Positions 1-41,394 of a DNA stretch of 41,394 nucleotides are shown piece by piece. The stretch spans positions 1 to 41,394 of IMG/VR virus record IMGVR_UViG_3300005096_000519; one strand, given 5' to 3'. The notes under the pieces were generated by a model. That model did not search any database. It was given only the letters and a program-made list of their open reading frames with translations, and was not told the origin of the DNA. The stretch is from a virus. Within the stretch, counting starts at the first letter, position 1, and every line of letters begins with the position of its first letter. A program made the translations under genes and the position numbers.

Positions 1-237
1 ATGGCTAGAGAGGGCATCACTGATCTAGGTGAGGGTTTTGGTGAGTTCCTGACCCATGCCCATCGCTTTCACGACCAGAAAGGCCGCATGACCGGAACAG
101 ACTTTGAACAATATATTGGCAACAAGGTAGCCACCAAAGGAAAGAAATATAACACCTTGCGAAATGAGTCTCCTGAGGCCGAAGAGGATAAAAAGGCTCG
201 TGCGGAAGCCTATCGGAAGGAGAAGGATGGTGAATGA
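1..237 (+). CDS. Small hypothetical protein, first gene of the plus-strand integrase module
   Basis: A 78-aa charged protein whose last third is rich in Lys, Glu and Ala (likely helical). The ATG is the first base of the window, so neither its ribosome binding site nor a longer N-terminus can be excluded. Its stop overlaps the start of the helix-turn-helix gene by 11 bases, which suggests one operon with that gene and integrase 1. I do not recognise the family; position alone suggests an accessory gene of a mobile element. Confidence 0.55.
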   Translation: MAREGITDLGEGFGEFLTHAHRFHDQKGRMTGTDFEQYIGNKVATKGKKYNTLRNESPEAEEDKKARAEAYRKEKDGE

Positions 238-547
238 AGTCAGAACCCTCGGGCTACAACAGGCCGCTGAATTACTCAAAATGCACCCGGAAACCCTTAG
301 ACAACGGGTACTTAGCGGCGAAATCCCCAGTGCAAAACCTGGAAGGTCATGGATATTCATTGAGGCTGACCTTGCCGAATGGCTCCGATCACAATACTCT
401 AGTGCGCGGCAGGTGGCGCAGGAAGGAGGCAAACTGTGTCCATCTATAAACGAGGTGACTCGCCCTATTGGTGGGTCAAAATTTCCGTTGCAGGTTGCAA
501 AACAGTGCAGAGAAGCACTGGGACTACCGACCGACAGAAAGCCTTAG
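227..547 (+). CDS. Helix-turn-helix (MerR/excisionase-like) protein upstream of integrase 1
   Basis: A 106-aa protein with an N-terminal HTH of the excisionase/DNA-binding type: residues about 6-50 contain QQAAELLKMHPETLRQRV followed by the GEIPSAKPGRSW wing-like turn and an acidic WL helix. A helix-turn-helix protein just before a tyrosine integrase is typical of recombination directionality factors. The ATG at 227 has a strong GGAAGGAG site. The C-terminal 37 residues are read out of frame over the first 112 bases of the integrase gene, which starts inside it at a GTG; small overlaps are common in such modules, but this is a long one. Function in excision is inferred from position. Confidence 0.7.
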   Translation: MVNEVRTLGLQQAAELLKMHPETLRQRVLSGEIPSAKPGRSWIFIEADLAEWLRSQYSSARQVAQEGGKLCPSINEVTRPIGGSKFPLQVAKQCREALGLPTDRKP

Positions 548-1476
548 AACTGCATGACCACTTAAAAGTCCAGCTCTGGCGACAATCTAGACTTGGCGAG
601 AAGCCCACTTACACATGGGATCAGGCGGTCTTGCGGTTCTTGGCTGAAACAACGTACAAGCGAAGTCATGCTGATGATAAGCAGCGCTTACGCTGGCTGC
701 ATCCTCATTTTGAGGGGGTACCGCTGGAGGGTATAACGCGGGATCTATTGGATGAAACAATGGCCAAGCGTCCCGAGTTAAGCCCTGCTACGGTAAATAG
801 GTATGTTGCGGTTGTACGCTCTATCTTGCGAAAGGCTTGCCTGGAATGGGATTGGATTTCCAAGGTTCCAGCTTTTCGTATAAGAAAGGAGGCTCAGAAG
901 CGAGTTCGGTGGATCACACAGGAAGAGGCAGCAAGGTTGATTGATGCTTTGCCTTCACACCTAAAAGATCCGGCTGTGTTCTCACTTCAAACAGGGCTAC
1001 GCCAGCGTAATGTATTTGGGCTGGAATGGAGGCAGGTTGATCTTCAGAGGCGGTTGGCTTGGATCTATGTAGATCAGGCTAAAGGTGGACGTGATATATC
1101 GGTTCCATTAAACCCTGATGCTATAGCGGCTCTGAGGAGGCAGCTTGGAAACCATGATACACACGTTTTCAGCTTTCGAGGAAAACCTATGTCCTGTTTT
1201 GATACCCGAACATGGCAGAAAGCGCTGAAGATTGCCGGGATAGATAATTTCCGGTGGCATGATCTACGGCACACCTGGGCAAGCTGGCATGTTCAGGCAG
1301 GAACGACGCTTCAGGAGTTAATGGAGTTGGGCGGTTGGAGTAGTTACACGATGGTTTTGCGCTATGCTCATCTTGCAGATTCGCACCTGCATGATGCTGC
1401 AAGCCGGATCGGAGGTACGATTCAGCTACGTTCCAATGTTGTGCCAATTAGTGGGATGAAGAGAGGGATGCTGTAA
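436..1476 (+). CDS. int: Tyrosine recombinase / integrase 1
   Basis: A 346-aa phage-type tyrosine recombinase. An N-terminal arm-binding/core-binding region (to about residue 150) precedes the catalytic domain. The catalytic set is visible: R189 in TGLRQRN, a lysine near 216, H275 and R278 in HDLRHTW, W301 and nucleophile Y310 in VLRYAHL. The start is GTG at 436, chosen because GGAAGGAGG lies just upstream. The gene runs towards, and ends 14 bp from, the CCA end of the tRNA-Leu fragment, as expected of an integrase that uses that tRNA as its attachment site. It is only distantly similar to integrase 2 and lies on the opposite strand to the phage genes, so it probably belongs to a separate element or the flanking host island. 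It could alternatively be a lysogeny gene of the same phage. Confidence 0.9.
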   Translation: MSIYKRGDSPYWWVKISVAGCKTVQRSTGTTDRQKALELHDHLKVQLWRQSRLGEKPTYTWDQAVLRFLAETTYKRSHADDKQRLRWLHPHFEGVPLEGITRDLLDETMAKRPELSPATVNRYVAVVRSILRKACLEWDWISKVPAFRIRKEAQKRVRWITQEEAARLIDALPSHLKDPAVFSLQTGLRQRNVFGLEWRQVDLQRRLAWIYVDQAKGGRDISVPLNPDAIAALRRQLGNHDTHVFSFRGKPMSCFDTRTWQKALKIAGIDNFRWHDLRHTWASWHVQAGTTLQELMELGGWSSYTMVLRYAHLADSHLHDAASRIGGTIQLRSNVVPISGMKRGML

Positions 1477-1490
1477 GTTGTTGTTTTTAT

Positions 1491-1548
1491 TGGTGCCCGG
1501 GGCCGGAATCGAACCGGCATGGTCGCAATGACCGGCGGATTTTAAGTC
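1491..1548 (-). other. 3' fragment of tRNA-Leu(UAA): probable attachment-site junction
   Basis: On the minus strand this reads as the 3' two-thirds of a bacterial tRNA-Leu: anticodon loop CTTAAAA, long variable arm, T-arm GCCGGTTCGATTCCGGC, acceptor strand CCCGGGC and encoded CCA at 1493-1491. The 5' half is missing: the bases before the loop (from 1549 up) cannot pair with TCCGCC, and no GCCCGGG acceptor strand or D-arm follows. Loss of the 5' half at the anticodon loop is the classic signature of a tRNA used as att by a tyrosine integrase. A 12-bp block, GGATTTTAAGTC, at 1537-1548 recurs at 1604-1615 in the intact tRNA next door. Confidence 0.8.
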
Positions 1549-1558
1549 TTGTGCAAAG

Positions 1559-1645
1559 TGGTACCGGGGACGGGACTTGAACCCGTAAGCCTTTGACAGC
1601 GCTGGATTTTAAGTCCAGTGTGTTTACCAATTTCACCACCCCGGC
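1559..1645 (-). tRNA. tRNA-Leu(UAA), complete, probably phage-encoded
   Basis: Complete 87-nt leucine tRNA on the minus strand with encoded CCA (1561-1559). Acceptor GCCGGGG pairs with CCCCGGT (one G-U), D-arm contains AATTGGTAAAC, anticodon arm CTGGA-CTTAAAA-TCCAG gives UAA, then a long variable arm and T-arm ACGGGTTCAAGTCCCGT. Its sequence differs from the neighbouring tRNA-Leu fragment in both arms, so it is not the restored half of that tRNA but an independent gene. It lies between the att fragment and integrase 2, co-directional with the phage early operon. Confidence 0.92.
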
Positions 1646-1648
1646 TCC

Positions 1649-1697
1649 GCAACATCTCACCTATTCTGCAACATCTCCGCAACATTTTCTGCAACAT
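1649..1697 (+). repeat. Four GCAACAT repeats, candidate integrase arm-binding sites
   Basis: GCAACAT occurs at 1649, 1668, 1679 and 1691, three of the copies extended to GCAACATCTC. Spacings of 19, 11 and 12 bp put the last three on the same face of the helix. The array is about 100 bp from the likely crossover in the tRNA fragment and about 55 bp from the end of integrase 2, exactly where arm-type sites of a tyrosine integrase are expected. Role is inferred. Confidence 0.5.
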
Positions 1698-1752
1698 CTC
1701 CCGCAGGTGGACGTAAGTCTACCCGCAGGCTCCTCTCCAGTCCAACTCAATC

Positions 1753-2793
1753 CTATACCTCATCTCCATCAGGCTCAAGAACAGCCGACGCTTGGATCAG
1801 ATGGATCGGTGCCAGCTTGGCATATCGCATCGTCGTCTTTGGTGCCTTATGTCCTAGCCAATCCATTACGACCTTCAGGGACACACCACGTTGTACCAAG
1901 CGCGACGCACAGGTGTGGCGGCACAGATGTGGGGTGAACTCCTTATCCTGGGCGAGACCTAAGTGGGATCTAGCTCTATCCCAACCATGCCGCAGCCAAG
2001 ATTGCTTGTAAGGGAACACCCTCCCCTCTCCTTGTAACACCATGCGACTCTCTACGATTTTCCGCACCCGTTTCGTCATAGGCACTGATCGAGCCTCATT
2101 AGTCTTAGTGATGGAAGCCTGGAGCATGATGAGGTTTTGCTTGAGGTCTACATCGCGCCCCTCAAAGGCAAGTAGCTCCCCACACCGCATACCTGTATCA
2201 AGGAGGACTGTGATCACATCTACGTGGTCGTGTTTGTTCCAGAATGTTAGCAGGTCGAGCAGGCTCCTCTCCTCTTCATCGCTTACCCAGCGTAGCCGTC
2301 CCTTGCCCTCATCGAGCCGCTTGATTCGCGGTCTGTCTTCGATCCACTCTTCCTCAACTGCCAGGGTGAGCATCTTGGAGAGTGCCGACATTTTCCGATT
2401 GATCGTACTATCGACGATACCCTTGTTCTCCAGCTGTTTCCGGTAGTCCTTGATGGCGAACTTGTCGATGTCCTGTAGGGGCTTGTCCTTCCCGAAGTAG
2501 GCGAGTGCTTCCCTAGCGTTGATCAAGGACGTGCGTACTCCTCTTGTTCCTCTCCACCCAAGCGGAGGGGGTTCCCGTTCGACGCCGTTATAGGCTGCCT
2601 GGAGCGTATATACTTTATGTGCCTGGGTGGAACGATTAGGGCGCACGAAAGCCTCATCCCCTCTCAGAAGGGAAGCCCTCAGCTCGGCTTCTGCAATCTC
2701 CGCCTCTTCATGGGTTGCGCGGGTGGTAGTTCGCCTCTTCCCTTTGACTGTTACATCAACGAAGAAGCTGTTTCCTCTTGGTCTGATAGCCAT
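1753..2793 (-). CDS. int: Tyrosine recombinase / integrase 2 (phage integrase)
   Basis: A 346-aa tyrosine recombinase that would catalyse attP x attB recombination of the T7-like phage. An N-terminal arm-binding segment (1-45), a core-binding domain (about 60-155) and a catalytic domain are visible with R203 (TGMRCGEL), K230, H289 and R292 (PHLCRHTCAS), H315 and Tyr324 (MRYAKL). Strong AAGGAG lies 9 bases before the ATG. It is the last gene of the minus-strand left-arm operon, 15 bp after a MarR-like regulator, and its 3' end points to the GCAACAT repeats and tRNA-Leu att region. Integrases of this kind are known in marine T7-like phages. Confidence 0.93.
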   Translation of the reverse strand: MAIRPRGNSFFVDVTVKGKRRTTTRATHEEAEIAEAELRASLLRGDEAFVRPNRSTQAHKVYTLQAAYNGVEREPPPLGWRGTRGVRTSLINAREALAYFGKDKPLQDIDKFAIKDYRKQLENKGIVDSTINRKMSALSKMLTLAVEEEWIEDRPRIKRLDEGKGRLRWVSDEEERSLLDLLTFWNKHDHVDVITVLLDTGMRCGELLAFEGRDVDLKQNLIMLQASITKTNEARSVPMTKRVRKIVESRMVLQGEGRVFPYKQSWLRHGWDRARSHLGLAQDKEFTPHLCRHTCASRLVQRGVSLKVVMDWLGHKAPKTTMRYAKLAPIHLIQASAVLEPDGDEV

Positions 2794-2808
2794 GTTGTAT
2801 CTCCTTAA

Positions 2809-3156
2809 CTATGATACTTCAAGTATGCGAGTCGCTAGACTCTCAAGGAAGCGTGTTCCTTTCGGTGTTAAAGTGACAAGCCTGTTCCGGTTGTCTTTTG
2901 GATCATAATACTTTTTCACGAAGTCCAACCCAGGATTGCCATGTCTATCGACATCAGTTAGCGCCGCTACATTTCTTGAAGCTGTGCTCCTGGCGTATCC
3001 CAGGCGTGCCGCAAGCTCCGAGATTGTCGGCTCTCCCATCTTGTGGATCGCCAGTAGGGTTGCTATCGTCTGTGCTGGCATATCCGCTTGTACCTTGCGA
3101 ACCTGCTCCACACCCACTGCAAACCCCATCAATACTACTCTCTGTTCTTTGTTCAT
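2809..3156 (-). CDS. MarR-like winged-helix regulator A
   Basis: A 115-aa protein with a MarR-type winged helix: residues about 43-66 (EPTISELAARLGYARSTASR) form the HTH, and about 77-105 carry the wing with YDPKDNRNRLVTLTPKG, the D-x-R-hydrophobic-LT-x-KG pattern of MarR wings. It lacks the long C-terminal dimerisation helices, so it is shorter than standard MarR proteins. AAGGAG precedes the ATG. It is directly upstream of integrase 2, which makes a role in lysogeny control likely (inference). Confidence 0.85.
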   Translation of the reverse strand: MNKEQRVVLMGFAVGVEQVRKVQADMPAQTIATLLAIHKMGEPTISELAARLGYARSTASRNVAALTDVDRHGNPGLDFVKKYYDPKDNRNRLVTLTPKGTRFLESLATRILEVS

Positions 3157-3328
3157 CTATCAGCTCCTTGGATATTTCAATGTATAATCTCCCTACTCTG
3201 ATAAAAAGGGTGCGCTCCTCTTTCCAGCAGTCTAAAATTTTATATGCAGAAGTGCAATCCTCTGTCTCTATGAATATACAAAACCCTGCCACTTCGTAGT
3301 ACCGCCAACCTTTTAACCTTCTTAGCAT
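2954..3328 (-). CDS. Doubtful overlapping ORF, N-terminal part possibly genuine
   Basis: A 124-aa frame starting at an ATG with AAAAGG upstream; a longer form from 3424 has no visible ribosome site. The first 60 residues look like a real beta-rich protein (GWRYYEVAGFCIFIETE, RTLFIRVGRLYIEI). The C-terminal half (from about residue 58) overlaps the MarR-like gene by 203 bases in another frame and has shadow-like composition. Either an overlapping gene or a gene whose own stop was lost. Without it, 3157-3493 would be about 340 bp without any coding call. Confidence 0.3.
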   Translation of the reverse strand: MLRRLKGWRYYEVAGFCIFIETEDCTSAYKILDCWKEERTLFIRVGRLYIEISKELIDEQRTESSIDGVCSGCGAGSQGTSGYASTDDSNPTGDPQDGRADNLGACGTPGIRQEHSFKKCSGAN

Positions 3329-3493
3329 TTCATTACCTTTTAAGTCCGTGATAACTTCGTTGTTTATGAGAGCATCACCTCCTAGATTCTTCTCCCAACC
3401 AGTCCCTGCCTTGCACTTAATCATCCATACATAATGCAGGGCTGTCCATCACTTACCTTGGCATTCTGCCCACACAAAGTTTGACTATTGCTT

Positions 3494-3925
3494 CTACTTA
3501 TCTGGGGCAGTGTTTTTCGCAGTGAGCAACACACCTAACGGAAGCAGGTTATGGAACGCCACTGTGACCATCCCTTTAGCAATTCTGGCTCCTTCGGGAG
3601 TGTGCCTGATCTCAGTCTGCTGCCGTCCTTCTGCGACTCTATCTATAGTTAGTAGCCCCTCATCCACTAGCCCCCGGACGATCCTACCAACGGTACGGCG
3701 TGACACCCCCACTATATCGGATATTGATTGTATGGTTGCGGGCTGGTTGTCCAGTGTGGAGAGACAGACCGCCATTGCTGTAAGAGCGCCCTCAAAGCCG
3801 CCTCCAGGAGTTCCGCGCAGCAGCCGATAGGTTTCTAGGTAGGCTACGTAGAATGTTTTAAAATCTTCAGGTGTCTCAGGTTTCAAAAGTACCTCCTCCT
3901 CCTGATTTTTGGGATGATAAGTCAT
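3494..3925 (-). CDS. MarR-like winged-helix regulator B
   Basis: A 143-aa protein, unrelated in detail to regulator A but with the same plan: an N-terminal helical segment, an HTH at about 66-90 (QSISDIVGVSRRTVGRIVRGL) and a wing with EIRHTPEGARIA at 105-117. AGAGGA lies before the ATG. The pair of small winged-helix proteins next to the integrase is the only repressor-like content in the window; no CI-type or Cro-type HTH_3 protein is present. It probably represses phage promoters in the lysogen; the operator is not identified. Confidence 0.72.
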   Translation of the reverse strand: MTYHPKNQEEEVLLKPETPEDFKTFYVAYLETYRLLRGTPGGGFEGALTAMAVCLSTLDNQPATIQSISDIVGVSRRTVGRIVRGLVDEGLLTIDRVAEGRQQTEIRHTPEGARIAKGMVTVAFHNLLPLGVLLTAKNTAPDK

Positions 3926-3944
3926 AGGTAATCCTCTAAGTTAG

Positions 3945-4112
3945 TTAAGTCCACACTTCGCCGTAAACAATGCTTTGATACATCTTCTTAGCCTGCCGCC
4001 TCTCAATCTTGCGACGCACCACACCTACGGCGATAGACTCAGGGTTTGGTTTAGTTGTGGAGCCAGAAACTGCGCATTTATCATTCAAACTCTGCCAGTA
4101 ATTTTGTGACAT
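3945..4112 (-). CDS. Small basic hypothetical protein
   Basis: A 55-aa protein (MSQNYWQSLNDK...) with a basic centre (VVRRKIERRQAKK). The ATG at 4112 is preferred over an upstream TTG at 4187 because AAAGAGGT sits at the right distance. The leader CAACCAAAGAGG is repeated before the PAPS-reductase-like gene. Function unknown. Confidence 0.6.
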   Translation of the reverse strand: MSQNYWQSLNDKCAVSGSTTKPNPESIAVGVVRRKIERRQAKKMYQSIVYGEVWT

Positions 4113-4183
4113 CTGTAGTACCTCTTTGGTTGTGGATGAAAGTTCACTCGAAACCACTCTCCAGAATGGCTCCTGGTTAACCC

Positions 4184-4432
4184 TCAATTCAATGCATCAA
4201 TGTATGGCTTAGCATGCCCGGTATAGGCAGCATCCAGGGGCAGATCTCCGGCTTTCTCATAGGCTGCGCGTGCTTGCTGGATGTATTGGTCTGCCTCGTC
4301 TCCTTGGAGGTAGAAGTCGTCACCATTGCCTTCTATGGCTACCCATGAGAACCGCGTGTTGACCTCTACGGTAAAGCCTGAAGCGGTCACATAGTTGGCG
4401 TGCTGTTGGTATATTTCAGTTATGGTTGGCAT
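4184..4432 (-). CDS. Small hypothetical phage protein
   Basis: An 82-aa protein, MPTITEIYQQ..., with an aromatic/acidic middle (FSWVAIEGNGDDFYLQGDEA). Its ATG shares one base with the stop of the preceding gene (TAATG), so the two are translationally coupled. Family not recognised; the left-arm location beside ArdA is where T7-like phages keep host-takeover genes. Confidence 0.7.
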   Translation of the reverse strand: MPTITEIYQQHANYVTASGFTVEVNTRFSWVAIEGNGDDFYLQGDEADQYIQQARAAYEKAGDLPLDAAYTGHAKPYIDALN

Positions 4433-4680
4433 TATGTTTTCTCCTCGAATGGGATAGCGTCCCAAAGCCAGTAAGCATCGGCTTTTTCTTGGTCTGTCAT
4501 TTCAGGGCGTACCGTACTATCCCCACTAATGACCGCAACAGCCTTGGGCGTGTCTAGGCTGCCGGTGCCAAAGGGCATAAGGTGGTATCTCTTTTTGGTG
4601 TCCACAGCTACGTATTTAACAGCGACGCCCTGGTAAGTAGTCCCTGGTTTAACATCAATAAATCCCGCTAAGATTGCCAT
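4432..4680 (-). CDS. Small hypothetical phage protein
   Basis: An 82-aa protein starting MAILAGFIDVKPG, chosen over an upstream in-frame ATG because GGAAGG lies 9 bases before it and it clears the previous gene. Beta-strand-rich, acidic C-terminus. Ends in a TAATG junction with the next gene. Function unknown. Confidence 0.7.
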   Translation of the reverse strand: MAILAGFIDVKPGTTYQGVAVKYVAVDTKKRYHLMPFGTGSLDTPKAVAVISGDSTVRPEMTDQEKADAYWLWDAIPFEEKT

Positions 4681-4681
4681 G

Positions 4682-4981
4682 TTAGTAGTCCTTCCCATAC
4701 CGACGACAGAGAGCTGTATATCGTTCCAGTAGGTTGCCGAACTTAATTAGAACCACGTCGCTTGTATCAGCTGCCAGTACTGCGAAGTAACTATCCGGCT
4801 CTCTAGGGTCACTGCCTGCCCCCGGTGAGTAGTCCCAATGTCCAGGGATAGAAACACCCCGCCACCATAGCTCTGCCGCCACATCGAATAAGGCTGCCAG
4901 GGAGGTGCCCCAGGGGTCGCCCTTGAGGTCACCTAGTCGCAGCTCCTGGGTAAGGTCGCTTAGGGTGTGTGTGGGTGTCAT
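4682..4981 (-). CDS. Hypothetical phage protein
   Basis: A 99-aa protein with the segment KGDPWGTSLAALFDVAAELWWRG at about 20-42, a pattern I associate with small conserved proteins of phage early regions. It overlaps the PAPS-reductase-like gene by ATGA and is followed 1 bp later by the next gene, so it sits in a tight operon. No catalytic motif seen. Confidence 0.7.
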   Translation of the reverse strand: MTPTHTLSDLTQELRLGDLKGDPWGTSLAALFDVAAELWWRGVSIPGHWDYSPGAGSDPREPDSYFAVLAADTSDVVLIKFGNLLERYTALCRRYGKDY

Positions 4982-5769
4982 GCTGCTTTCCTCTCGGGGT
5001 TGTTTACGGGTGTGGTCTCTACAGGGATACCGATAATCTCATCCAGATACCGGGGCGCTTCGCCCTTCCTGGGCATGAGCATGGTGTGGTTGACCTCCCG
5101 CTCCAGGTGGACATACTCGGCGTATAGCTCTGGGTTGAGCCGGGCAGCGGTCACAAGGTCAGCCTTGCTGGACATAATGCAGAAGCAGCAGCTTAGGCGG
5201 CTCATGCCCTGCTCGTAGGCCCAGTGTGGTTTCTGTCCCGCTGCCCATATCTGGGTGAACACCTCCTGGGTAGTCCAATCCTGTATAGGCAACCAGTCGT
5301 ACCACTCCCGCCCCGCCTTGCTGTTCCTGCTGTTAAACCTGAACACCCTGGCCTTGGCGCGGTTGGGGGACTCCTCCGCACGTAGTCCCATGCAGTTGAC
5401 TACCAGCCCGTTGAACTCTGGGTGGGCCTTAAGGTAGTGCCGGATGGCCTTCTCTAGTGGCCCACGCTTCAGGTCACTGGTGCATTGGCGGTATTGAGGT
5501 GAAGGGAACATCTGGCGGTGTCGCACCATATCCATGAAGGACTTGGAAGCCTCCGTCACCACCAGCGGGTAACCTGTAGTGGTTGCCTTGATGTGGTCTA
5601 AGGTGCCTGCCCATTCCACACCTGGGAGGTGAGCATGGAGCACTAGGATCTGACTATCTGGCACCACTGCGGCTATCTGGGACTGCATTGCCTGGGAGTC
5701 CTTGCCCCCACTGTGGTTGACCACAAACAAGGCACCTCTGGCGATCAGTGATTTAATCTCGGGTTGCAC
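4978..5769 (-). CDS. PAPS reductase / PP-loop ATP pyrophosphatase-like protein
   Basis: A 263-aa protein of the phosphoadenosine phosphosulfate reductase (PP-loop) family. The ATP-binding loop HSGGKDS is at residues 19-25, GLRAEES at 128-134, and a cysteine cluster LSCCFCIM at 193-199 replaces the usual ECG-LH reductase tail. Phage members of this family have been linked to sulfur metabolism, tRNA thiolation or DNA modification; which one applies here cannot be told from sequence. GTG start with GAGGAG upstream. Lies just downstream of ardA in the early operon, so a protective or host-takeover role is plausible. Confidence 0.82.
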   Translation of the reverse strand: MQPEIKSLIARGALFVVNHSGGKDSQAMQSQIAAVVPDSQILVLHAHLPGVEWAGTLDHIKATTTGYPLVVTEASKSFMDMVRHRQMFPSPQYRQCTSDLKRGPLEKAIRHYLKAHPEFNGLVVNCMGLRAEESPNRAKARVFRFNSRNSKAGREWYDWLPIQDWTTQEVFTQIWAAGQKPHWAYEQGMSRLSCCFCIMSSKADLVTAARLNPELYAEYVHLEREVNHTMLMPRKGEAPRYLDEIIGIPVETTPVNNPERKAA

Positions 5770-5875
5770 TTTCTGCTACTCCTCTTTGGTTGCTCGGGGT
5801 TTACTCAGGGACACTCTAGGAATGCCCCTTGATAAGCCTCTCGACTGTTGCACGGTGTGGAAGCATTCAGGCGCA

Positions 5876-6385
5876 CTAACAACAGTGAAAGAAGTGCCCG
5901 GAATCCTCACACATGTCGCCACCTAACCGTGCGTCCCTTCCATACGCTTCAAAATCAAAATAATACTGGAGATTTTCGGGCACCTCTGAGAGCATCCCTG
6001 TATCCTCTGCGAACTGTTCTGCCCAATCTTTCCAGCTATCATATTCCCCGGTGTAGCGTTCCTCAACTTCACTAGGCGGGATGTCACAATTAGCCGCCGC
6101 CTCGAATACTTCAGGATCAAGACAGGATTGTTTCACAGCGTCTGCGTACTCCCAATAAGCACTAGCTAGATCGTAGGTGCCCACATACTGGCGAGGTATA
6201 TCGTCATAATCACAGACAATCCATTCCTCTCTGAGGCCGCCTAGTTCTTCTGTAAGTTCTTCCAGCCATATACCCACGTCGTAGTGGAAATCGGCCTGGT
6301 TGTCATATACGTCTAGGTCAAATGTCTTTGGGATTAACTTCCCTTCGTTGTAATCGGTCAAGCTATATAGCGTTAAGGTTGCCAT
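5876..6385 (-). CDS. ardA: ArdA-like antirestriction protein (DNA mimic)
   Basis: A 169-aa very acidic protein matching the ArdA family in length and motifs: WIVCDYDDIP at 55-64, GEYDSWKDWAEQFAEDTG at 113-130 and the hallmark PENLQYYFDFEAYGRD at 136-151, ending in a short hydrophobic/His tail. ArdA dimers imitate B-form DNA and block type I restriction-modification enzymes. AAGGAG precedes the ATG. It is the second gene from the left end, the equivalent of the position held by the unrelated DNA mimic Ocr (gp0.3) in T7, so early expression on entry is expected. Confidence 0.88.
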   Translation of the reverse strand: MATLTLYSLTDYNEGKLIPKTFDLDVYDNQADFHYDVGIWLEELTEELGGLREEWIVCDYDDIPRQYVGTYDLASAYWEYADAVKQSCLDPEVFEAAANCDIPPSEVEERYTGEYDSWKDWAEQFAEDTGMLSEVPENLQYYFDFEAYGRDARLGGDMCEDSGHFFHCC

Positions 6386-6435
6386 GTTGTTTACTCCTTA
6401 GTTTCTTAATGTTGCACGTAATGGATAGATATAAT

Positions 6436-6597
6436 CTAGTAGCCCAACCAATGCCAAAGGTTTACAGCATCCAGACAAACCCATACATAACGAAGGTTTT
6501 CCCCTTGGGTATATAGGTCTACAGCCATAAGCGAACCGTCTTGTAAACAGCAAGTTATGCCGTGCTGTTCTAGTAGGTTGATCCTGTTGTCCATCAT
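6436..6597 (-). CDS. Small conserved phage protein, first left-arm gene
   Basis: A 53-aa protein, MMDNRINLLEQHGITC...HWLGY. The start at 6597 is preferred to upstream ATGs because AGGGG lies 8 bases before it. Short proteins ending in W-LGY with a central DGSLMAV-like strand recur in many phages; no function is known. As the first gene after the left-end non-coding region it would be among the first expressed. Confidence 0.65.
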   Translation of the reverse strand: MMDNRINLLEQHGITCCLQDGSLMAVDLYTQGENLRYVWVCLDAVNLWHWLGY

Positions 6598-6642
6598 GTG
6601 TCCCCTGCTTCTGTCTGTGGGTTTGTGCTGCTGTTGGGAATA

Positions 6643-6670
6643 ATAGTACACGCTGTGGACATAAATACAA
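6643..6670 (-). promoter_or_regulatory. Candidate host sigma70 promoter for the left-arm operon
   Basis: On the minus strand TTGTAT and TACTAT are separated by 16 bp, 45 bp upstream of the first left-arm gene, in AT-rich DNA. Each hexamer matches consensus at 4 of 6 positions, so this is only a candidate; a host promoter is required somewhere in this stretch. Confidence 0.3.
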
Positions 6671-6796
6671 GTAGATTTTCACGCAACATGCAAATTAGTT
6701 TACCCGCTATATAAGAGTAAAACTTACAGATAACCAGAAAATAAACAGATAGATCATGCACTGAGTGGACATAATGCAGCCAGCGGAAAGTGTTAG

Positions 6797-6826
6797 CGGT
6801 AGGGAACGGTAGGGAACGGTAGGGAA
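6797..6826. repeat. Three tandem copies of a 10-bp repeat
   Basis: CGGTAGGGAA occurs three times without interruption and is followed by a partial fourth unit (CGGA). It lies in the presumed packaging region. T7 carries arrays of short direct repeats beside its terminal repeats, which makes an analogous role in end formation or concatemer pairing plausible. Confidence 0.85.
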
Positions 6827-7165
6827 CGGAATGCACCAGGGATATAACTAAAGGTTATAACGCGGGGAGCTGTTACACCGTAAAGCAAACAGATGCGCCC
6901 CAAGGATAGCAGATAGTGTACAACCGACACTAAGTAAAAAAAAACAGGTAAACAGGGCGCACACTAGATGTAAGATCTGCTGCACTACCCAATAGAATCA
7001 AGCACTTAGCGGCTCTTTGTTGCGGGGTTGTTGCTCTTTGCTGCCTACATACAGGAGAAAAGCGTCGCCAGGGGTACAGGGGGGTAACTCAATGTAGCGC
7101 CTAGCGTTATACCTGCTCAGATTTTTTAGTCTAAAATGTCCCCATAGTTCAACAAGAGGAAACCA

Positions 7166-7423
7166 ATGCGTAAACCAACCCCTAGCCTACCTATGGCTCC
7201 CTTCTGGGTATTCATCTGTCCAGGTTTCAAATATCTTCCTATCCTGTTCACATTATGGATCAACTCTGTAACCACTGATCCCCTTGAGTGGGGCTATGTG
7301 ATCGTACTGTTCTGCTTTGCTGTGGGAACGTACTGGGACTACTGCCAATATGTGCAATGGTGGTCTGCCAGGGTGGAGGCTGACGCTAAGGGACAGGAGT
7401 ACATCTACGAGGATGTACCTTAA
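7166..7423 (+). CDS. Small membrane protein on the opposite strand
   Basis: An 85-aa protein with two predicted membrane segments (about 11-33 and 42-60), a short WDYCQYVQWW aromatic linker and an acidic C-terminal tail. AAGAGGA lies 7 bases before the ATG. It is the only gene in the phage part of the window on the plus strand and sits next to the packaging end, convergent with the terminase gene. A TAAAAT box at 7132 suggests its own host promoter. Such isolated, independently transcribed genes are often expressed from prophages (superinfection exclusion, lysogenic conversion); no family recognised. Confidence 0.65.
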   Translation: MRKPTPSLPMAPFWVFICPGFKYLPILFTLWINSVTTDPLEWGYVIVLFCFAVGTYWDYCQYVQWWSARVEADAKGQEYIYEDVP

Positions 7424-7490
7424 GTAATCTCATACTAATATTGAGCACTACTTATAGTTATACCTATAGTATGCATAGGGTAGGCTCTCC

Positions 7491-7510
7491 CTATAGTGGG
7501 GGTTAATTAG
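7491..7510 (-). promoter_or_regulatory. Phage RNA polymerase promoter at the packaging end (phiOR-like, class III type)
   Basis: Minus strand CTAATTAACCCCCACTATAG followed by GGAGAG. It matches the other promoters of the window except ACCCCC for ACACCC. Its initiation region CACTATAGGGAGA is the same as that of T7 class III promoters. It lies just downstream of the large terminase gene, like phiOR of T7, a promoter at the genome end used in concatemer processing. Initiation expected at 7491. Confidence 0.8.
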
Positions 7511-7542
7511 AGAGAAGCATCCCTGCCTCTCCTAACTATATG

Positions 7543-9288
7543 TTAATCAAGCATATTGTACCCATCCAGGGCAGCATCAGGGCAGACACCAGCAAACACG
7601 GTGTTCCCTCTCTGAGCTGACACCAGGAGCCTTTCTATTTCCTGTTGGATCATGTCATCCTTTCGATCCTCCATTGCCTTGTCAGCATCCCTACCCATCA
7701 TCTCAACCCAGTAATTCACCGCTATGGCTAGAGCTTCGAGTCTATCATCATGTGATAAGGCTCCCCGCTCCTTGGTGATACGGGTCATCTGGTAGATCAA
7801 CTGGTACTTCAGCTGGTTCTCTACAGGGTACTGCTGTGCTGTCTCATAGTCATCCTGAATAACCTTCTGATCAATCACCAGCCTGTGTTGATTCATGACT
7901 GGCTCTAAGGTATCAATGATGCGCTTCTCTTTCTGGGTGGAGTGACGTACCTCCTCCATAGAGCACTTGTGGATCTTGTAGAGCACAGGCTTAAACAGCT
8001 CATTGAACATACCGTCACCGAAGTTTGACTCCACGATGATAGTGTTCACCTTCTGCTGTTTGGCGATGAGTGCTAGAGCTTGTAGTGTCTCAAGGCTATA
8101 CCCACCTTGCATACCGCCACAGCGAGTTACATATAGAAACCCATTGAGCATCTTCACTACAGCGTAGCCAAGCTCATCAGCGCCTCGTCCACTGGGGTCA
8201 ATCGCCATGACTGATCCTGTGAAGGGCACCCAGTCCCCCATAGCCTGCATCGGCCTGTAGTAGCCGTCTCCGTTGAATGCCACATTAGGTAAGGTATCTA
8301 TGACGGTATCCTGTCCCGCAGCCCACACGAGCTTCTCAGGAGCATCCTCATGGTTCATCTGCGTAACGATAAGGTCTTGCACCTTCAGAGGGTATAACTC
8401 AGCGTCAGAGAGGCGTGTATCCAGCATAAACTGGAGGGCAAACCCTGAGCGACCATAGGAGAGTTCTCGTTCCATGAGGTCAAAGTCAGAGAAGCGTACC
8501 GGGTCAGTCGAATGCCCTACAAGTTCAGGATCATTCTCCAACTCGTGAAGGACGCTAGGTGCCAATGCGTCACCATAATTCTTGATACGTGCTTCGTCAG
8601 GGTAACGAGCAGGCCAGATACGCACCTTATAGCCCCGATTAGGGAGCGTATTGTAGAGAGACATCTCAGTCTGTGGCGTGCCTAGGTAGATAATGTTCCC
8701 ACCCGGCTTCAGCACCGCGTCAAACTCCTTCACTGACTCAGCTAACTTGTCGCGCTGCATTTGTGTCTGGGAGTTGTTAGGGATCTCGATGTCATCAGCT
8801 ACGATTACATCAGCACGATTACCAGCAAGCTGCCCGGTGATTCCCACAGACTTAACTGAAGGGGCGTGTGAAGCTGCTGCCGGGCGTACATCAAAAGCAA
8901 TCTTGGAGTTACGTTGCTCGGTGCCAGGGCGTAGATGCGCCAGTATCTCCATCTCCATGATGAGGCGCATGGTGAAGGTGGTGAAGTCATCAGCACGGCT
9001 TTTAGAGGCTGAGACCACCAGTATCTTCAACTGTGGGTTCATGTAGAGCAACCAGCAGACGAACGCAGAGGTGATCCAGCTCTTACCAACACCACGGAAA
9101 GCCTCAATGATGATGCGGTCTGTCGCTTGGTCTGCTTGGTCAGGATGCCCGTGTTGAAGGTAGTGCGCAATGGCGTATTGAACAGGGGTTGGATTTGGTA
9201 GTGCTAGGTGTTCCCATACCACGTACAGGAAGTTTCTAAAGTCAGACAAAGGATCACCCTGTCTGTATTCTAAATTGAGTCCACTCAT
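7543..9288 (-). CDS. Terminase large subunit (T7 gp19 / DNA maturase B)
   Basis: A 581-aa packaging motor protein that binds the prohead portal, translocates DNA with ATP and cuts concatemers. Walker A EAFRGVGKSW at about 62-71, Walker B VIVADD at 161-166, and a C-terminal RNase H-like nuclease domain beginning at VMAIDPSGRGADE with further acidic residues in IIVESNFGDG and LSHDDRLEALA. Length equals that of T7 gp19 (586). No strong ribosome site is visible immediately before the ATG; a large stem-loop sits 22 bp upstream. Last gene of the late operon, followed by the phiOR-like promoter. Confidence 0.96.
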   Translation of the reverse strand: MSGLNLEYRQGDPLSDFRNFLYVVWEHLALPNPTPVQYAIAHYLQHGHPDQADQATDRIIIEAFRGVGKSWITSAFVCWLLYMNPQLKILVVSASKSRADDFTTFTMRLIMEMEILAHLRPGTEQRNSKIAFDVRPAAASHAPSVKSVGITGQLAGNRADVIVADDIEIPNNSQTQMQRDKLAESVKEFDAVLKPGGNIIYLGTPQTEMSLYNTLPNRGYKVRIWPARYPDEARIKNYGDALAPSVLHELENDPELVGHSTDPVRFSDFDLMERELSYGRSGFALQFMLDTRLSDAELYPLKVQDLIVTQMNHEDAPEKLVWAAGQDTVIDTLPNVAFNGDGYYRPMQAMGDWVPFTGSVMAIDPSGRGADELGYAVVKMLNGFLYVTRCGGMQGGYSLETLQALALIAKQQKVNTIIVESNFGDGMFNELFKPVLYKIHKCSMEEVRHSTQKEKRIIDTLEPVMNQHRLVIDQKVIQDDYETAQQYPVENQLKYQLIYQMTRITKERGALSHDDRLEALAIAVNYWVEMMGRDADKAMEDRKDDMIQQEIERLLVSAQRGNTVFAGVCPDAALDGYNMLD

Positions 9289-9309
9289 GGATATAATACC
9301 GCAGGAGAG

Positions 9310-9378
9310 GCCCTGAGCGCAGTTACCTCCTTATCCCTATAGTGCTAGCAGGGTAAAGAGAATACGTGCGCTCAGGGC
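9310..9378 (-). other. Long inverted repeat between terminase genes with a promoter-like core in its loop
   Basis: A perfect 12-bp inverted repeat (GCCCTGAGCGCA at 9310-9321 and its complement at 9367-9378) encloses 45 nt. On the minus strand the loop contains GCACTATAGGGATAAGGAGG (9325-9344): CACTATAGGGA is shared with the class III promoter at 7491, but the upstream recognition bases (TACCCTGCTAG) do not match the phage consensus. It may be an RNA processing hairpin, a weak promoter or both. Confidence 0.55.
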
Positions 9379-9390
9379 GGTTAGATTTAC

Positions 9391-9738
9391 TTAGTGGAGG
9401 GAGGTACTAGCGTCCAGTTCATCGAAGGGTAAACTGTCCGTGAGGGGGGTAGTTGAGGTAGCACTTGGGGAAGCAGGTGCAGTCTCGGCATCCTTCAGGA
9501 AGAGCCGCACTACATTCAGAAATGTTGCAGGCACATCACCGCTCTTTATGAGAGTGAGTAACTTGGTCGCCAGATCCAATACGAAGGCATCATGTAGTGG
9601 CTCCGCCCTGTTATCGAGTAGGTATTGACGGACTACGTTAAGCCCGCTCGCTGTAGGAGCCTCCTCATCCAAGATGTTACCCAGAGCCTTCCGTAGCTCT
9701 GTAGATAACCCTTCAAGAATACCATCTAGTCCAGTCAT
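9391..9738 (-). CDS. Terminase small subunit (T7 gp18 / DNA maturase A-like)
   Basis: A 115-aa helical protein with the segment PATFLNVVRLFLKDAE at 75-90 and a related QYLLDN helix at about 38-43, typical of small terminases of the wider T7 group. It recognises concatemer junctions and assists the large subunit. ATGA overlap with the holin gene upstream; 102 bp before the large subunit. The C-terminus is Ser/Thr/Pro-rich and acidic. Confidence 0.85.
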   Translation of the reverse strand: MTGLDGILEGLSTELRKALGNILDEEAPTASGLNVVRQYLLDNRAEPLHDAFVLDLATKLLTLIKSGDVPATFLNVVRLFLKDAETAPASPSATSTTPLTDSLPFDELDASTSLH

Positions 9739-10016
9739 TGCTTTACCCCTAAGAGGCGCTGTGTGACCCTCTCTAAGAAGCTCGTACCCAAAGAAGCGGC
9801 TACTGCTGCCGCACCTGCTAATGCTATAGGGTCAATGTCAGGTATCCATATTAGGACAGAACCCGCAGCTACGCCGAGTCCACCACTAGATAAGGCGCGC
9901 CCAAGGATGATCTTTCCGGTCAGTACTTCCCCTGAACCAAGTAGCTGACCTAAACCTATTAAAGCACCCACACCACCTAGCCCAGCGACTGTGGCAGCCG
10001 TTGTTTGCTCAACCAC
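9735..10016 (-). CDS. Holin (T7 gp17.5 position)
   Basis: A 93-aa protein with two to three hydrophobic, glycine-rich segments (about 8-28, 33-58, 62-78) and a positively charged C-terminus (RVTQRLLGVKQ), the plan of small phage holins. GTG start with GGGGAG upstream. It sits between tail-fibre genes and the small terminase, exactly the place of the T7 holin. It would permeabilise the inner membrane so that the amidase at 34970-35392 reaches the cell wall. Confidence 0.78.
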   Translation of the reverse strand: MVEQTTAATVAGLGGVGALIGLGQLLGSGEVLTGKIILGRALSSGGLGVAAGSVLIWIPDIDPIALAGAAAVAASLGTSFLERVTQRLLGVKQ

Positions 10017-10503
10017 TGAAGCGTGCTCCCCTACTCAGTACCCGAGGCCATGCAGGTGCAGTTTCCACGTTGTATGCCTGTACATCTGCGAGAGGGGCGG
10101 TGTTGATAAAGTTTCTGGAAACGTGCTCTGTTACTAATAGTGATTCAATATTGCCGAGCTTAGTTTCAAGATCATCCAATGTTGCAGCAGCAGTTGCTGT
10201 ACCTTTACCTTCTGAGCGCACCTCGCGGATAGAGCGTGCTAGTGTCATCAGCATCTCATCTTCTGGAACGATTACGTGTGCTCTTTTCCGCCGCTCGTCA
10301 CGCAAGGCGTTAAGCTTTTCTTCACGCGCCTCAGCAAGCAACACAGCATCAGTCTTCCAGGGCGCGATAGTGCCACCTTCATCAAGCCATTCTTGGATAG
10401 CCTCTCTGTGCCACGTTGGACAAGGCCATGGCACAGTCAAGGTACCGTTGATTGTGAGGAATGTTCTTGAATCATCACTATATTTTATTGTTGTAATATT
10501 CAT
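10009..10503 (-). CDS. Probable tail-fibre assembly / chaperone protein
   Basis: A 164-aa protein starting at MNITTIKYS, two bases after the tail-fibre stop. N-terminal beta part with TVPWPCPTWHREAIQEWLDEGG, then a charged helix LREEKLNAL-type (EAREEKLNALRDERRKRA at 62-79) seen in phage proteins of unknown function encoded after tail fibres. The position immediately after the fibre gene and before the holin supports a fibre chaperone or fibre-tip function, but no domain is proven. Confidence 0.6.
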   Translation of the reverse strand: MNITTIKYSDDSRTFLTINGTLTVPWPCPTWHREAIQEWLDEGGTIAPWKTDAVLLAEAREEKLNALRDERRKRAHVIVPEDEMLMTLARSIREVRSEGKGTATAAATLDDLETKLGNIESLLVTEHVSRNFINTAPLADVQAYNVETAPAWPRVLSRGARFSG

Positions 10504-10505
10504 TT

Positions 10506-12362
10506 TTATAACTCCGCGTCTGCATAGATGTAAGCGTCTGCTGTTGTAGTAGATACTACTGAGCAACTCCCTGCGGTAAGCCCTGAACTACCTGTCATGC
10601 TTTGAGCAATGATATAAGCGTTATCGTTAGAACCAATTGAAAACCCTGAGAATGCAGGTTGTGGAGAGCTGCCGCTATTTGCTGGCGCAAAATGTCCGGG
10701 TGAAGAAGCAGCAACAGCTGGTATTGCGCGCATCGGGACTGGTAGTTCTAAAACTTTACCGTACACAGCCGTAGCTGAATATGCCTGAGAGTTAAAAACA
10801 TAGCTGCCTGACGTAGCGAAGTTACGGCGATAATAGTACCGCCAACACATGAGCTGTTCTACTGAAAGTGGTCTTTCTTCAAACCCTGTAGCAACTGAAC
10901 CGGGTTCTACCTGTACTTGTGCTATATCAAACGTTCCTGATTGCTGACCAAGCGAAGAACTTCTCCCAGCGTAACCAGCACCAGCATCAAACCAAAAAGC
11001 AACTTCTAAATATCCGTCGTTAGTTGTTCCTAATGTTTTGCCAGAAATAGACGGAACATCAATAGTGATCTCAAATTTCTTCCACACAGAAGTCAGCGCA
11101 ATAAGCTGCGCACCTATATAGAGAACATTCGTTGAAGGACTGCCCCCACTACCAAAATTTTGCGCCATATCCATTGCCATATTTTTACTAGAGTCTGCTC
11201 TTGCAAAAAATGACAGAGTGACAGTCTCTCCAGCAAATGTACGCACTGACTCTATGCGCTGTAGCTTTGCAACATAATTATTTGTACCAATGACACTGCT
11301 TACTACAGTGTTTGAATAAAACTTCGGCTCTCCAGGAACGCTTGTTTGCCCAACGGCAAATGCTTGTTGATTGTGCGCTTTTGTTGAACCTGCCGAGCGA
11401 TTCAACCATCTGTCGTCTGAGTCATAACCATCTGAAGTTTGACTGATTCCTCTCTGCCATATATCAAAATTACCATTGATAATAGCGTTTCTACCAAGAT
11501 ACGGTTTAAGACTCACCATATCAGGAAGATCGCTGTCACCTACACCTTTATTCAGTGTTGCAGCTGTTCCTAGTCCTGCGACCCATCTAATCTCGGCAGC
11601 GGATGCGTACTGATAACCTGTCTCCGCATCATTAACACGGAGCATTAAGTAAGCATCGCCTGCCCCAATTGTTGGGAGATTATTGGTGGCAGCACTTACA
11701 GCCGCTTTGAGTGCATGATGTTTAGCTGAATACTTACCTGTCTCAACTTCAACATCTTCGGCTTCATCCGCCCACTTGCCTGCTTTGGTTTCAGAGGCTC
11801 CAGCATTAGTCGCTGAGGTGGAGGCAGTGGAGGCGCTGTCACTGGCATTGGTTGCAGAGGCAGCTGCATTTGTCTCAGCAGTCTCAGCCCCATCCTGTGC
11901 GTCCTGTGCAGCTGTAACCTGCGAGGCGGCGAGGCTCAACACAGACTGTTTGGTTGCAGCATCGGTATCCGCTACAGGGTCAGCAAGATTCTCAATACGT
12001 TTACTCTTTGCATCAAAGTGGGTACTGCTCCCCTCCTTCATCGTGCTCTCAGAGTCATCCAGTGTTTCCTGTGAGATAAAGAAGGACTGAAGGGCTGAAT
12101 CATCCAGATCAATCTCGCCCAGCATCGAGCCATCGGAGAAGTCCACAATGCGCTTGTCTCTTGGTGTGATGCGTCGTACCTCCACAACCGAACTAACAGC
12201 AGGTACGGGTGTGATCTGAACGGTAAAATCAGTGACGAAGGTGAAGGAGGTTGCTACACCATCTACAGTGACGCCGATATGGTCACGGTTTAGGTATGAG
12301 AAGGTGATGCTGAAGGTGTCTGTCGTTCCGTCGCCAGGGTACTGCTTGTAACTATAAGCCAT
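10506..12362 (-). CDS. Tail fibre / receptor-binding protein (T7 gp17-like)
   Basis: A 618-aa fibre. Residues 1-150 match the T7 fibre N-terminal domain that attaches to the tail (MAYSYKQYPGDGTTDTFSITF, ITPRDKRIVDF, DDSALQSFFISQE). Residues about 141-195 are an Ala/Ser/Thr-rich coiled-coil rod. From about 292 (INGNFDIWQRG, then DDRW) begins a carbohydrate-binding-like beta domain common at the tips of phage fibres. The DNA coding for the C-terminal half (10506-11480) looks more AT-rich than the N-terminal half, as expected of a swapped host-range module. GC-rich hairpin precedes the gene. Confidence 0.93.
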   Translation of the reverse strand: MAYSYKQYPGDGTTDTFSITFSYLNRDHIGVTVDGVATSFTFVTDFTVQITPVPAVSSVVEVRRITPRDKRIVDFSDGSMLGEIDLDDSALQSFFISQETLDDSESTMKEGSSTHFDAKSKRIENLADPVADTDAATKQSVLSLAASQVTAAQDAQDGAETAETNAAASATNASDSASTASTSATNAGASETKAGKWADEAEDVEVETGKYSAKHHALKAAVSAATNNLPTIGAGDAYLMLRVNDAETGYQYASAAEIRWVAGLGTAATLNKGVGDSDLPDMVSLKPYLGRNAIINGNFDIWQRGISQTSDGYDSDDRWLNRSAGSTKAHNQQAFAVGQTSVPGEPKFYSNTVVSSVIGTNNYVAKLQRIESVRTFAGETVTLSFFARADSSKNMAMDMAQNFGSGGSPSTNVLYIGAQLIALTSVWKKFEITIDVPSISGKTLGTTNDGYLEVAFWFDAGAGYAGRSSSLGQQSGTFDIAQVQVEPGSVATGFEERPLSVEQLMCWRYYYRRNFATSGSYVFNSQAYSATAVYGKVLELPVPMRAIPAVAASSPGHFAPANSGSSPQPAFSGFSIGSNDNAYIIAQSMTGSSGLTAGSCSVVSTTTADAYIYADAEL

Positions 12363-12371
12363 TTACTGACT

Positions 12372-12404
12372 CCATAAATAGAAACCCCGACACAAGGCCG
12401 GGGC
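12372..12404 (-). terminator. Hairpin terminator between the gp16-like and tail fibre genes
   Basis: On the minus strand CCCCG-N9-CGGGG is followed by TTTCTATTT. Short but GC-rich stem with a U-rich tail; it would reduce transcription into the fibre gene or stabilise the upstream mRNA. Confidence 0.55.
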
Positions 12405-12430
12405 TGAGAGGTAAAACTATGGGGGGGGGT

Positions 12431-15400
12431 TTACTTAACTAGAAGAGGTTCGAGAGCGTTGCGCCCTCGCACTGGGACTCTCCGCTTGTTGCTCTGCTCT
12501 GTACGCATAGCTCTATCTAAGAGGGGAAACTCCTTCTTCAATTGCCTCATAGCCGACTTGCGGTAGAGGCGTAGCTGCTTCTGAATCTTGAGTACGCGCT
12601 TGCTAGTTAGGTGGTCAAACTCAGGAGAAGCAAGGCTATCCTTTGCGAGATAAGCAGGGGACTCAATAAGATCCTCCAGCTTAGTGCGTAGCGTCTTTCC
12701 TCCCCTGGTCACTTCACCTGTAAGCTCTTGATACCTATCGTAGGCTGTCTGCCCGGTGCGCTGGTTACTGTACTGAGTAAGATCAATACGTGTGCCTTGG
12801 AGTTTCTTAGGTGGAGGAGGGAAGCTATGCCGTAGGGCGTTCAGCTCATGTTTCAGCTTATCGGTGCCTGCCTTCCCTGTCATGATCGGGCTTATGAGAT
12901 CAGGCCCAAGCATCTCGGTCTTCATCATTTTTTCACCGAGAACATTACGACGCGCTTCAACTGTGCTGCTAACACCGGGGACTCTAGCCAGCACCCCATC
13001 CATCCACCCACGAAGCTCTTTGACCTCTGCATCACCTGTAAAACCCGTGGCGATGTTGGGCACATACGACCCAAGTCGGCGCTGGAAGAACCGCTTAACC
13101 TCTGTGGGATCTCCTGACTCGACCGCACCAATAACATCCACGATACCTGTCAGATACGTCTTGCTTGTTAGGTTGCGTGCTATCGAGGCGGCGGAGGCTG
13201 TCACAATATCCAAGAACTCTTGATCCTGCATCTCATCTCGAATGTACTTCGCATCTGCAAGTATCCCAAAGATACTGAACCTTGGGTCAAACCGATGAAA
13301 CTGTACCTGCTTACCGTTTGCTGTCTTAAAAGAGTAAGGGATGTTGCCATCATCCAACCACTGGCGTCTCAGGTAAGGATCTTTCGGGCCTCCTCCTGTC
13401 AGCTTCCCATCTTCAGCAAGATTCCAGGCAGCGAGTGCAACCAAGCCACCTACCGTCTGCTTCGCCCATACTTCGGCTTTTTGAGCAGGCGTTCCTGAGA
13501 GGGCTACCTTACGCATGTCATGCTGGATAAGCCCAATAAGCGGCATCCGTTGAATGGTGTGACGCGCAAGGTTTGTAGGCACACGTATAAAGGGGATAAG
13601 GGTACGGAGAGCAGGCATATCTTTCAATCCCGTCTGCATCCATAACCCTATATTAGATCTGTCGTTATCATAGCGAAACGCAAGATCCTGCGTGAAGGTA
13701 GCCTCCCTCGCATACTGTAGCGCGGTGTCGTCAATGCCTTCGCCGGTCGCATCAAACGCCTTCGCAAGCTTCTCAGCAGCAAACTCTGCAAGCTCCTTCT
13801 TGCTCATCCCCTTACGCATGCCTTCGGCATAAGCCTGTTGATAGATGTTCATGCGATAGTTCATCTGCTTAAGAAACTCATCCTCTGCCCCAAGCATACG
13901 AGAGGGTGTTCTAACAACGTCCCCCACTTTATCCACTACGCCACCTTTACCGTTGTAGATAGCATGCTGCTGTCCTTCATAGATCCGGTGCATGGGATCA
14001 AGTACATTGTTCTGCTCCATGAAGGTCTGCATCGAGCGCCCTAGAGGACTGGACTCAGCCACATGTGAGAGGGCTTCGGCATCGCCTCCCCCAACACTCT
14101 TAAGTTCTCTGAGCATCGTCATACTATCCTGTAGTCCCAGACGGAGAGCTGCCCAGCTTCCTACCAAGTCAGCTTTTGCTGCTGTCAGGTCGCCCCGGTA
14201 GACATCCTTCAAAGTCGTCTCTGCGACCTTAGCGACACTCTCTATACTTGCAGTCGTGATGTTGACCATGTGTGTCTTTGGGTGAGATAGCAGGGCGTTA
14301 ATCCAATACTCATTATGGATGTTCCAGGTGCGGTTGCGCAGGGCGCTTCTCAAAGCCCTCAGTACCTTACGGGGCTTCGTTGCACGCATCTTAGCCACCT
14401 GCTTCATGAACTCTTCTGGGTTCCCCTTCATCTCTTGTGAAAGATTCTGTATCCGCTTAACATCTGCTACGTCTATATGACCAGGAGAAACATGACTGGT
14501 GTTTTTACGGACATTGAGGGCACGTCCTAAGTTACGCCCTAACAGGTGGTCATCGTGCATGATGGAGTTCAGCAGGTTGGTTGTTTCCTGGATAGTAATC
14601 TTGGCTTCCTCGCCCAGCGTTCCATCCATATACTTTGAGGAGACATCTATAACTTGATGTGCCAGTCGATTCATTGTGGCGTGAGCGGCGACGATCATGT
14701 GGGAAGCATCCTGACTACTTTTAGCTAGTGCCTTATAAGATGTCAACAATTCCCAGGGATCACGCCCCTCCTCTTCAGCAAGACGCTCGGCTTCCTTCCA
14801 GGTTTGTGTCTCAGAGAAAACATCGCCAGCGCGGCTGCGTGCCGAGGTGAGTAGCTCGTTATAGACCTCGTTAAGGTCAGACTCTTTCGTTAAGTAGGAC
14901 TTAAACTTGATGTTCTCAAACGGATCATCTACATCCCGCGCACTAAGATTACGAGCAAGTTGCTCAGCCTCTTCAGCATCTATGTCCAAACGTGCAGACA
15001 AGCCCTCAACTTCAGGGGAACGCAGGGTATCTTTAACGGATACCTTTTTCTGAGTAGGAGGTAGCTCAGGGAATAGCTCCAGCTGCTCGGCATTCATCCG
15101 ATCCAGCTGATTGGGGCTTAATGTGTCTGAACTGTCTTTTAATTCAGTATCAAACTTCTTGCCTGCCTCCTGCATTACCCCCGCTGCTTCCGCTTTACGT
15201 CCCTCGACGTTTAACTTGGCTGCTCCTTTGTACGCCTTTAGGTAACTGTACATACCCCTGGCGAGGTGGAGGGTGCCCTCAGTTGCGACACCAAGGATAC
15301 CACCCTCCAGGACATTCTTAAGCCGCCCCTCAACTACACCATCACCGTCATCTGCGGCAAGGTATTCAGTCACAGGGTTAGCTAATTCAGGGAACTCGGT

Positions 15401-15943
15401 GTTCACTAGGTTAGATAGGCGCTTCTCGTGCGCTCCAAAGGCTAAAAAGTCTGCTGTGGCACCCTGAACAAAAGCCTTCCCTGTTACAGCCGCAGCACCC
15501 GTAGCCTTCACTCCGCGCAGTAAACGCCCCCCAGTGACCCAGCCGGTGATGAACTGAGAGAGACCATGCGCCAACTGCCCAGGAAGCGTCTCAGCGCCTC
15601 GGTTAAAATCAGGCAGTTTGGCACCCGATGCTCCGCCCAATGCACTGGTCTCATCACCACTCACCCAATCAACTACACCGTTAGCGGCATCTTCGCCTAC
15701 ACGAATAGAGCCGAGGTCAGCGAGGTTATCATTCAGCCAATCACCTGCGTCCTTGGTAAGGTCTAAAGTAGCCTGTATTCCATCCCTGGCCCCATCAGCG
15801 GCCCCACGAAGGGTATCCACGACTACATTTTCATGCTGTAGGTAAGGGGTCGCTGCCCCCACACCAAACACCTCCTCAAACTGGGAGGCTGAACTGGGAT
15901 CAGCGCGTAGCTCAGCTATTGCCTCTTCTGGTATTTCACTCAT
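12431..15943 (-). CDS. Large internal virion protein (T7 gp16-like ejectosome protein)
   Basis: A 1170-aa protein, close in length and gene position to T7 gp16 (1318 aa), which is ejected and forms the channel across the cell envelope. Small-residue-rich hydrophobic stretches lie around 135-230 and 815-840 (GGLVALAAWNLAE), the rest is helical and charged. I see no N-terminal transglycosylase (SLT) motif such as the ES...AxG...GLMQ pattern of T7 gp16. Assignment rests on size, position after the gp15-like gene and composition. Confidence 0.8.
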   Translation of the reverse strand: MSEIPEEAIAELRADPSSASQFEEVFGVGAATPYLQHENVVVDTLRGAADGARDGIQATLDLTKDAGDWLNDNLADLGSIRVGEDAANGVVDWVSGDETSALGGASGAKLPDFNRGAETLPGQLAHGLSQFITGWVTGGRLLRGVKATGAAAVTGKAFVQGATADFLAFGAHEKRLSNLVNTEFPELANPVTEYLAADDGDGVVEGRLKNVLEGGILGVATEGTLHLARGMYSYLKAYKGAAKLNVEGRKAEAAGVMQEAGKKFDTELKDSSDTLSPNQLDRMNAEQLELFPELPPTQKKVSVKDTLRSPEVEGLSARLDIDAEEAEQLARNLSARDVDDPFENIKFKSYLTKESDLNEVYNELLTSARSRAGDVFSETQTWKEAERLAEEEGRDPWELLTSYKALAKSSQDASHMIVAAHATMNRLAHQVIDVSSKYMDGTLGEEAKITIQETTNLLNSIMHDDHLLGRNLGRALNVRKNTSHVSPGHIDVADVKRIQNLSQEMKGNPEEFMKQVAKMRATKPRKVLRALRSALRNRTWNIHNEYWINALLSHPKTHMVNITTASIESVAKVAETTLKDVYRGDLTAAKADLVGSWAALRLGLQDSMTMLRELKSVGGGDAEALSHVAESSPLGRSMQTFMEQNNVLDPMHRIYEGQQHAIYNGKGGVVDKVGDVVRTPSRMLGAEDEFLKQMNYRMNIYQQAYAEGMRKGMSKKELAEFAAEKLAKAFDATGEGIDDTALQYAREATFTQDLAFRYDNDRSNIGLWMQTGLKDMPALRTLIPFIRVPTNLARHTIQRMPLIGLIQHDMRKVALSGTPAQKAEVWAKQTVGGLVALAAWNLAEDGKLTGGGPKDPYLRRQWLDDGNIPYSFKTANGKQVQFHRFDPRFSIFGILADAKYIRDEMQDQEFLDIVTASAASIARNLTSKTYLTGIVDVIGAVESGDPTEVKRFFQRRLGSYVPNIATGFTGDAEVKELRGWMDGVLARVPGVSSTVEARRNVLGEKMMKTEMLGPDLISPIMTGKAGTDKLKHELNALRHSFPPPPKKLQGTRIDLTQYSNQRTGQTAYDRYQELTGEVTRGGKTLRTKLEDLIESPAYLAKDSLASPEFDHLTSKRVLKIQKQLRLYRKSAMRQLKKEFPLLDRAMRTEQSNKRRVPVRGRNALEPLLVK

Positions 15944-15961
15944 TGAATCTCCCTGTTAAGG

Positions 15962-17671
15962 CTATTTATACTTAGCATATTTATTAGGCGGTTGTATGTA
16001 GCCAATAGGCTGCACATTGCCTGTCTGTCGATCACCAAGCGTGTTGTACACAGCCGGATCGTCTGTCCCAGCGTGTAGGCTCGGGTCTTCATTAATAAGC
16101 TTCATGATCTCAGAACGCTTCATGAGTACTCCGTGATACGAGCGATCTGCTGCGGGGTCGCTGAAGTACTCGTCCATTAATAGTTCATAGACCTCCATCG
16201 CCTGGGTAGCAATAGTCTGGGTGGATGCGGAGGCATCTTTATCACTACCTGAAACATTACGCACTACACGGGCACGTCCTCTATCTATTAACCCTTGGAC
16301 GGCTCTGGGTAGTTCAGCTTTCTTAGCTTGATAATCCTTGTGGCGTGACCAATCATCTATGAGGTCAACCATGTGGGGGTAACTCAGCCTGCGGGAAGCC
16401 ACCAGATCAACAACCTCTTGGATGCCACCCCCGTTTGCAATACGGATCTTGAGCCTTGCGATCTCGTTAGGGTCTTCAAGCGCCTTCAAGTTTGCATCGA
16501 GGCGGGAGTTGAGCACTGATTGGAGACGAGGGACGAGGTGTGCTGTTCGCGTGTCAGCGGCAAGTTCTTTAAAGAGATCCTCAAAGTCCTTGCCGGGGTT
16601 AGCCACCATGTCCACAACAGCACTAGCATACTTCAACTCAGTGAACTCTTTATCCTCTGCGGCGAGGTCAGCCTTCTCCCACTGATCTTTGAGATGCTGC
16701 TGGTTCTCCGTTTGAAACCTAATAGCTGCTTCACGAGCTGGACGATCCTGTTCTGCCCAAGTCTGTTGAGTGCGTGACCACGCATAGGACTCATTCTGTC
16801 GTTGAATGTTTAGTAGTCTTCCTTCAGCCTCTGTAATCTTATGTTTACCGTAAGACGTTCGACCAATACTCCCAGATCCTCCTGATATTTTAGACAGCAA
16901 GGCGAGGTGGGTGTGTGCTTCGTCATACTTACCCTGCTGTGCAAGAAGCCGCGCCTGGTCTGTCACAGCGTCAATGGTCGCCTGATTAAAGGCTTTGCCG
17001 CTCATGCCATACTGACCTATGTTTACCTTACCAAGGGTCTCGATCTGGCTCACAATCTCGGTAGAGTCTCCTACAGTAGAGAGGATGTCATTAATCTTTT
17101 CCCCTGTAGCCTCTGCAAATTTACGGCGGTTCTCTCCAAGACGTTCCTGAATGTTATGTCCTGCAAGGCTGTTCTCGATAGCTCCCCGCTGGGATTCAAA
17201 ACCCATGATCCAGTCAGCATCCGCACCTTCGTATGTTGAAAGGAACTCTGTCCGCGTCTTTGTCTGAAACTCTGCGAAGGCTGTAGCTGCTTCCGCTTCA
17301 CTTGTGAAGTCCTGAGCGGTAAGCCCAGACCCCTGCCACTTCTCTATGAGGAAGGATTGGTATTCCCCACGGGCAGCCATCTCCCCCTTCATGTTTCGAT
17401 ACTTCGCCATGTAGGCTGGGTGCGCACCCTCGGGGGCGTCCTTACCTCGGAGTGCATCCTCTATGGCTGTCTTCTGATAACTCCGTAGATCCTCTTGATA
17501 CCGCTGCTCCATGAGACCCTGTAGAGAGCTGTCGATAGAGGAGAGCTTCCCTACCAGCGTCGCTAGCCCTGAAACCTGCTTCTGGGGTTTAACAAAAGTG
17601 TCAACGGGACGTGCGGCGACTTTAAGCTGTGGTGCCTGCTGTAGATCCCCTACCTGTACGCGATCATTCAT
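15962..17671 (-). CDS. Internal virion protein (T7 gp15-like)
   Basis: A 569-aa helical, glutamine- and alanine-rich protein between the gp14-like and gp16-like genes. In T7, gp15 forms part of the internal core and of the DNA-ejection channel. Residues about 285-340 (NESYAWSRTQQTWAEQDRPAR and following) form long charged helices. Shorter than T7 gp15 (747 aa). No enzymatic motif. The assignment is by synteny plus composition. Confidence 0.75.
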   Translation of the reverse strand: MNDRVQVGDLQQAPQLKVAARPVDTFVKPQKQVSGLATLVGKLSSIDSSLQGLMEQRYQEDLRSYQKTAIEDALRGKDAPEGAHPAYMAKYRNMKGEMAARGEYQSFLIEKWQGSGLTAQDFTSEAEAATAFAEFQTKTRTEFLSTYEGADADWIMGFESQRGAIENSLAGHNIQERLGENRRKFAEATGEKINDILSTVGDSTEIVSQIETLGKVNIGQYGMSGKAFNQATIDAVTDQARLLAQQGKYDEAHTHLALLSKISGGSGSIGRTSYGKHKITEAEGRLLNIQRQNESYAWSRTQQTWAEQDRPAREAAIRFQTENQQHLKDQWEKADLAAEDKEFTELKYASAVVDMVANPGKDFEDLFKELAADTRTAHLVPRLQSVLNSRLDANLKALEDPNEIARLKIRIANGGGIQEVVDLVASRRLSYPHMVDLIDDWSRHKDYQAKKAELPRAVQGLIDRGRARVVRNVSGSDKDASASTQTIATQAMEVYELLMDEYFSDPAADRSYHGVLMKRSEIMKLINEDPSLHAGTDDPAVYNTLGDRQTGNVQPIGYIQPPNKYAKYK

Positions 17672-17674
17672 ATC

Positions 17675-18226
17675 TTATTTCCGTTTTGGGTTTGACACCT
17701 TGTTACCGCGTGTCTGATTGTAATACCGGGAGCCTGCACTAAGTGCTTCGTCACCAATCGTAAGCGCAGCACCGAGGCCTACATTAGGGTTATAACGAGA
17801 CATGGCGGAGTTCACGCGGCTCTTCGCCTGTGACTGAAGACCTAAGCGTTCCTGCTCACTCTGAGCACGTTCAATATAGTTGTTATGGATAACGCCATCT
17901 GCAAAGCGCGCCTCCTGCCTATAGAAATCATTGAGTAACATATCCACTGAGACGCCAGAAACACCTGCCTCACCTGCCGAGGTGATGGCACGACCACGAG
18001 CCTGGGCTGCATCAATGGCGTTCTGCTCTAGCTTCTGGGCAGAGGCGTCATCACGCTGAATATCTGCAAGCGCAACTTGCTTTGTCTGGTCAATGTAGGC
18101 AGTGTTGGCGTTCTGTGCCTCTTCGATAGCCAGCTCATTCTGATACTTACCATCCTGATACTGGCTGTAACCTTGCACAGCTGACATAGCAAGCGAAGCT
18201 ACCATCATCGTTGTAGGACTACACAT
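17675..18226 (-). CDS. Internal virion protein (T7 gp14-like)
   Basis: A 183-aa protein beginning MCSPTTMMVASLAMSAVQGYSQYQ, with an N-terminal hydrophobic segment followed by long helices, as in gp14 proteins that form the outer-membrane part of the T7-type ejection channel. The ATG at 18226 is chosen over an upstream in-frame ATG because it begins one base after the preceding gene ends and starts the typical N-terminus. The motif GEAGVSGVSVDMLLNDF recurs in podovirus gp14-like proteins. Confidence 0.85.
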   Translation of the reverse strand: MCSPTTMMVASLAMSAVQGYSQYQDGKYQNELAIEEAQNANTAYIDQTKQVALADIQRDDASAQKLEQNAIDAAQARGRAITSAGEAGVSGVSVDMLLNDFYRQEARFADGVIHNNYIERAQSEQERLGLQSQAKSRVNSAMSRYNPNVGLGAALTIGDEALSAGSRYYNQTRGNKVSNPKRK

Positions 18227-18227
18227 A

Positions 18228-18689
18228 TTACGTCCTCGCTCTGACGAACTCGTAGAAGGGGATTCCCCCCATACCATACCGTTCGTGTTTTTTGATGAAT
18301 GTAAATCCACACCACTTAAGCCATTTGATATGTAGCTCGTTGCGTGCATCTACACAGTTGAATAAGAGGGGGTGCTTAGCGTTCAGCTCAGTAATTGCCT
18401 TCCCTGCTTCTCTCAGGAACTTAATGCTGTAATTCTCCAAGTGATCAGAGGCCAGCATCCAGATAGCCCCTTTAATCTCATCTTGCGGAACCACCCCAAA
18501 CATTCCCACAATCTCGCCTTCTGTTCCTACTAATGTGTAGCAGGGTGCAGAGTATGTGTATCCCTCCAGTAATGCCTTGGTAGGGGAGCATCCATGCCCT
18601 TCCTCAAGTTCTGCTATATCAGCCTTTCTCAGATTGCGGGATAGCTCCAACACATCTGCCATGCAGCTGCGACGATAACCTGCACTCAC
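18228..18689 (-). CDS. gp13-like internal/assembly protein with acetyltransferase-like fold
   Basis: A 153-aa protein of the T7 gp13 family, resembling GNAT acetyltransferases: EIVGMFGVVPQ strand-turn at about 58-68 and NELHIKWLKWCGFTFI at about 113-128 (the HIKWLKWxGF motif). In T7, gp13 is needed for virion assembly. The start is GTG at 18689, which overlaps the gp12-like stop (GTGA) and has AAGGAG 9 bases upstream; an earlier GTG would overlap more without a ribosome site. Confidence 0.82.
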   Translation of the reverse strand: MSAGYRRSCMADVLELSRNLRKADIAELEEGHGCSPTKALLEGYTYSAPCYTLVGTEGEIVGMFGVVPQDEIKGAIWMLASDHLENYSIKFLREAGKAITELNAKHPLLFNCVDARNELHIKWLKWCGFTFIKKHERYGMGGIPFYEFVRART

Positions 18690-21064
18690 ACTCTTTGACT
18701 CCTTGATGTGTACTGCCCCTCCCACTCCGCAGAGATGAATGTAGCCGGGAGGAACGTATCATTGACAAGCTCCACCACAACACGGTCATTACGTGACATG
18801 ACAGGGAATGAATATGTCCCGCTGCTAATGGATGTGCTGCCGAGGATATTTTGCCCCTGCCCCAAGATTCGCCCTGTATACGTGTATACGAAGGTGTCTC
18901 GCATCAGTGGAGTAACATGCGCCTCGAAGAAGCCACTATCCTCATACTTGATAGACCAGTTCCGCAGCTGTAAGCGCCCTGCATCTACAGAGGAGACACC
19001 TCCACCCTTAGCCTGCTCCTTCATGGTTGGAGTACCAAAACGGTAACGCTGGGTGTACTTCTGCCCAACCCACAACGCCGTGGAGGTCTGATCACCGGAT
19101 ACCTTCAGAGATGATGTGGTTTCCTCCATGGTCGCAAGCACTCTACCTCCCGCCGATGTGGATGTAGCGCGTGTCACAACCTGTAGTGCGCCCTCCACGT
19201 TATAGGGGAGATTCAACGTAGTGGTGTTGGATACAGCGTCATAACTTGTGGAGAGTAGTTGGGTATCATCCAGACGCCGATCCAGATGGGTAACATAGCC
19301 TGTCCCGTATAAGTCAGTGTGTTCATCAATATGCGCAGGTTCAATTTCCATACGCTCAAGAAAAACACCGTCCCCATGCTGTAAGACGAGGTACAGGGTG
19401 GTCTCAATAAAGAAGGTTCTCAGCACCTTTGAGGTGGCGTGATACGTCCACTTAGTCCAGGCACTCTGGAGCTTTTCGTCCTTCACCCAGTAATATTTAT
19501 AAGGGTAGATAATATGCTGGTCAGCATCAGTAGTAGCGACGAGTATATCCTCGTTTGATGAGGCTTCCAGTGCTGTTAGATTCCCAGCCAGATACTTAGG
19601 AACATGCCCCGTTACATCTTCAGCATCCATTGATACTCCATCATCTCCAACGAAGTATTCACGGAGACCCGCGTAGCCTCCTCTGTTTACACCAAAGTAA
19701 GCAACCCGCCCAATACCAACAGGCTTTGCCTTGTGCGTTGACTCGAACTCGGTTGTCTGGGTTATCTCTGCTGTCTTAGGTGTCAGTAGGTCGCCGCCTT
19801 CTAACACAAACTGAGTTTGATCTGAAAAGAGGAGAAGCCTTCCATTGAAGGGTACGGCATGTTGCAGTATGGAAACTTTTGTATGTGCCGCTGAAACATC
19901 TATCGGGGCATTATCAAGAATGGAGGTAACTGTTGACGGAAGGAATGCAAAGAACTCACCCGCTTGGCTCATAATTACGTTCTGATCCGCCAGGAACCCA
20001 AGACGATTCTTGAAGAAAAAGATGTCATTCAGCGATGCCCCGATAAAACTGGGATCAGGGGCGCTTACTAAATCACCTACCTGTCTACCGTCCCATAAGG
20101 CTTCTCTGAATGTAAACGTCCCGTCTGCCTCGCGCACCAAAACATGGGGCATCATACTGGCATCTAGGTCATACTCAATACTGGGGGCGAGTGTTTCCTC
20201 CCAGACGCCAGCATCAAATGTAGACGTGGCGTTATTCGGTGTGAACTTGACGAAGTAGTTGTCAAAGTTAGAGGATGCCTCCCCTACCACTTCTACGATA
20301 AAATCCTTCGTAGCTATAACGGGGAGATCTGAGAAGCGTTGTACCTTATCCTTGACAGCCTTGAGCGCGTTGCCCCCGAATGAATCTTCCACTTCAACTC
20401 TAAAATCAGTACCGTCATCCTTCTTGATGGATATGCTGTAACTCTGCCTCGTTATCGTCCAACCCGCTCCGAGACTTGTTGTTAAACTCGCAGCAAGATC
20501 GGAGGCTATCTTATCGGTACGTATATCAACAGGGTCTGAAGCAGATGTGGTCTTTGTAGCATGCACCACACCATCAACAGAGATCTTATAATTCTGGGAG
20601 TAGTTGCCCTGCTTTACATGAACGAGTGCGCAACCTTGACTGTGTGCAGAGAGCGTCGTCGCCATTAGGGGTTTCTTGCTTCTGTTCAAGAAGAACGTGT
20701 AATCCGCTATGGTAAGCGCCCTCAGATCCGTTGAAGGAGTAGTGGTATCAAGATAGGTCAGCCCATTAGGGGTAGTGACTGTCTTCTCAGTGCCTGTTAG
20801 ATCAAACACCCTTATGGAGGATGTTGTGACGATAGCCACATACTGCTCAGTGCTATCCCGGTTAATATCGTGGACAAAATTATCCCCTAGAACGCCGTTA
20901 ATCAGTTTTGATATATGGTGCGTAGGTGGGCGCTTCTTAAGCCCCTCTACGATACTTGGAAAACAATTCTCTACAACATCGGCCTGGGATGATAAGCGTA
21001 TAGAGGGAGCCTGCTGTGATACCCCGTTAATTAAATTAGGGATAGGTGAGCTTATTAGTGTCAT
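18686..21064 (-). CDS. Tail tubular protein B (T7 gp12-like nozzle)
   Basis: A 792-aa protein, same size as T7 gp12 (794). N-terminus LISSPIPNLINGVSQQAPSIRLSSQ is the hallmark of the family, followed by beta-propeller-like repeats (for example NDIFFFKNRLGFLADQNV). It forms the tail nozzle, hexameric below the gp11 ring, to which fibres attach. Follows the gp11-like gene with 8 bp between them. Confidence 0.96.
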   Translation of the reverse strand: MTLISSPIPNLINGVSQQAPSIRLSSQADVVENCFPSIVEGLKKRPPTHHISKLINGVLGDNFVHDINRDSTEQYVAIVTTSSIRVFDLTGTEKTVTTPNGLTYLDTTTPSTDLRALTIADYTFFLNRSKKPLMATTLSAHSQGCALVHVKQGNYSQNYKISVDGVVHATKTTSASDPVDIRTDKIASDLAASLTTSLGAGWTITRQSYSISIKKDDGTDFRVEVEDSFGGNALKAVKDKVQRFSDLPVIATKDFIVEVVGEASSNFDNYFVKFTPNNATSTFDAGVWEETLAPSIEYDLDASMMPHVLVREADGTFTFREALWDGRQVGDLVSAPDPSFIGASLNDIFFFKNRLGFLADQNVIMSQAGEFFAFLPSTVTSILDNAPIDVSAAHTKVSILQHAVPFNGRLLLFSDQTQFVLEGGDLLTPKTAEITQTTEFESTHKAKPVGIGRVAYFGVNRGGYAGLREYFVGDDGVSMDAEDVTGHVPKYLAGNLTALEASSNEDILVATTDADQHIIYPYKYYWVKDEKLQSAWTKWTYHATSKVLRTFFIETTLYLVLQHGDGVFLERMEIEPAHIDEHTDLYGTGYVTHLDRRLDDTQLLSTSYDAVSNTTTLNLPYNVEGALQVVTRATSTSAGGRVLATMEETTSSLKVSGDQTSTALWVGQKYTQRYRFGTPTMKEQAKGGGVSSVDAGRLQLRNWSIKYEDSGFFEAHVTPLMRDTFVYTYTGRILGQGQNILGSTSISSGTYSFPVMSRNDRVVVELVNDTFLPATFISAEWEGQYTSRSQRV

Positions 21065-21072
21065 TCAGGCTC

Positions 21073-21657
21073 CTAACGACGCAGAGCCGCAGAGGTATCG
21101 GCGCTATCAAAGATGTTCCAGTCGGCTGTGTCACCTTCGGCTTCCTTCAGTGTTACAAGTGCGTCAACTTCATCTGCTGCTGTAAACCCATCCAGTGTCA
21201 CATCGCCAAGCATTCTGTTACCGAATAGACGGGTAGCACGCACCATCACATACTGACGGGCTACTTCAGGTAGCTCATCCAGAGGCAGAAGGAGAACAAT
21301 GTCCGCTTTGATTGTTTTGCCGATATTGAAAGAGTGGGTATTGCGGTCATAGAGGCGATTACCACGGGAGACAACATCAAGTGTCGGATGGTTGAAACCA
21401 GAGGCATCTACGCGTAGGCAATTAGCAGGAAGGAAAACCTCACCGGCTATATCAGCAGCAAGGGGGTAATCCACTTCAGAATTAAAATGCCAGCCTTTGA
21501 CTTGCATCTTACGGTTGACTTCTGCAAGGAGGGAACGCGCAATAGCGACATCAACAACATTTGCACCTTCTAAGGTATTTACATGCGTCTCCCCTATGGC
21601 ATTCAGCATAGAGTTGACAGCCGCTAGCTCATCAGTGAGCGAGGGTAAGGTGGACAT
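21073..21657 (-). CDS. Tail tubular protein A (T7 gp11-like adaptor)
   Basis: A 194-aa protein, same size as T7 gp11 (196). It begins with LTDELAAVNSMLNAIGE and contains QYVMVRATRLFGNRMLGD, the typical gatekeeper/adaptor pattern. It forms the dodecameric ring between portal and nozzle. First gene after the capsid-gene terminator. Confidence 0.95.
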   Translation of the reverse strand: MSTLPSLTDELAAVNSMLNAIGETHVNTLEGANVVDVAIARSLLAEVNRKMQVKGWHFNSEVDYPLAADIAGEVFLPANCLRVDASGFNHPTLDVVSRGNRLYDRNTHSFNIGKTIKADIVLLLPLDELPEVARQYVMVRATRLFGNRMLGDVTLDGFTAADEVDALVTLKEAEGDTADWNIFDSADTSAALRR

Positions 21658-21671
21658 AGAGACCTCTACAA

Positions 21672-21705
21672 GAAAAAAAAGGGAGTCCCTGAATAGGAAC
21701 CCCCT
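21672..21705 (-). terminator. Strong terminator after the capsid gene (Tphi equivalent)
   Basis: Minus strand: AGGGGGTTCC, loop TATTCA, GGGACTCCCT, then eight T. The 10-bp stem (two G-U pairs) ends directly in the T-run. It lies between the capsid and gp11-like genes, exactly where T7 has its main late terminator, which lets capsid mRNA accumulate above tail mRNAs. Confidence 0.92.
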
Positions 21706-21726
21706 TAGAAACTACTGAACCGTCAC

Positions 21727-22704
21727 TTACAGCGTGGCGAACTCAATAGCAGACTCTGGACGCAGGATGCCGTGACCCATCAGGTACTTAGCAACCAACA
21801 GGGTGCCGTTGTACTGAGTCATGAAATCCCCATCGTCATCGGTCTTGCTTACGGCTAGATCCATCATCTTCACCGTACCAATTGCAGATCGGTGGAAGCA
21901 GATGGCGACAGTGGCAGAGAAGTCACCGAAGTAGGTGTTGTTCTCGCCAGCCGTAGCAGCGGCGATGTTAGTGCTAGGTACATTGTTGGACTTAACAATA
22001 TCAATACCCGCAGCTGTTTCGATGCGCCCCTTGGCGTAATCACCGTTGGCAACACCATAGTCCTTATTCAGGAGATCCTTATTGGTGAGCAACATGTAAT
22101 ACTGGGCGGGCTTTACAACCAGAACACGCCCACCGTCGTCAGGAATATCCTTCTCATCGAAGGTCTGAGCAGCGGTGTAGCATAGGTTAGTCAGTACTGT
22201 GGCATCCGTAGCAGCGGAGGCATTAACCAAGCGGCTACCACCATTACCACCAGATACGGTAGCAGCAGAACGGGCAGCCAAAACAGCAACCTGCTGTGTC
22301 TGCTTATCGAAAGACTTCGCCAGAGCAGCGCCCATCTGCTTGGTATACTCAGAGCGAACATCATAGTGGTTCTTCAGCTCATCAATCTTCGCCACAAAGA
22401 CATCAGAGATGAGGAAGTCATCTACATTGATCACACGCTCATTGTGTTTAACAGTCTGACCACCAAGCAACTGTGTGCCAGGAGTGTGATAGCCAGCACC
22501 TGTCTTCCAGGTGGCAGGAAACGAAGCAGATTTACCAGAGGTGATTGTGCGAGACATGTGCAGGTCTTTCATCACATTAGCCTCGTCAAAGGCTGTAATG
22601 ACTTCACCGGCAAAAAGTTTGAGGAACAGCTCGTTGTCCTGAGCGAAGGAGCCGTCTGTTACGCCGTCTGTTACGCCGACGCGGGTAGGTGTCATATTAG
22701 ACAT
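21727..22704 (-). CDS. Major capsid protein (T7 gp10-like)
   Basis: A 325-aa HK97-fold capsid protein. The N-arm contains ELFLKLFAGEVITAFDEANVM and SRTITSGKSASFPATWK, and VINVDDFLISDVFVAKIDELKNHYDVRSEY matches the E-loop/spine region of T7-like capsid proteins. AAGGA precedes the ATG. The start has a small tandem repeat (GVTDGVTDG, 12-bp direct repeat). No frameshift extension (10B type) is obvious at the 3' end; the stop is soon followed by the terminator. Confidence 0.96.
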   Translation of the reverse strand: MSNMTPTRVGVTDGVTDGSFAQDNELFLKLFAGEVITAFDEANVMKDLHMSRTITSGKSASFPATWKTGAGYHTPGTQLLGGQTVKHNERVINVDDFLISDVFVAKIDELKNHYDVRSEYTKQMGAALAKSFDKQTQQVAVLAARSAATVSGGNGGSRLVNASAATDATVLTNLCYTAAQTFDEKDIPDDGGRVLVVKPAQYYMLLTNKDLLNKDYGVANGDYAKGRIETAAGIDIVKSNNVPSTNIAAATAGENNTYFGDFSATVAICFHRSAIGTVKMMDLAVSKTDDDGDFMTQYNGTLLVAKYLMGHGILRPESAIEFATL

Positions 22705-22885
22705 TAGTGTTTATTTCCTTTGAGAAGATTCACAGGGATGTGATTAATTCCCTTGAACGCTTCAACACCTCGGCACAGAGTTGTCCCTCGCAAGGGGCTA
22801 CGGCTTATGTGTGATTGTTCTTGGGTGGTAGCCTGCTAAAAAGCGGCACTACTCTTTCTTCTCGGTAAGGATCAATGACTCTAGG

Positions 22886-22958
22886 GGTGATAGGTGGGAC
22901 TCGAACCCACAACTACCGGGGTCACATCCCGGCTCTCTACCATTGAGGCTACTACCAC
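22886..22958 (-). tRNA. tRNA-His(GUG)
   Basis: Minus-strand tRNA: acceptor GTGGTAG pairs with CTATCAC, anticodon arm CCGGG-ATGTGAC-CCCGG (GUG), T-arm GTGGGTTCGAGTCCCAC, discriminator C as usual for histidine. CCA not encoded. The acceptor stem is extended by a further inverted repeat outside the tRNA (GACTCTAGG before, CCTAGAGTC after). Confidence 0.9.
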
Positions 22959-22959
22959 A

Positions 22960-23073
22960 CCTAGAGTCACTGTATAAAACGGCTGGTTACTTAAGGAGAC
23001 GCCACCAGTGGGGCGACGACAAAAGGCTTCTCACCTTAGCGGAGGTTATACGATGTACCTCTAAACGAGTTGG
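22960..23073. other. Spacer between tRNA-His and tRNA-Asn with small hairpins
   Basis: 114 bp without an ORF or a T-arm. Minus strand contains GAGGT/ACCTC, AAGG/CCTT(TT) and CGCC/GGCG hairpins in a row. No tRNA could be folded from it. May hold a decayed tRNA or processing structure. Confidence 0.4.
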
Positions 23074-23145
23074 CTGGCACGGTAGGGATCGAACCTACGA
23101 CAACAGCATTAACAGTGCTGCGTTCTGCCTCTGAACTACATGCCA
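23074..23145 (-). tRNA. tRNA-Asn(GUU)
   Basis: Acceptor TGGCATG pairs with CGTGCCA, anticodon arm CAGCA-CTGTTAA-TGCTG (GUU), T-arm GTAGGTTCGATCCCTAC, discriminator G. 72 nt, minus strand, CCA not encoded. Confidence 0.92.
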
Positions 23146-23154
23146 CTAAACTGG

Positions 23155-23236
23155 TGGTTACACTTGGAATCGAACCAAGGCTGCCCGAAGGAACGGTTTT
23201 ACAGACCGCTCACGATCCATACGTGACTACGCAACC
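23155..23236 (-). tRNA. tRNA-Tyr(GUA)
   Basis: Acceptor GGTTGCG pairs with TGTAACC (with G-U pairs), anticodon arm GCGGT-CTGTAAA-ACCGT (GUA), long variable arm, T-arm CTTGGTTCGATTCCAAG. 82 nt, minus strand. Confidence 0.92.
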
Positions 23237-23245
23237 TAAAACTGG

Positions 23246-23318
23246 AGCCTTGTGTAGGAATCGAACCTACTATCGGCGGGTTACAAATCCGCTGCATCGC
23301 CAGCAATGCTTACAAGGC
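23246..23318 (-). tRNA. tRNA-Thr(UGU)
   Basis: Acceptor GCCTTGT pairs with ACAAGGC, anticodon loop TTTGTAA (UGU) on a stem with one A-C mismatch next to the loop, T-arm GTAGGTTCGATTCCTAC. 73 nt, minus strand. Confidence 0.9.
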
Positions 23319-23322
23319 GTGG

Positions 23323-23397
23323 TCTGTGTGGCAGGATTTGAACCTGCGACATCTCGCTTCCAAGGCGAGGACTCTACGCAGACTGAGCTACACACAG
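23323..23397 (-). tRNA. tRNA-Pro(UGG)
   Basis: Acceptor CTGTGTG pairs with CACACAG, anticodon arm CTCGC-CTTGGAA-GCGAG (UGG), T-arm GCAGGTTCAAATCCTGC. Its first base directly follows the T-run of the hairpin at 23398-23428. Confidence 0.92.
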
Positions 23398-23428
23398 AAA
23401 AACGCAGCCGCCTATAGGAACAGCTGCG
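23398..23428 (-). terminator. Hairpin with T-run directly before tRNA-Pro
   Basis: Minus strand CGCAGC-N14-GCTGCG followed by five T, after which tRNA-Pro starts at once. Terminator-like, but placed at the 5' end of the tRNA cluster, so it could equally be a processing hairpin. It divides the scaffold-side transcript from the tRNA/capsid part. Confidence 0.6.
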
Positions 23429-23542
23429 GTTCTAACGGTAATGAACTAACCGGCATAGCTATGTCCCACCGCCATGCTTCCGTCGTGCCCCTATGGGCAT
23501 CCCAAAGGTTGCGCTGCCTTCATGAGGCAAGCGTTGGGAGAC
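23429..23542 (-). other. Structured non-coding segment upstream of the tRNA cluster
   Basis: 114 bp without an ORF between the 3-TM protein gene and the tRNA cluster. The minus strand can form GCCT-CATGA-AGGC, TGCCC-ATA-GGGGCA and the palindrome CATAGCTATG in succession, then runs into the hairpin before tRNA-Pro. No tRNA or known riboswitch recognised; possible small RNA or mRNA-end structure. Confidence 0.4.
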
Positions 23543-23938
23543 TTATTTAATAGGGTTGCTCTTAGAGAACAACCAGCGCAGCCCAAAGGTAGCCGCAATA
23601 ACACCGAGGAAGCTCCACTGATACCAATCGGGAGCCTGGGAGATATAACCCCACCCGGTAATCACGTAGTCTTGCACTACGGGTATGAAGGAAGCGAGGA
23701 ATGGAAGGGATAAGATGATCAATAGGTATTCATCCTTCCACGAGTACTGCATTTGCCGCATCGCTTCCAGATCATAATTAGCCTCAGCAGACGCTGCACG
23801 CTCCGCACGTAGCTCCGCACCGCGTACCTTAGCCTCCTCTAACCTGATCTTACCTTCCTCTTTAAGCACCTGCCGTTTGGCTCTCCCCTCTAACCATGTG
23901 GTTAGTGGAGAGGCCAGTAGTCCTAGAAGTTGGAACAT
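23543..23938 (-). CDS. Three-TM holin-like membrane protein
   Basis: A 131-aa protein with an N-terminal short hydrophobic/amphipathic segment (MFQLLGLLASPLTTWLEG), a charged helical linker rich in Arg and Glu (20-62), and two membrane segments (about 72-88, 103-122) separated by WGYISQAPDWYQW. This plan resembles the 3-TM holins associated with tailed phages and gene-transfer agents. It lies between scaffold and tRNAs rather than in the lysis region, so its role in lysis is not certain. Confidence 0.65.
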   Translation of the reverse strand: MFQLLGLLASPLTTWLEGRAKRQVLKEEGKIRLEEAKVRGAELRAERAASAEANYDLEAMRQMQYSWKDEYLLIILSLPFLASFIPVVQDYVITGWGYISQAPDWYQWSFLGVIAATFGLRWLFSKSNPIK

Positions 23939-23955
23939 TTCGGTATGCCTTATAG

Positions 23956-24756
23956 CTAGAGTATCTTGGAGCGTTCCAGTTTCTTAGCGACATCTGCCCG
24001 GAAAGCAGGATCTTTGGCATAGCGAGGATCACGCATATCAGAAGACAGCTCAGCTGTTGAACGGTAAGCAGAGAAGTCTTCCCCTCCTGGGTCGCCATTA
24101 ACTAAGGTAGAGTCAGTCCCCTCCGCCTCGCTATACATACTGTTCAAGTATGCAATTCCAGCCTGAACCTGTGCCTTGCTTGTGGATGTTACCATCTCGT
24201 TATAGGCGGCAATCTGCTCGGCATTCATACCACCGTCGCGTGCCCATTCTGTCATAGAGGTAAACTTCTCCTCACCACCCACAGCAGCTTTGAGATCAGT
24301 CAGTACCTGCTTAGCCAGTTGAGACTGTGCAGAGTTCTCCTGAGCCGCTTCTACGCCGCCACGTAGATACTGCTCTACCATCTCTTTACTAAAGCCAGCC
24401 TTCTCTAGCTTGGCGAAGCTCTCATCACTAAGCGTCCCCTTCTCGTCAAACTCCGCATTGAAGTCATCATAAGAAAGTTCATGCTGGGAGAGGAGCGTTG
24501 AGATAGCATCGGTCTCATCACCTTCGCCCTCTTCAGTAGTAGGAGTGGTGTCATCACCTTCACCTGAAGGCTTCTCATCTCCTTGCTTCTGCTCCAGCTC
24601 AGTGTAGGACTTGCTTAACGCCTCGACGTTTACCTCGCCCTTCTCACTATTCCAGAACTTCTCAGGGACATGCTCAGGACGCTGGGCTGTCTGTGTGGGT
24701 TCCTCAACAGGAGCCTGCGAACCTGTAGGCTCTTCCACCGCTGCTACTGTCGTCAT
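23956..24756 (-). CDS. Capsid assembly scaffolding protein (T7 gp9-like)
   Basis: A 266-aa very acidic protein between portal and capsid genes. The N-terminal 90 residues are Glu/Thr/Pro-rich (likely disordered), with EKFWNSEKGEVNVEALSKSYTELE at about 32-55, a typical podovirus scaffold motif; the rest is helical with a basic C-terminus (DVAKKLERSKIL) that would bind the capsid protein. Starts in a TAATG overlap with the small upstream gene. Confidence 0.92.
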   Translation of the reverse strand: MTTVAAVEEPTGSQAPVEEPTQTAQRPEHVPEKFWNSEKGEVNVEALSKSYTELEQKQGDEKPSGEGDDTTPTTEEGEGDETDAISTLLSQHELSYDDFNAEFDEKGTLSDESFAKLEKAGFSKEMVEQYLRGGVEAAQENSAQSQLAKQVLTDLKAAVGGEEKFTSMTEWARDGGMNAEQIAAYNEMVTSTSKAQVQAGIAYLNSMYSEAEGTDSTLVNGDPGGEDFSAYRSTAELSSDMRDPRYAKDPAFRADVAKKLERSKIL

Positions 24757-24899
24757 TAATTATCTACCTTGAAGGTGCCACCTGGAAGCTCCGTCACGGA
24801 ACCGCCTTTAGGGGTAGCAGGGCGCTTTGTCTTAGCTGCTGTTTTGCGTGATGCTTTCACGGGAGATTCAGGTGTTACTTCAGTCTTCTTTGCGGTCAT
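24756..24899 (-). CDS. Small lysine/threonine/proline-rich protein between portal and scaffold
   Basis: A 47-aa protein, MTAKKTEVTPESPVKASRKT..., very basic and probably disordered, ending GGTFKVDN. Its ATG overlaps the portal stop (ATGA) and its stop overlaps the scaffold ATG (TAATG), so it is translationally coupled on both sides, strong evidence for a real gene despite the size. Function unknown; the location suggests a head assembly accessory. Confidence 0.75.
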   Translation of the reverse strand: MTAKKTEVTPESPVKASRKTAAKTKRPATPKGGSVTELPGGTFKVDN

Positions 24900-26422
24900 T
24901 CGGGTGTTCCTTGTTGCATAGCTCCGCCCATCTGCTTCATAGCTTCAGGCCCAAGCTTCTCAATCATCATTCTGTATTGTTCTGCTTCGTCAGCTTGCTT
25001 GAGTTCATCTTCAGTTTTAACCAAGCCTTCAGTATCAATGCCGATAGCAGTTGCCTTGCGTGATATGTAGTCGGATACGTTGATATAACGTGTGACTACC
25101 GCATCGCCCAGATCCTCACGTAGCCCTTGAATCAAAAGCTGTAACTTACGAAGATCATGTCCTCGCCCTAATGCTTCCAGGCCGGTGACAATAGAAGGTT
25201 TAACAAGGTCTTTCGGGATGGAAGGTAGGCGACCCTGCCGCTGCATGATTGCCATGCGCCGGTTTACATAGGGAAGCTGAAGTTCCATAGATAGGATGGA
25301 GTACACCCCACCAAGGGCGTCTTCCAGTTCACCTGCCATGTAGCGGATCTCTTCCGCAGTCACACGCTCCCCGTTACGCTGGATGGAGCTATTAAGGAGG
25401 AAGGCACTCGCCAATCTCTCTTCAATATCTTTCTTCACATCACGGGTCACACGAAAGTCAGCAAACTTATCAAGCTGTAGAACACTAATGTCCCGTGCAT
25501 CGCCTTCGCGGATTGAACCATTAGGAGCCTTCGCTAAGGTGCGTGCTCTGGTTGTGCCGTTAGGGTTCACGAGAAAAAGGACTTTTGCTGCGGCTGCTGC
25601 ACCTTCGACTAAGGCTTTGGTTAACTTCTCCAGGGAGACAAGATCACCATAGTATTCCTCAATAAAGCCACGCCCATAGTCTTCACCATCAATACGGGTG
25701 AAACGTAGAGCCAGCCAAGGAGTTTTATCTACTGGATATGAACCTTGTGAACCGGGTATCTCAATTCCTTTAGCCTGTTGAACAACGAGAACCTTATTTC
25801 CCTTACGCTGTATATGCGTATAGACCGCTACAGTCTTCTGAGAGTCTTCCGCGAGCTTTGCCTTAACCTGCTCCTGGATGCGTCTCGGTAGTGCGTCTGG
25901 GGACACAAACTCCCTTGTGATAATCTCACTTACGTTACCCATAGGGTCACGCTTGACAACATACCTATCCAAGTGAAAAACTTTTACAGCGGTCTTGTCA
26001 ATAAACAGGAGGACATTACCGGCTACGATAAGCTGCTTCAGCGCCTCAAACAGTTGGACGCGATCCCCTACAGTCTCAATCTCAGACATTGTGGATCGTT
26101 CTACTTCACCTAGTGCCTTCTCGATCTTGGTTTTAAGCGCAGGATCGTCACCCATTTCTTTCAAAGTGAAGGTATCCACCATCATTCGGAAGAAGGGGCT
26201 GTTTGGGGGAAACAACGTAAGTAGAAGTTTACTGGCTAAGTTATTGAGACCGCGTGCCCCAATCCCTTGATAGGGTGTTGGTAATTTAAAACCGGAGGTA
26301 CGACTTTCAGGCATCAAGCTGGGAATCGTCAGCTTAGCCGAGTCGCGTGCCCTGCGTAGGTAGCTACTCCTGTGGTTCTCTAGCTCACCATAACGCTTCT
26401 CTGCATTTGAGACCTCTAGCAT
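24896..26422 (-). CDS. Portal protein (T7 gp8-like head-tail connector)
   Basis: A 508-aa portal protein, close in length to T7 gp8 (536). Typical features: ARDSAKLTIPSLMPES near the N-terminus, PYQGIGARGLNNLASKLLLTLFPP at about 48-72, and GERVTAEEIRYMAGELEDALGGVYSILSMELQLP at about 347-380. It forms the dodecameric DNA entry channel and binds terminase. The C-terminus is Gln/Met-rich. Confidence 0.96.
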   Translation of the reverse strand: MLEVSNAEKRYGELENHRSSYLRRARDSAKLTIPSLMPESRTSGFKLPTPYQGIGARGLNNLASKLLLTLFPPNSPFFRMMVDTFTLKEMGDDPALKTKIEKALGEVERSTMSEIETVGDRVQLFEALKQLIVAGNVLLFIDKTAVKVFHLDRYVVKRDPMGNVSEIITREFVSPDALPRRIQEQVKAKLAEDSQKTVAVYTHIQRKGNKVLVVQQAKGIEIPGSQGSYPVDKTPWLALRFTRIDGEDYGRGFIEEYYGDLVSLEKLTKALVEGAAAAAKVLFLVNPNGTTRARTLAKAPNGSIREGDARDISVLQLDKFADFRVTRDVKKDIEERLASAFLLNSSIQRNGERVTAEEIRYMAGELEDALGGVYSILSMELQLPYVNRRMAIMQRQGRLPSIPKDLVKPSIVTGLEALGRGHDLRKLQLLIQGLREDLGDAVVTRYINVSDYISRKATAIGIDTEGLVKTEDELKQADEAEQYRMMIEKLGPEAMKQMGGAMQQGTPE

Positions 26423-26425
26423 GCT

Positions 26426-26665
26426 TTACCCTGTAGGGATGCTCAGCCCACTGCCAGACGGCTGAGGCACATTCAAATCAATCCGTAAGGAGCCAGTCCC
26501 TGTCCGCTTGCGCTTCTTTGTCTTACCGTTCTCTGTACTCTTACTGCGATTTGGTGCTTCGCGTGTAACAGGCTTGGCTGCAATAGTTGGGGCTTGAGGA
26601 GCGGGTGTTGGAGGAGGTGGAGGCGGTGGAGGATCTTTTCTTTTTGGAGGCTTAGACTTACACAT
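26426..26665 (-). CDS. Proline-rich small virion/tail assembly protein (T7 gp7.3 position)
   Basis: A 79-aa protein with eight consecutive prolines at about 12-19, a basic middle and a C-terminus LRIDLNVPQPSGSGLSIP. The end resembles the LSV...SGGGINI end of T7 gp7.3, a virion protein of the tail, and the gene holds the same place just before the portal. Probably disordered. Assignment is by position and C-terminal pattern. Confidence 0.6.
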   Translation of the reverse strand: MCKSKPPKRKDPPPPPPPPTPAPQAPTIAAKPVTREAPNRSKSTENGKTKKRKRTGTGSLRIDLNVPQPSGSGLSIPTG

Positions 26666-26851
26666 TCATGGGTCTCGGTGTGGGTTCTGTTCTTTAAACT
26701 TACGGTGTAACATGTTGATAACACCGCGCTGCCCACAGCGGATCTTCAATTCATCAAAGGTCTCCTCTGGAAGAGGTGAACGCTCTGGGTAGGCTGCGTC
26801 TAGTGCCTTAAGTAAATCTTCGGGCACTCTTGGGAATCGGGCTTCTGACAT
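26666..26851 (-). CDS. Small conserved phage protein
   Basis: A 61-aa protein, SEARFPRVPEDLLKALDAAYPER...GQRGVINMLHRKF. Such proteins (a LL.AL...PER helix followed by GQ..V...L) precede portal genes in many podoviruses; function unknown. The initiation site of the promoter at 26861-26880 would leave only about ten leader bases before the ATG, with no visible ribosome site. Confidence 0.75.
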   Translation of the reverse strand: MSEARFPRVPEDLLKALDAAYPERSPLPEETFDELKIRCGQRGVINMLHRKFKEQNPHRDP

Positions 26852-26860
26852 AAGGTGTCT

Positions 26861-26880
26861 GCTATAGTGGGTGTTAATTA
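26861..26880 (-). promoter_or_regulatory. Phage RNA polymerase promoter before the head genes (late type)
   Basis: Minus strand TAATTAACACCCACTATAGC, the consensus of the window with the CACTATAG form. It drives the portal-scaffold-tRNA-capsid block. The first three bases are the stop codon of the preceding 40-aa gene. Initiation expected at 26862. Confidence 0.9.
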
Positions 26881-27000
26881 GAAGTTAGGTTGATCATCAC
26901 TTTTATCCTTCTGCTTCTTATTAAAGATCCGATCCCATTCTGACTGCACATGTTCCTCTGGTACTTGCGAGGGTCTACGTTTACTACCTTTACCATTCAT
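26878..27000 (-). CDS. Tiny conserved phage protein (MNGKGSKRRP type)
   Basis: A 40-aa protein, MNGKGSKRRPSQVPEEHVQS...WDRIFNKKQ. Tiny proteins with the GKGS-RP start and a WDRIF motif are widespread in phages and of unknown function. ATGA overlap with the upstream gene; its stop codon lies within the late promoter at 26861-26880. Confidence 0.75.
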   Translation of the reverse strand: MNGKGSKRRPSQVPEEHVQSEWDRIFNKKQKDKSDDQPNF

Positions 27001-27386
27001 AACAGTTCTGCCTCGTTGGCTGCGCGGGTAAGCTGGCGCACAACTTCATGTGCGATCCGCTCGATAACACTAGGGTACTTGCCTTTCAAGTGGTGCCCTG
27101 TACCTGCATTCAGTCCTTCCTTAGTGAATAACTCTTTGCTCAGCATGAAGGGATCACTTTGGATAGCCTCGAAGGAATCCAGGAGGTGCTTGCAGATATA
27201 ATCAAAAGTTTCATCCTTCATCATCGACTCAAACCTATCGTAATAGAGGTGTGAGGAGATAAGGTATAGGCTGCATAAACGACGAAGGGAGACCTCCGGT
27301 ATGGAGACCTCCCCTTGTTCGACCTGCTGGATTACTTTGAGGTGAGTGTTCGCAGCTTCAGAGTGTAGTTGGCTAAGTCCACCCAA
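26997..27386 (-). CDS. Conserved phage hypothetical protein
   Basis: A 129-aa helical protein with SHLYYDRFESMMKDETFDYICKHLLDSF at about 51-78 and LNAGTGHHLKGKYPSVIERIAHEV at about 92-115. The start is a TTG at 27386 inside the end of the preceding gene; it lacks a clear ribosome site and is the least certain start in the block. T7-like phages have genes 6.5 and 6.7 in this interval, but I cannot show homology. Confidence 0.65.
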   Translation of the reverse strand: MGGLSQLHSEAANTHLKVIQQVEQGEVSIPEVSLRRLCSLYLISSHLYYDRFESMMKDETFDYICKHLLDSFEAIQSDPFMLSKELFTKEGLNAGTGHHLKGKYPSVIERIAHEVVRQLTRAANEAELL

Positions 27387-27549
27387 GGATTGCGCCCAGA
27401 GGAGCGATAAATATCCCTACACACCGGAAGATGAAGAGACCGTCCACAGGGGCGGCTAGTGCCGCTACAATAGCTGCGATGTTCATAAGCCAACCTGCAA
27501 CAGCAGCAAGTAGGGCACTAATAATCATCAAACCAAATAATGCTTTCAT
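27373..27549 (-). CDS. Small two-TM membrane protein
   Basis: A 58-aa protein made of two hydrophobic segments (about 2-32 and 38-56) with the ending GIFIAPLGAILGW, a pattern found in small phage membrane proteins. ATG overlaps the stop of the DUF3310 gene (ATGA). Function unknown. Confidence 0.75.
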   Translation of the reverse strand: MKALFGLMIISALLAAVAGWLMNIAAIVAALAAPVDGLFIFRCVGIFIAPLGAILGWT

Positions 27550-27893
27550 TCTGAATATTCCTGTTCTATCAAAATATCAACGAAGTGTTTTATCTTCAGC
27601 AAGTCCTGCTTTCCATTCTTCATGCGGAACCGGCATGCATACTTAACAATTGAGTGCTGACAGGCATCCAGCTTGTTTGCCATTGAGAACTCGATAGGTT
27701 GGATCACCATGTCCTTGTAATGTCCTCCTCCTACCTGAGTGGCTAATGGGGAGGGCTTTTCAGCAACCAACATCTCAACCTGTCCAGCACCGCCCCGTTC
27801 CCACTTATCAAAATCAGAACAGTCCCTGCACCATGGGTTCGCACTCGGCTCAAAATCGCAGTTCGAGCAGTCCTTTACTTCTGGGGTTCCCAC
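27546..27893 (-). CDS. DUF3310-domain protein with N-terminal zinc-ribbon-like motif
   Basis: A 115-aa protein. The C-terminal half (about 53-112) contains the DUF3310 nucleotide-kinase-associated pattern: GGGHYKDMVIQPIEF, CQHSIVKYACRF, KQDLLKIKHFVDILIE. The N-terminus adds CxxC-N9-CxxC (residues 9-25), probably a zinc site. GTG start preceded by GGAGGTGATC, a near-perfect match to the 16S rRNA 3' end and the best ribosome site in the window; it lies inside the last codons of the exonuclease gene. Confidence 0.85.
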   Translation of the reverse strand: MGTPEVKDCSNCDFEPSANPWCRDCSDFDKWERGGAGQVEMLVAEKPSPLATQVGGGHYKDMVIQPIEFSMANKLDACQHSIVKYACRFRMKNGKQDLLKIKHFVDILIEQEYSE

Positions 27894-28762
27894 AGGATCA
27901 CCTCCCTCTTCTTAAAATCATAATCAGTGTTACGGCAGATACGTGCGACACGCGCCTGGGTGAGAGCTTCTTCTTCACTCAGTCCTGCCTTGGCGTAGTA
28001 TGAGACAATGGTTTCCCAGGGCGTGTAGTCACCCTGTTGTTTTACCCAGCGTTTTTCTGTCTCGCCTTTACGCTTTCCACTCTTGAACGCGTGGTCAGTC
28101 TCTACCAGGATGTGAGGATCAGCCTCTAGTATCCGTTTAGCGGTCTCGACGCCAACACCAGGGCAGCCCCCGTAACCATCGGTAGGATCACCTGCCAGAG
28201 CTTGTACAAGATGGAACCGATCCGCCTCTTCAGGGGTAATTCTTCGGATACAGTCTCCAAAACTAAGATGCTCACTGGCTTCTGATATGGACTGACGTGC
28301 GTGATCCCAGTTAAGCAGTAAGCCGGGGATGGTCTGCATGTCTTTGTCGATTGAGACAATGATCTTCTCCCCTTTGATAATCTGCTTACTGGTGGACAGA
28401 ATGCCCATCACGTCGTCACCCTCTAAGCCCGGACGTTTGAACACCTCGTAGTTATCCTCAACGTACTGCTTGAGCAGAGGGCGTAACATAGGCTGACGGG
28501 TAGTAGCACGGTTGTGCTTATAGGTCGGTAGGACATCGTAGCGAAAGTTACGACTATCCGAGAGAGCTACAACAATTCGATCTGCATCCAGATCTTTCTG
28601 TAGCTGAACCATAAAGGCATCAAGCCGTGCTGCCGCTTGAACTGGATCTGCCCAATACTGCCACGGGTCTTTTAATGGATCTCCCCAGCAGATAGCTTCC
28701 TCTGCTCCTGCCGCATACATGAAGATCGGTATGTCACCGTCGATTAGGAGCGTTCTGCTCAT
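27875..28762 (-). CDS. 5'-3' exonuclease (T7 gp6-like, FEN family)
   Basis: A 295-aa flap/5' exonuclease, same length as T7 gp6 (300). Acidic metal ligands occur in LLIDGDIPIF (D8, D10), GLEGDDVMGI, VSIDKDMQ and LAGDPTDGYGGCPGVGVETAKRIL (helix-hairpin-helix region). It would remove primers and degrade host DNA. It overlaps the upstream 31-aa gene by ATGA and follows the DNA polymerase block as in T7. Confidence 0.93.
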   Translation of the reverse strand: MSRTLLIDGDIPIFMYAAGAEEAICWGDPLKDPWQYWADPVQAAARLDAFMVQLQKDLDADRIVVALSDSRNFRYDVLPTYKHNRATTRQPMLRPLLKQYVEDNYEVFKRPGLEGDDVMGILSTSKQIIKGEKIIVSIDKDMQTIPGLLLNWDHARQSISEASEHLSFGDCIRRITPEEADRFHLVQALAGDPTDGYGGCPGVGVETAKRILEADPHILVETDHAFKSGKRKGETEKRWVKQQGDYTPWETIVSYYAKAGLSEEEALTQARVARICRNTDYDFKKREVILWEPQK

Positions 28763-28854
28763 GCCATCCCGCCAAAATCGTCATCGTCCTTATAGAACTC
28801 CACGACCCACCAGACAAATAAACCGAGCAGCACGACGCTTGTAAGTGCGTTCAT
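28759..28854 (-). CDS. Tiny single-TM protein
   Basis: A 31-aa protein, MNALTSVVLLGLFVWWVVEFYKDDDD..., one membrane helix followed by an acidic tail. TAATG overlap with the gene before and ATGA overlap with the exonuclease gene support real translation. Function unknown. Confidence 0.65.
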   Translation of the reverse strand: MNALTSVVLLGLFVWWVVEFYKDDDDFGGMA

Positions 28855-29147
28855 TAGGATCTTACCTCGTTGTAAATATGAGCCAGCCCAGAAGGCGTTA
28901 CCTTCCAGACTCTCCCAAACGTGCCTGAGAGCACCCTTGTGGTTATGAAGCCCAGCTGAGCAGCAATAGACACAACATCAACATGGTCTCGCGCAAAGCT
29001 GGACTTTGTAGTGAAGGGTGACTCCCACGCACGCTGGATAACCTTAGTGAGTTTCTGCCCAGTTACTCCCGACTTTAAATTCACCGTCGAGAGGACACCG
29101 GAAGTTGAAGTACTTCCCGGCTTGTTGAAATGCTCTGACTGCTGCAT
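28854..29147 (-). CDS. Small winged-helix-like phage protein overlapping the DNA polymerase end
   Basis: A 97-aa protein whose C-terminal 50 residues (VDVVSIAAQLGFITTRVLSG...VWKVTPSGLAHIYNE) look like a winged helix. The ATG at 29147 has GAGGAGA 8 bases upstream, which makes the 104-base out-of-frame overlap with the polymerase 3' end credible. In T7 the small genes 5.3-5.9 (including the H-NS-binding gp5.5) lie here; no homology shown. Confidence 0.65.
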   Translation of the reverse strand: MQQSEHFNKPGSTSTSGVLSTVNLKSGVTGQKLTKVIQRAWESPFTTKSSFARDHVDVVSIAAQLGFITTRVLSGTFGRVWKVTPSGLAHIYNEVRS

Positions 29148-31059
29148 TTCCTATCTCCTCTTCTAAACCATCCCGAACTAATAGCTGCACCTCATCATGT
29201 ACGTGTGCCACCATTGCCCACTGCTCACCGAACTTATATCCACGGGTGGAAAGATCCTGGTACAGTAGAACGGTCGCCTTCTTTACCGCCAAGGCTCCTG
29301 CCCCCTGGAGGAGGGCGTTAAGTGCAGAGTGTGGGGATCGAACGTGGAGTAACCTGCCGTCCACACCGCGCAGCTGACCAAACTGTTTTGCCTTCTTGAT
29401 GACGACCTTTCGTAGTTGCTTCAGTGCAGGTGTTCGCTCTAGGAAGGCAGCCTTCAACGCCTTACCGCGCTTGGCTCCTTGCCCTACGATCTGACCGATC
29501 TTTGCATCACCAGCTCCATAAAGAAAACCGTAGATGAATGTCTTGGCGTTATCACGGGTAGGGAGACCGGCAGCGCGTTGGTTGGCTGTGTGAATATCAC
29601 CCTCAAGCAGCTCCTTCGCATACGCCCCTCCATCGAATCTCGCCATGTAGTGGGCGAGGCAGCGTAGCTCCAGGCCAGACGCATCGGCACCAACCAGCTT
29701 CCACCCTTCAGGAGCGTAGTAGCAGCTGCGGAACTCCTTACCATACTCAGCGCCTATCGCTGGGGTCTGTGCAACATTAGGGTTCTGGTGGGTACACCTG
29801 CCTGTGACGGCTCCATTGGTAATGACTCTTCCGTAAATCCTACCGTCATCCTTCACCAACTTGAGACAAGCCTGCCTCCCTTCAGCTAGCTGCCCGATAC
29901 GCTTCTGGAGCACAAGGTACTTAGTGAGGGCTTTAGCTTCAGGATACTTAAGGCTCCCCAAGACCTCATCGTCTACAGTGGGTTTACCGTCGTTGCCATA
30001 CGCTGTCGGCTTCCAACCCCTGACCTTCATCAAACGATCAGCAATATGATCCCTTGATCCTGGATTGAAAGTTTGTAGTGTTATCCGTGTGTACAGGGTG
30101 CCTTCATCCTGGTACTCAAAGTAACCTGAGCAATCGTACTGCCAGTCATGTGTTGCCCATACCTTGTTGGACATATCACTACGATATTTAACAACACGCT
30201 TACCCTTCGTGGTTACACGTTCGTACTTTTTCTCTACGCCTATTGTGCAGGGTATGAAGGTGCGCTTGGTATTGGGAGACCGGCTACGTGTAGGCTTCCA
30301 CCATGGAGGGAAGATATTCTGGAGATCCCGCTCATGTTCAATACGGAGCTGAGCCAGGGTGCTGTAGAGTTCCTGTGCTGCTCTCTCATTAAAGGGAAAG
30401 CCGAAGTTCTCCTGCTTATCAATAACCAGCTGGAAGTCATGTTCCAGGTCAATAGCATCTGCACTGTAGTTCTTCGACTCAATGAGGTGAAAGAATTTCG
30501 CAGTGACCTCAACATCCTGTTCACAGTAAGACTGCATCTTTGGGTTCCACACTGCCCAGGGATCAAGACCTGCCTCCTTCATCTCTTTGGAGTAGTCACC
30601 CTTATGCAGCCCCAGACGCCAGCCCCAAGCTTCGAGGCCATGGCGTCCGATCAGATTCCCTGGGAATTCAGGGCGCTTCTTTCGGAACCCAAAGTCTCTA
30701 TCCTTTAGGTCAGTCCATATAAGACGGGAGAGGTTAAGTGTGTCTATAACCTTGCGTGTCTTGCCAGCGGATTTCATCAGGTCATCCTGGATATGAAACC
30801 AGGGGTAGACTTTTTGTATTGCAGGGATGTCGAACTTGATAATGTTGTGACCAATAATCTGGTCAGCTTCCATGAGGAGCCTTAAGCCCTCCTCAAGCGT
30901 TAAGTGCTTGTAGACATCACACCCTGGGTAGGCATCCTTGCCGTGGTCATGACATGTAAATCCGAATCCATGATCTACATCCTTAAGAACTAAGCTGTGA
31001 ACTTGGGTTAGTTTATCGAGCAGTCCGTCTGTCTCGATGTCAAAGAAGTATCGAGACAT
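29044..31059 (-). CDS. DNA polymerase, family A with 3'-5' exonuclease (T7 gp5-like)
   Basis: A 671-aa replicative polymerase (T7 gp5: 704). Exonuclease motif I FFDIETDG at 5-12, further exonuclease acid residues in IIGHNIIKFDIPA. Polymerase motif A GADASGLELR with D459, motif B KTFIYGFLYG with K506 and Y510, motif C HVHDEV with D622; the first three are offset by 16 from T7 D475, K522 and Y526. It would use host thioredoxin as in T7, but the thioredoxin loop was not verified. Preceded by a small unknown and the primase-helicase block. Confidence 0.97.
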   Translation of the reverse strand: MSRYFFDIETDGLLDKLTQVHSLVLKDVDHGFGFTCHDHGKDAYPGCDVYKHLTLEEGLRLLMEADQIIGHNIIKFDIPAIQKVYPWFHIQDDLMKSAGKTRKVIDTLNLSRLIWTDLKDRDFGFRKKRPEFPGNLIGRHGLEAWGWRLGLHKGDYSKEMKEAGLDPWAVWNPKMQSYCEQDVEVTAKFFHLIESKNYSADAIDLEHDFQLVIDKQENFGFPFNERAAQELYSTLAQLRIEHERDLQNIFPPWWKPTRSRSPNTKRTFIPCTIGVEKKYERVTTKGKRVVKYRSDMSNKVWATHDWQYDCSGYFEYQDEGTLYTRITLQTFNPGSRDHIADRLMKVRGWKPTAYGNDGKPTVDDEVLGSLKYPEAKALTKYLVLQKRIGQLAEGRQACLKLVKDDGRIYGRVITNGAVTGRCTHQNPNVAQTPAIGAEYGKEFRSCYYAPEGWKLVGADASGLELRCLAHYMARFDGGAYAKELLEGDIHTANQRAAGLPTRDNAKTFIYGFLYGAGDAKIGQIVGQGAKRGKALKAAFLERTPALKQLRKVVIKKAKQFGQLRGVDGRLLHVRSPHSALNALLQGAGALAVKKATVLLYQDLSTRGYKFGEQWAMVAHVHDEVQLLVRDGLEEEIGNAAVRAFQQAGKYFNFRCPLDGEFKVGSNWAETH

Positions 31060-31070
31060 CTTGTTACTTC

Positions 31071-31307
31071 TCAGGCCTTAGCTATCTTGTCGCTGATATA
31101 TTCAAGTGGGTATGTATACCACTCAGGGACACTCTCGAATGTAGCATCAAATCCACACTCAAAAACCTCATTCAACTTAGAGGCTCCATGCTCTATAGCC
31201 TTTAGACCATAGTGAAGAGTTAGCGCAACACCAAAGGGGATGTGGGTGGTCATGAAGAGGACGAGAGCCGCAACACGCCAGCTGTATACTTTAAGTTTCT
31301 TTTTCAT
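31071..31307 (-). CDS. Small membrane-associated phage protein
   Basis: A 78-aa protein with a basic N-terminus (MKKKLKVYSW), one hydrophobic helix (about 11-30) and an aromatic C-terminal part (VPEWYTYPLEYISDKIA). GAAGGA lies before the ATG, which overlaps the preceding stop (ATGA). Unknown function. Confidence 0.7.
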   Translation of the reverse strand: MKKKLKVYSWRVAALVLFMTTHIPFGVALTLHYGLKAIEHGASKLNEVFECGFDATFESVPEWYTYPLEYISDKIAKA

Positions 31308-31474
31308 GATTTAACTTCCTTCAATAAGATGTATTTAAAAGTTTGAGGCTTAGCCCCAGGTATCTGGAGGCTAACTTCTACTGAGGTGGGTATTGCGGTT
31401 TCATCACTACGGAAACCTAATGAAGTTATGGTGCCGAGGGTACGTGCCTGCTTGTCCACGTTACTCTCTTGCAT
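31304..31474 (-). CDS. Small protein with duplicated N-terminus
   Basis: A 56-aa protein, MQESNVDKQARTLGTITS..., beta-rich. Its first 12 residues are nearly the same as those of the preceding protein (MLESNVDKQARTL), and the DNA around both starts is a 48-bp direct repeat, so this gene probably arose by partial tandem duplication of its neighbour's start. The start at 31474 is chosen from that match; a longer form from 31495 is possible. Confidence 0.55.
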   Translation of the reverse strand: MQESNVDKQARTLGTITSLGFRSDETAIPTSVEVSLQIPGAKPQTFKYILLKEVKS

Positions 31475-31482
31475 GGACAGCT
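31435..31482. repeat. 48-bp direct repeat, copy 1
   Basis: Identical at 45 of 48 positions to 31775-31822. Spans the start codon and first 12 codons of the 56-aa gene and the end of the 117-aa gene. Confidence 0.9.
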
Positions 31483-31814
31483 GGTTCCAACTCAAAGTCG
31501 TGCATGGTTATTCTCTCAAGGGATGGGAAGCGTACTACTACCTCATCGGTGTGGCGGTAAGCGAACAACACCATACCTGTGCGTGCATTCAGTGTTGTCT
31601 GCACATAGTCCCCTGAAGTAAAACGATGAGGGTACGTTGGGGGAGGTGGGCGTGTCATCGCAAAAATCGCAGTCCCTATAACAATCAATCCGCCGAGTCC
31701 CAGCCCCCACAACATGCTCTTGAGACGCAGCTCCGCAGCACGTACATAGGGACTATCTACCTCGATGATTGGGTCGAGGGTACGTGCCTGCTTATCCACG
31801 TTACTCTCAAGCAT
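31461..31814 (-). CDS. Small single-TM phage protein with duplicated N-terminus
   Basis: A 117-aa protein: short N-terminal segment MLESNVDKQARTL shared with the next gene, one membrane helix (about 34-53), then a Pro-rich turn and a beta-rich soluble domain (SGDYVQTTLNARTGMVLFAY). No clear ribosome site; the start is set by the repeat and by the 8-base overlap with the preceding gene. Function unknown. Confidence 0.65.
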   Translation of the reverse strand: MLESNVDKQARTLDPIIEVDSPYVRAAELRLKSMLWGLGLGGLIVIGTAIFAMTRPPPPTYPHRFTSGDYVQTTLNARTGMVLFAYRHTDEVVVRFPSLERITMHDFELEPAVHARE

Positions 31815-31822
31815 GGACAGCT
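31775..31822. repeat. 48-bp direct repeat, copy 2
   Basis: Partner of 31435-31482 (45 of 48 bases the same), spanning the start of the 117-aa gene. Confidence 0.9.
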
Positions 31823-32082
31823 TGAGGCACTAACCCCCAGTGAGAGTATTCACCTATACCTTGCATCACTCGTCGTCCTGCAAGCGTTAAACCATCCTCA
31901 TCTGTTATTGCTTGCAGCTGCATTTCAAAACAACCGCTCCACTTACTTGATACGTCAGCGAGGTGATTAAAGAAATGTGCTTGTTCCATAGAGCACATAC
32001 TGGCAAAAAGTTCAGCCAGCATCTCAGGAGTAACCTGCTTCAGGTGCTCACCAACTAATATCTTAGTGTCACAAAGTTTCAC
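31807..32082 (-). CDS. Conserved phage hypothetical protein
   Basis: A 91-aa protein, KILVGEHLKQVTPEMLAELFASMCSMEQAHFFNHLADVSSKWSG..., a helical pattern seen in phage proteins of unknown function that counts host or phage partners unknown to me. GTG start with AGGAGA upstream. Between primase-helicase and polymerase genes. Confidence 0.72.
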   Translation of the reverse strand: MKLCDTKILVGEHLKQVTPEMLAELFASMCSMEQAHFFNHLADVSSKWSGCFEMQLQAITDEDGLTLAGRRVMQGIGEYSHWGLVPQAVHA

Positions 32083-32091
32083 TAGGCTCTC

Positions 32092-33738
32092 CTAAAAATC
32101 AGACTTCTTATCACCATCTTCTGCCTCTTCATCAAAGCCATATACATCAGCTTCATCAGGCTCCAGGTATTGGTCTGTCTTGGGGTCATATTTGATATTA
32201 AATCTACCGACGTTCCCGAACTCACGATCCTTCAGTAGTACGAAGGTTGATGTGTTACGTTCACCAGCAGATAACTCAGGATCTTTATTACGCTCAATAC
32301 CGAACATGTAGTGACCGAAGCGCATCAATCCTCGCGACCCGGTGAACTGGTACTCTTGTACCTTGCCACCACGTTCATGGGGTTCACCTGTCTTAGGAGG
32401 ATTGAGGTGGCTGAAGCCATACAACGAGAAGTCATACTTCTGGATCAACTCGGCAATATCTTTAGAGATGCGATTGATCTCTTCGTTGGCTTCTGTGGCG
32501 CTGAGGTGCGCTACCATTACCGTTAGGTTATCTAGGAAGATGTCCTTTATGCCTAGCCCTGCAACCATGTAGACGAGCGCGTCCTTTATATCGTCCCACT
32601 CAGCACCCATCTTGTCGTGCCGATAGAGGCTGACCTTACCGCGTAGATCTTTGATGCCTGCTTCCAGTTCTTCCTGAGTAAAGTCACCATCAGGGAGGTG
32701 GAACGGCTTCCCACAGAATTTACCAGCTATACCTTTAAGGGTGCGCCCTGGGGCTTCCTCCAACATGAAGACACCCACAGGTAACTGCTGCTCATTAACT
32801 AGCCAGGACTGTAACTCCTTCGCCCAGTTGGTTTTACCTATACCCACACCAGCGCCTAGGTAATAGGCTTTCTTTCTATGGATACCATGCGTCAACTTAG
32901 TGAGTGATTCCCACGGCCAGGGGATACCTTCGGTAGGCATTGCGATAGCTTCAGCAAACACATCGTCTACGCAGGCAACTGCCTCTGGGGTGTAGATGCG
33001 TGCATTCCACATAGCATCCAGTAGCTCTTTAACTCGTCCCGCTACCAGCATCTCATTGGCATCTTTCAGAGGGAGTTCAGCTATCTTGGCTTTGCCATGT
33101 GGGAACAGTTGGGCACACTCTGTAGCTGCGTCCTTCCCTGGTTCATCCATATCGAACATGAAGATAACTTCCTCAAACTGAGAGAGCCAGCCCATTGCTT
33201 TGGCAATCGCTCTCTTAGCACCGGAAGCGCCAGTAGGAATCGAGACGACTGCCCACTTGTTCTGCTGTGCTTGTGACATAGAGAGGGCATCAATCTCACC
33301 CTCTACGATGACCACCTTCTTGCCCCCATCTCTCCAAAGCCATTGACCATAAAGAGGAAGTGCTTTCTTTAGCTCACCTAACACAAGGAAGTCTTTGTCT
33401 GGGAAGCGGATCTTCTGTGCGACGACTTGCCCAGCCTCATTTCTATAGCTGGCGACATGTACAGGTTTGTCTTTAAATCTTGCGAACCCATAGCCCCACT
33501 TTTTACAGGTATCCTCGTTGATACAACGCTTCACTAAGGGACGTGTCTCCACCTCACTCAGCGGTATTAAATCAGCAGCCACTGTTGTACTCCTTGAGTA
33601 ACTTATATCTTTGTCAGGGGGGAAACGCTGGTTGCATGAGAAGCAGGTGCCCCACCCATCTGTGTTGATGGATAGGGCATCTGAGGAACCACATGTGGGA
33701 TCAGGGCACGGGAGGTTTGTCTGTGCCCACTCAGCCAT
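32092..33738 (-). CDS. Primase-helicase (T7 gp4-like)
   Basis: A 548-aa replicative primase-helicase (T7 gp4: 566). Zinc-binding primase head with C11, C16, C32, C35; TOPRIM residues in VVIVEGEIDALS and IFMFDMDEPGKDAA; RecA-like helicase with Walker A GVGIGKTNWAKE, Walker B-like DIFLDNLTVM and a late arginine in FTGSRGLMRFG. It ends in an acidic tail with terminal SDF; in T7 the acidic tail with a final Phe contacts DNA polymerase. The ATG at 33738 (TAATG overlap) is chosen over an upstream ATG because the protein then begins directly before the zinc motif. Confidence 0.96.
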   Translation of the reverse strand: MAEWAQTNLPCPDPTCGSSDALSINTDGWGTCFSCNQRFPPDKDISYSRSTTVAADLIPLSEVETRPLVKRCINEDTCKKWGYGFARFKDKPVHVASYRNEAGQVVAQKIRFPDKDFLVLGELKKALPLYGQWLWRDGGKKVVIVEGEIDALSMSQAQQNKWAVVSIPTGASGAKRAIAKAMGWLSQFEEVIFMFDMDEPGKDAATECAQLFPHGKAKIAELPLKDANEMLVAGRVKELLDAMWNARIYTPEAVACVDDVFAEAIAMPTEGIPWPWESLTKLTHGIHRKKAYYLGAGVGIGKTNWAKELQSWLVNEQQLPVGVFMLEEAPGRTLKGIAGKFCGKPFHLPDGDFTQEELEAGIKDLRGKVSLYRHDKMGAEWDDIKDALVYMVAGLGIKDIFLDNLTVMVAHLSATEANEEINRISKDIAELIQKYDFSLYGFSHLNPPKTGEPHERGGKVQEYQFTGSRGLMRFGHYMFGIERNKDPELSAGERNTSTFVLLKDREFGNVGRFNIKYDPKTDQYLEPDEADVYGFDEEAEDGDKKSDF

Positions 33739-33956
33739 TATTTCTGAGTGAACTCCACAACAGACCCTGGAGGCAGGATGTTGACACATAGCAGATCGAC
33801 ATCATCTACGGTAGTGTCCCTGATCCAAGGAACCTCCCCAGACTCACCGAAGCAGAGGATCTTTCCCAGATCCACAACAATATTCAGCCACCCGTTTGCA
33901 TCGGTAAACCATGTACCAGACTCCAAAGATAAATTCTTCTTTACCTCGTAGCTCAT
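33738..33956 (-). CDS. Small hypothetical phage protein
   Basis: A 72-aa acidic protein, MSYEVKKNLSLESGTWFTDANGWLNIVVDLG..., beta-rich. Shares one base with the primase-helicase start, so probably translationally coupled to it. Function unknown. Confidence 0.68.
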   Translation of the reverse strand: MSYEVKKNLSLESGTWFTDANGWLNIVVDLGKILCFGESGEVPWIRDTTVDDVDLLCVNILPPGSVVEFTQK

Positions 33957-33967
33957 ACAAGTACTCC

Positions 33968-34246
33968 TTAATGTAGGTTTACGCGGAAACCACCAGTACC
34001 GTTTGGTACTACTAGGCGCTTCTCTTTAAGCACACGCAGGCGTTCTTGGGGGATGTAATACTCAGCGTATAGCTGCTTCTTGAAATCCCTCTTCCGCCGC
34101 ATTACGATGGAGGCTTCACCCAGCTTCATGCGCAGGTTTGCTACAACTGCTGTGAGGTTTGCAATGCTCAGTTGGTGAGCCGTAGTCAACCGTGTAGCGT
34201 GATAACCGTTTGCCAGATAGTTGGCGAGACGTTGTGCTTGGTTCAT
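33968..34246 (-). CDS. Small helix-turn-helix-like phage protein
   Basis: A 92-aa basic protein: QRLANYLANGYHATRLTTAHQLSIANLTAVVANLRMKLGEA at about 5-45 fits a helix-turn-helix domain seen in phage proteins, followed by a basic patch (MRRKRDFKKQ) and a wing-like end VPNGTGGFRVN. ATGA overlap with the upstream gene. Could bind DNA; target unknown. Confidence 0.7.
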   Translation of the reverse strand: MNQAQRLANYLANGYHATRLTTAHQLSIANLTAVVANLRMKLGEASIVMRRKRDFKKQLYAEYYIPQERLRVLKEKRLVVPNGTGGFRVNLH

Positions 34247-34860
34247 TGTGGGTAGCCCTCTGGTAGGGTTGAGACATGGCCTTCTACAACCACAAAATCT
34301 TCAGACAGTAATGACCAATAGCGCGGTTTAGTATCACTGGTGGTATTCTCAACGTAGACGCCAGCTGATCCATAACGAGACACCGCAGTAACTTCAGTCC
34401 CCTTCAGGTAATCCATGCGTCCAGCTTTGTTCCATCCTATTCTGCCTGCTTGCTTCCTAACATAAATAACAACAGGAGTAGGTGTACGCAGTTTGATCGC
34501 TTCTTCATTCTCTGCGTGGAACTTGCGCTTCTTGGCGATGCGCTTCTCCATGCTCTCGATCTGGCGCATGAGGCTTTCGTTCTCTGCCTTGAGTTCAGCT
34601 ACGGACTGCGTAGGGGATGCAGGCTCAAACTGGCAGGGATCATAAACATTACAGTGCTGCCTGCCATCTGGCGACGTCCATTTAACAGCTAGCCACCCAG
34701 AGCCTCGCCGGTAATCCTCACGCACAGTAAAGTGGGTGCCTGCTATAAATTCAGCCATCAGCTGGTCAAACGCAAAGGCGGTATTCCGCCCTCGCCGCTT
34801 CATAGCGTCCTTCCGTAGAACTACCTTGTCGCCTGCTTTAAAATCATATTGTTTTGTCAT
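34243..34860 (-). CDS. Hypothetical protein with central coiled coil
   Basis: A 205-aa protein: an SH3-like beta part (DFKAGDKVVLRKDAMKRRG at the N-terminus), a coiled coil at about 85-120 (VAELKAENESLMRQIESMEKRIAKKRK) and a second beta-rich part. First gene after the promoter at 34953. Unknown function. Confidence 0.7.
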   Translation of the reverse strand: MTKQYDFKAGDKVVLRKDAMKRRGRNTAFAFDQLMAEFIAGTHFTVREDYRRGSGWLAVKWTSPDGRQHCNVYDPCQFEPASPTQSVAELKAENESLMRQIESMEKRIAKKRKFHAENEEAIKLRTPTPVVIYVRKQAGRIGWNKAGRMDYLKGTEVTAVSRYGSAGVYVENTTSDTKPRYWSLLSEDFVVVEGHVSTLPEGYPQ

Positions 34861-34900
34861 TGTTTCTATCTCTCAGTTGTCGAGTGCTTAAAAAGCTGTA

Positions 34901-34941
34901 GAAAAAAGAAAGCCCCACCTCTCGTTAGAGAAGCAGGGCTT
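34901..34941 (-). terminator. Strong hairpin with T-tract just after the middle promoter
   Basis: Minus strand AAGCCC...TCTCT-AACG-AGAG...GGGCTT followed by TCTTTTTT. It begins about 13 bases after the expected initiation site of the promoter at 34953-34972. It should stop transcription arriving from the amidase gene; how transcripts begun at the promoter pass it is unclear. Confidence 0.8.
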
Positions 34942-34952
34942 GTTAGCATCAT

Positions 34953-34972
34953 GCTGTAGTGGGTGTTAATTA
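34953..34972 (-). promoter_or_regulatory. Phage RNA polymerase promoter (CACTACAG form)
   Basis: Minus strand TAATTAACACCCACTACAGC, same core as the other promoters. Located between the amidase gene and the 205-aa gene; its first three bases are the amidase stop codon. Initiation expected at 34954. Confidence 0.9.
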
Positions 34973-35392
34973 ATTGATGGTAGGTTTGAACTTATCCCAG
35001 CACTCCTGTATATCGAAACAGGGGCACTCCTTTGAACTGATCTCGTTGTGACCTATTGTTCGAGCGTTGGGGTAATCAATGCGGAGGGAGTAGAGGAGAG
35101 TACAGAGCATTCTCTTCTGCTCATCAGTGAAGTTATCCTCACTGTTTCCTTCCTCATCTATACCACCTGCTAGGCAAATTCCAATGCTGTAAGTGTTATG
35201 TCCCTTAGCGTGGGCACCTACCTCATTTACGTTACGCCCCTCTTCCAAGGTGCCATCCCGTTTAATAACAAAGTGGTAGCCAACCTTCAGCCACCCACGG
35301 GCACGATGCCAGCGGTCAATATCCTTAACACCTATATCCATGCTGGGCTTTGTGGCAGCGCAGTGGATAATAAAACTGTGGATCTTTCTCAT
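34970..35392 (-). CDS. N-acetylmuramoyl-L-alanine amidase / T7 lysozyme (gp3.5-like)
   Basis: A 140-aa zinc amidase that cuts the amide bond of peptidoglycan and, in T7, also inhibits the phage RNA polymerase. All key residues are present with a constant offset of 7 from T7: zinc ligands H10, H115 and C123, catalytic Y39 and K121. No signal peptide, so release needs a holin. TAATG overlap with the endonuclease gene. A second role as a regulator of this RNA polymerase is likely but not provable here. Confidence 0.96.
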   Translation of the reverse strand: MRKIHSFIIHCAATKPSMDIGVKDIDRWHRARGWLKVGYHFVIKRDGTLEEGRNVNEVGAHAKGHNTYSIGICLAGGIDEEGNSEDNFTDEQKRMLCTLLYSLRIDYPNARTIGHNEISSKECPCFDIQECWDKFKPTIN

Positions 35393-35859
35393 TACTTCTT
35401 TATGTTTGCCTTTTCGTTCTCAGCAATCCGGACAGGACATTCAGGCTCGTCAATCCATTCTTGTGGAATACGCTGCTTTGCATATTGAAAGCCATACTTC
35501 TCGCACCACATTGCATAGGTCGTCTTGGACTGCTTGCTTATCCGGCTCCTTGGGTTACTGAACACAAACCGGATGTCCAGCTTCGGATGCTGCTCTTTAA
35601 CGAGGATGTGCTTCTGCCTATCCGCTGTCTCAAACCTTCCCTTGGATTCAATGATGATGCCGTTGGAGAGTACGAAGTCAGGTGTGTAGCGGGAGATACG
35701 GGCAGGCTTCAAGAACTTAAGCGTTAGCTGTTCGTAAGTGAAGACCTGCCGTAACCTCTCAAGCTGGGCGGCTATCAACTCTTCTAAACCAGAGCGAAAG
35801 CCGTGAGCTATTCCCACTTGGCGCTGTGAGTAACCTCGCTTAGAAGTCGTCTTCGCCAT
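35392..35859 (-). CDS. Endonuclease I, Holliday junction resolvase (T7 gp3-like)
   Basis: A 155-aa branched-DNA endonuclease (T7 gp3: 149). Catalytic residues visible: E26, D61 (YTPDFVL), E71 and K73 (IIIESKG), offset 6 from T7 E20, D55, E65 and K67. It degrades host DNA and resolves branched concatemers. The start is at 35859, with AGGAAG upstream and a 20-base overlap with the ssDNA-binding protein gene, rather than at an ATG 84 bases earlier. Confidence 0.95.
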   Translation of the reverse strand: MAKTTSKRGYSQRQVGIAHGFRSGLEELIAAQLERLRQVFTYEQLTLKFLKPARISRYTPDFVLSNGIIIESKGRFETADRQKHILVKEQHPKLDIRFVFSNPRSRISKQSKTTYAMWCEKYGFQYAKQRIPQEWIDEPECPVRIAENEKANIKK

Positions 35860-36496
35860 TATCTTCCTGGGCGTTTGAAGTGGCACTCGCTGGGGTCTCT
35901 TCAGGCTCACTATCGAAGCCTTCATCTTCCTCACCGAAACCATAAGAGTCAGCAGTACCTACGCCGAACTCAACGAGGTCAATGATCTTTACTGCTGCAA
36001 GATCCAACGTGATGCCTGCCTTCATGGATGAGGACATCATGTAATTACGCGAGGTAAAGCTGACTCGTATCGTAGAGCCACCCCCTACCTTAGCGCCCAT
36101 TACGAGCTTCGCTGGGGTTGCACAATTAAACAGTGGAATTGTTACAGGGGTGTCGGGAGCACCATCTCTTCCTGGGATAACAGCGTTCTGCTTGAAGTTG
36201 AAGATGAGGGCACCTGTTGGCTCGTCATCATCGCCGTACTCTTCCTCATAAGGATAGGCACGCTCGATCTTCTTCTTATCTTTTGGCTTGGCTTCATCGA
36301 CTGCCTCTTGGTACGCCACCTCAACCATGCTGTCGATCTTCTCTTTGAAGTCCTCAGCTTCCCCGCCTATCAGGCGAAGCTTCACCTTCCATGCAGGCTT
36401 GACGGCTTTGCCTTTGAAGGCGCGGGTATCCGGTTTGTTAAGATGTGGGTAGACAGCAATGCCTGCGGGTGTTGTGTATTTTTGTTTCTTTGCCAC
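35840..36496 (-). CDS. Single-stranded DNA-binding protein (T7 gp2.5-like)
   Basis: A 218-aa OB-fold protein (T7 gp2.5: 232). N-terminal part KYTTPAGIAVYPHLNKPDTRAF and IRVSFTSRNYMM in the fold; the C-terminus is strongly acidic and ends EDDF. The final Phe in an acidic tail is what T7 gp2.5 uses to bind DNA polymerase, and the primase-helicase of this phage ends in the same way (SDF). Confidence 0.93.
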   Translation of the reverse strand: MAKKQKYTTPAGIAVYPHLNKPDTRAFKGKAVKPAWKVKLRLIGGEAEDFKEKIDSMVEVAYQEAVDEAKPKDKKKIERAYPYEEEYGDDDEPTGALIFNFKQNAVIPGRDGAPDTPVTIPLFNCATPAKLVMGAKVGGGSTIRVSFTSRNYMMSSSMKAGITLDLAAVKIIDLVEFGVGTADSYGFGEEDEGFDSEPEETPASATSNAQEDNGEDDF

Positions 36497-36501
36497 TGAG
36501 T

Positions 36502-36702
36502 TTAACCCTCAATCAGTTTGGTGATGTTAGAGGAGGCAATGCGTGCGCGTGATGCTTCCTTCTTGGCTGCTTCCTGGTCACGTAGGTTGAGATTCATCGC
36601 ATCCATTAGACGCTCTACTTTCTTATCCTGCTGCTGTGCCAGGGCTTCCAGCTTTGCTGCTGCTTTCTTGAACTGCTTTAAGATTGAATTGACTGTTGCC
36701 AT
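36502..36702 (-). CDS. Small coiled-coil protein
   Basis: A 66-aa Lys/Ala/Gln-rich protein predicted to be a coiled coil over most of its length (VNSILKQFKKAAAKLEALAQQQ...). ATG at 36702 with ACGGAG upstream. Unknown function; next to the ssDNA-binding protein. Confidence 0.68.
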   Translation of the reverse strand: MATVNSILKQFKKAAAKLEALAQQQDKKVERLMDAMNLNLRDQEAAKKEASRARIASSNITKLIEG

Positions 36703-36703
36703 T

Positions 36704-36832
36704 TTATGCTCCGTATTTTTCTTCAAGTTCTGCGACATCCACACCTTCTTCCAGTAGTCGGGCAGTTAGATCAACCGGGAGTGGGGAGCCTTGTGTTAAT
36801 AAAGTGAGTGCCGTCGCTAAGCTAGGGGACAC
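36704..36832 (-). CDS. Tiny conserved phage protein (PLPVDLTARLLEEGVDV)
   Basis: A 42-aa protein from a GTG at 36832: an ALTLLTQGSPLPVDLTARLL... helix pair that recurs as a tiny protein in other podoviruses. Its first bases overlap the end of the preceding gene, and its stop ends one base before the ATG of the coiled-coil gene. Weak ribosome site; function unknown. Confidence 0.6.
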   Translation of the reverse strand: MSPSLATALTLLTQGSPLPVDLTARLLEEGVDVAELEEKYGA

Positions 36833-36999
36833 GATGCCGCCTGTGCTGCTGTAACAGCCTCGTGTTTCTTAGTGAAGATGCGCCCCTCTTCTTCACGGGC
36901 TTTATCTATCGTGTCCCCACGCCAGAACGCCTCGAATACTGTGGCTGTTTTGGCATAAGGACGGCGATAGAAAGTCCAGTAGTGACTGCCTTTTCTCAT
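36817..36999 (-). CDS. Small hypothetical phage protein
   Basis: A 60-aa basic protein, MRKGSHYWTFYRRPYAKTATVFEAFWRGDTIDKAREEEGR..., overlapping the preceding gene by ATGA. Aromatic-rich N-terminus. Unknown function. Confidence 0.65.
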   Translation of the reverse strand: MRKGSHYWTFYRRPYAKTATVFEAFWRGDTIDKAREEEGRIFTKKHEAVTAAQAASCPLA

Positions 37000-37238
37000 G
37001 AGCGCTCTTCCACAGGGAGGCTGTTAGCTGGGAAGTCTATAGAACCTATCGCCTCTGTATAGGGTGCGTGGATGCTTACAGTAGTTAAGGCCTGTGCTAT
37101 CGCATCCATGTGTTTGCGGCGTGTATGCACTGGACTGCCACTTATGCGCGCACATACCTTCCGTAACGTGATTGCCTCACTCTCAGTAAGCTCTAAGTTA
37201 ATGATGCGGAAACTACGCACTTCGGATGCTTTTGCCAT
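36996..37238 (-). CDS. Small hypothetical phage protein
   Basis: An 80-aa protein with LELTESEAITLRKVCARISGSP at about 16-37, a helical pattern frequent in small early/middle phage proteins. GAAGGAG lies before the ATG. First gene behind the promoter at 37272. Confidence 0.7.
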   Translation of the reverse strand: MAKASEVRSFRIINLELTESEAITLRKVCARISGSPVHTRRKHMDAIAQALTTVSIHAPYTEAIGSIDFPANSLPVEERS

Positions 37239-37254
37239 TGTTCTGCTCCTTCAA

Positions 37255-37268
37255 TTAAGTTTTAAGTA
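37255..37268. repeat. 14-bp leader repeat downstream of a phage promoter (copy 1 of 2)
   Basis: TTAAGTTTTAAGTA occurs here and at 38026-38039, in both cases immediately downstream (minus strand) of a phage promoter, between initiation site and ribosome site. It may be a shared 5' leader element or a trace of promoter duplication. Confidence 0.75.
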
Positions 37269-37271
37269 CTT

Positions 37272-37291
37272 GCTGTAGTGGGTGTTAATTA
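37272..37291 (-). promoter_or_regulatory. Phage RNA polymerase promoter (CACTACAG form)
   Basis: Minus strand TAATTAACACCCACTACAGC. Its first three bases form the stop codon of the preceding 75-aa gene. Initiation expected at 37273; followed by the 14-base leader repeat and the 80-aa gene. Confidence 0.92.
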
Positions 37292-37516
37292 AGCAGCAGC
37301 ACGACGGGCGCACTCTCGCTTCCCTTGGTGAGGTACATAACGGGAACTCTCGCGGTGTTTAATTCGAGTTGGATAGAATGTGCTGGTAGAGGTGATTACA
37401 CCTGTAACTGTATTGAGAAATTTGGAAGTCACCCGCATTCCAAAGTAGAGGTAGCGACCTATCGCTTGAACAGCGTGATCACTTCGAGTTCCTATAAAAT
37501 CTAATTCATCACTCAC
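37289..37516 (-). CDS. Small basic hypothetical phage protein
   Basis: A 75-aa protein, MSDELDFIGTRSDHAVQAIGRYLYFG..., with an Arg/Lys-rich C-terminus ending ARRAAA. ATGA overlap with the preceding gene. Stop codon supplied by the promoter downstream. Unknown function. Confidence 0.65.
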   Translation of the reverse strand: MSDELDFIGTRSDHAVQAIGRYLYFGMRVTSKFLNTVTGVITSTSTFYPTRIKHRESSRYVPHQGKRECARRAAA

Positions 37517-37779
37517 AATTCATTCTCCATATAAAGTTCAACAGCCTTGAATTCTGTACGTCTACCTTCAGCGTGGTTCATTACGTTGTCTGCAATAGTG
37601 AAAGCATCCTGTGGTCTTATACAGTAGCGTTCTATAAGTAACTTGAAGGTGGCGGTCACAGCCAACACCTGCTCATGCGGTTGTAATTGTTGCAGAGCAT
37701 TAATGACGTGCATGGTGCTACTCGTAGCATCCGTGAGATCAATATTAGCTAGGAGGTCTCTGACGTAGCGGTATGACAT
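37513..37779 (-). CDS. Small hypothetical phage protein
   Basis: An 88-aa helical protein (RDLLANIDLTDATSSTMHVINALQQLQPHEQVLAVTATFKLL...), overlapping the preceding gene by 31 bases. Unknown function. Confidence 0.65.
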   Translation of the reverse strand: MSYRYVRDLLANIDLTDATSSTMHVINALQQLQPHEQVLAVTATFKLLIERYCIRPQDAFTIADNVMNHAEGRRTEFKAVELYMENEL

Positions 37780-38012
37780 ACTCCCTCCTCTCCGGTTATC
37801 TTTGTGATGTGAGGGACACGTTCGTCATCCCAGAAATCAGCTATGTATTGATCTTCATGCTCGTCTTCCCACGCAACCCACAGCTCTCCATCTAACTCAT
37901 AGAGAGTGGCTACCCACTTCTCTTCGCCTTCATGGGTTAAGTCGTAAATGAAAGTGTCTCCCGCAGTTAGCGGGTTGTTGTTACAGTCGATGAGGTTTAG
38001 GTGCGAACTCAT
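37749..38012 (-). CDS. Small acidic hypothetical phage protein
   Basis: An 87-aa acidic beta-rich protein starting MSSHLNLIDCNNNPLTAGDTF. This ATG has GGAG 9 bases upstream; the longer frame runs through the promoter and terminator and is not credible. First gene behind the promoter at 38043. Unknown function. Confidence 0.68.
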   Translation of the reverse strand: MSSHLNLIDCNNNPLTAGDTFIYDLTHEGEEKWVATLYELDGELWVAWEDEHEDQYIADFWDDERVPHITKITGEEGVCHTATSETS

Positions 38013-38025
38013 AGGCTTCTCCAAG

Positions 38026-38039
38026 TTAAGTTTTAAGTA
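38026..38039. repeat. 14-bp leader repeat downstream of a phage promoter (copy 2 of 2)
   Basis: Same 14 bases as 37255-37268, again just downstream of a phage promoter. Confidence 0.75.
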
Positions 38040-38042
38040 ATC

Positions 38043-38062
38043 GCTGTAGTGGGTGTTAATTG
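38043..38062 (-). promoter_or_regulatory. Phage RNA polymerase promoter (CACTACAG form), after gene 1
   Basis: Minus strand CAATTAACACCCACTACAGC. Lies directly after the hairpin terminator that follows the RNA polymerase gene, so middle genes beyond depend on the phage polymerase. Initiation expected at 38044. Confidence 0.92.
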
Positions 38063-38064
38063 AG

Positions 38065-38098
38065 AAACCCCCAGACACTGAGATAATGTGTCCAGGGG
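38065..38098 (-). terminator. Early terminator after the RNA polymerase gene (TE equivalent)
   Basis: Minus strand CCCCTGGACAC, 9-base loop, GTGTCTGGGGG, then TTTCTC: an 11-bp stem with two G-U pairs. It begins 10 bp after the RNA polymerase stop codon and immediately precedes a phage promoter, the arrangement expected for a stop signal for host RNA polymerase. Confidence 0.85.
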
Positions 38099-38107
38099 TG
38101 GAACCCA

Positions 38108-40573
38108 TCAGGCAAAGAAAAACCGGGACTCCAAAATGGAATCCAGATCCAGGGTGCCTTTACTCGGCGGGGGTTCAAGTTGTCCACTGAATAAGACAGG
38201 CTCTACCTCTGCTTTGAAGTCCTCCAAGACATCGTTCTCTTTGTACATATCGACAAACGCACGGCGTAAGGCTAGTGCTAGCACCTCCGTGTCAGCAGCG
38301 AGTGTTCCATAAGAGTCGTGTACCATTGCAAACTGAGTAACATCATTCTCCACAGCAAGCACGACGGTGAGCCGTAAGGCAGTTGCATCTAAAGCATGCA
38401 CAAAGTTGGGTGCGATCCCATTTGACTGCCTACGATTATCCAATGTGGGTAGATCCTCCTGGAGGGTAAGCTTCACAACCTTCCCGCCTATCTTGGTCTC
38501 AACCCTGCGTGCTTTCTGATCCATATATGCTTGCATGATCACGAATCCATCAGGGGTCGTCCAGTTAATTGGTAGTCCCTCCTTTGATAATGCTCTCGCG
38601 GAGTCCTGCAACCAGTTCATTGCTTCCCGTGCCTTGATGACCACCTCACCGATAGCTTCCCAGACAATTTTTGCCAGATAACTAGATGCTTTGAAGGTCT
38701 GTTCACCAAAGGGGTTAGCTTCACCTGCTGCTACACGTTCCTCTAAGTGCTCCTGTATATATTCACGACATGAGTAGAGCGTCCCAGAGTAGGGCACTAC
38801 CATCACTGCGCGTTTGGTTGTCTTCCGGTTTATCCCAAAGTCTAACCACTGCTGTGCTAGTTCATCCTTATTATGTCCAGGGGTGGAAACATACAGGCGC
38901 AACTTGGCTATAGAAACGTCTGCCACGTCCTGATAGATGTCTGCCGGGGTAGCTTTCGGTAGCAGGTTGACTGACTCCCCTCCTACCTCATCCCGTAATG
39001 CTGCGCTGTAGTGTTGTAGACCGTTGCAGCTCCCATCCAATGCAATAGGGAGAGATGAGACAAACCCGTAGCCTTCATTGAGAAACCCTGCCCACTCAAA
39101 GCACCACGCCAGGAACTGCCAGGGCTTATCAGCCTCCACCCACCACCTGTTCTCAATGGGATCAGCTGCCACTGCTTTAATCTCCTCACTGTGGAGGTGC
39201 GCCCATAAGGATCTCTCTTGCAGTGACACCTTGTCGTGTCCGAAGAGGTTAGCGCCGTGCATGCCCAGCCAATCAGCAGCTGTCTTGTCCCGGATAGGTT
39301 TACCTGTGGCAAAGGTAAGCAATCCCTTAGCCATGTCGGCACCCTGCGGATTCAGGAACATAGGCACTGCATAGATTCTCCCCCGGAAATCATACTGGTA
39401 GGGGAAGAATATCTCAGGCTCCTCTTTAAATCGCTCAGCTATTGTGATGATTTTAACAACCTGAAGACGCTTGGAGCGTGCCTTGCTGTTACGATCATGA
39501 ATAGTGGCTGTCGCTTTCTTCCAATCAATGAAACCTTCACGCTGCTCTGGACTCATCTCACCTTTAAGTATCTCTTTAGGGAGACATGCAGGACGTGGTG
39601 GTAACTCTATGTCAACACGCGAGGGTAGCTTACCTAGATCCAAACCCCTCTCCCACACGATACTCGCCACCTCTAACACCTTAGCGTTGATCTTCCAGGA
39701 AGTACGCTGGAGACTGTTGATCGCACTGTAGACTACAGGCATCAACGCCTTGCGTCCTTGTATCTCCTCCAGATAGTTGCGGTTGCGACTCTTGATCATA
39801 CAGAGAGGCCGTAGCGCCTCAGTGTAGTAGCCTCCGCCGTAGAGCGCACCCCACTCTTTTGGGGGGATGACCGTAGGGAGATAGACAGGGAACATCAGCT
39901 CCGCCCTGGCATTCTTCTCGTCGATCCACGCCATGGTCTTAGGTGTAGCCTCCAGGTACAGCGGTGAGTTGTTCTTACCCTCATGCCGTTGGATAACATC
40001 AGCTAGCTGCGTGGATTTACAGAATAGCTCAATACATTTGATACCTATATGCAGCTTATCCACCTTGGGCCAGTCAATGTGTGAGCAAGTCCTACTGTGG
40101 GCAACCCTCATCACCCTACGTTTATGTACTTGGTGCTGGGTTGTCCGTTTGTCCAGGTAGCGGAACAGCTCTGGTGCCTCCTTCTGCATCTGTGTAAAGC
40201 GCACCTCGTCCTCTAGCTGGGATGCTACACGCAGGGCAGCCTTCTGTACGTGACTGCGAAAGGTAATCTGATCCAGGCATATCTTGGAGATGATGAAAGC
40301 TGCTACATCTGGTTCGATAAGTTTCAGATAGGCGACTGCTTTATGCTTTCTCCCCTTCCCTCCACTCGCTTCGAGGAACGCTTGGAGGGCTTCTGATACT
40401 GGCTGGATGGCTCCTCTCATTAAGTGGGAACCGTGGGATGAGGTGGACTCCTCCCCCCGCGCTCTACTCTCTGCAAGCTGCGCCCGGTAACGGGCTGTCC
40501 CCATGCCTTGCATCTCTAACTCTAGGTGGGCTTGCTTGGTGTACTGCTCATCGGTGATTGCTGGTGTCTGCAT
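38108..40573 (-). CDS. DNA-directed RNA polymerase, single subunit (T7 gp1-like)
   Basis: An 821-aa polymerase (T7: 883) that transcribes middle and late genes from the promoters listed here. Catalytic residues: D513 (IALDGSCNGLQHYSA), K587 (KTTKRAVM), Y595 (VVPYSG) and D753 (MVHDSYGT), equal to T7 D537, K631, Y639 and D812. DFRGRIY lies at 395-401; the promoter-specificity loop is about residues 684-706 (MDQKARRVETKIGGK...), quite unlike that of T7, in line with the different promoter recognition bases. The C-terminus ends FFFA, like the FAFA foot of T7. AGGAGA before the ATG. Confidence 0.98.
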   Translation of the reverse strand: MQTPAITDEQYTKQAHLELEMQGMGTARYRAQLAESRARGEESTSSHGSHLMRGAIQPVSEALQAFLEASGGKGRKHKAVAYLKLIEPDVAAFIISKICLDQITFRSHVQKAALRVASQLEDEVRFTQMQKEAPELFRYLDKRTTQHQVHKRRVMRVAHSRTCSHIDWPKVDKLHIGIKCIELFCKSTQLADVIQRHEGKNNSPLYLEATPKTMAWIDEKNARAELMFPVYLPTVIPPKEWGALYGGGYYTEALRPLCMIKSRNRNYLEEIQGRKALMPVVYSAINSLQRTSWKINAKVLEVASIVWERGLDLGKLPSRVDIELPPRPACLPKEILKGEMSPEQREGFIDWKKATATIHDRNSKARSKRLQVVKIITIAERFKEEPEIFFPYQYDFRGRIYAVPMFLNPQGADMAKGLLTFATGKPIRDKTAADWLGMHGANLFGHDKVSLQERSLWAHLHSEEIKAVAADPIENRWWVEADKPWQFLAWCFEWAGFLNEGYGFVSSLPIALDGSCNGLQHYSAALRDEVGGESVNLLPKATPADIYQDVADVSIAKLRLYVSTPGHNKDELAQQWLDFGINRKTTKRAVMVVPYSGTLYSCREYIQEHLEERVAAGEANPFGEQTFKASSYLAKIVWEAIGEVVIKAREAMNWLQDSARALSKEGLPINWTTPDGFVIMQAYMDQKARRVETKIGGKVVKLTLQEDLPTLDNRRQSNGIAPNFVHALDATALRLTVVLAVENDVTQFAMVHDSYGTLAADTEVLALALRRAFVDMYKENDVLEDFKAEVEPVLFSGQLEPPPSKGTLDLDSILESRFFFA

Positions 40574-40634
40574 CGTGATGGTCTCCTGGGTACTTACTTA
40601 AGGTTTAACTTAAAGTAGGAGCTTGGGGTGCTCC

Positions 40635-40654
40635 GCTGTAGTGGGTGTTAATTA
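40635..40654 (-). promoter_or_regulatory. Phage RNA polymerase promoter in front of the RNA polymerase gene
   Basis: Minus strand TAATTAACACCCACTACAGC, just after the antirepressor stop codon and 62 bp upstream of the RNA polymerase ATG. The transcript would begin with a GGAGC/GCTCC hairpin. Provides positive autoregulation of the polymerase. Initiation expected at 40636. Confidence 0.92.
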
Positions 40655-40656
40655 AG

Positions 40657-41394
40657 TTACTCGTCGGTAAGGGCTGAACCTGCTTCCTTTTGGAGACCTG
40701 CGTAGAAAGCCGCCTCATGTGGGACTAGAGGGTGGTTTCCTTTAATACAAAGTCGGTTAACTTCACGGGCAAACTCAACTGAGTAGATGCACTTAATTGT
40801 GCCTTCGTGCTTGAAAGGACTGACGCTGAACTCTAATGCCCTAGCCGCAGCACATAGGAACTTTCCAAACTTCTTAATATCCAGCTTTCGGTCATTGAAA
40901 TACATCTCAGCAATCTGCCTTGCCGTCATCCAACCATCTGGGATAGGAGCCTCCTTAGTCTTAGCCTCCAACACCTGCACCTTAGCCAGCGCCAGCTTCA
41001 GTTCATGCGCAGTCTGCTTGTCCTTGGCTATGAGTTTCCCGTCGAGGAACTTCCCGAAGACTTTGACCACGAACACAGTCAACGCACGGGCTTTAGGTGT
41101 CCCGCATTGGGATGTGATGTAGACCGCTTGGTCTCTGGTGAGGTGGTAGGAGGTGGTCTCACCCACTCTGCCTTTGCCGCATGTGTATGGCACCGCAACC
41201 TGCGTTACCAATCCAAACTCCTCCATCACAGCAAGGTGGTCAGTCCCCTTTTTTCCCTTGAGCAGCTCACGTATGTGGTTCGGGTTTTTGTACCCCAGCC
41301 AAGCCCCAAGATCCGTATCGAGAACTCTAGGTATTCCATCTTCCCACTCGGTTACTGGGAGGGTGGATAGGGTGGTGGTTAGTTGGGTTTTCAT
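40657..41394 (-). CDS. Phage antirepressor-like (Rha/BRO-N type) protein
   Basis: A 245-aa protein. The N-terminal 120 residues (TDLGAWLGYKNPNHIRELLKG, TSYHLTRDQAVYITSQCGTPKARALTVFVVKVFGKFLDG) fit the antirepressor N-terminal domains found in temperate phages; the C-terminal part has a second helical domain (PDGWMTARQIAEMYF...) and ends acidic. It is immediately upstream of the RNA polymerase promoter, so it may relieve repression at induction. The window ends at its ATG, so the start and any longer N-terminus cannot be checked. Confidence 0.75.
   Translation of the reverse strand: MKTQLTTTLSTLPVTEWEDGIPRVLDTDLGAWLGYKNPNHIRELLKGKKGTDHLAVMEEFGLVTQVAVPYTCGKGRVGETTSYHLTRDQAVYITSQCGTPKARALTVFVVKVFGKFLDGKLIAKDKQTAHELKLALAKVQVLEAKTKEAPIPDGWMTARQIAEMYFNDRKLDIKKFGKFLCAAARALEFSVSPFKHEGTIKCIYSVEFAREVNRLCIKGNHPLVPHEAAFYAGLQKEAGSALTDE

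Follow-up and report, generated by a model that had tools for sequence, protein, structure and literature searches.

An att junction in tRNA-Leu(UAA) and the possible consequences of integration for RNA polymerase transcription in a temperate T7-like prophage

How a T7-like phage, with a polymerase that activates its own promoter, can remain silent once integrated has yet to be settled; the authors of the LUZ100 study (Putzeys et al. 2023, PMC10134795) write that the phi1 promoter of that phage 'raises questions'. We examined the question in a 41,394-nucleotide stretch of viral DNA (the window; positions 1 to 41,394 of IMG/VR record IMGVR_UViG_3300005096_000519). It had been predicted that early transcription of the free phage would run across attP into the RNA polymerase (RNAP) gene, that integration would place the early operon and RNAP at opposite ends of the prophage and remove RNAP from host promoters, and that lysogeny could be maintained partly by topology. 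In our best explanation, the window probably covers the greater part of a temperate T7-like (Autographiviridae) prophage whose attP separates a MarR-int-tRNA-Leu block from the RNAP block; this judgement is a joint one, covering prophage anatomy, permutation, terminator and promoter exchange together.

Anatomy of the prophage and its visible junction

The genes and sites used below are as follows.

1491..1548, minus: host tRNA-Leu(UAA) 3' half, running from the anticodon loop through CCA, displaced on integration (sequence)
1537..1548, minus: common att core GACTTAAAATCC, 12 bp, at the visible junction (fits the Leu(UAA) anticodon loop)
1559..1645, minus: complete phage-borne tRNA-Leu(UAA) (ARAGORN; Rfam RF00005, 63.3 bits)
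1646..1701, minus: GATGTTGC(A/G)GA repeats in the int2-tRNA interval, which may be integrase arm sites or MarR operators
1753..2793, minus: int2, a tyrosine integrase as in temperate Autographiviridae (PF00589 8.9e-25, phrog_1 2.4e-55)
2809..3156, minus: MarR-family regulator directly upstream of int2 (PF12802 5.9e-07, phrog_9665 3.3e-25)
3494..3925, minus: second HTH protein, weakly MarR/TrmB-like (Pfam matches under curated cut-offs)
4978..5769, minus: PAPS-reductase-like early gene (PF01507 2.7e-15)
5876..6385, minus: ArdA antirestriction early gene (PF07275 8.5e-23)
7488..7511, minus: AATTAACCCCCACTATAGGGA, a site resembling a phage-RNAP promoter, ahead of the early region (PWM score 30.4)
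38108..40573, minus: single-subunit T7-like RNAP (phrog_414 3.5e-267, PF00940 9.6e-110)
40633..40656, minus: phage-RNAP promoter-like site TTAATTAACACCCACTACAGC, directly upstream of the RNAP gene (PWM score 35.9)
40657..41394, minus: Rha-like ORF (the predicted 'antirepressor') whose start codon closes the window (PF09669 E=0.0014, sub-threshold)

The ArdA, PAPS-reductase-like, weaker HTH, MarR and int2 genes, the tRNA-Leu(UAA), the Rha-like ORF and the RNAP gene all lie on the minus strand, and in this single orientation int2 is followed by the whole phage tRNA-Leu(UAA), the 12-bp core and the host tRNA-Leu 3' half. The sequence bears out the gene order, the strands and the left junction of the original prediction. 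The left end is a genuine att junction, at which the core links phage sequence to the host tRNA-Leu 3' half: within 1491-1548, the core is followed by the T-arm GCCGGTTCGATTCCGGC and the acceptor CCCGGGC-A-CCA, an arrangement matched in Xanthobacter YC-JY1 (G008:C1:3060642-3060695). The core is in non-coding DNA adjoining the phage tRNA-Leu, and no phage-strand ORF crosses it. The host tRNA is not rebuilt here; the opposite junction lies beyond the record, so that the identity, 12 bp at the visible junction, could be longer. When the tRNA 3' half was used to search for the host, neither 398 genomes sampled from the phylum nor viral contigs gave a match. The left 1.48 kb of the window, with int1 on the plus strand, is part of another element, and the int1 region had no match among plasmids.

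Traits of temperate Autographiviridae found in the window are the T7-like RNAP gene and, on the RNAP strand, MarR followed by a tyrosine integrase beside attP; int2 aligns with the LUZ100 integrase at 39% identity. A further trait, cognate phage promoters with one ahead of RNAP, is suggested by a motif with six intergenic minus-strand copies (at 40656, 38064, 37293, 34974, 26882 and 7511), which score 30-36 by PWM against 9.7 for the best non-member in the window. The RNAP gene is accordingly predicted to have its own phage promoter (40656, minus) as well. In the early region, a sigma-70 promoter scan gave a count not above that of shuffled sequence and no convincing promoter, and no early terminator was found.

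The GATGTTGC motif has three copies next to int2 (1698, 1675 and 1656, minus) and one more elsewhere in the window. A search for MarR operators gave only phage-specific repeats around attP, of a comparable kind in loci L011, L014, L100 and L010, for which integrase arm sites are an equally possible identity. The window ends, at base 41394, on the ATG of the predicted 'antirepressor'. The ORF is present but the name is weak: besides the sub-threshold Rha match, there was no PHROG match, and viral contigs held no close relatives, only partial matches of 30% from two Komagataeibacter phages.

The window shares with LUZ100 and other temperate T7-like phages the succession of MarR-int operon, attP-type core and RNAP, a phage tRNA-Leu, a putative phage promoter before RNAP and an RNAP identity of about 44%. 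In LUZ100 the tRNA-Leu is found upstream of int and on the opposite strand, whilst that of the window lies between int and the core, and the window has the additional Rha-like gene before RNAP. No lysogen of LUZ100 was obtained (PMC10134795), whereas the window is integrated.

Permutation of the genome in relatives

In the free layout MarR-int lies just upstream of RNAP, as seen in six isolates (LUZ100, CRP-125, Pasto, BB8, ProddE and YIMV22061) and in many viral contigs; the MarR-int pair itself is arranged as in the window in LUZ100, CRP-125, L002 and many contigs. The integrated layout, found at 20 host-genome loci, puts int on the RNAP strand, 35-43 kb downstream of that gene. Comparison of the two layouts strongly supports the idea that integration permutes the genome, parting MarR-int from RNAP. 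At the junctions of relatives, RNAP is preceded by the host tRNA 5' half, mostly 0.2-0.65 kb away and co-directional, and the 3' half comes after int. In the complete chromosome of Xanthobacter YC-JY1, for example, the phage tRNA-Leu is beside the host 3' half and the host 5' half is 43 kb off, at the RNAP end; in Litchfieldella, host biotin genes and then the tRNA half stand upstream of RNAP. The predicted move of the early operon and RNAP to opposite ends is therefore seen in relatives, and the window, whose right end is beyond the record, is consistent with it. Given the host 3' half at 1491-1548, a second att junction and the host 5' half with its promoter are predicted just past 41394, aimed at the antirepressor-RNAP end.

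The same junctions contradict the claim that RNAP is removed from read-through of host promoters. A host tRNA promoter is instead placed directly upstream and co-directional, in relatives and, as the orientation of the 3' half implies, in the window. A host promoter in this position had been named beforehand as a finding that would count against the prediction, and it is present except that a terminator usually lies in the way. Separation is also not obligatory, since int and RNAP stay together in a gh-1-like Pseudomonas prophage (P. rubra, L052), where int, early genes and RNAP are contiguous beside interrupted host sequence. Like the window, the gh-1-like prophages are integrated and T7-like with an RNAP gene, but they have a different integrase. 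The T7-like cyanophages P-SSP7 and S-TIP37 likewise have attP just downstream of int, matching a host tRNA-Leu, but their site is 39 bp and corresponds to the first half of that tRNA; their integration was demonstrated by PCR, and no stable lysogens were found (PMC8776855).

Terminators and the transcription reaching RNAP

An intrinsic terminator lies between the att core and RNAP at 20 of the 29 loci whose orientation points the host tRNA promoter at RNAP (the other nine have none by the criterion used), and at 0/6 loci with the opposite tRNA orientation, a group that is small and not independent. The count used only the 35 loci with a recognisable core; overall, 20/35 had core-to-RNAP terminators and 4 had one on the opposite strand, with 0.22 expected (all 35 shuffled). 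A first scan of all 143 RNAP loci (35 positive) was dropped as it mixed unrelated clades. On the other side of the crossover, where a terminator between int2 and attP would have argued against the original prediction, none was found in the window, left of the core in nine co-directional free phages or ahead of it in those co-directional prophages that were inspected. The mirror expectation, that opposite tRNA orientation goes with an int-side terminator facing the host promoter, was clear in YIMV22061 only and had no general support. With the terminator on its own side of the crossover, RNAP would be screened in both states, and the host promoter that relatives do have upstream of this end usually has a terminator between it and RNAP. 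The terminator may also just be the end of the early operon. In LUZ100, terminator T4, mapped by transcriptomics, stops most P3 transcripts, and RNAP is proposed to be expressed via read-through plus phi1 (PMC10134795); we located T4 to the right of the GACTTAAAA core of LUZ100. The right-arm terminator of the window and its exact right junction are predictions.

One reading gives the permutation no regulatory meaning: attP lies by int as in most temperate phages, RNAP is simply the next block, and silence comes wholly from MarR (a CI-like repressor in ProddE) acting at RNAP promoters. The conserved MarR-int pairing, the CI-like repressor between int and RNAP in ProddE and the int-RNAP contiguity in P. 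rubra L052 fit this reading, and the LUZ100 authors lean towards MarR repression, for which they cite Boeckman et al. 2022, their source for Pasto (PMC10134795). It leaves unexplained why RNAP-side terminators occur only with a host tRNA promoter directed at RNAP (the contrast with the small, non-independent group above). We regard it as credible, if short of an even chance.

Our best explanation reads the transcription as follows. During infection, leaky read-through of early transcripts past the core-RNAP terminator would supply the first RNAP, whose synthesis the phage promoter of its gene would then amplify. In the lysogen, where we infer transcription from the layout, the host tRNA-Leu promoter would take the place of the early promoter, the terminator would screen RNAP from it, MarR would repress, and the phage tRNA-Leu would stand in for the split host gene. 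Separation would thus alter which transcription reaches RNAP but would not alone silence it. More tentatively, integration may act as a transcriptional switch in temperate T7-like phages, replacing the early promoter in front of a self-amplifying RNAP gene by a host tRNA promoter. The RNAP-side terminator would then limit read-through to a low leak under host control, and a single att site would tie together lysogeny, spontaneous induction and the replacement of the tRNA.

It is unlikely that topology is what cuts RNAP off, i.e. that free-DNA early transcription runs into RNAP and integration breaks the link, leaving RNAP without host-driven transcription and so aiding silence. The position of attP, the prophages permuted as predicted and the lack of a terminator from int2 to the core in the window agree with it. 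Against it are the co-directional host tRNA promoter set upstream, the terminator already present between early operon and RNAP in the free DNA of most relatives (T4 in LUZ100), and the contiguous gh-1-like prophage. Judged from the layout, some contribution of topology to maintaining lysogeny is possible. The proposed likeness to the integration-dependent immunity of mycobacteriophage BPs (PMC4557955) extends to integration altering expression near attP. Its defining feature is missing: in BPs attP sits within the repressor gene, so that integration yields an active truncated repressor, whereas in the window no gene is cut.

The split host tRNA and its phage counterpart

Ten relatives with both junctions have cores of 9-15 bp at the matching place, and all ten split the host tRNA and carry an entire tRNA-Leu with the same anticodon; whole tRNAs were seen in OTTO1 and Reyranella. 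In Xanthobacter YC-JY1, Litchfieldella, R. mongolense and R. anhuiense the host tRNA is rebuilt at neither junction. The phage tRNA-Leu(UAA) of the window is likewise the same isoacceptor as the split host gene. It is very unlikely that the full tRNA-Leu is a remnant left by imprecise excision rather than a functional replacement, as the LUZ100 authors suggested (PMC10134795): phage tRNAs beside int could come from hosts, but besides the ten prophages, those of P. putida and Methylovorus, which restore the host gene, are without their own tRNA-Leu, core and phage tRNA share an anticodon in seven free phages (LUZ100, L002, L011, L014, L019, L096 and L100), and phage and host copies are not identical in sequence.

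In its sequence, the combination of split host tRNA-Leu(UAA), 12-bp core and whole phage tRNA-Leu(UAA) is the anatomy of 'tRNA-dependent lysogeny', described in actinobacteriophages, with one Lactobacillus prophage mentioned (Guerrero-Bustamante and Hatfull 2024, PMC10865867). Shared features are the short core, the lack of a restored host tRNA at the one junction inside the window and a phage tRNA of the same isotype; the difference is that the phages here are proteobacterial, T7-like and known from sequence, and that the arrangement is coupled to RNAP separation. The anatomy thus appears in about ten proteobacterial T7-like prophages, which bear on the question raised in 2024 of how far tRNA-dependent lysogeny spreads beyond actinobacteriophages. 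For the silence of a T7-like prophage, the att anatomy opens two points to direct test, namely the promoter whose transcripts arrive at RNAP in either state and the possible role of the core-proximal terminator.

Attachment site of the prophage

From 41394 down to 1559, the 41,394-base IMG/VR virus record holds a T7-like prophage in which the minus strand carries every main gene: a Rha-like ORF (the 'antirepressor' of the original prediction), the RNA polymerase gene (RNAP), central and late genes, terminase, and an early block of ArdA, a PAPS-reductase-like protein, an HTH protein, MarR, the integrase int2 and a complete tRNA-Leu(UAA). Five further tRNA genes of the phage, for His, Asn, Tyr, Thr and Pro, are clustered at 22884-23397 (minus). 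Beyond the early block lie:

1537-1548: att core GACTTAAAATCC, 12 bp, 10 bases beyond the phage tRNA-Leu(UAA) (which ends at 1559)
After the core, CCA end at 1491: 3' half of a tRNA-Leu other than the phage's
1-1476, plus strand: second tyrosine integrase and excisionase-like HTH_17 ORF, separated by 14 bp from the CCA end of the host 3' half

Bases 1-1476 do not belong to the phage: they are another mobile element, integrated in tandem at the same host tRNA-Leu. The right att junction is absent because the start codon (ATG) of the Rha-like ORF is where the record ends.

In ten relatives with both junctions present, the core measures 9-15 bp and the prophage splits the host tRNA; every one of them also brings a complete tRNA-Leu whose anticodon matches that of the split gene. 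In Xanthobacter YC-JY1, the phage tRNA-Leu is followed by the host 3' half, as in the window, and 43 kb separate these from the 5' half, which is at the end with RNAP. The P. putida and Methylovorus prophages have 55-60 bp in common with the site; they restore a whole host tRNA and bring no tRNA-Leu of their own. In R. palustris and an alphaproteobacterial prophage, the 5' half is repeated and an intact tRNA-Leu lies on the integrase side. Short core, no tRNA reconstruction and a cognate phage tRNA are features of tRNA-dependent lysogeny, whose authors ask how common it is beyond actinobacteriophages (PMC10865867). The ten T7-like relatives share the short core, split host tRNA and cognate tRNA, a likeness in anatomy alone; in the window itself, one junction and the cognate tRNA are visible, and the remaining features come from comparison with relatives. 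Integrases in L173 (Endozoicomonas) and L183 (Aminobacter) have in-frame stops with both prophage ends present, and these prophages are possibly stranded and non-excisable.

Separation of integrase and RNAP

In the isolates LUZ100, CRP-125, Pasto, BB8, ProddE and YIMV22061, and in many viral contigs, the integrase is encoded 0.1-3 kb upstream of RNAP and in the same direction. For host genomes, we used an integrase-profile search and computed distances from coordinates. In 20 loci, the best integrase shared the strand of RNAP and lay 35-43 kb downstream of it (L015, L016, L017, L020, L022, L023, L026, L027, L028, L029, L035, L036, L040, L043, L044, L045, L050, L057, L071 and L076), and none of the 20 had an integrase of this kind upstream; another locus, L018, is spread over two contigs. 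The permutation matches the expectation for attP between integrase and RNAP. Topological separation is therefore a general property of the group, and the predicted parting of early operon from RNAP by integration is real. The integration state of L035 (Polynucleobacter, contig G015:C5) is uncertain because its 40,304 bp, from tRNA-Leu/RNAP through the integrase, terminate at att sites at both ends; excised and integrated copies of the phage may both have contributed to it.

A T7-like prophage can nevertheless exist without separation, since P. rubra has a gh-1-like prophage (L052; gene names assigned by reading translations) in which host genes, a short ORF, an integrase of another kind, early genes and RNAP are contiguous. 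The short ORF resembles the beginning of a chemotaxis-receptor gene that was interrupted.

Host tRNA promoter and terminator

The original prediction also held that integration removes RNAP from host-promoter read-through. This is contradicted by the relatives: where both junctions were read, in most cases the host tRNA 5' half immediately preceded RNAP and pointed the same way (P. putida, Methylovorus, Litchfieldella, R. mongolense, R. anhuiense, Devosia, three Rhizobiales isolates (L026, L027, L057), Xanthobacter YC-JY1, R. palustris, Aminobacter and an alphaproteobacterial genome (L028)). Litchfieldella shows biotin-synthesis genes, then the tRNA half, then RNAP. A minority are reversed (OTTO1, Reyranella, Xanthobacter NM-59, X. 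aminoxidans). The orientation of the window's host 3' half, the same as that of int2, requires the predicted 5' half and its promoter to be immediately beyond 41394 and to point at the Rha-like ORF and RNAP.

An intrinsic terminator on the RNAP strand occurs between core and RNAP in 20 of 35 loci (four on the opposite strand; 0.22 expected from shuffles), in 20/29 co-directional versus 0/6 reversed loci. The contrast is suggestive rather than proof of a tie to co-directional orientation, because L130 duplicates L044, L023 hardly differs from L045, and the core of L025 is in doubt. We found no terminator left of the core in nine co-directional free phages, none between integrase and core in the co-directional prophages inspected, and none between int2 and core in the window. 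In LUZ100, terminator T4, mapped by transcriptomics, has its hairpin near 3960, to the right of the core (near 3916). It halts most transcripts of MarR-int, and phage promoter phi1 and then RNAP come after it (PMC10134795). With a T4-type terminator right of the core, the early operon is therefore already attenuated before RNAP in free DNA; in the prophage, the same terminator would face the host tRNA promoter.

Phage promoters and lysogeny

Six TTAATTAACACCCACTAYAGC-like sites, all minus strand (7511, 26882, 34974, 37293, 38064, 40656), score 30-36, against at most 9.7 elsewhere in the window, and form a putative phage-RNAP promoter family. The 7511 copy deviates (CCCCCACTATAGGGAGA) and resembles a T7 promoter, and TACTTAAAACTTAA comes after the copies at 37293 and 38064. 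The 40656 copy stands before RNAP, like phi1 in LUZ100; we infer that leak control is important because RNAP would activate its own promoter. The non-coding DNA before the early genes has three overlapping CGGTAGGGAACGG repeats (period 10, 6797-6829) and two GTGGACATAA repeats (6655-6664 and 6765-6774). In the Desulfovibrio phage ProddE, a CI-like repressor (L009, 4867-5637, minus strand) lies between integrase and RNAP, with no MarR beside the integrase; it is a different control module in the corresponding position.

The proposed likeness to integration-dependent immunity holds in that the arrangement works partly alike, but the phage is not a member of that class (PMC4557955). A contribution of topology to lysogeny is possible, though unproven. 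Integration is an exchange of the promoter upstream of RNAP, usually with a terminator between.
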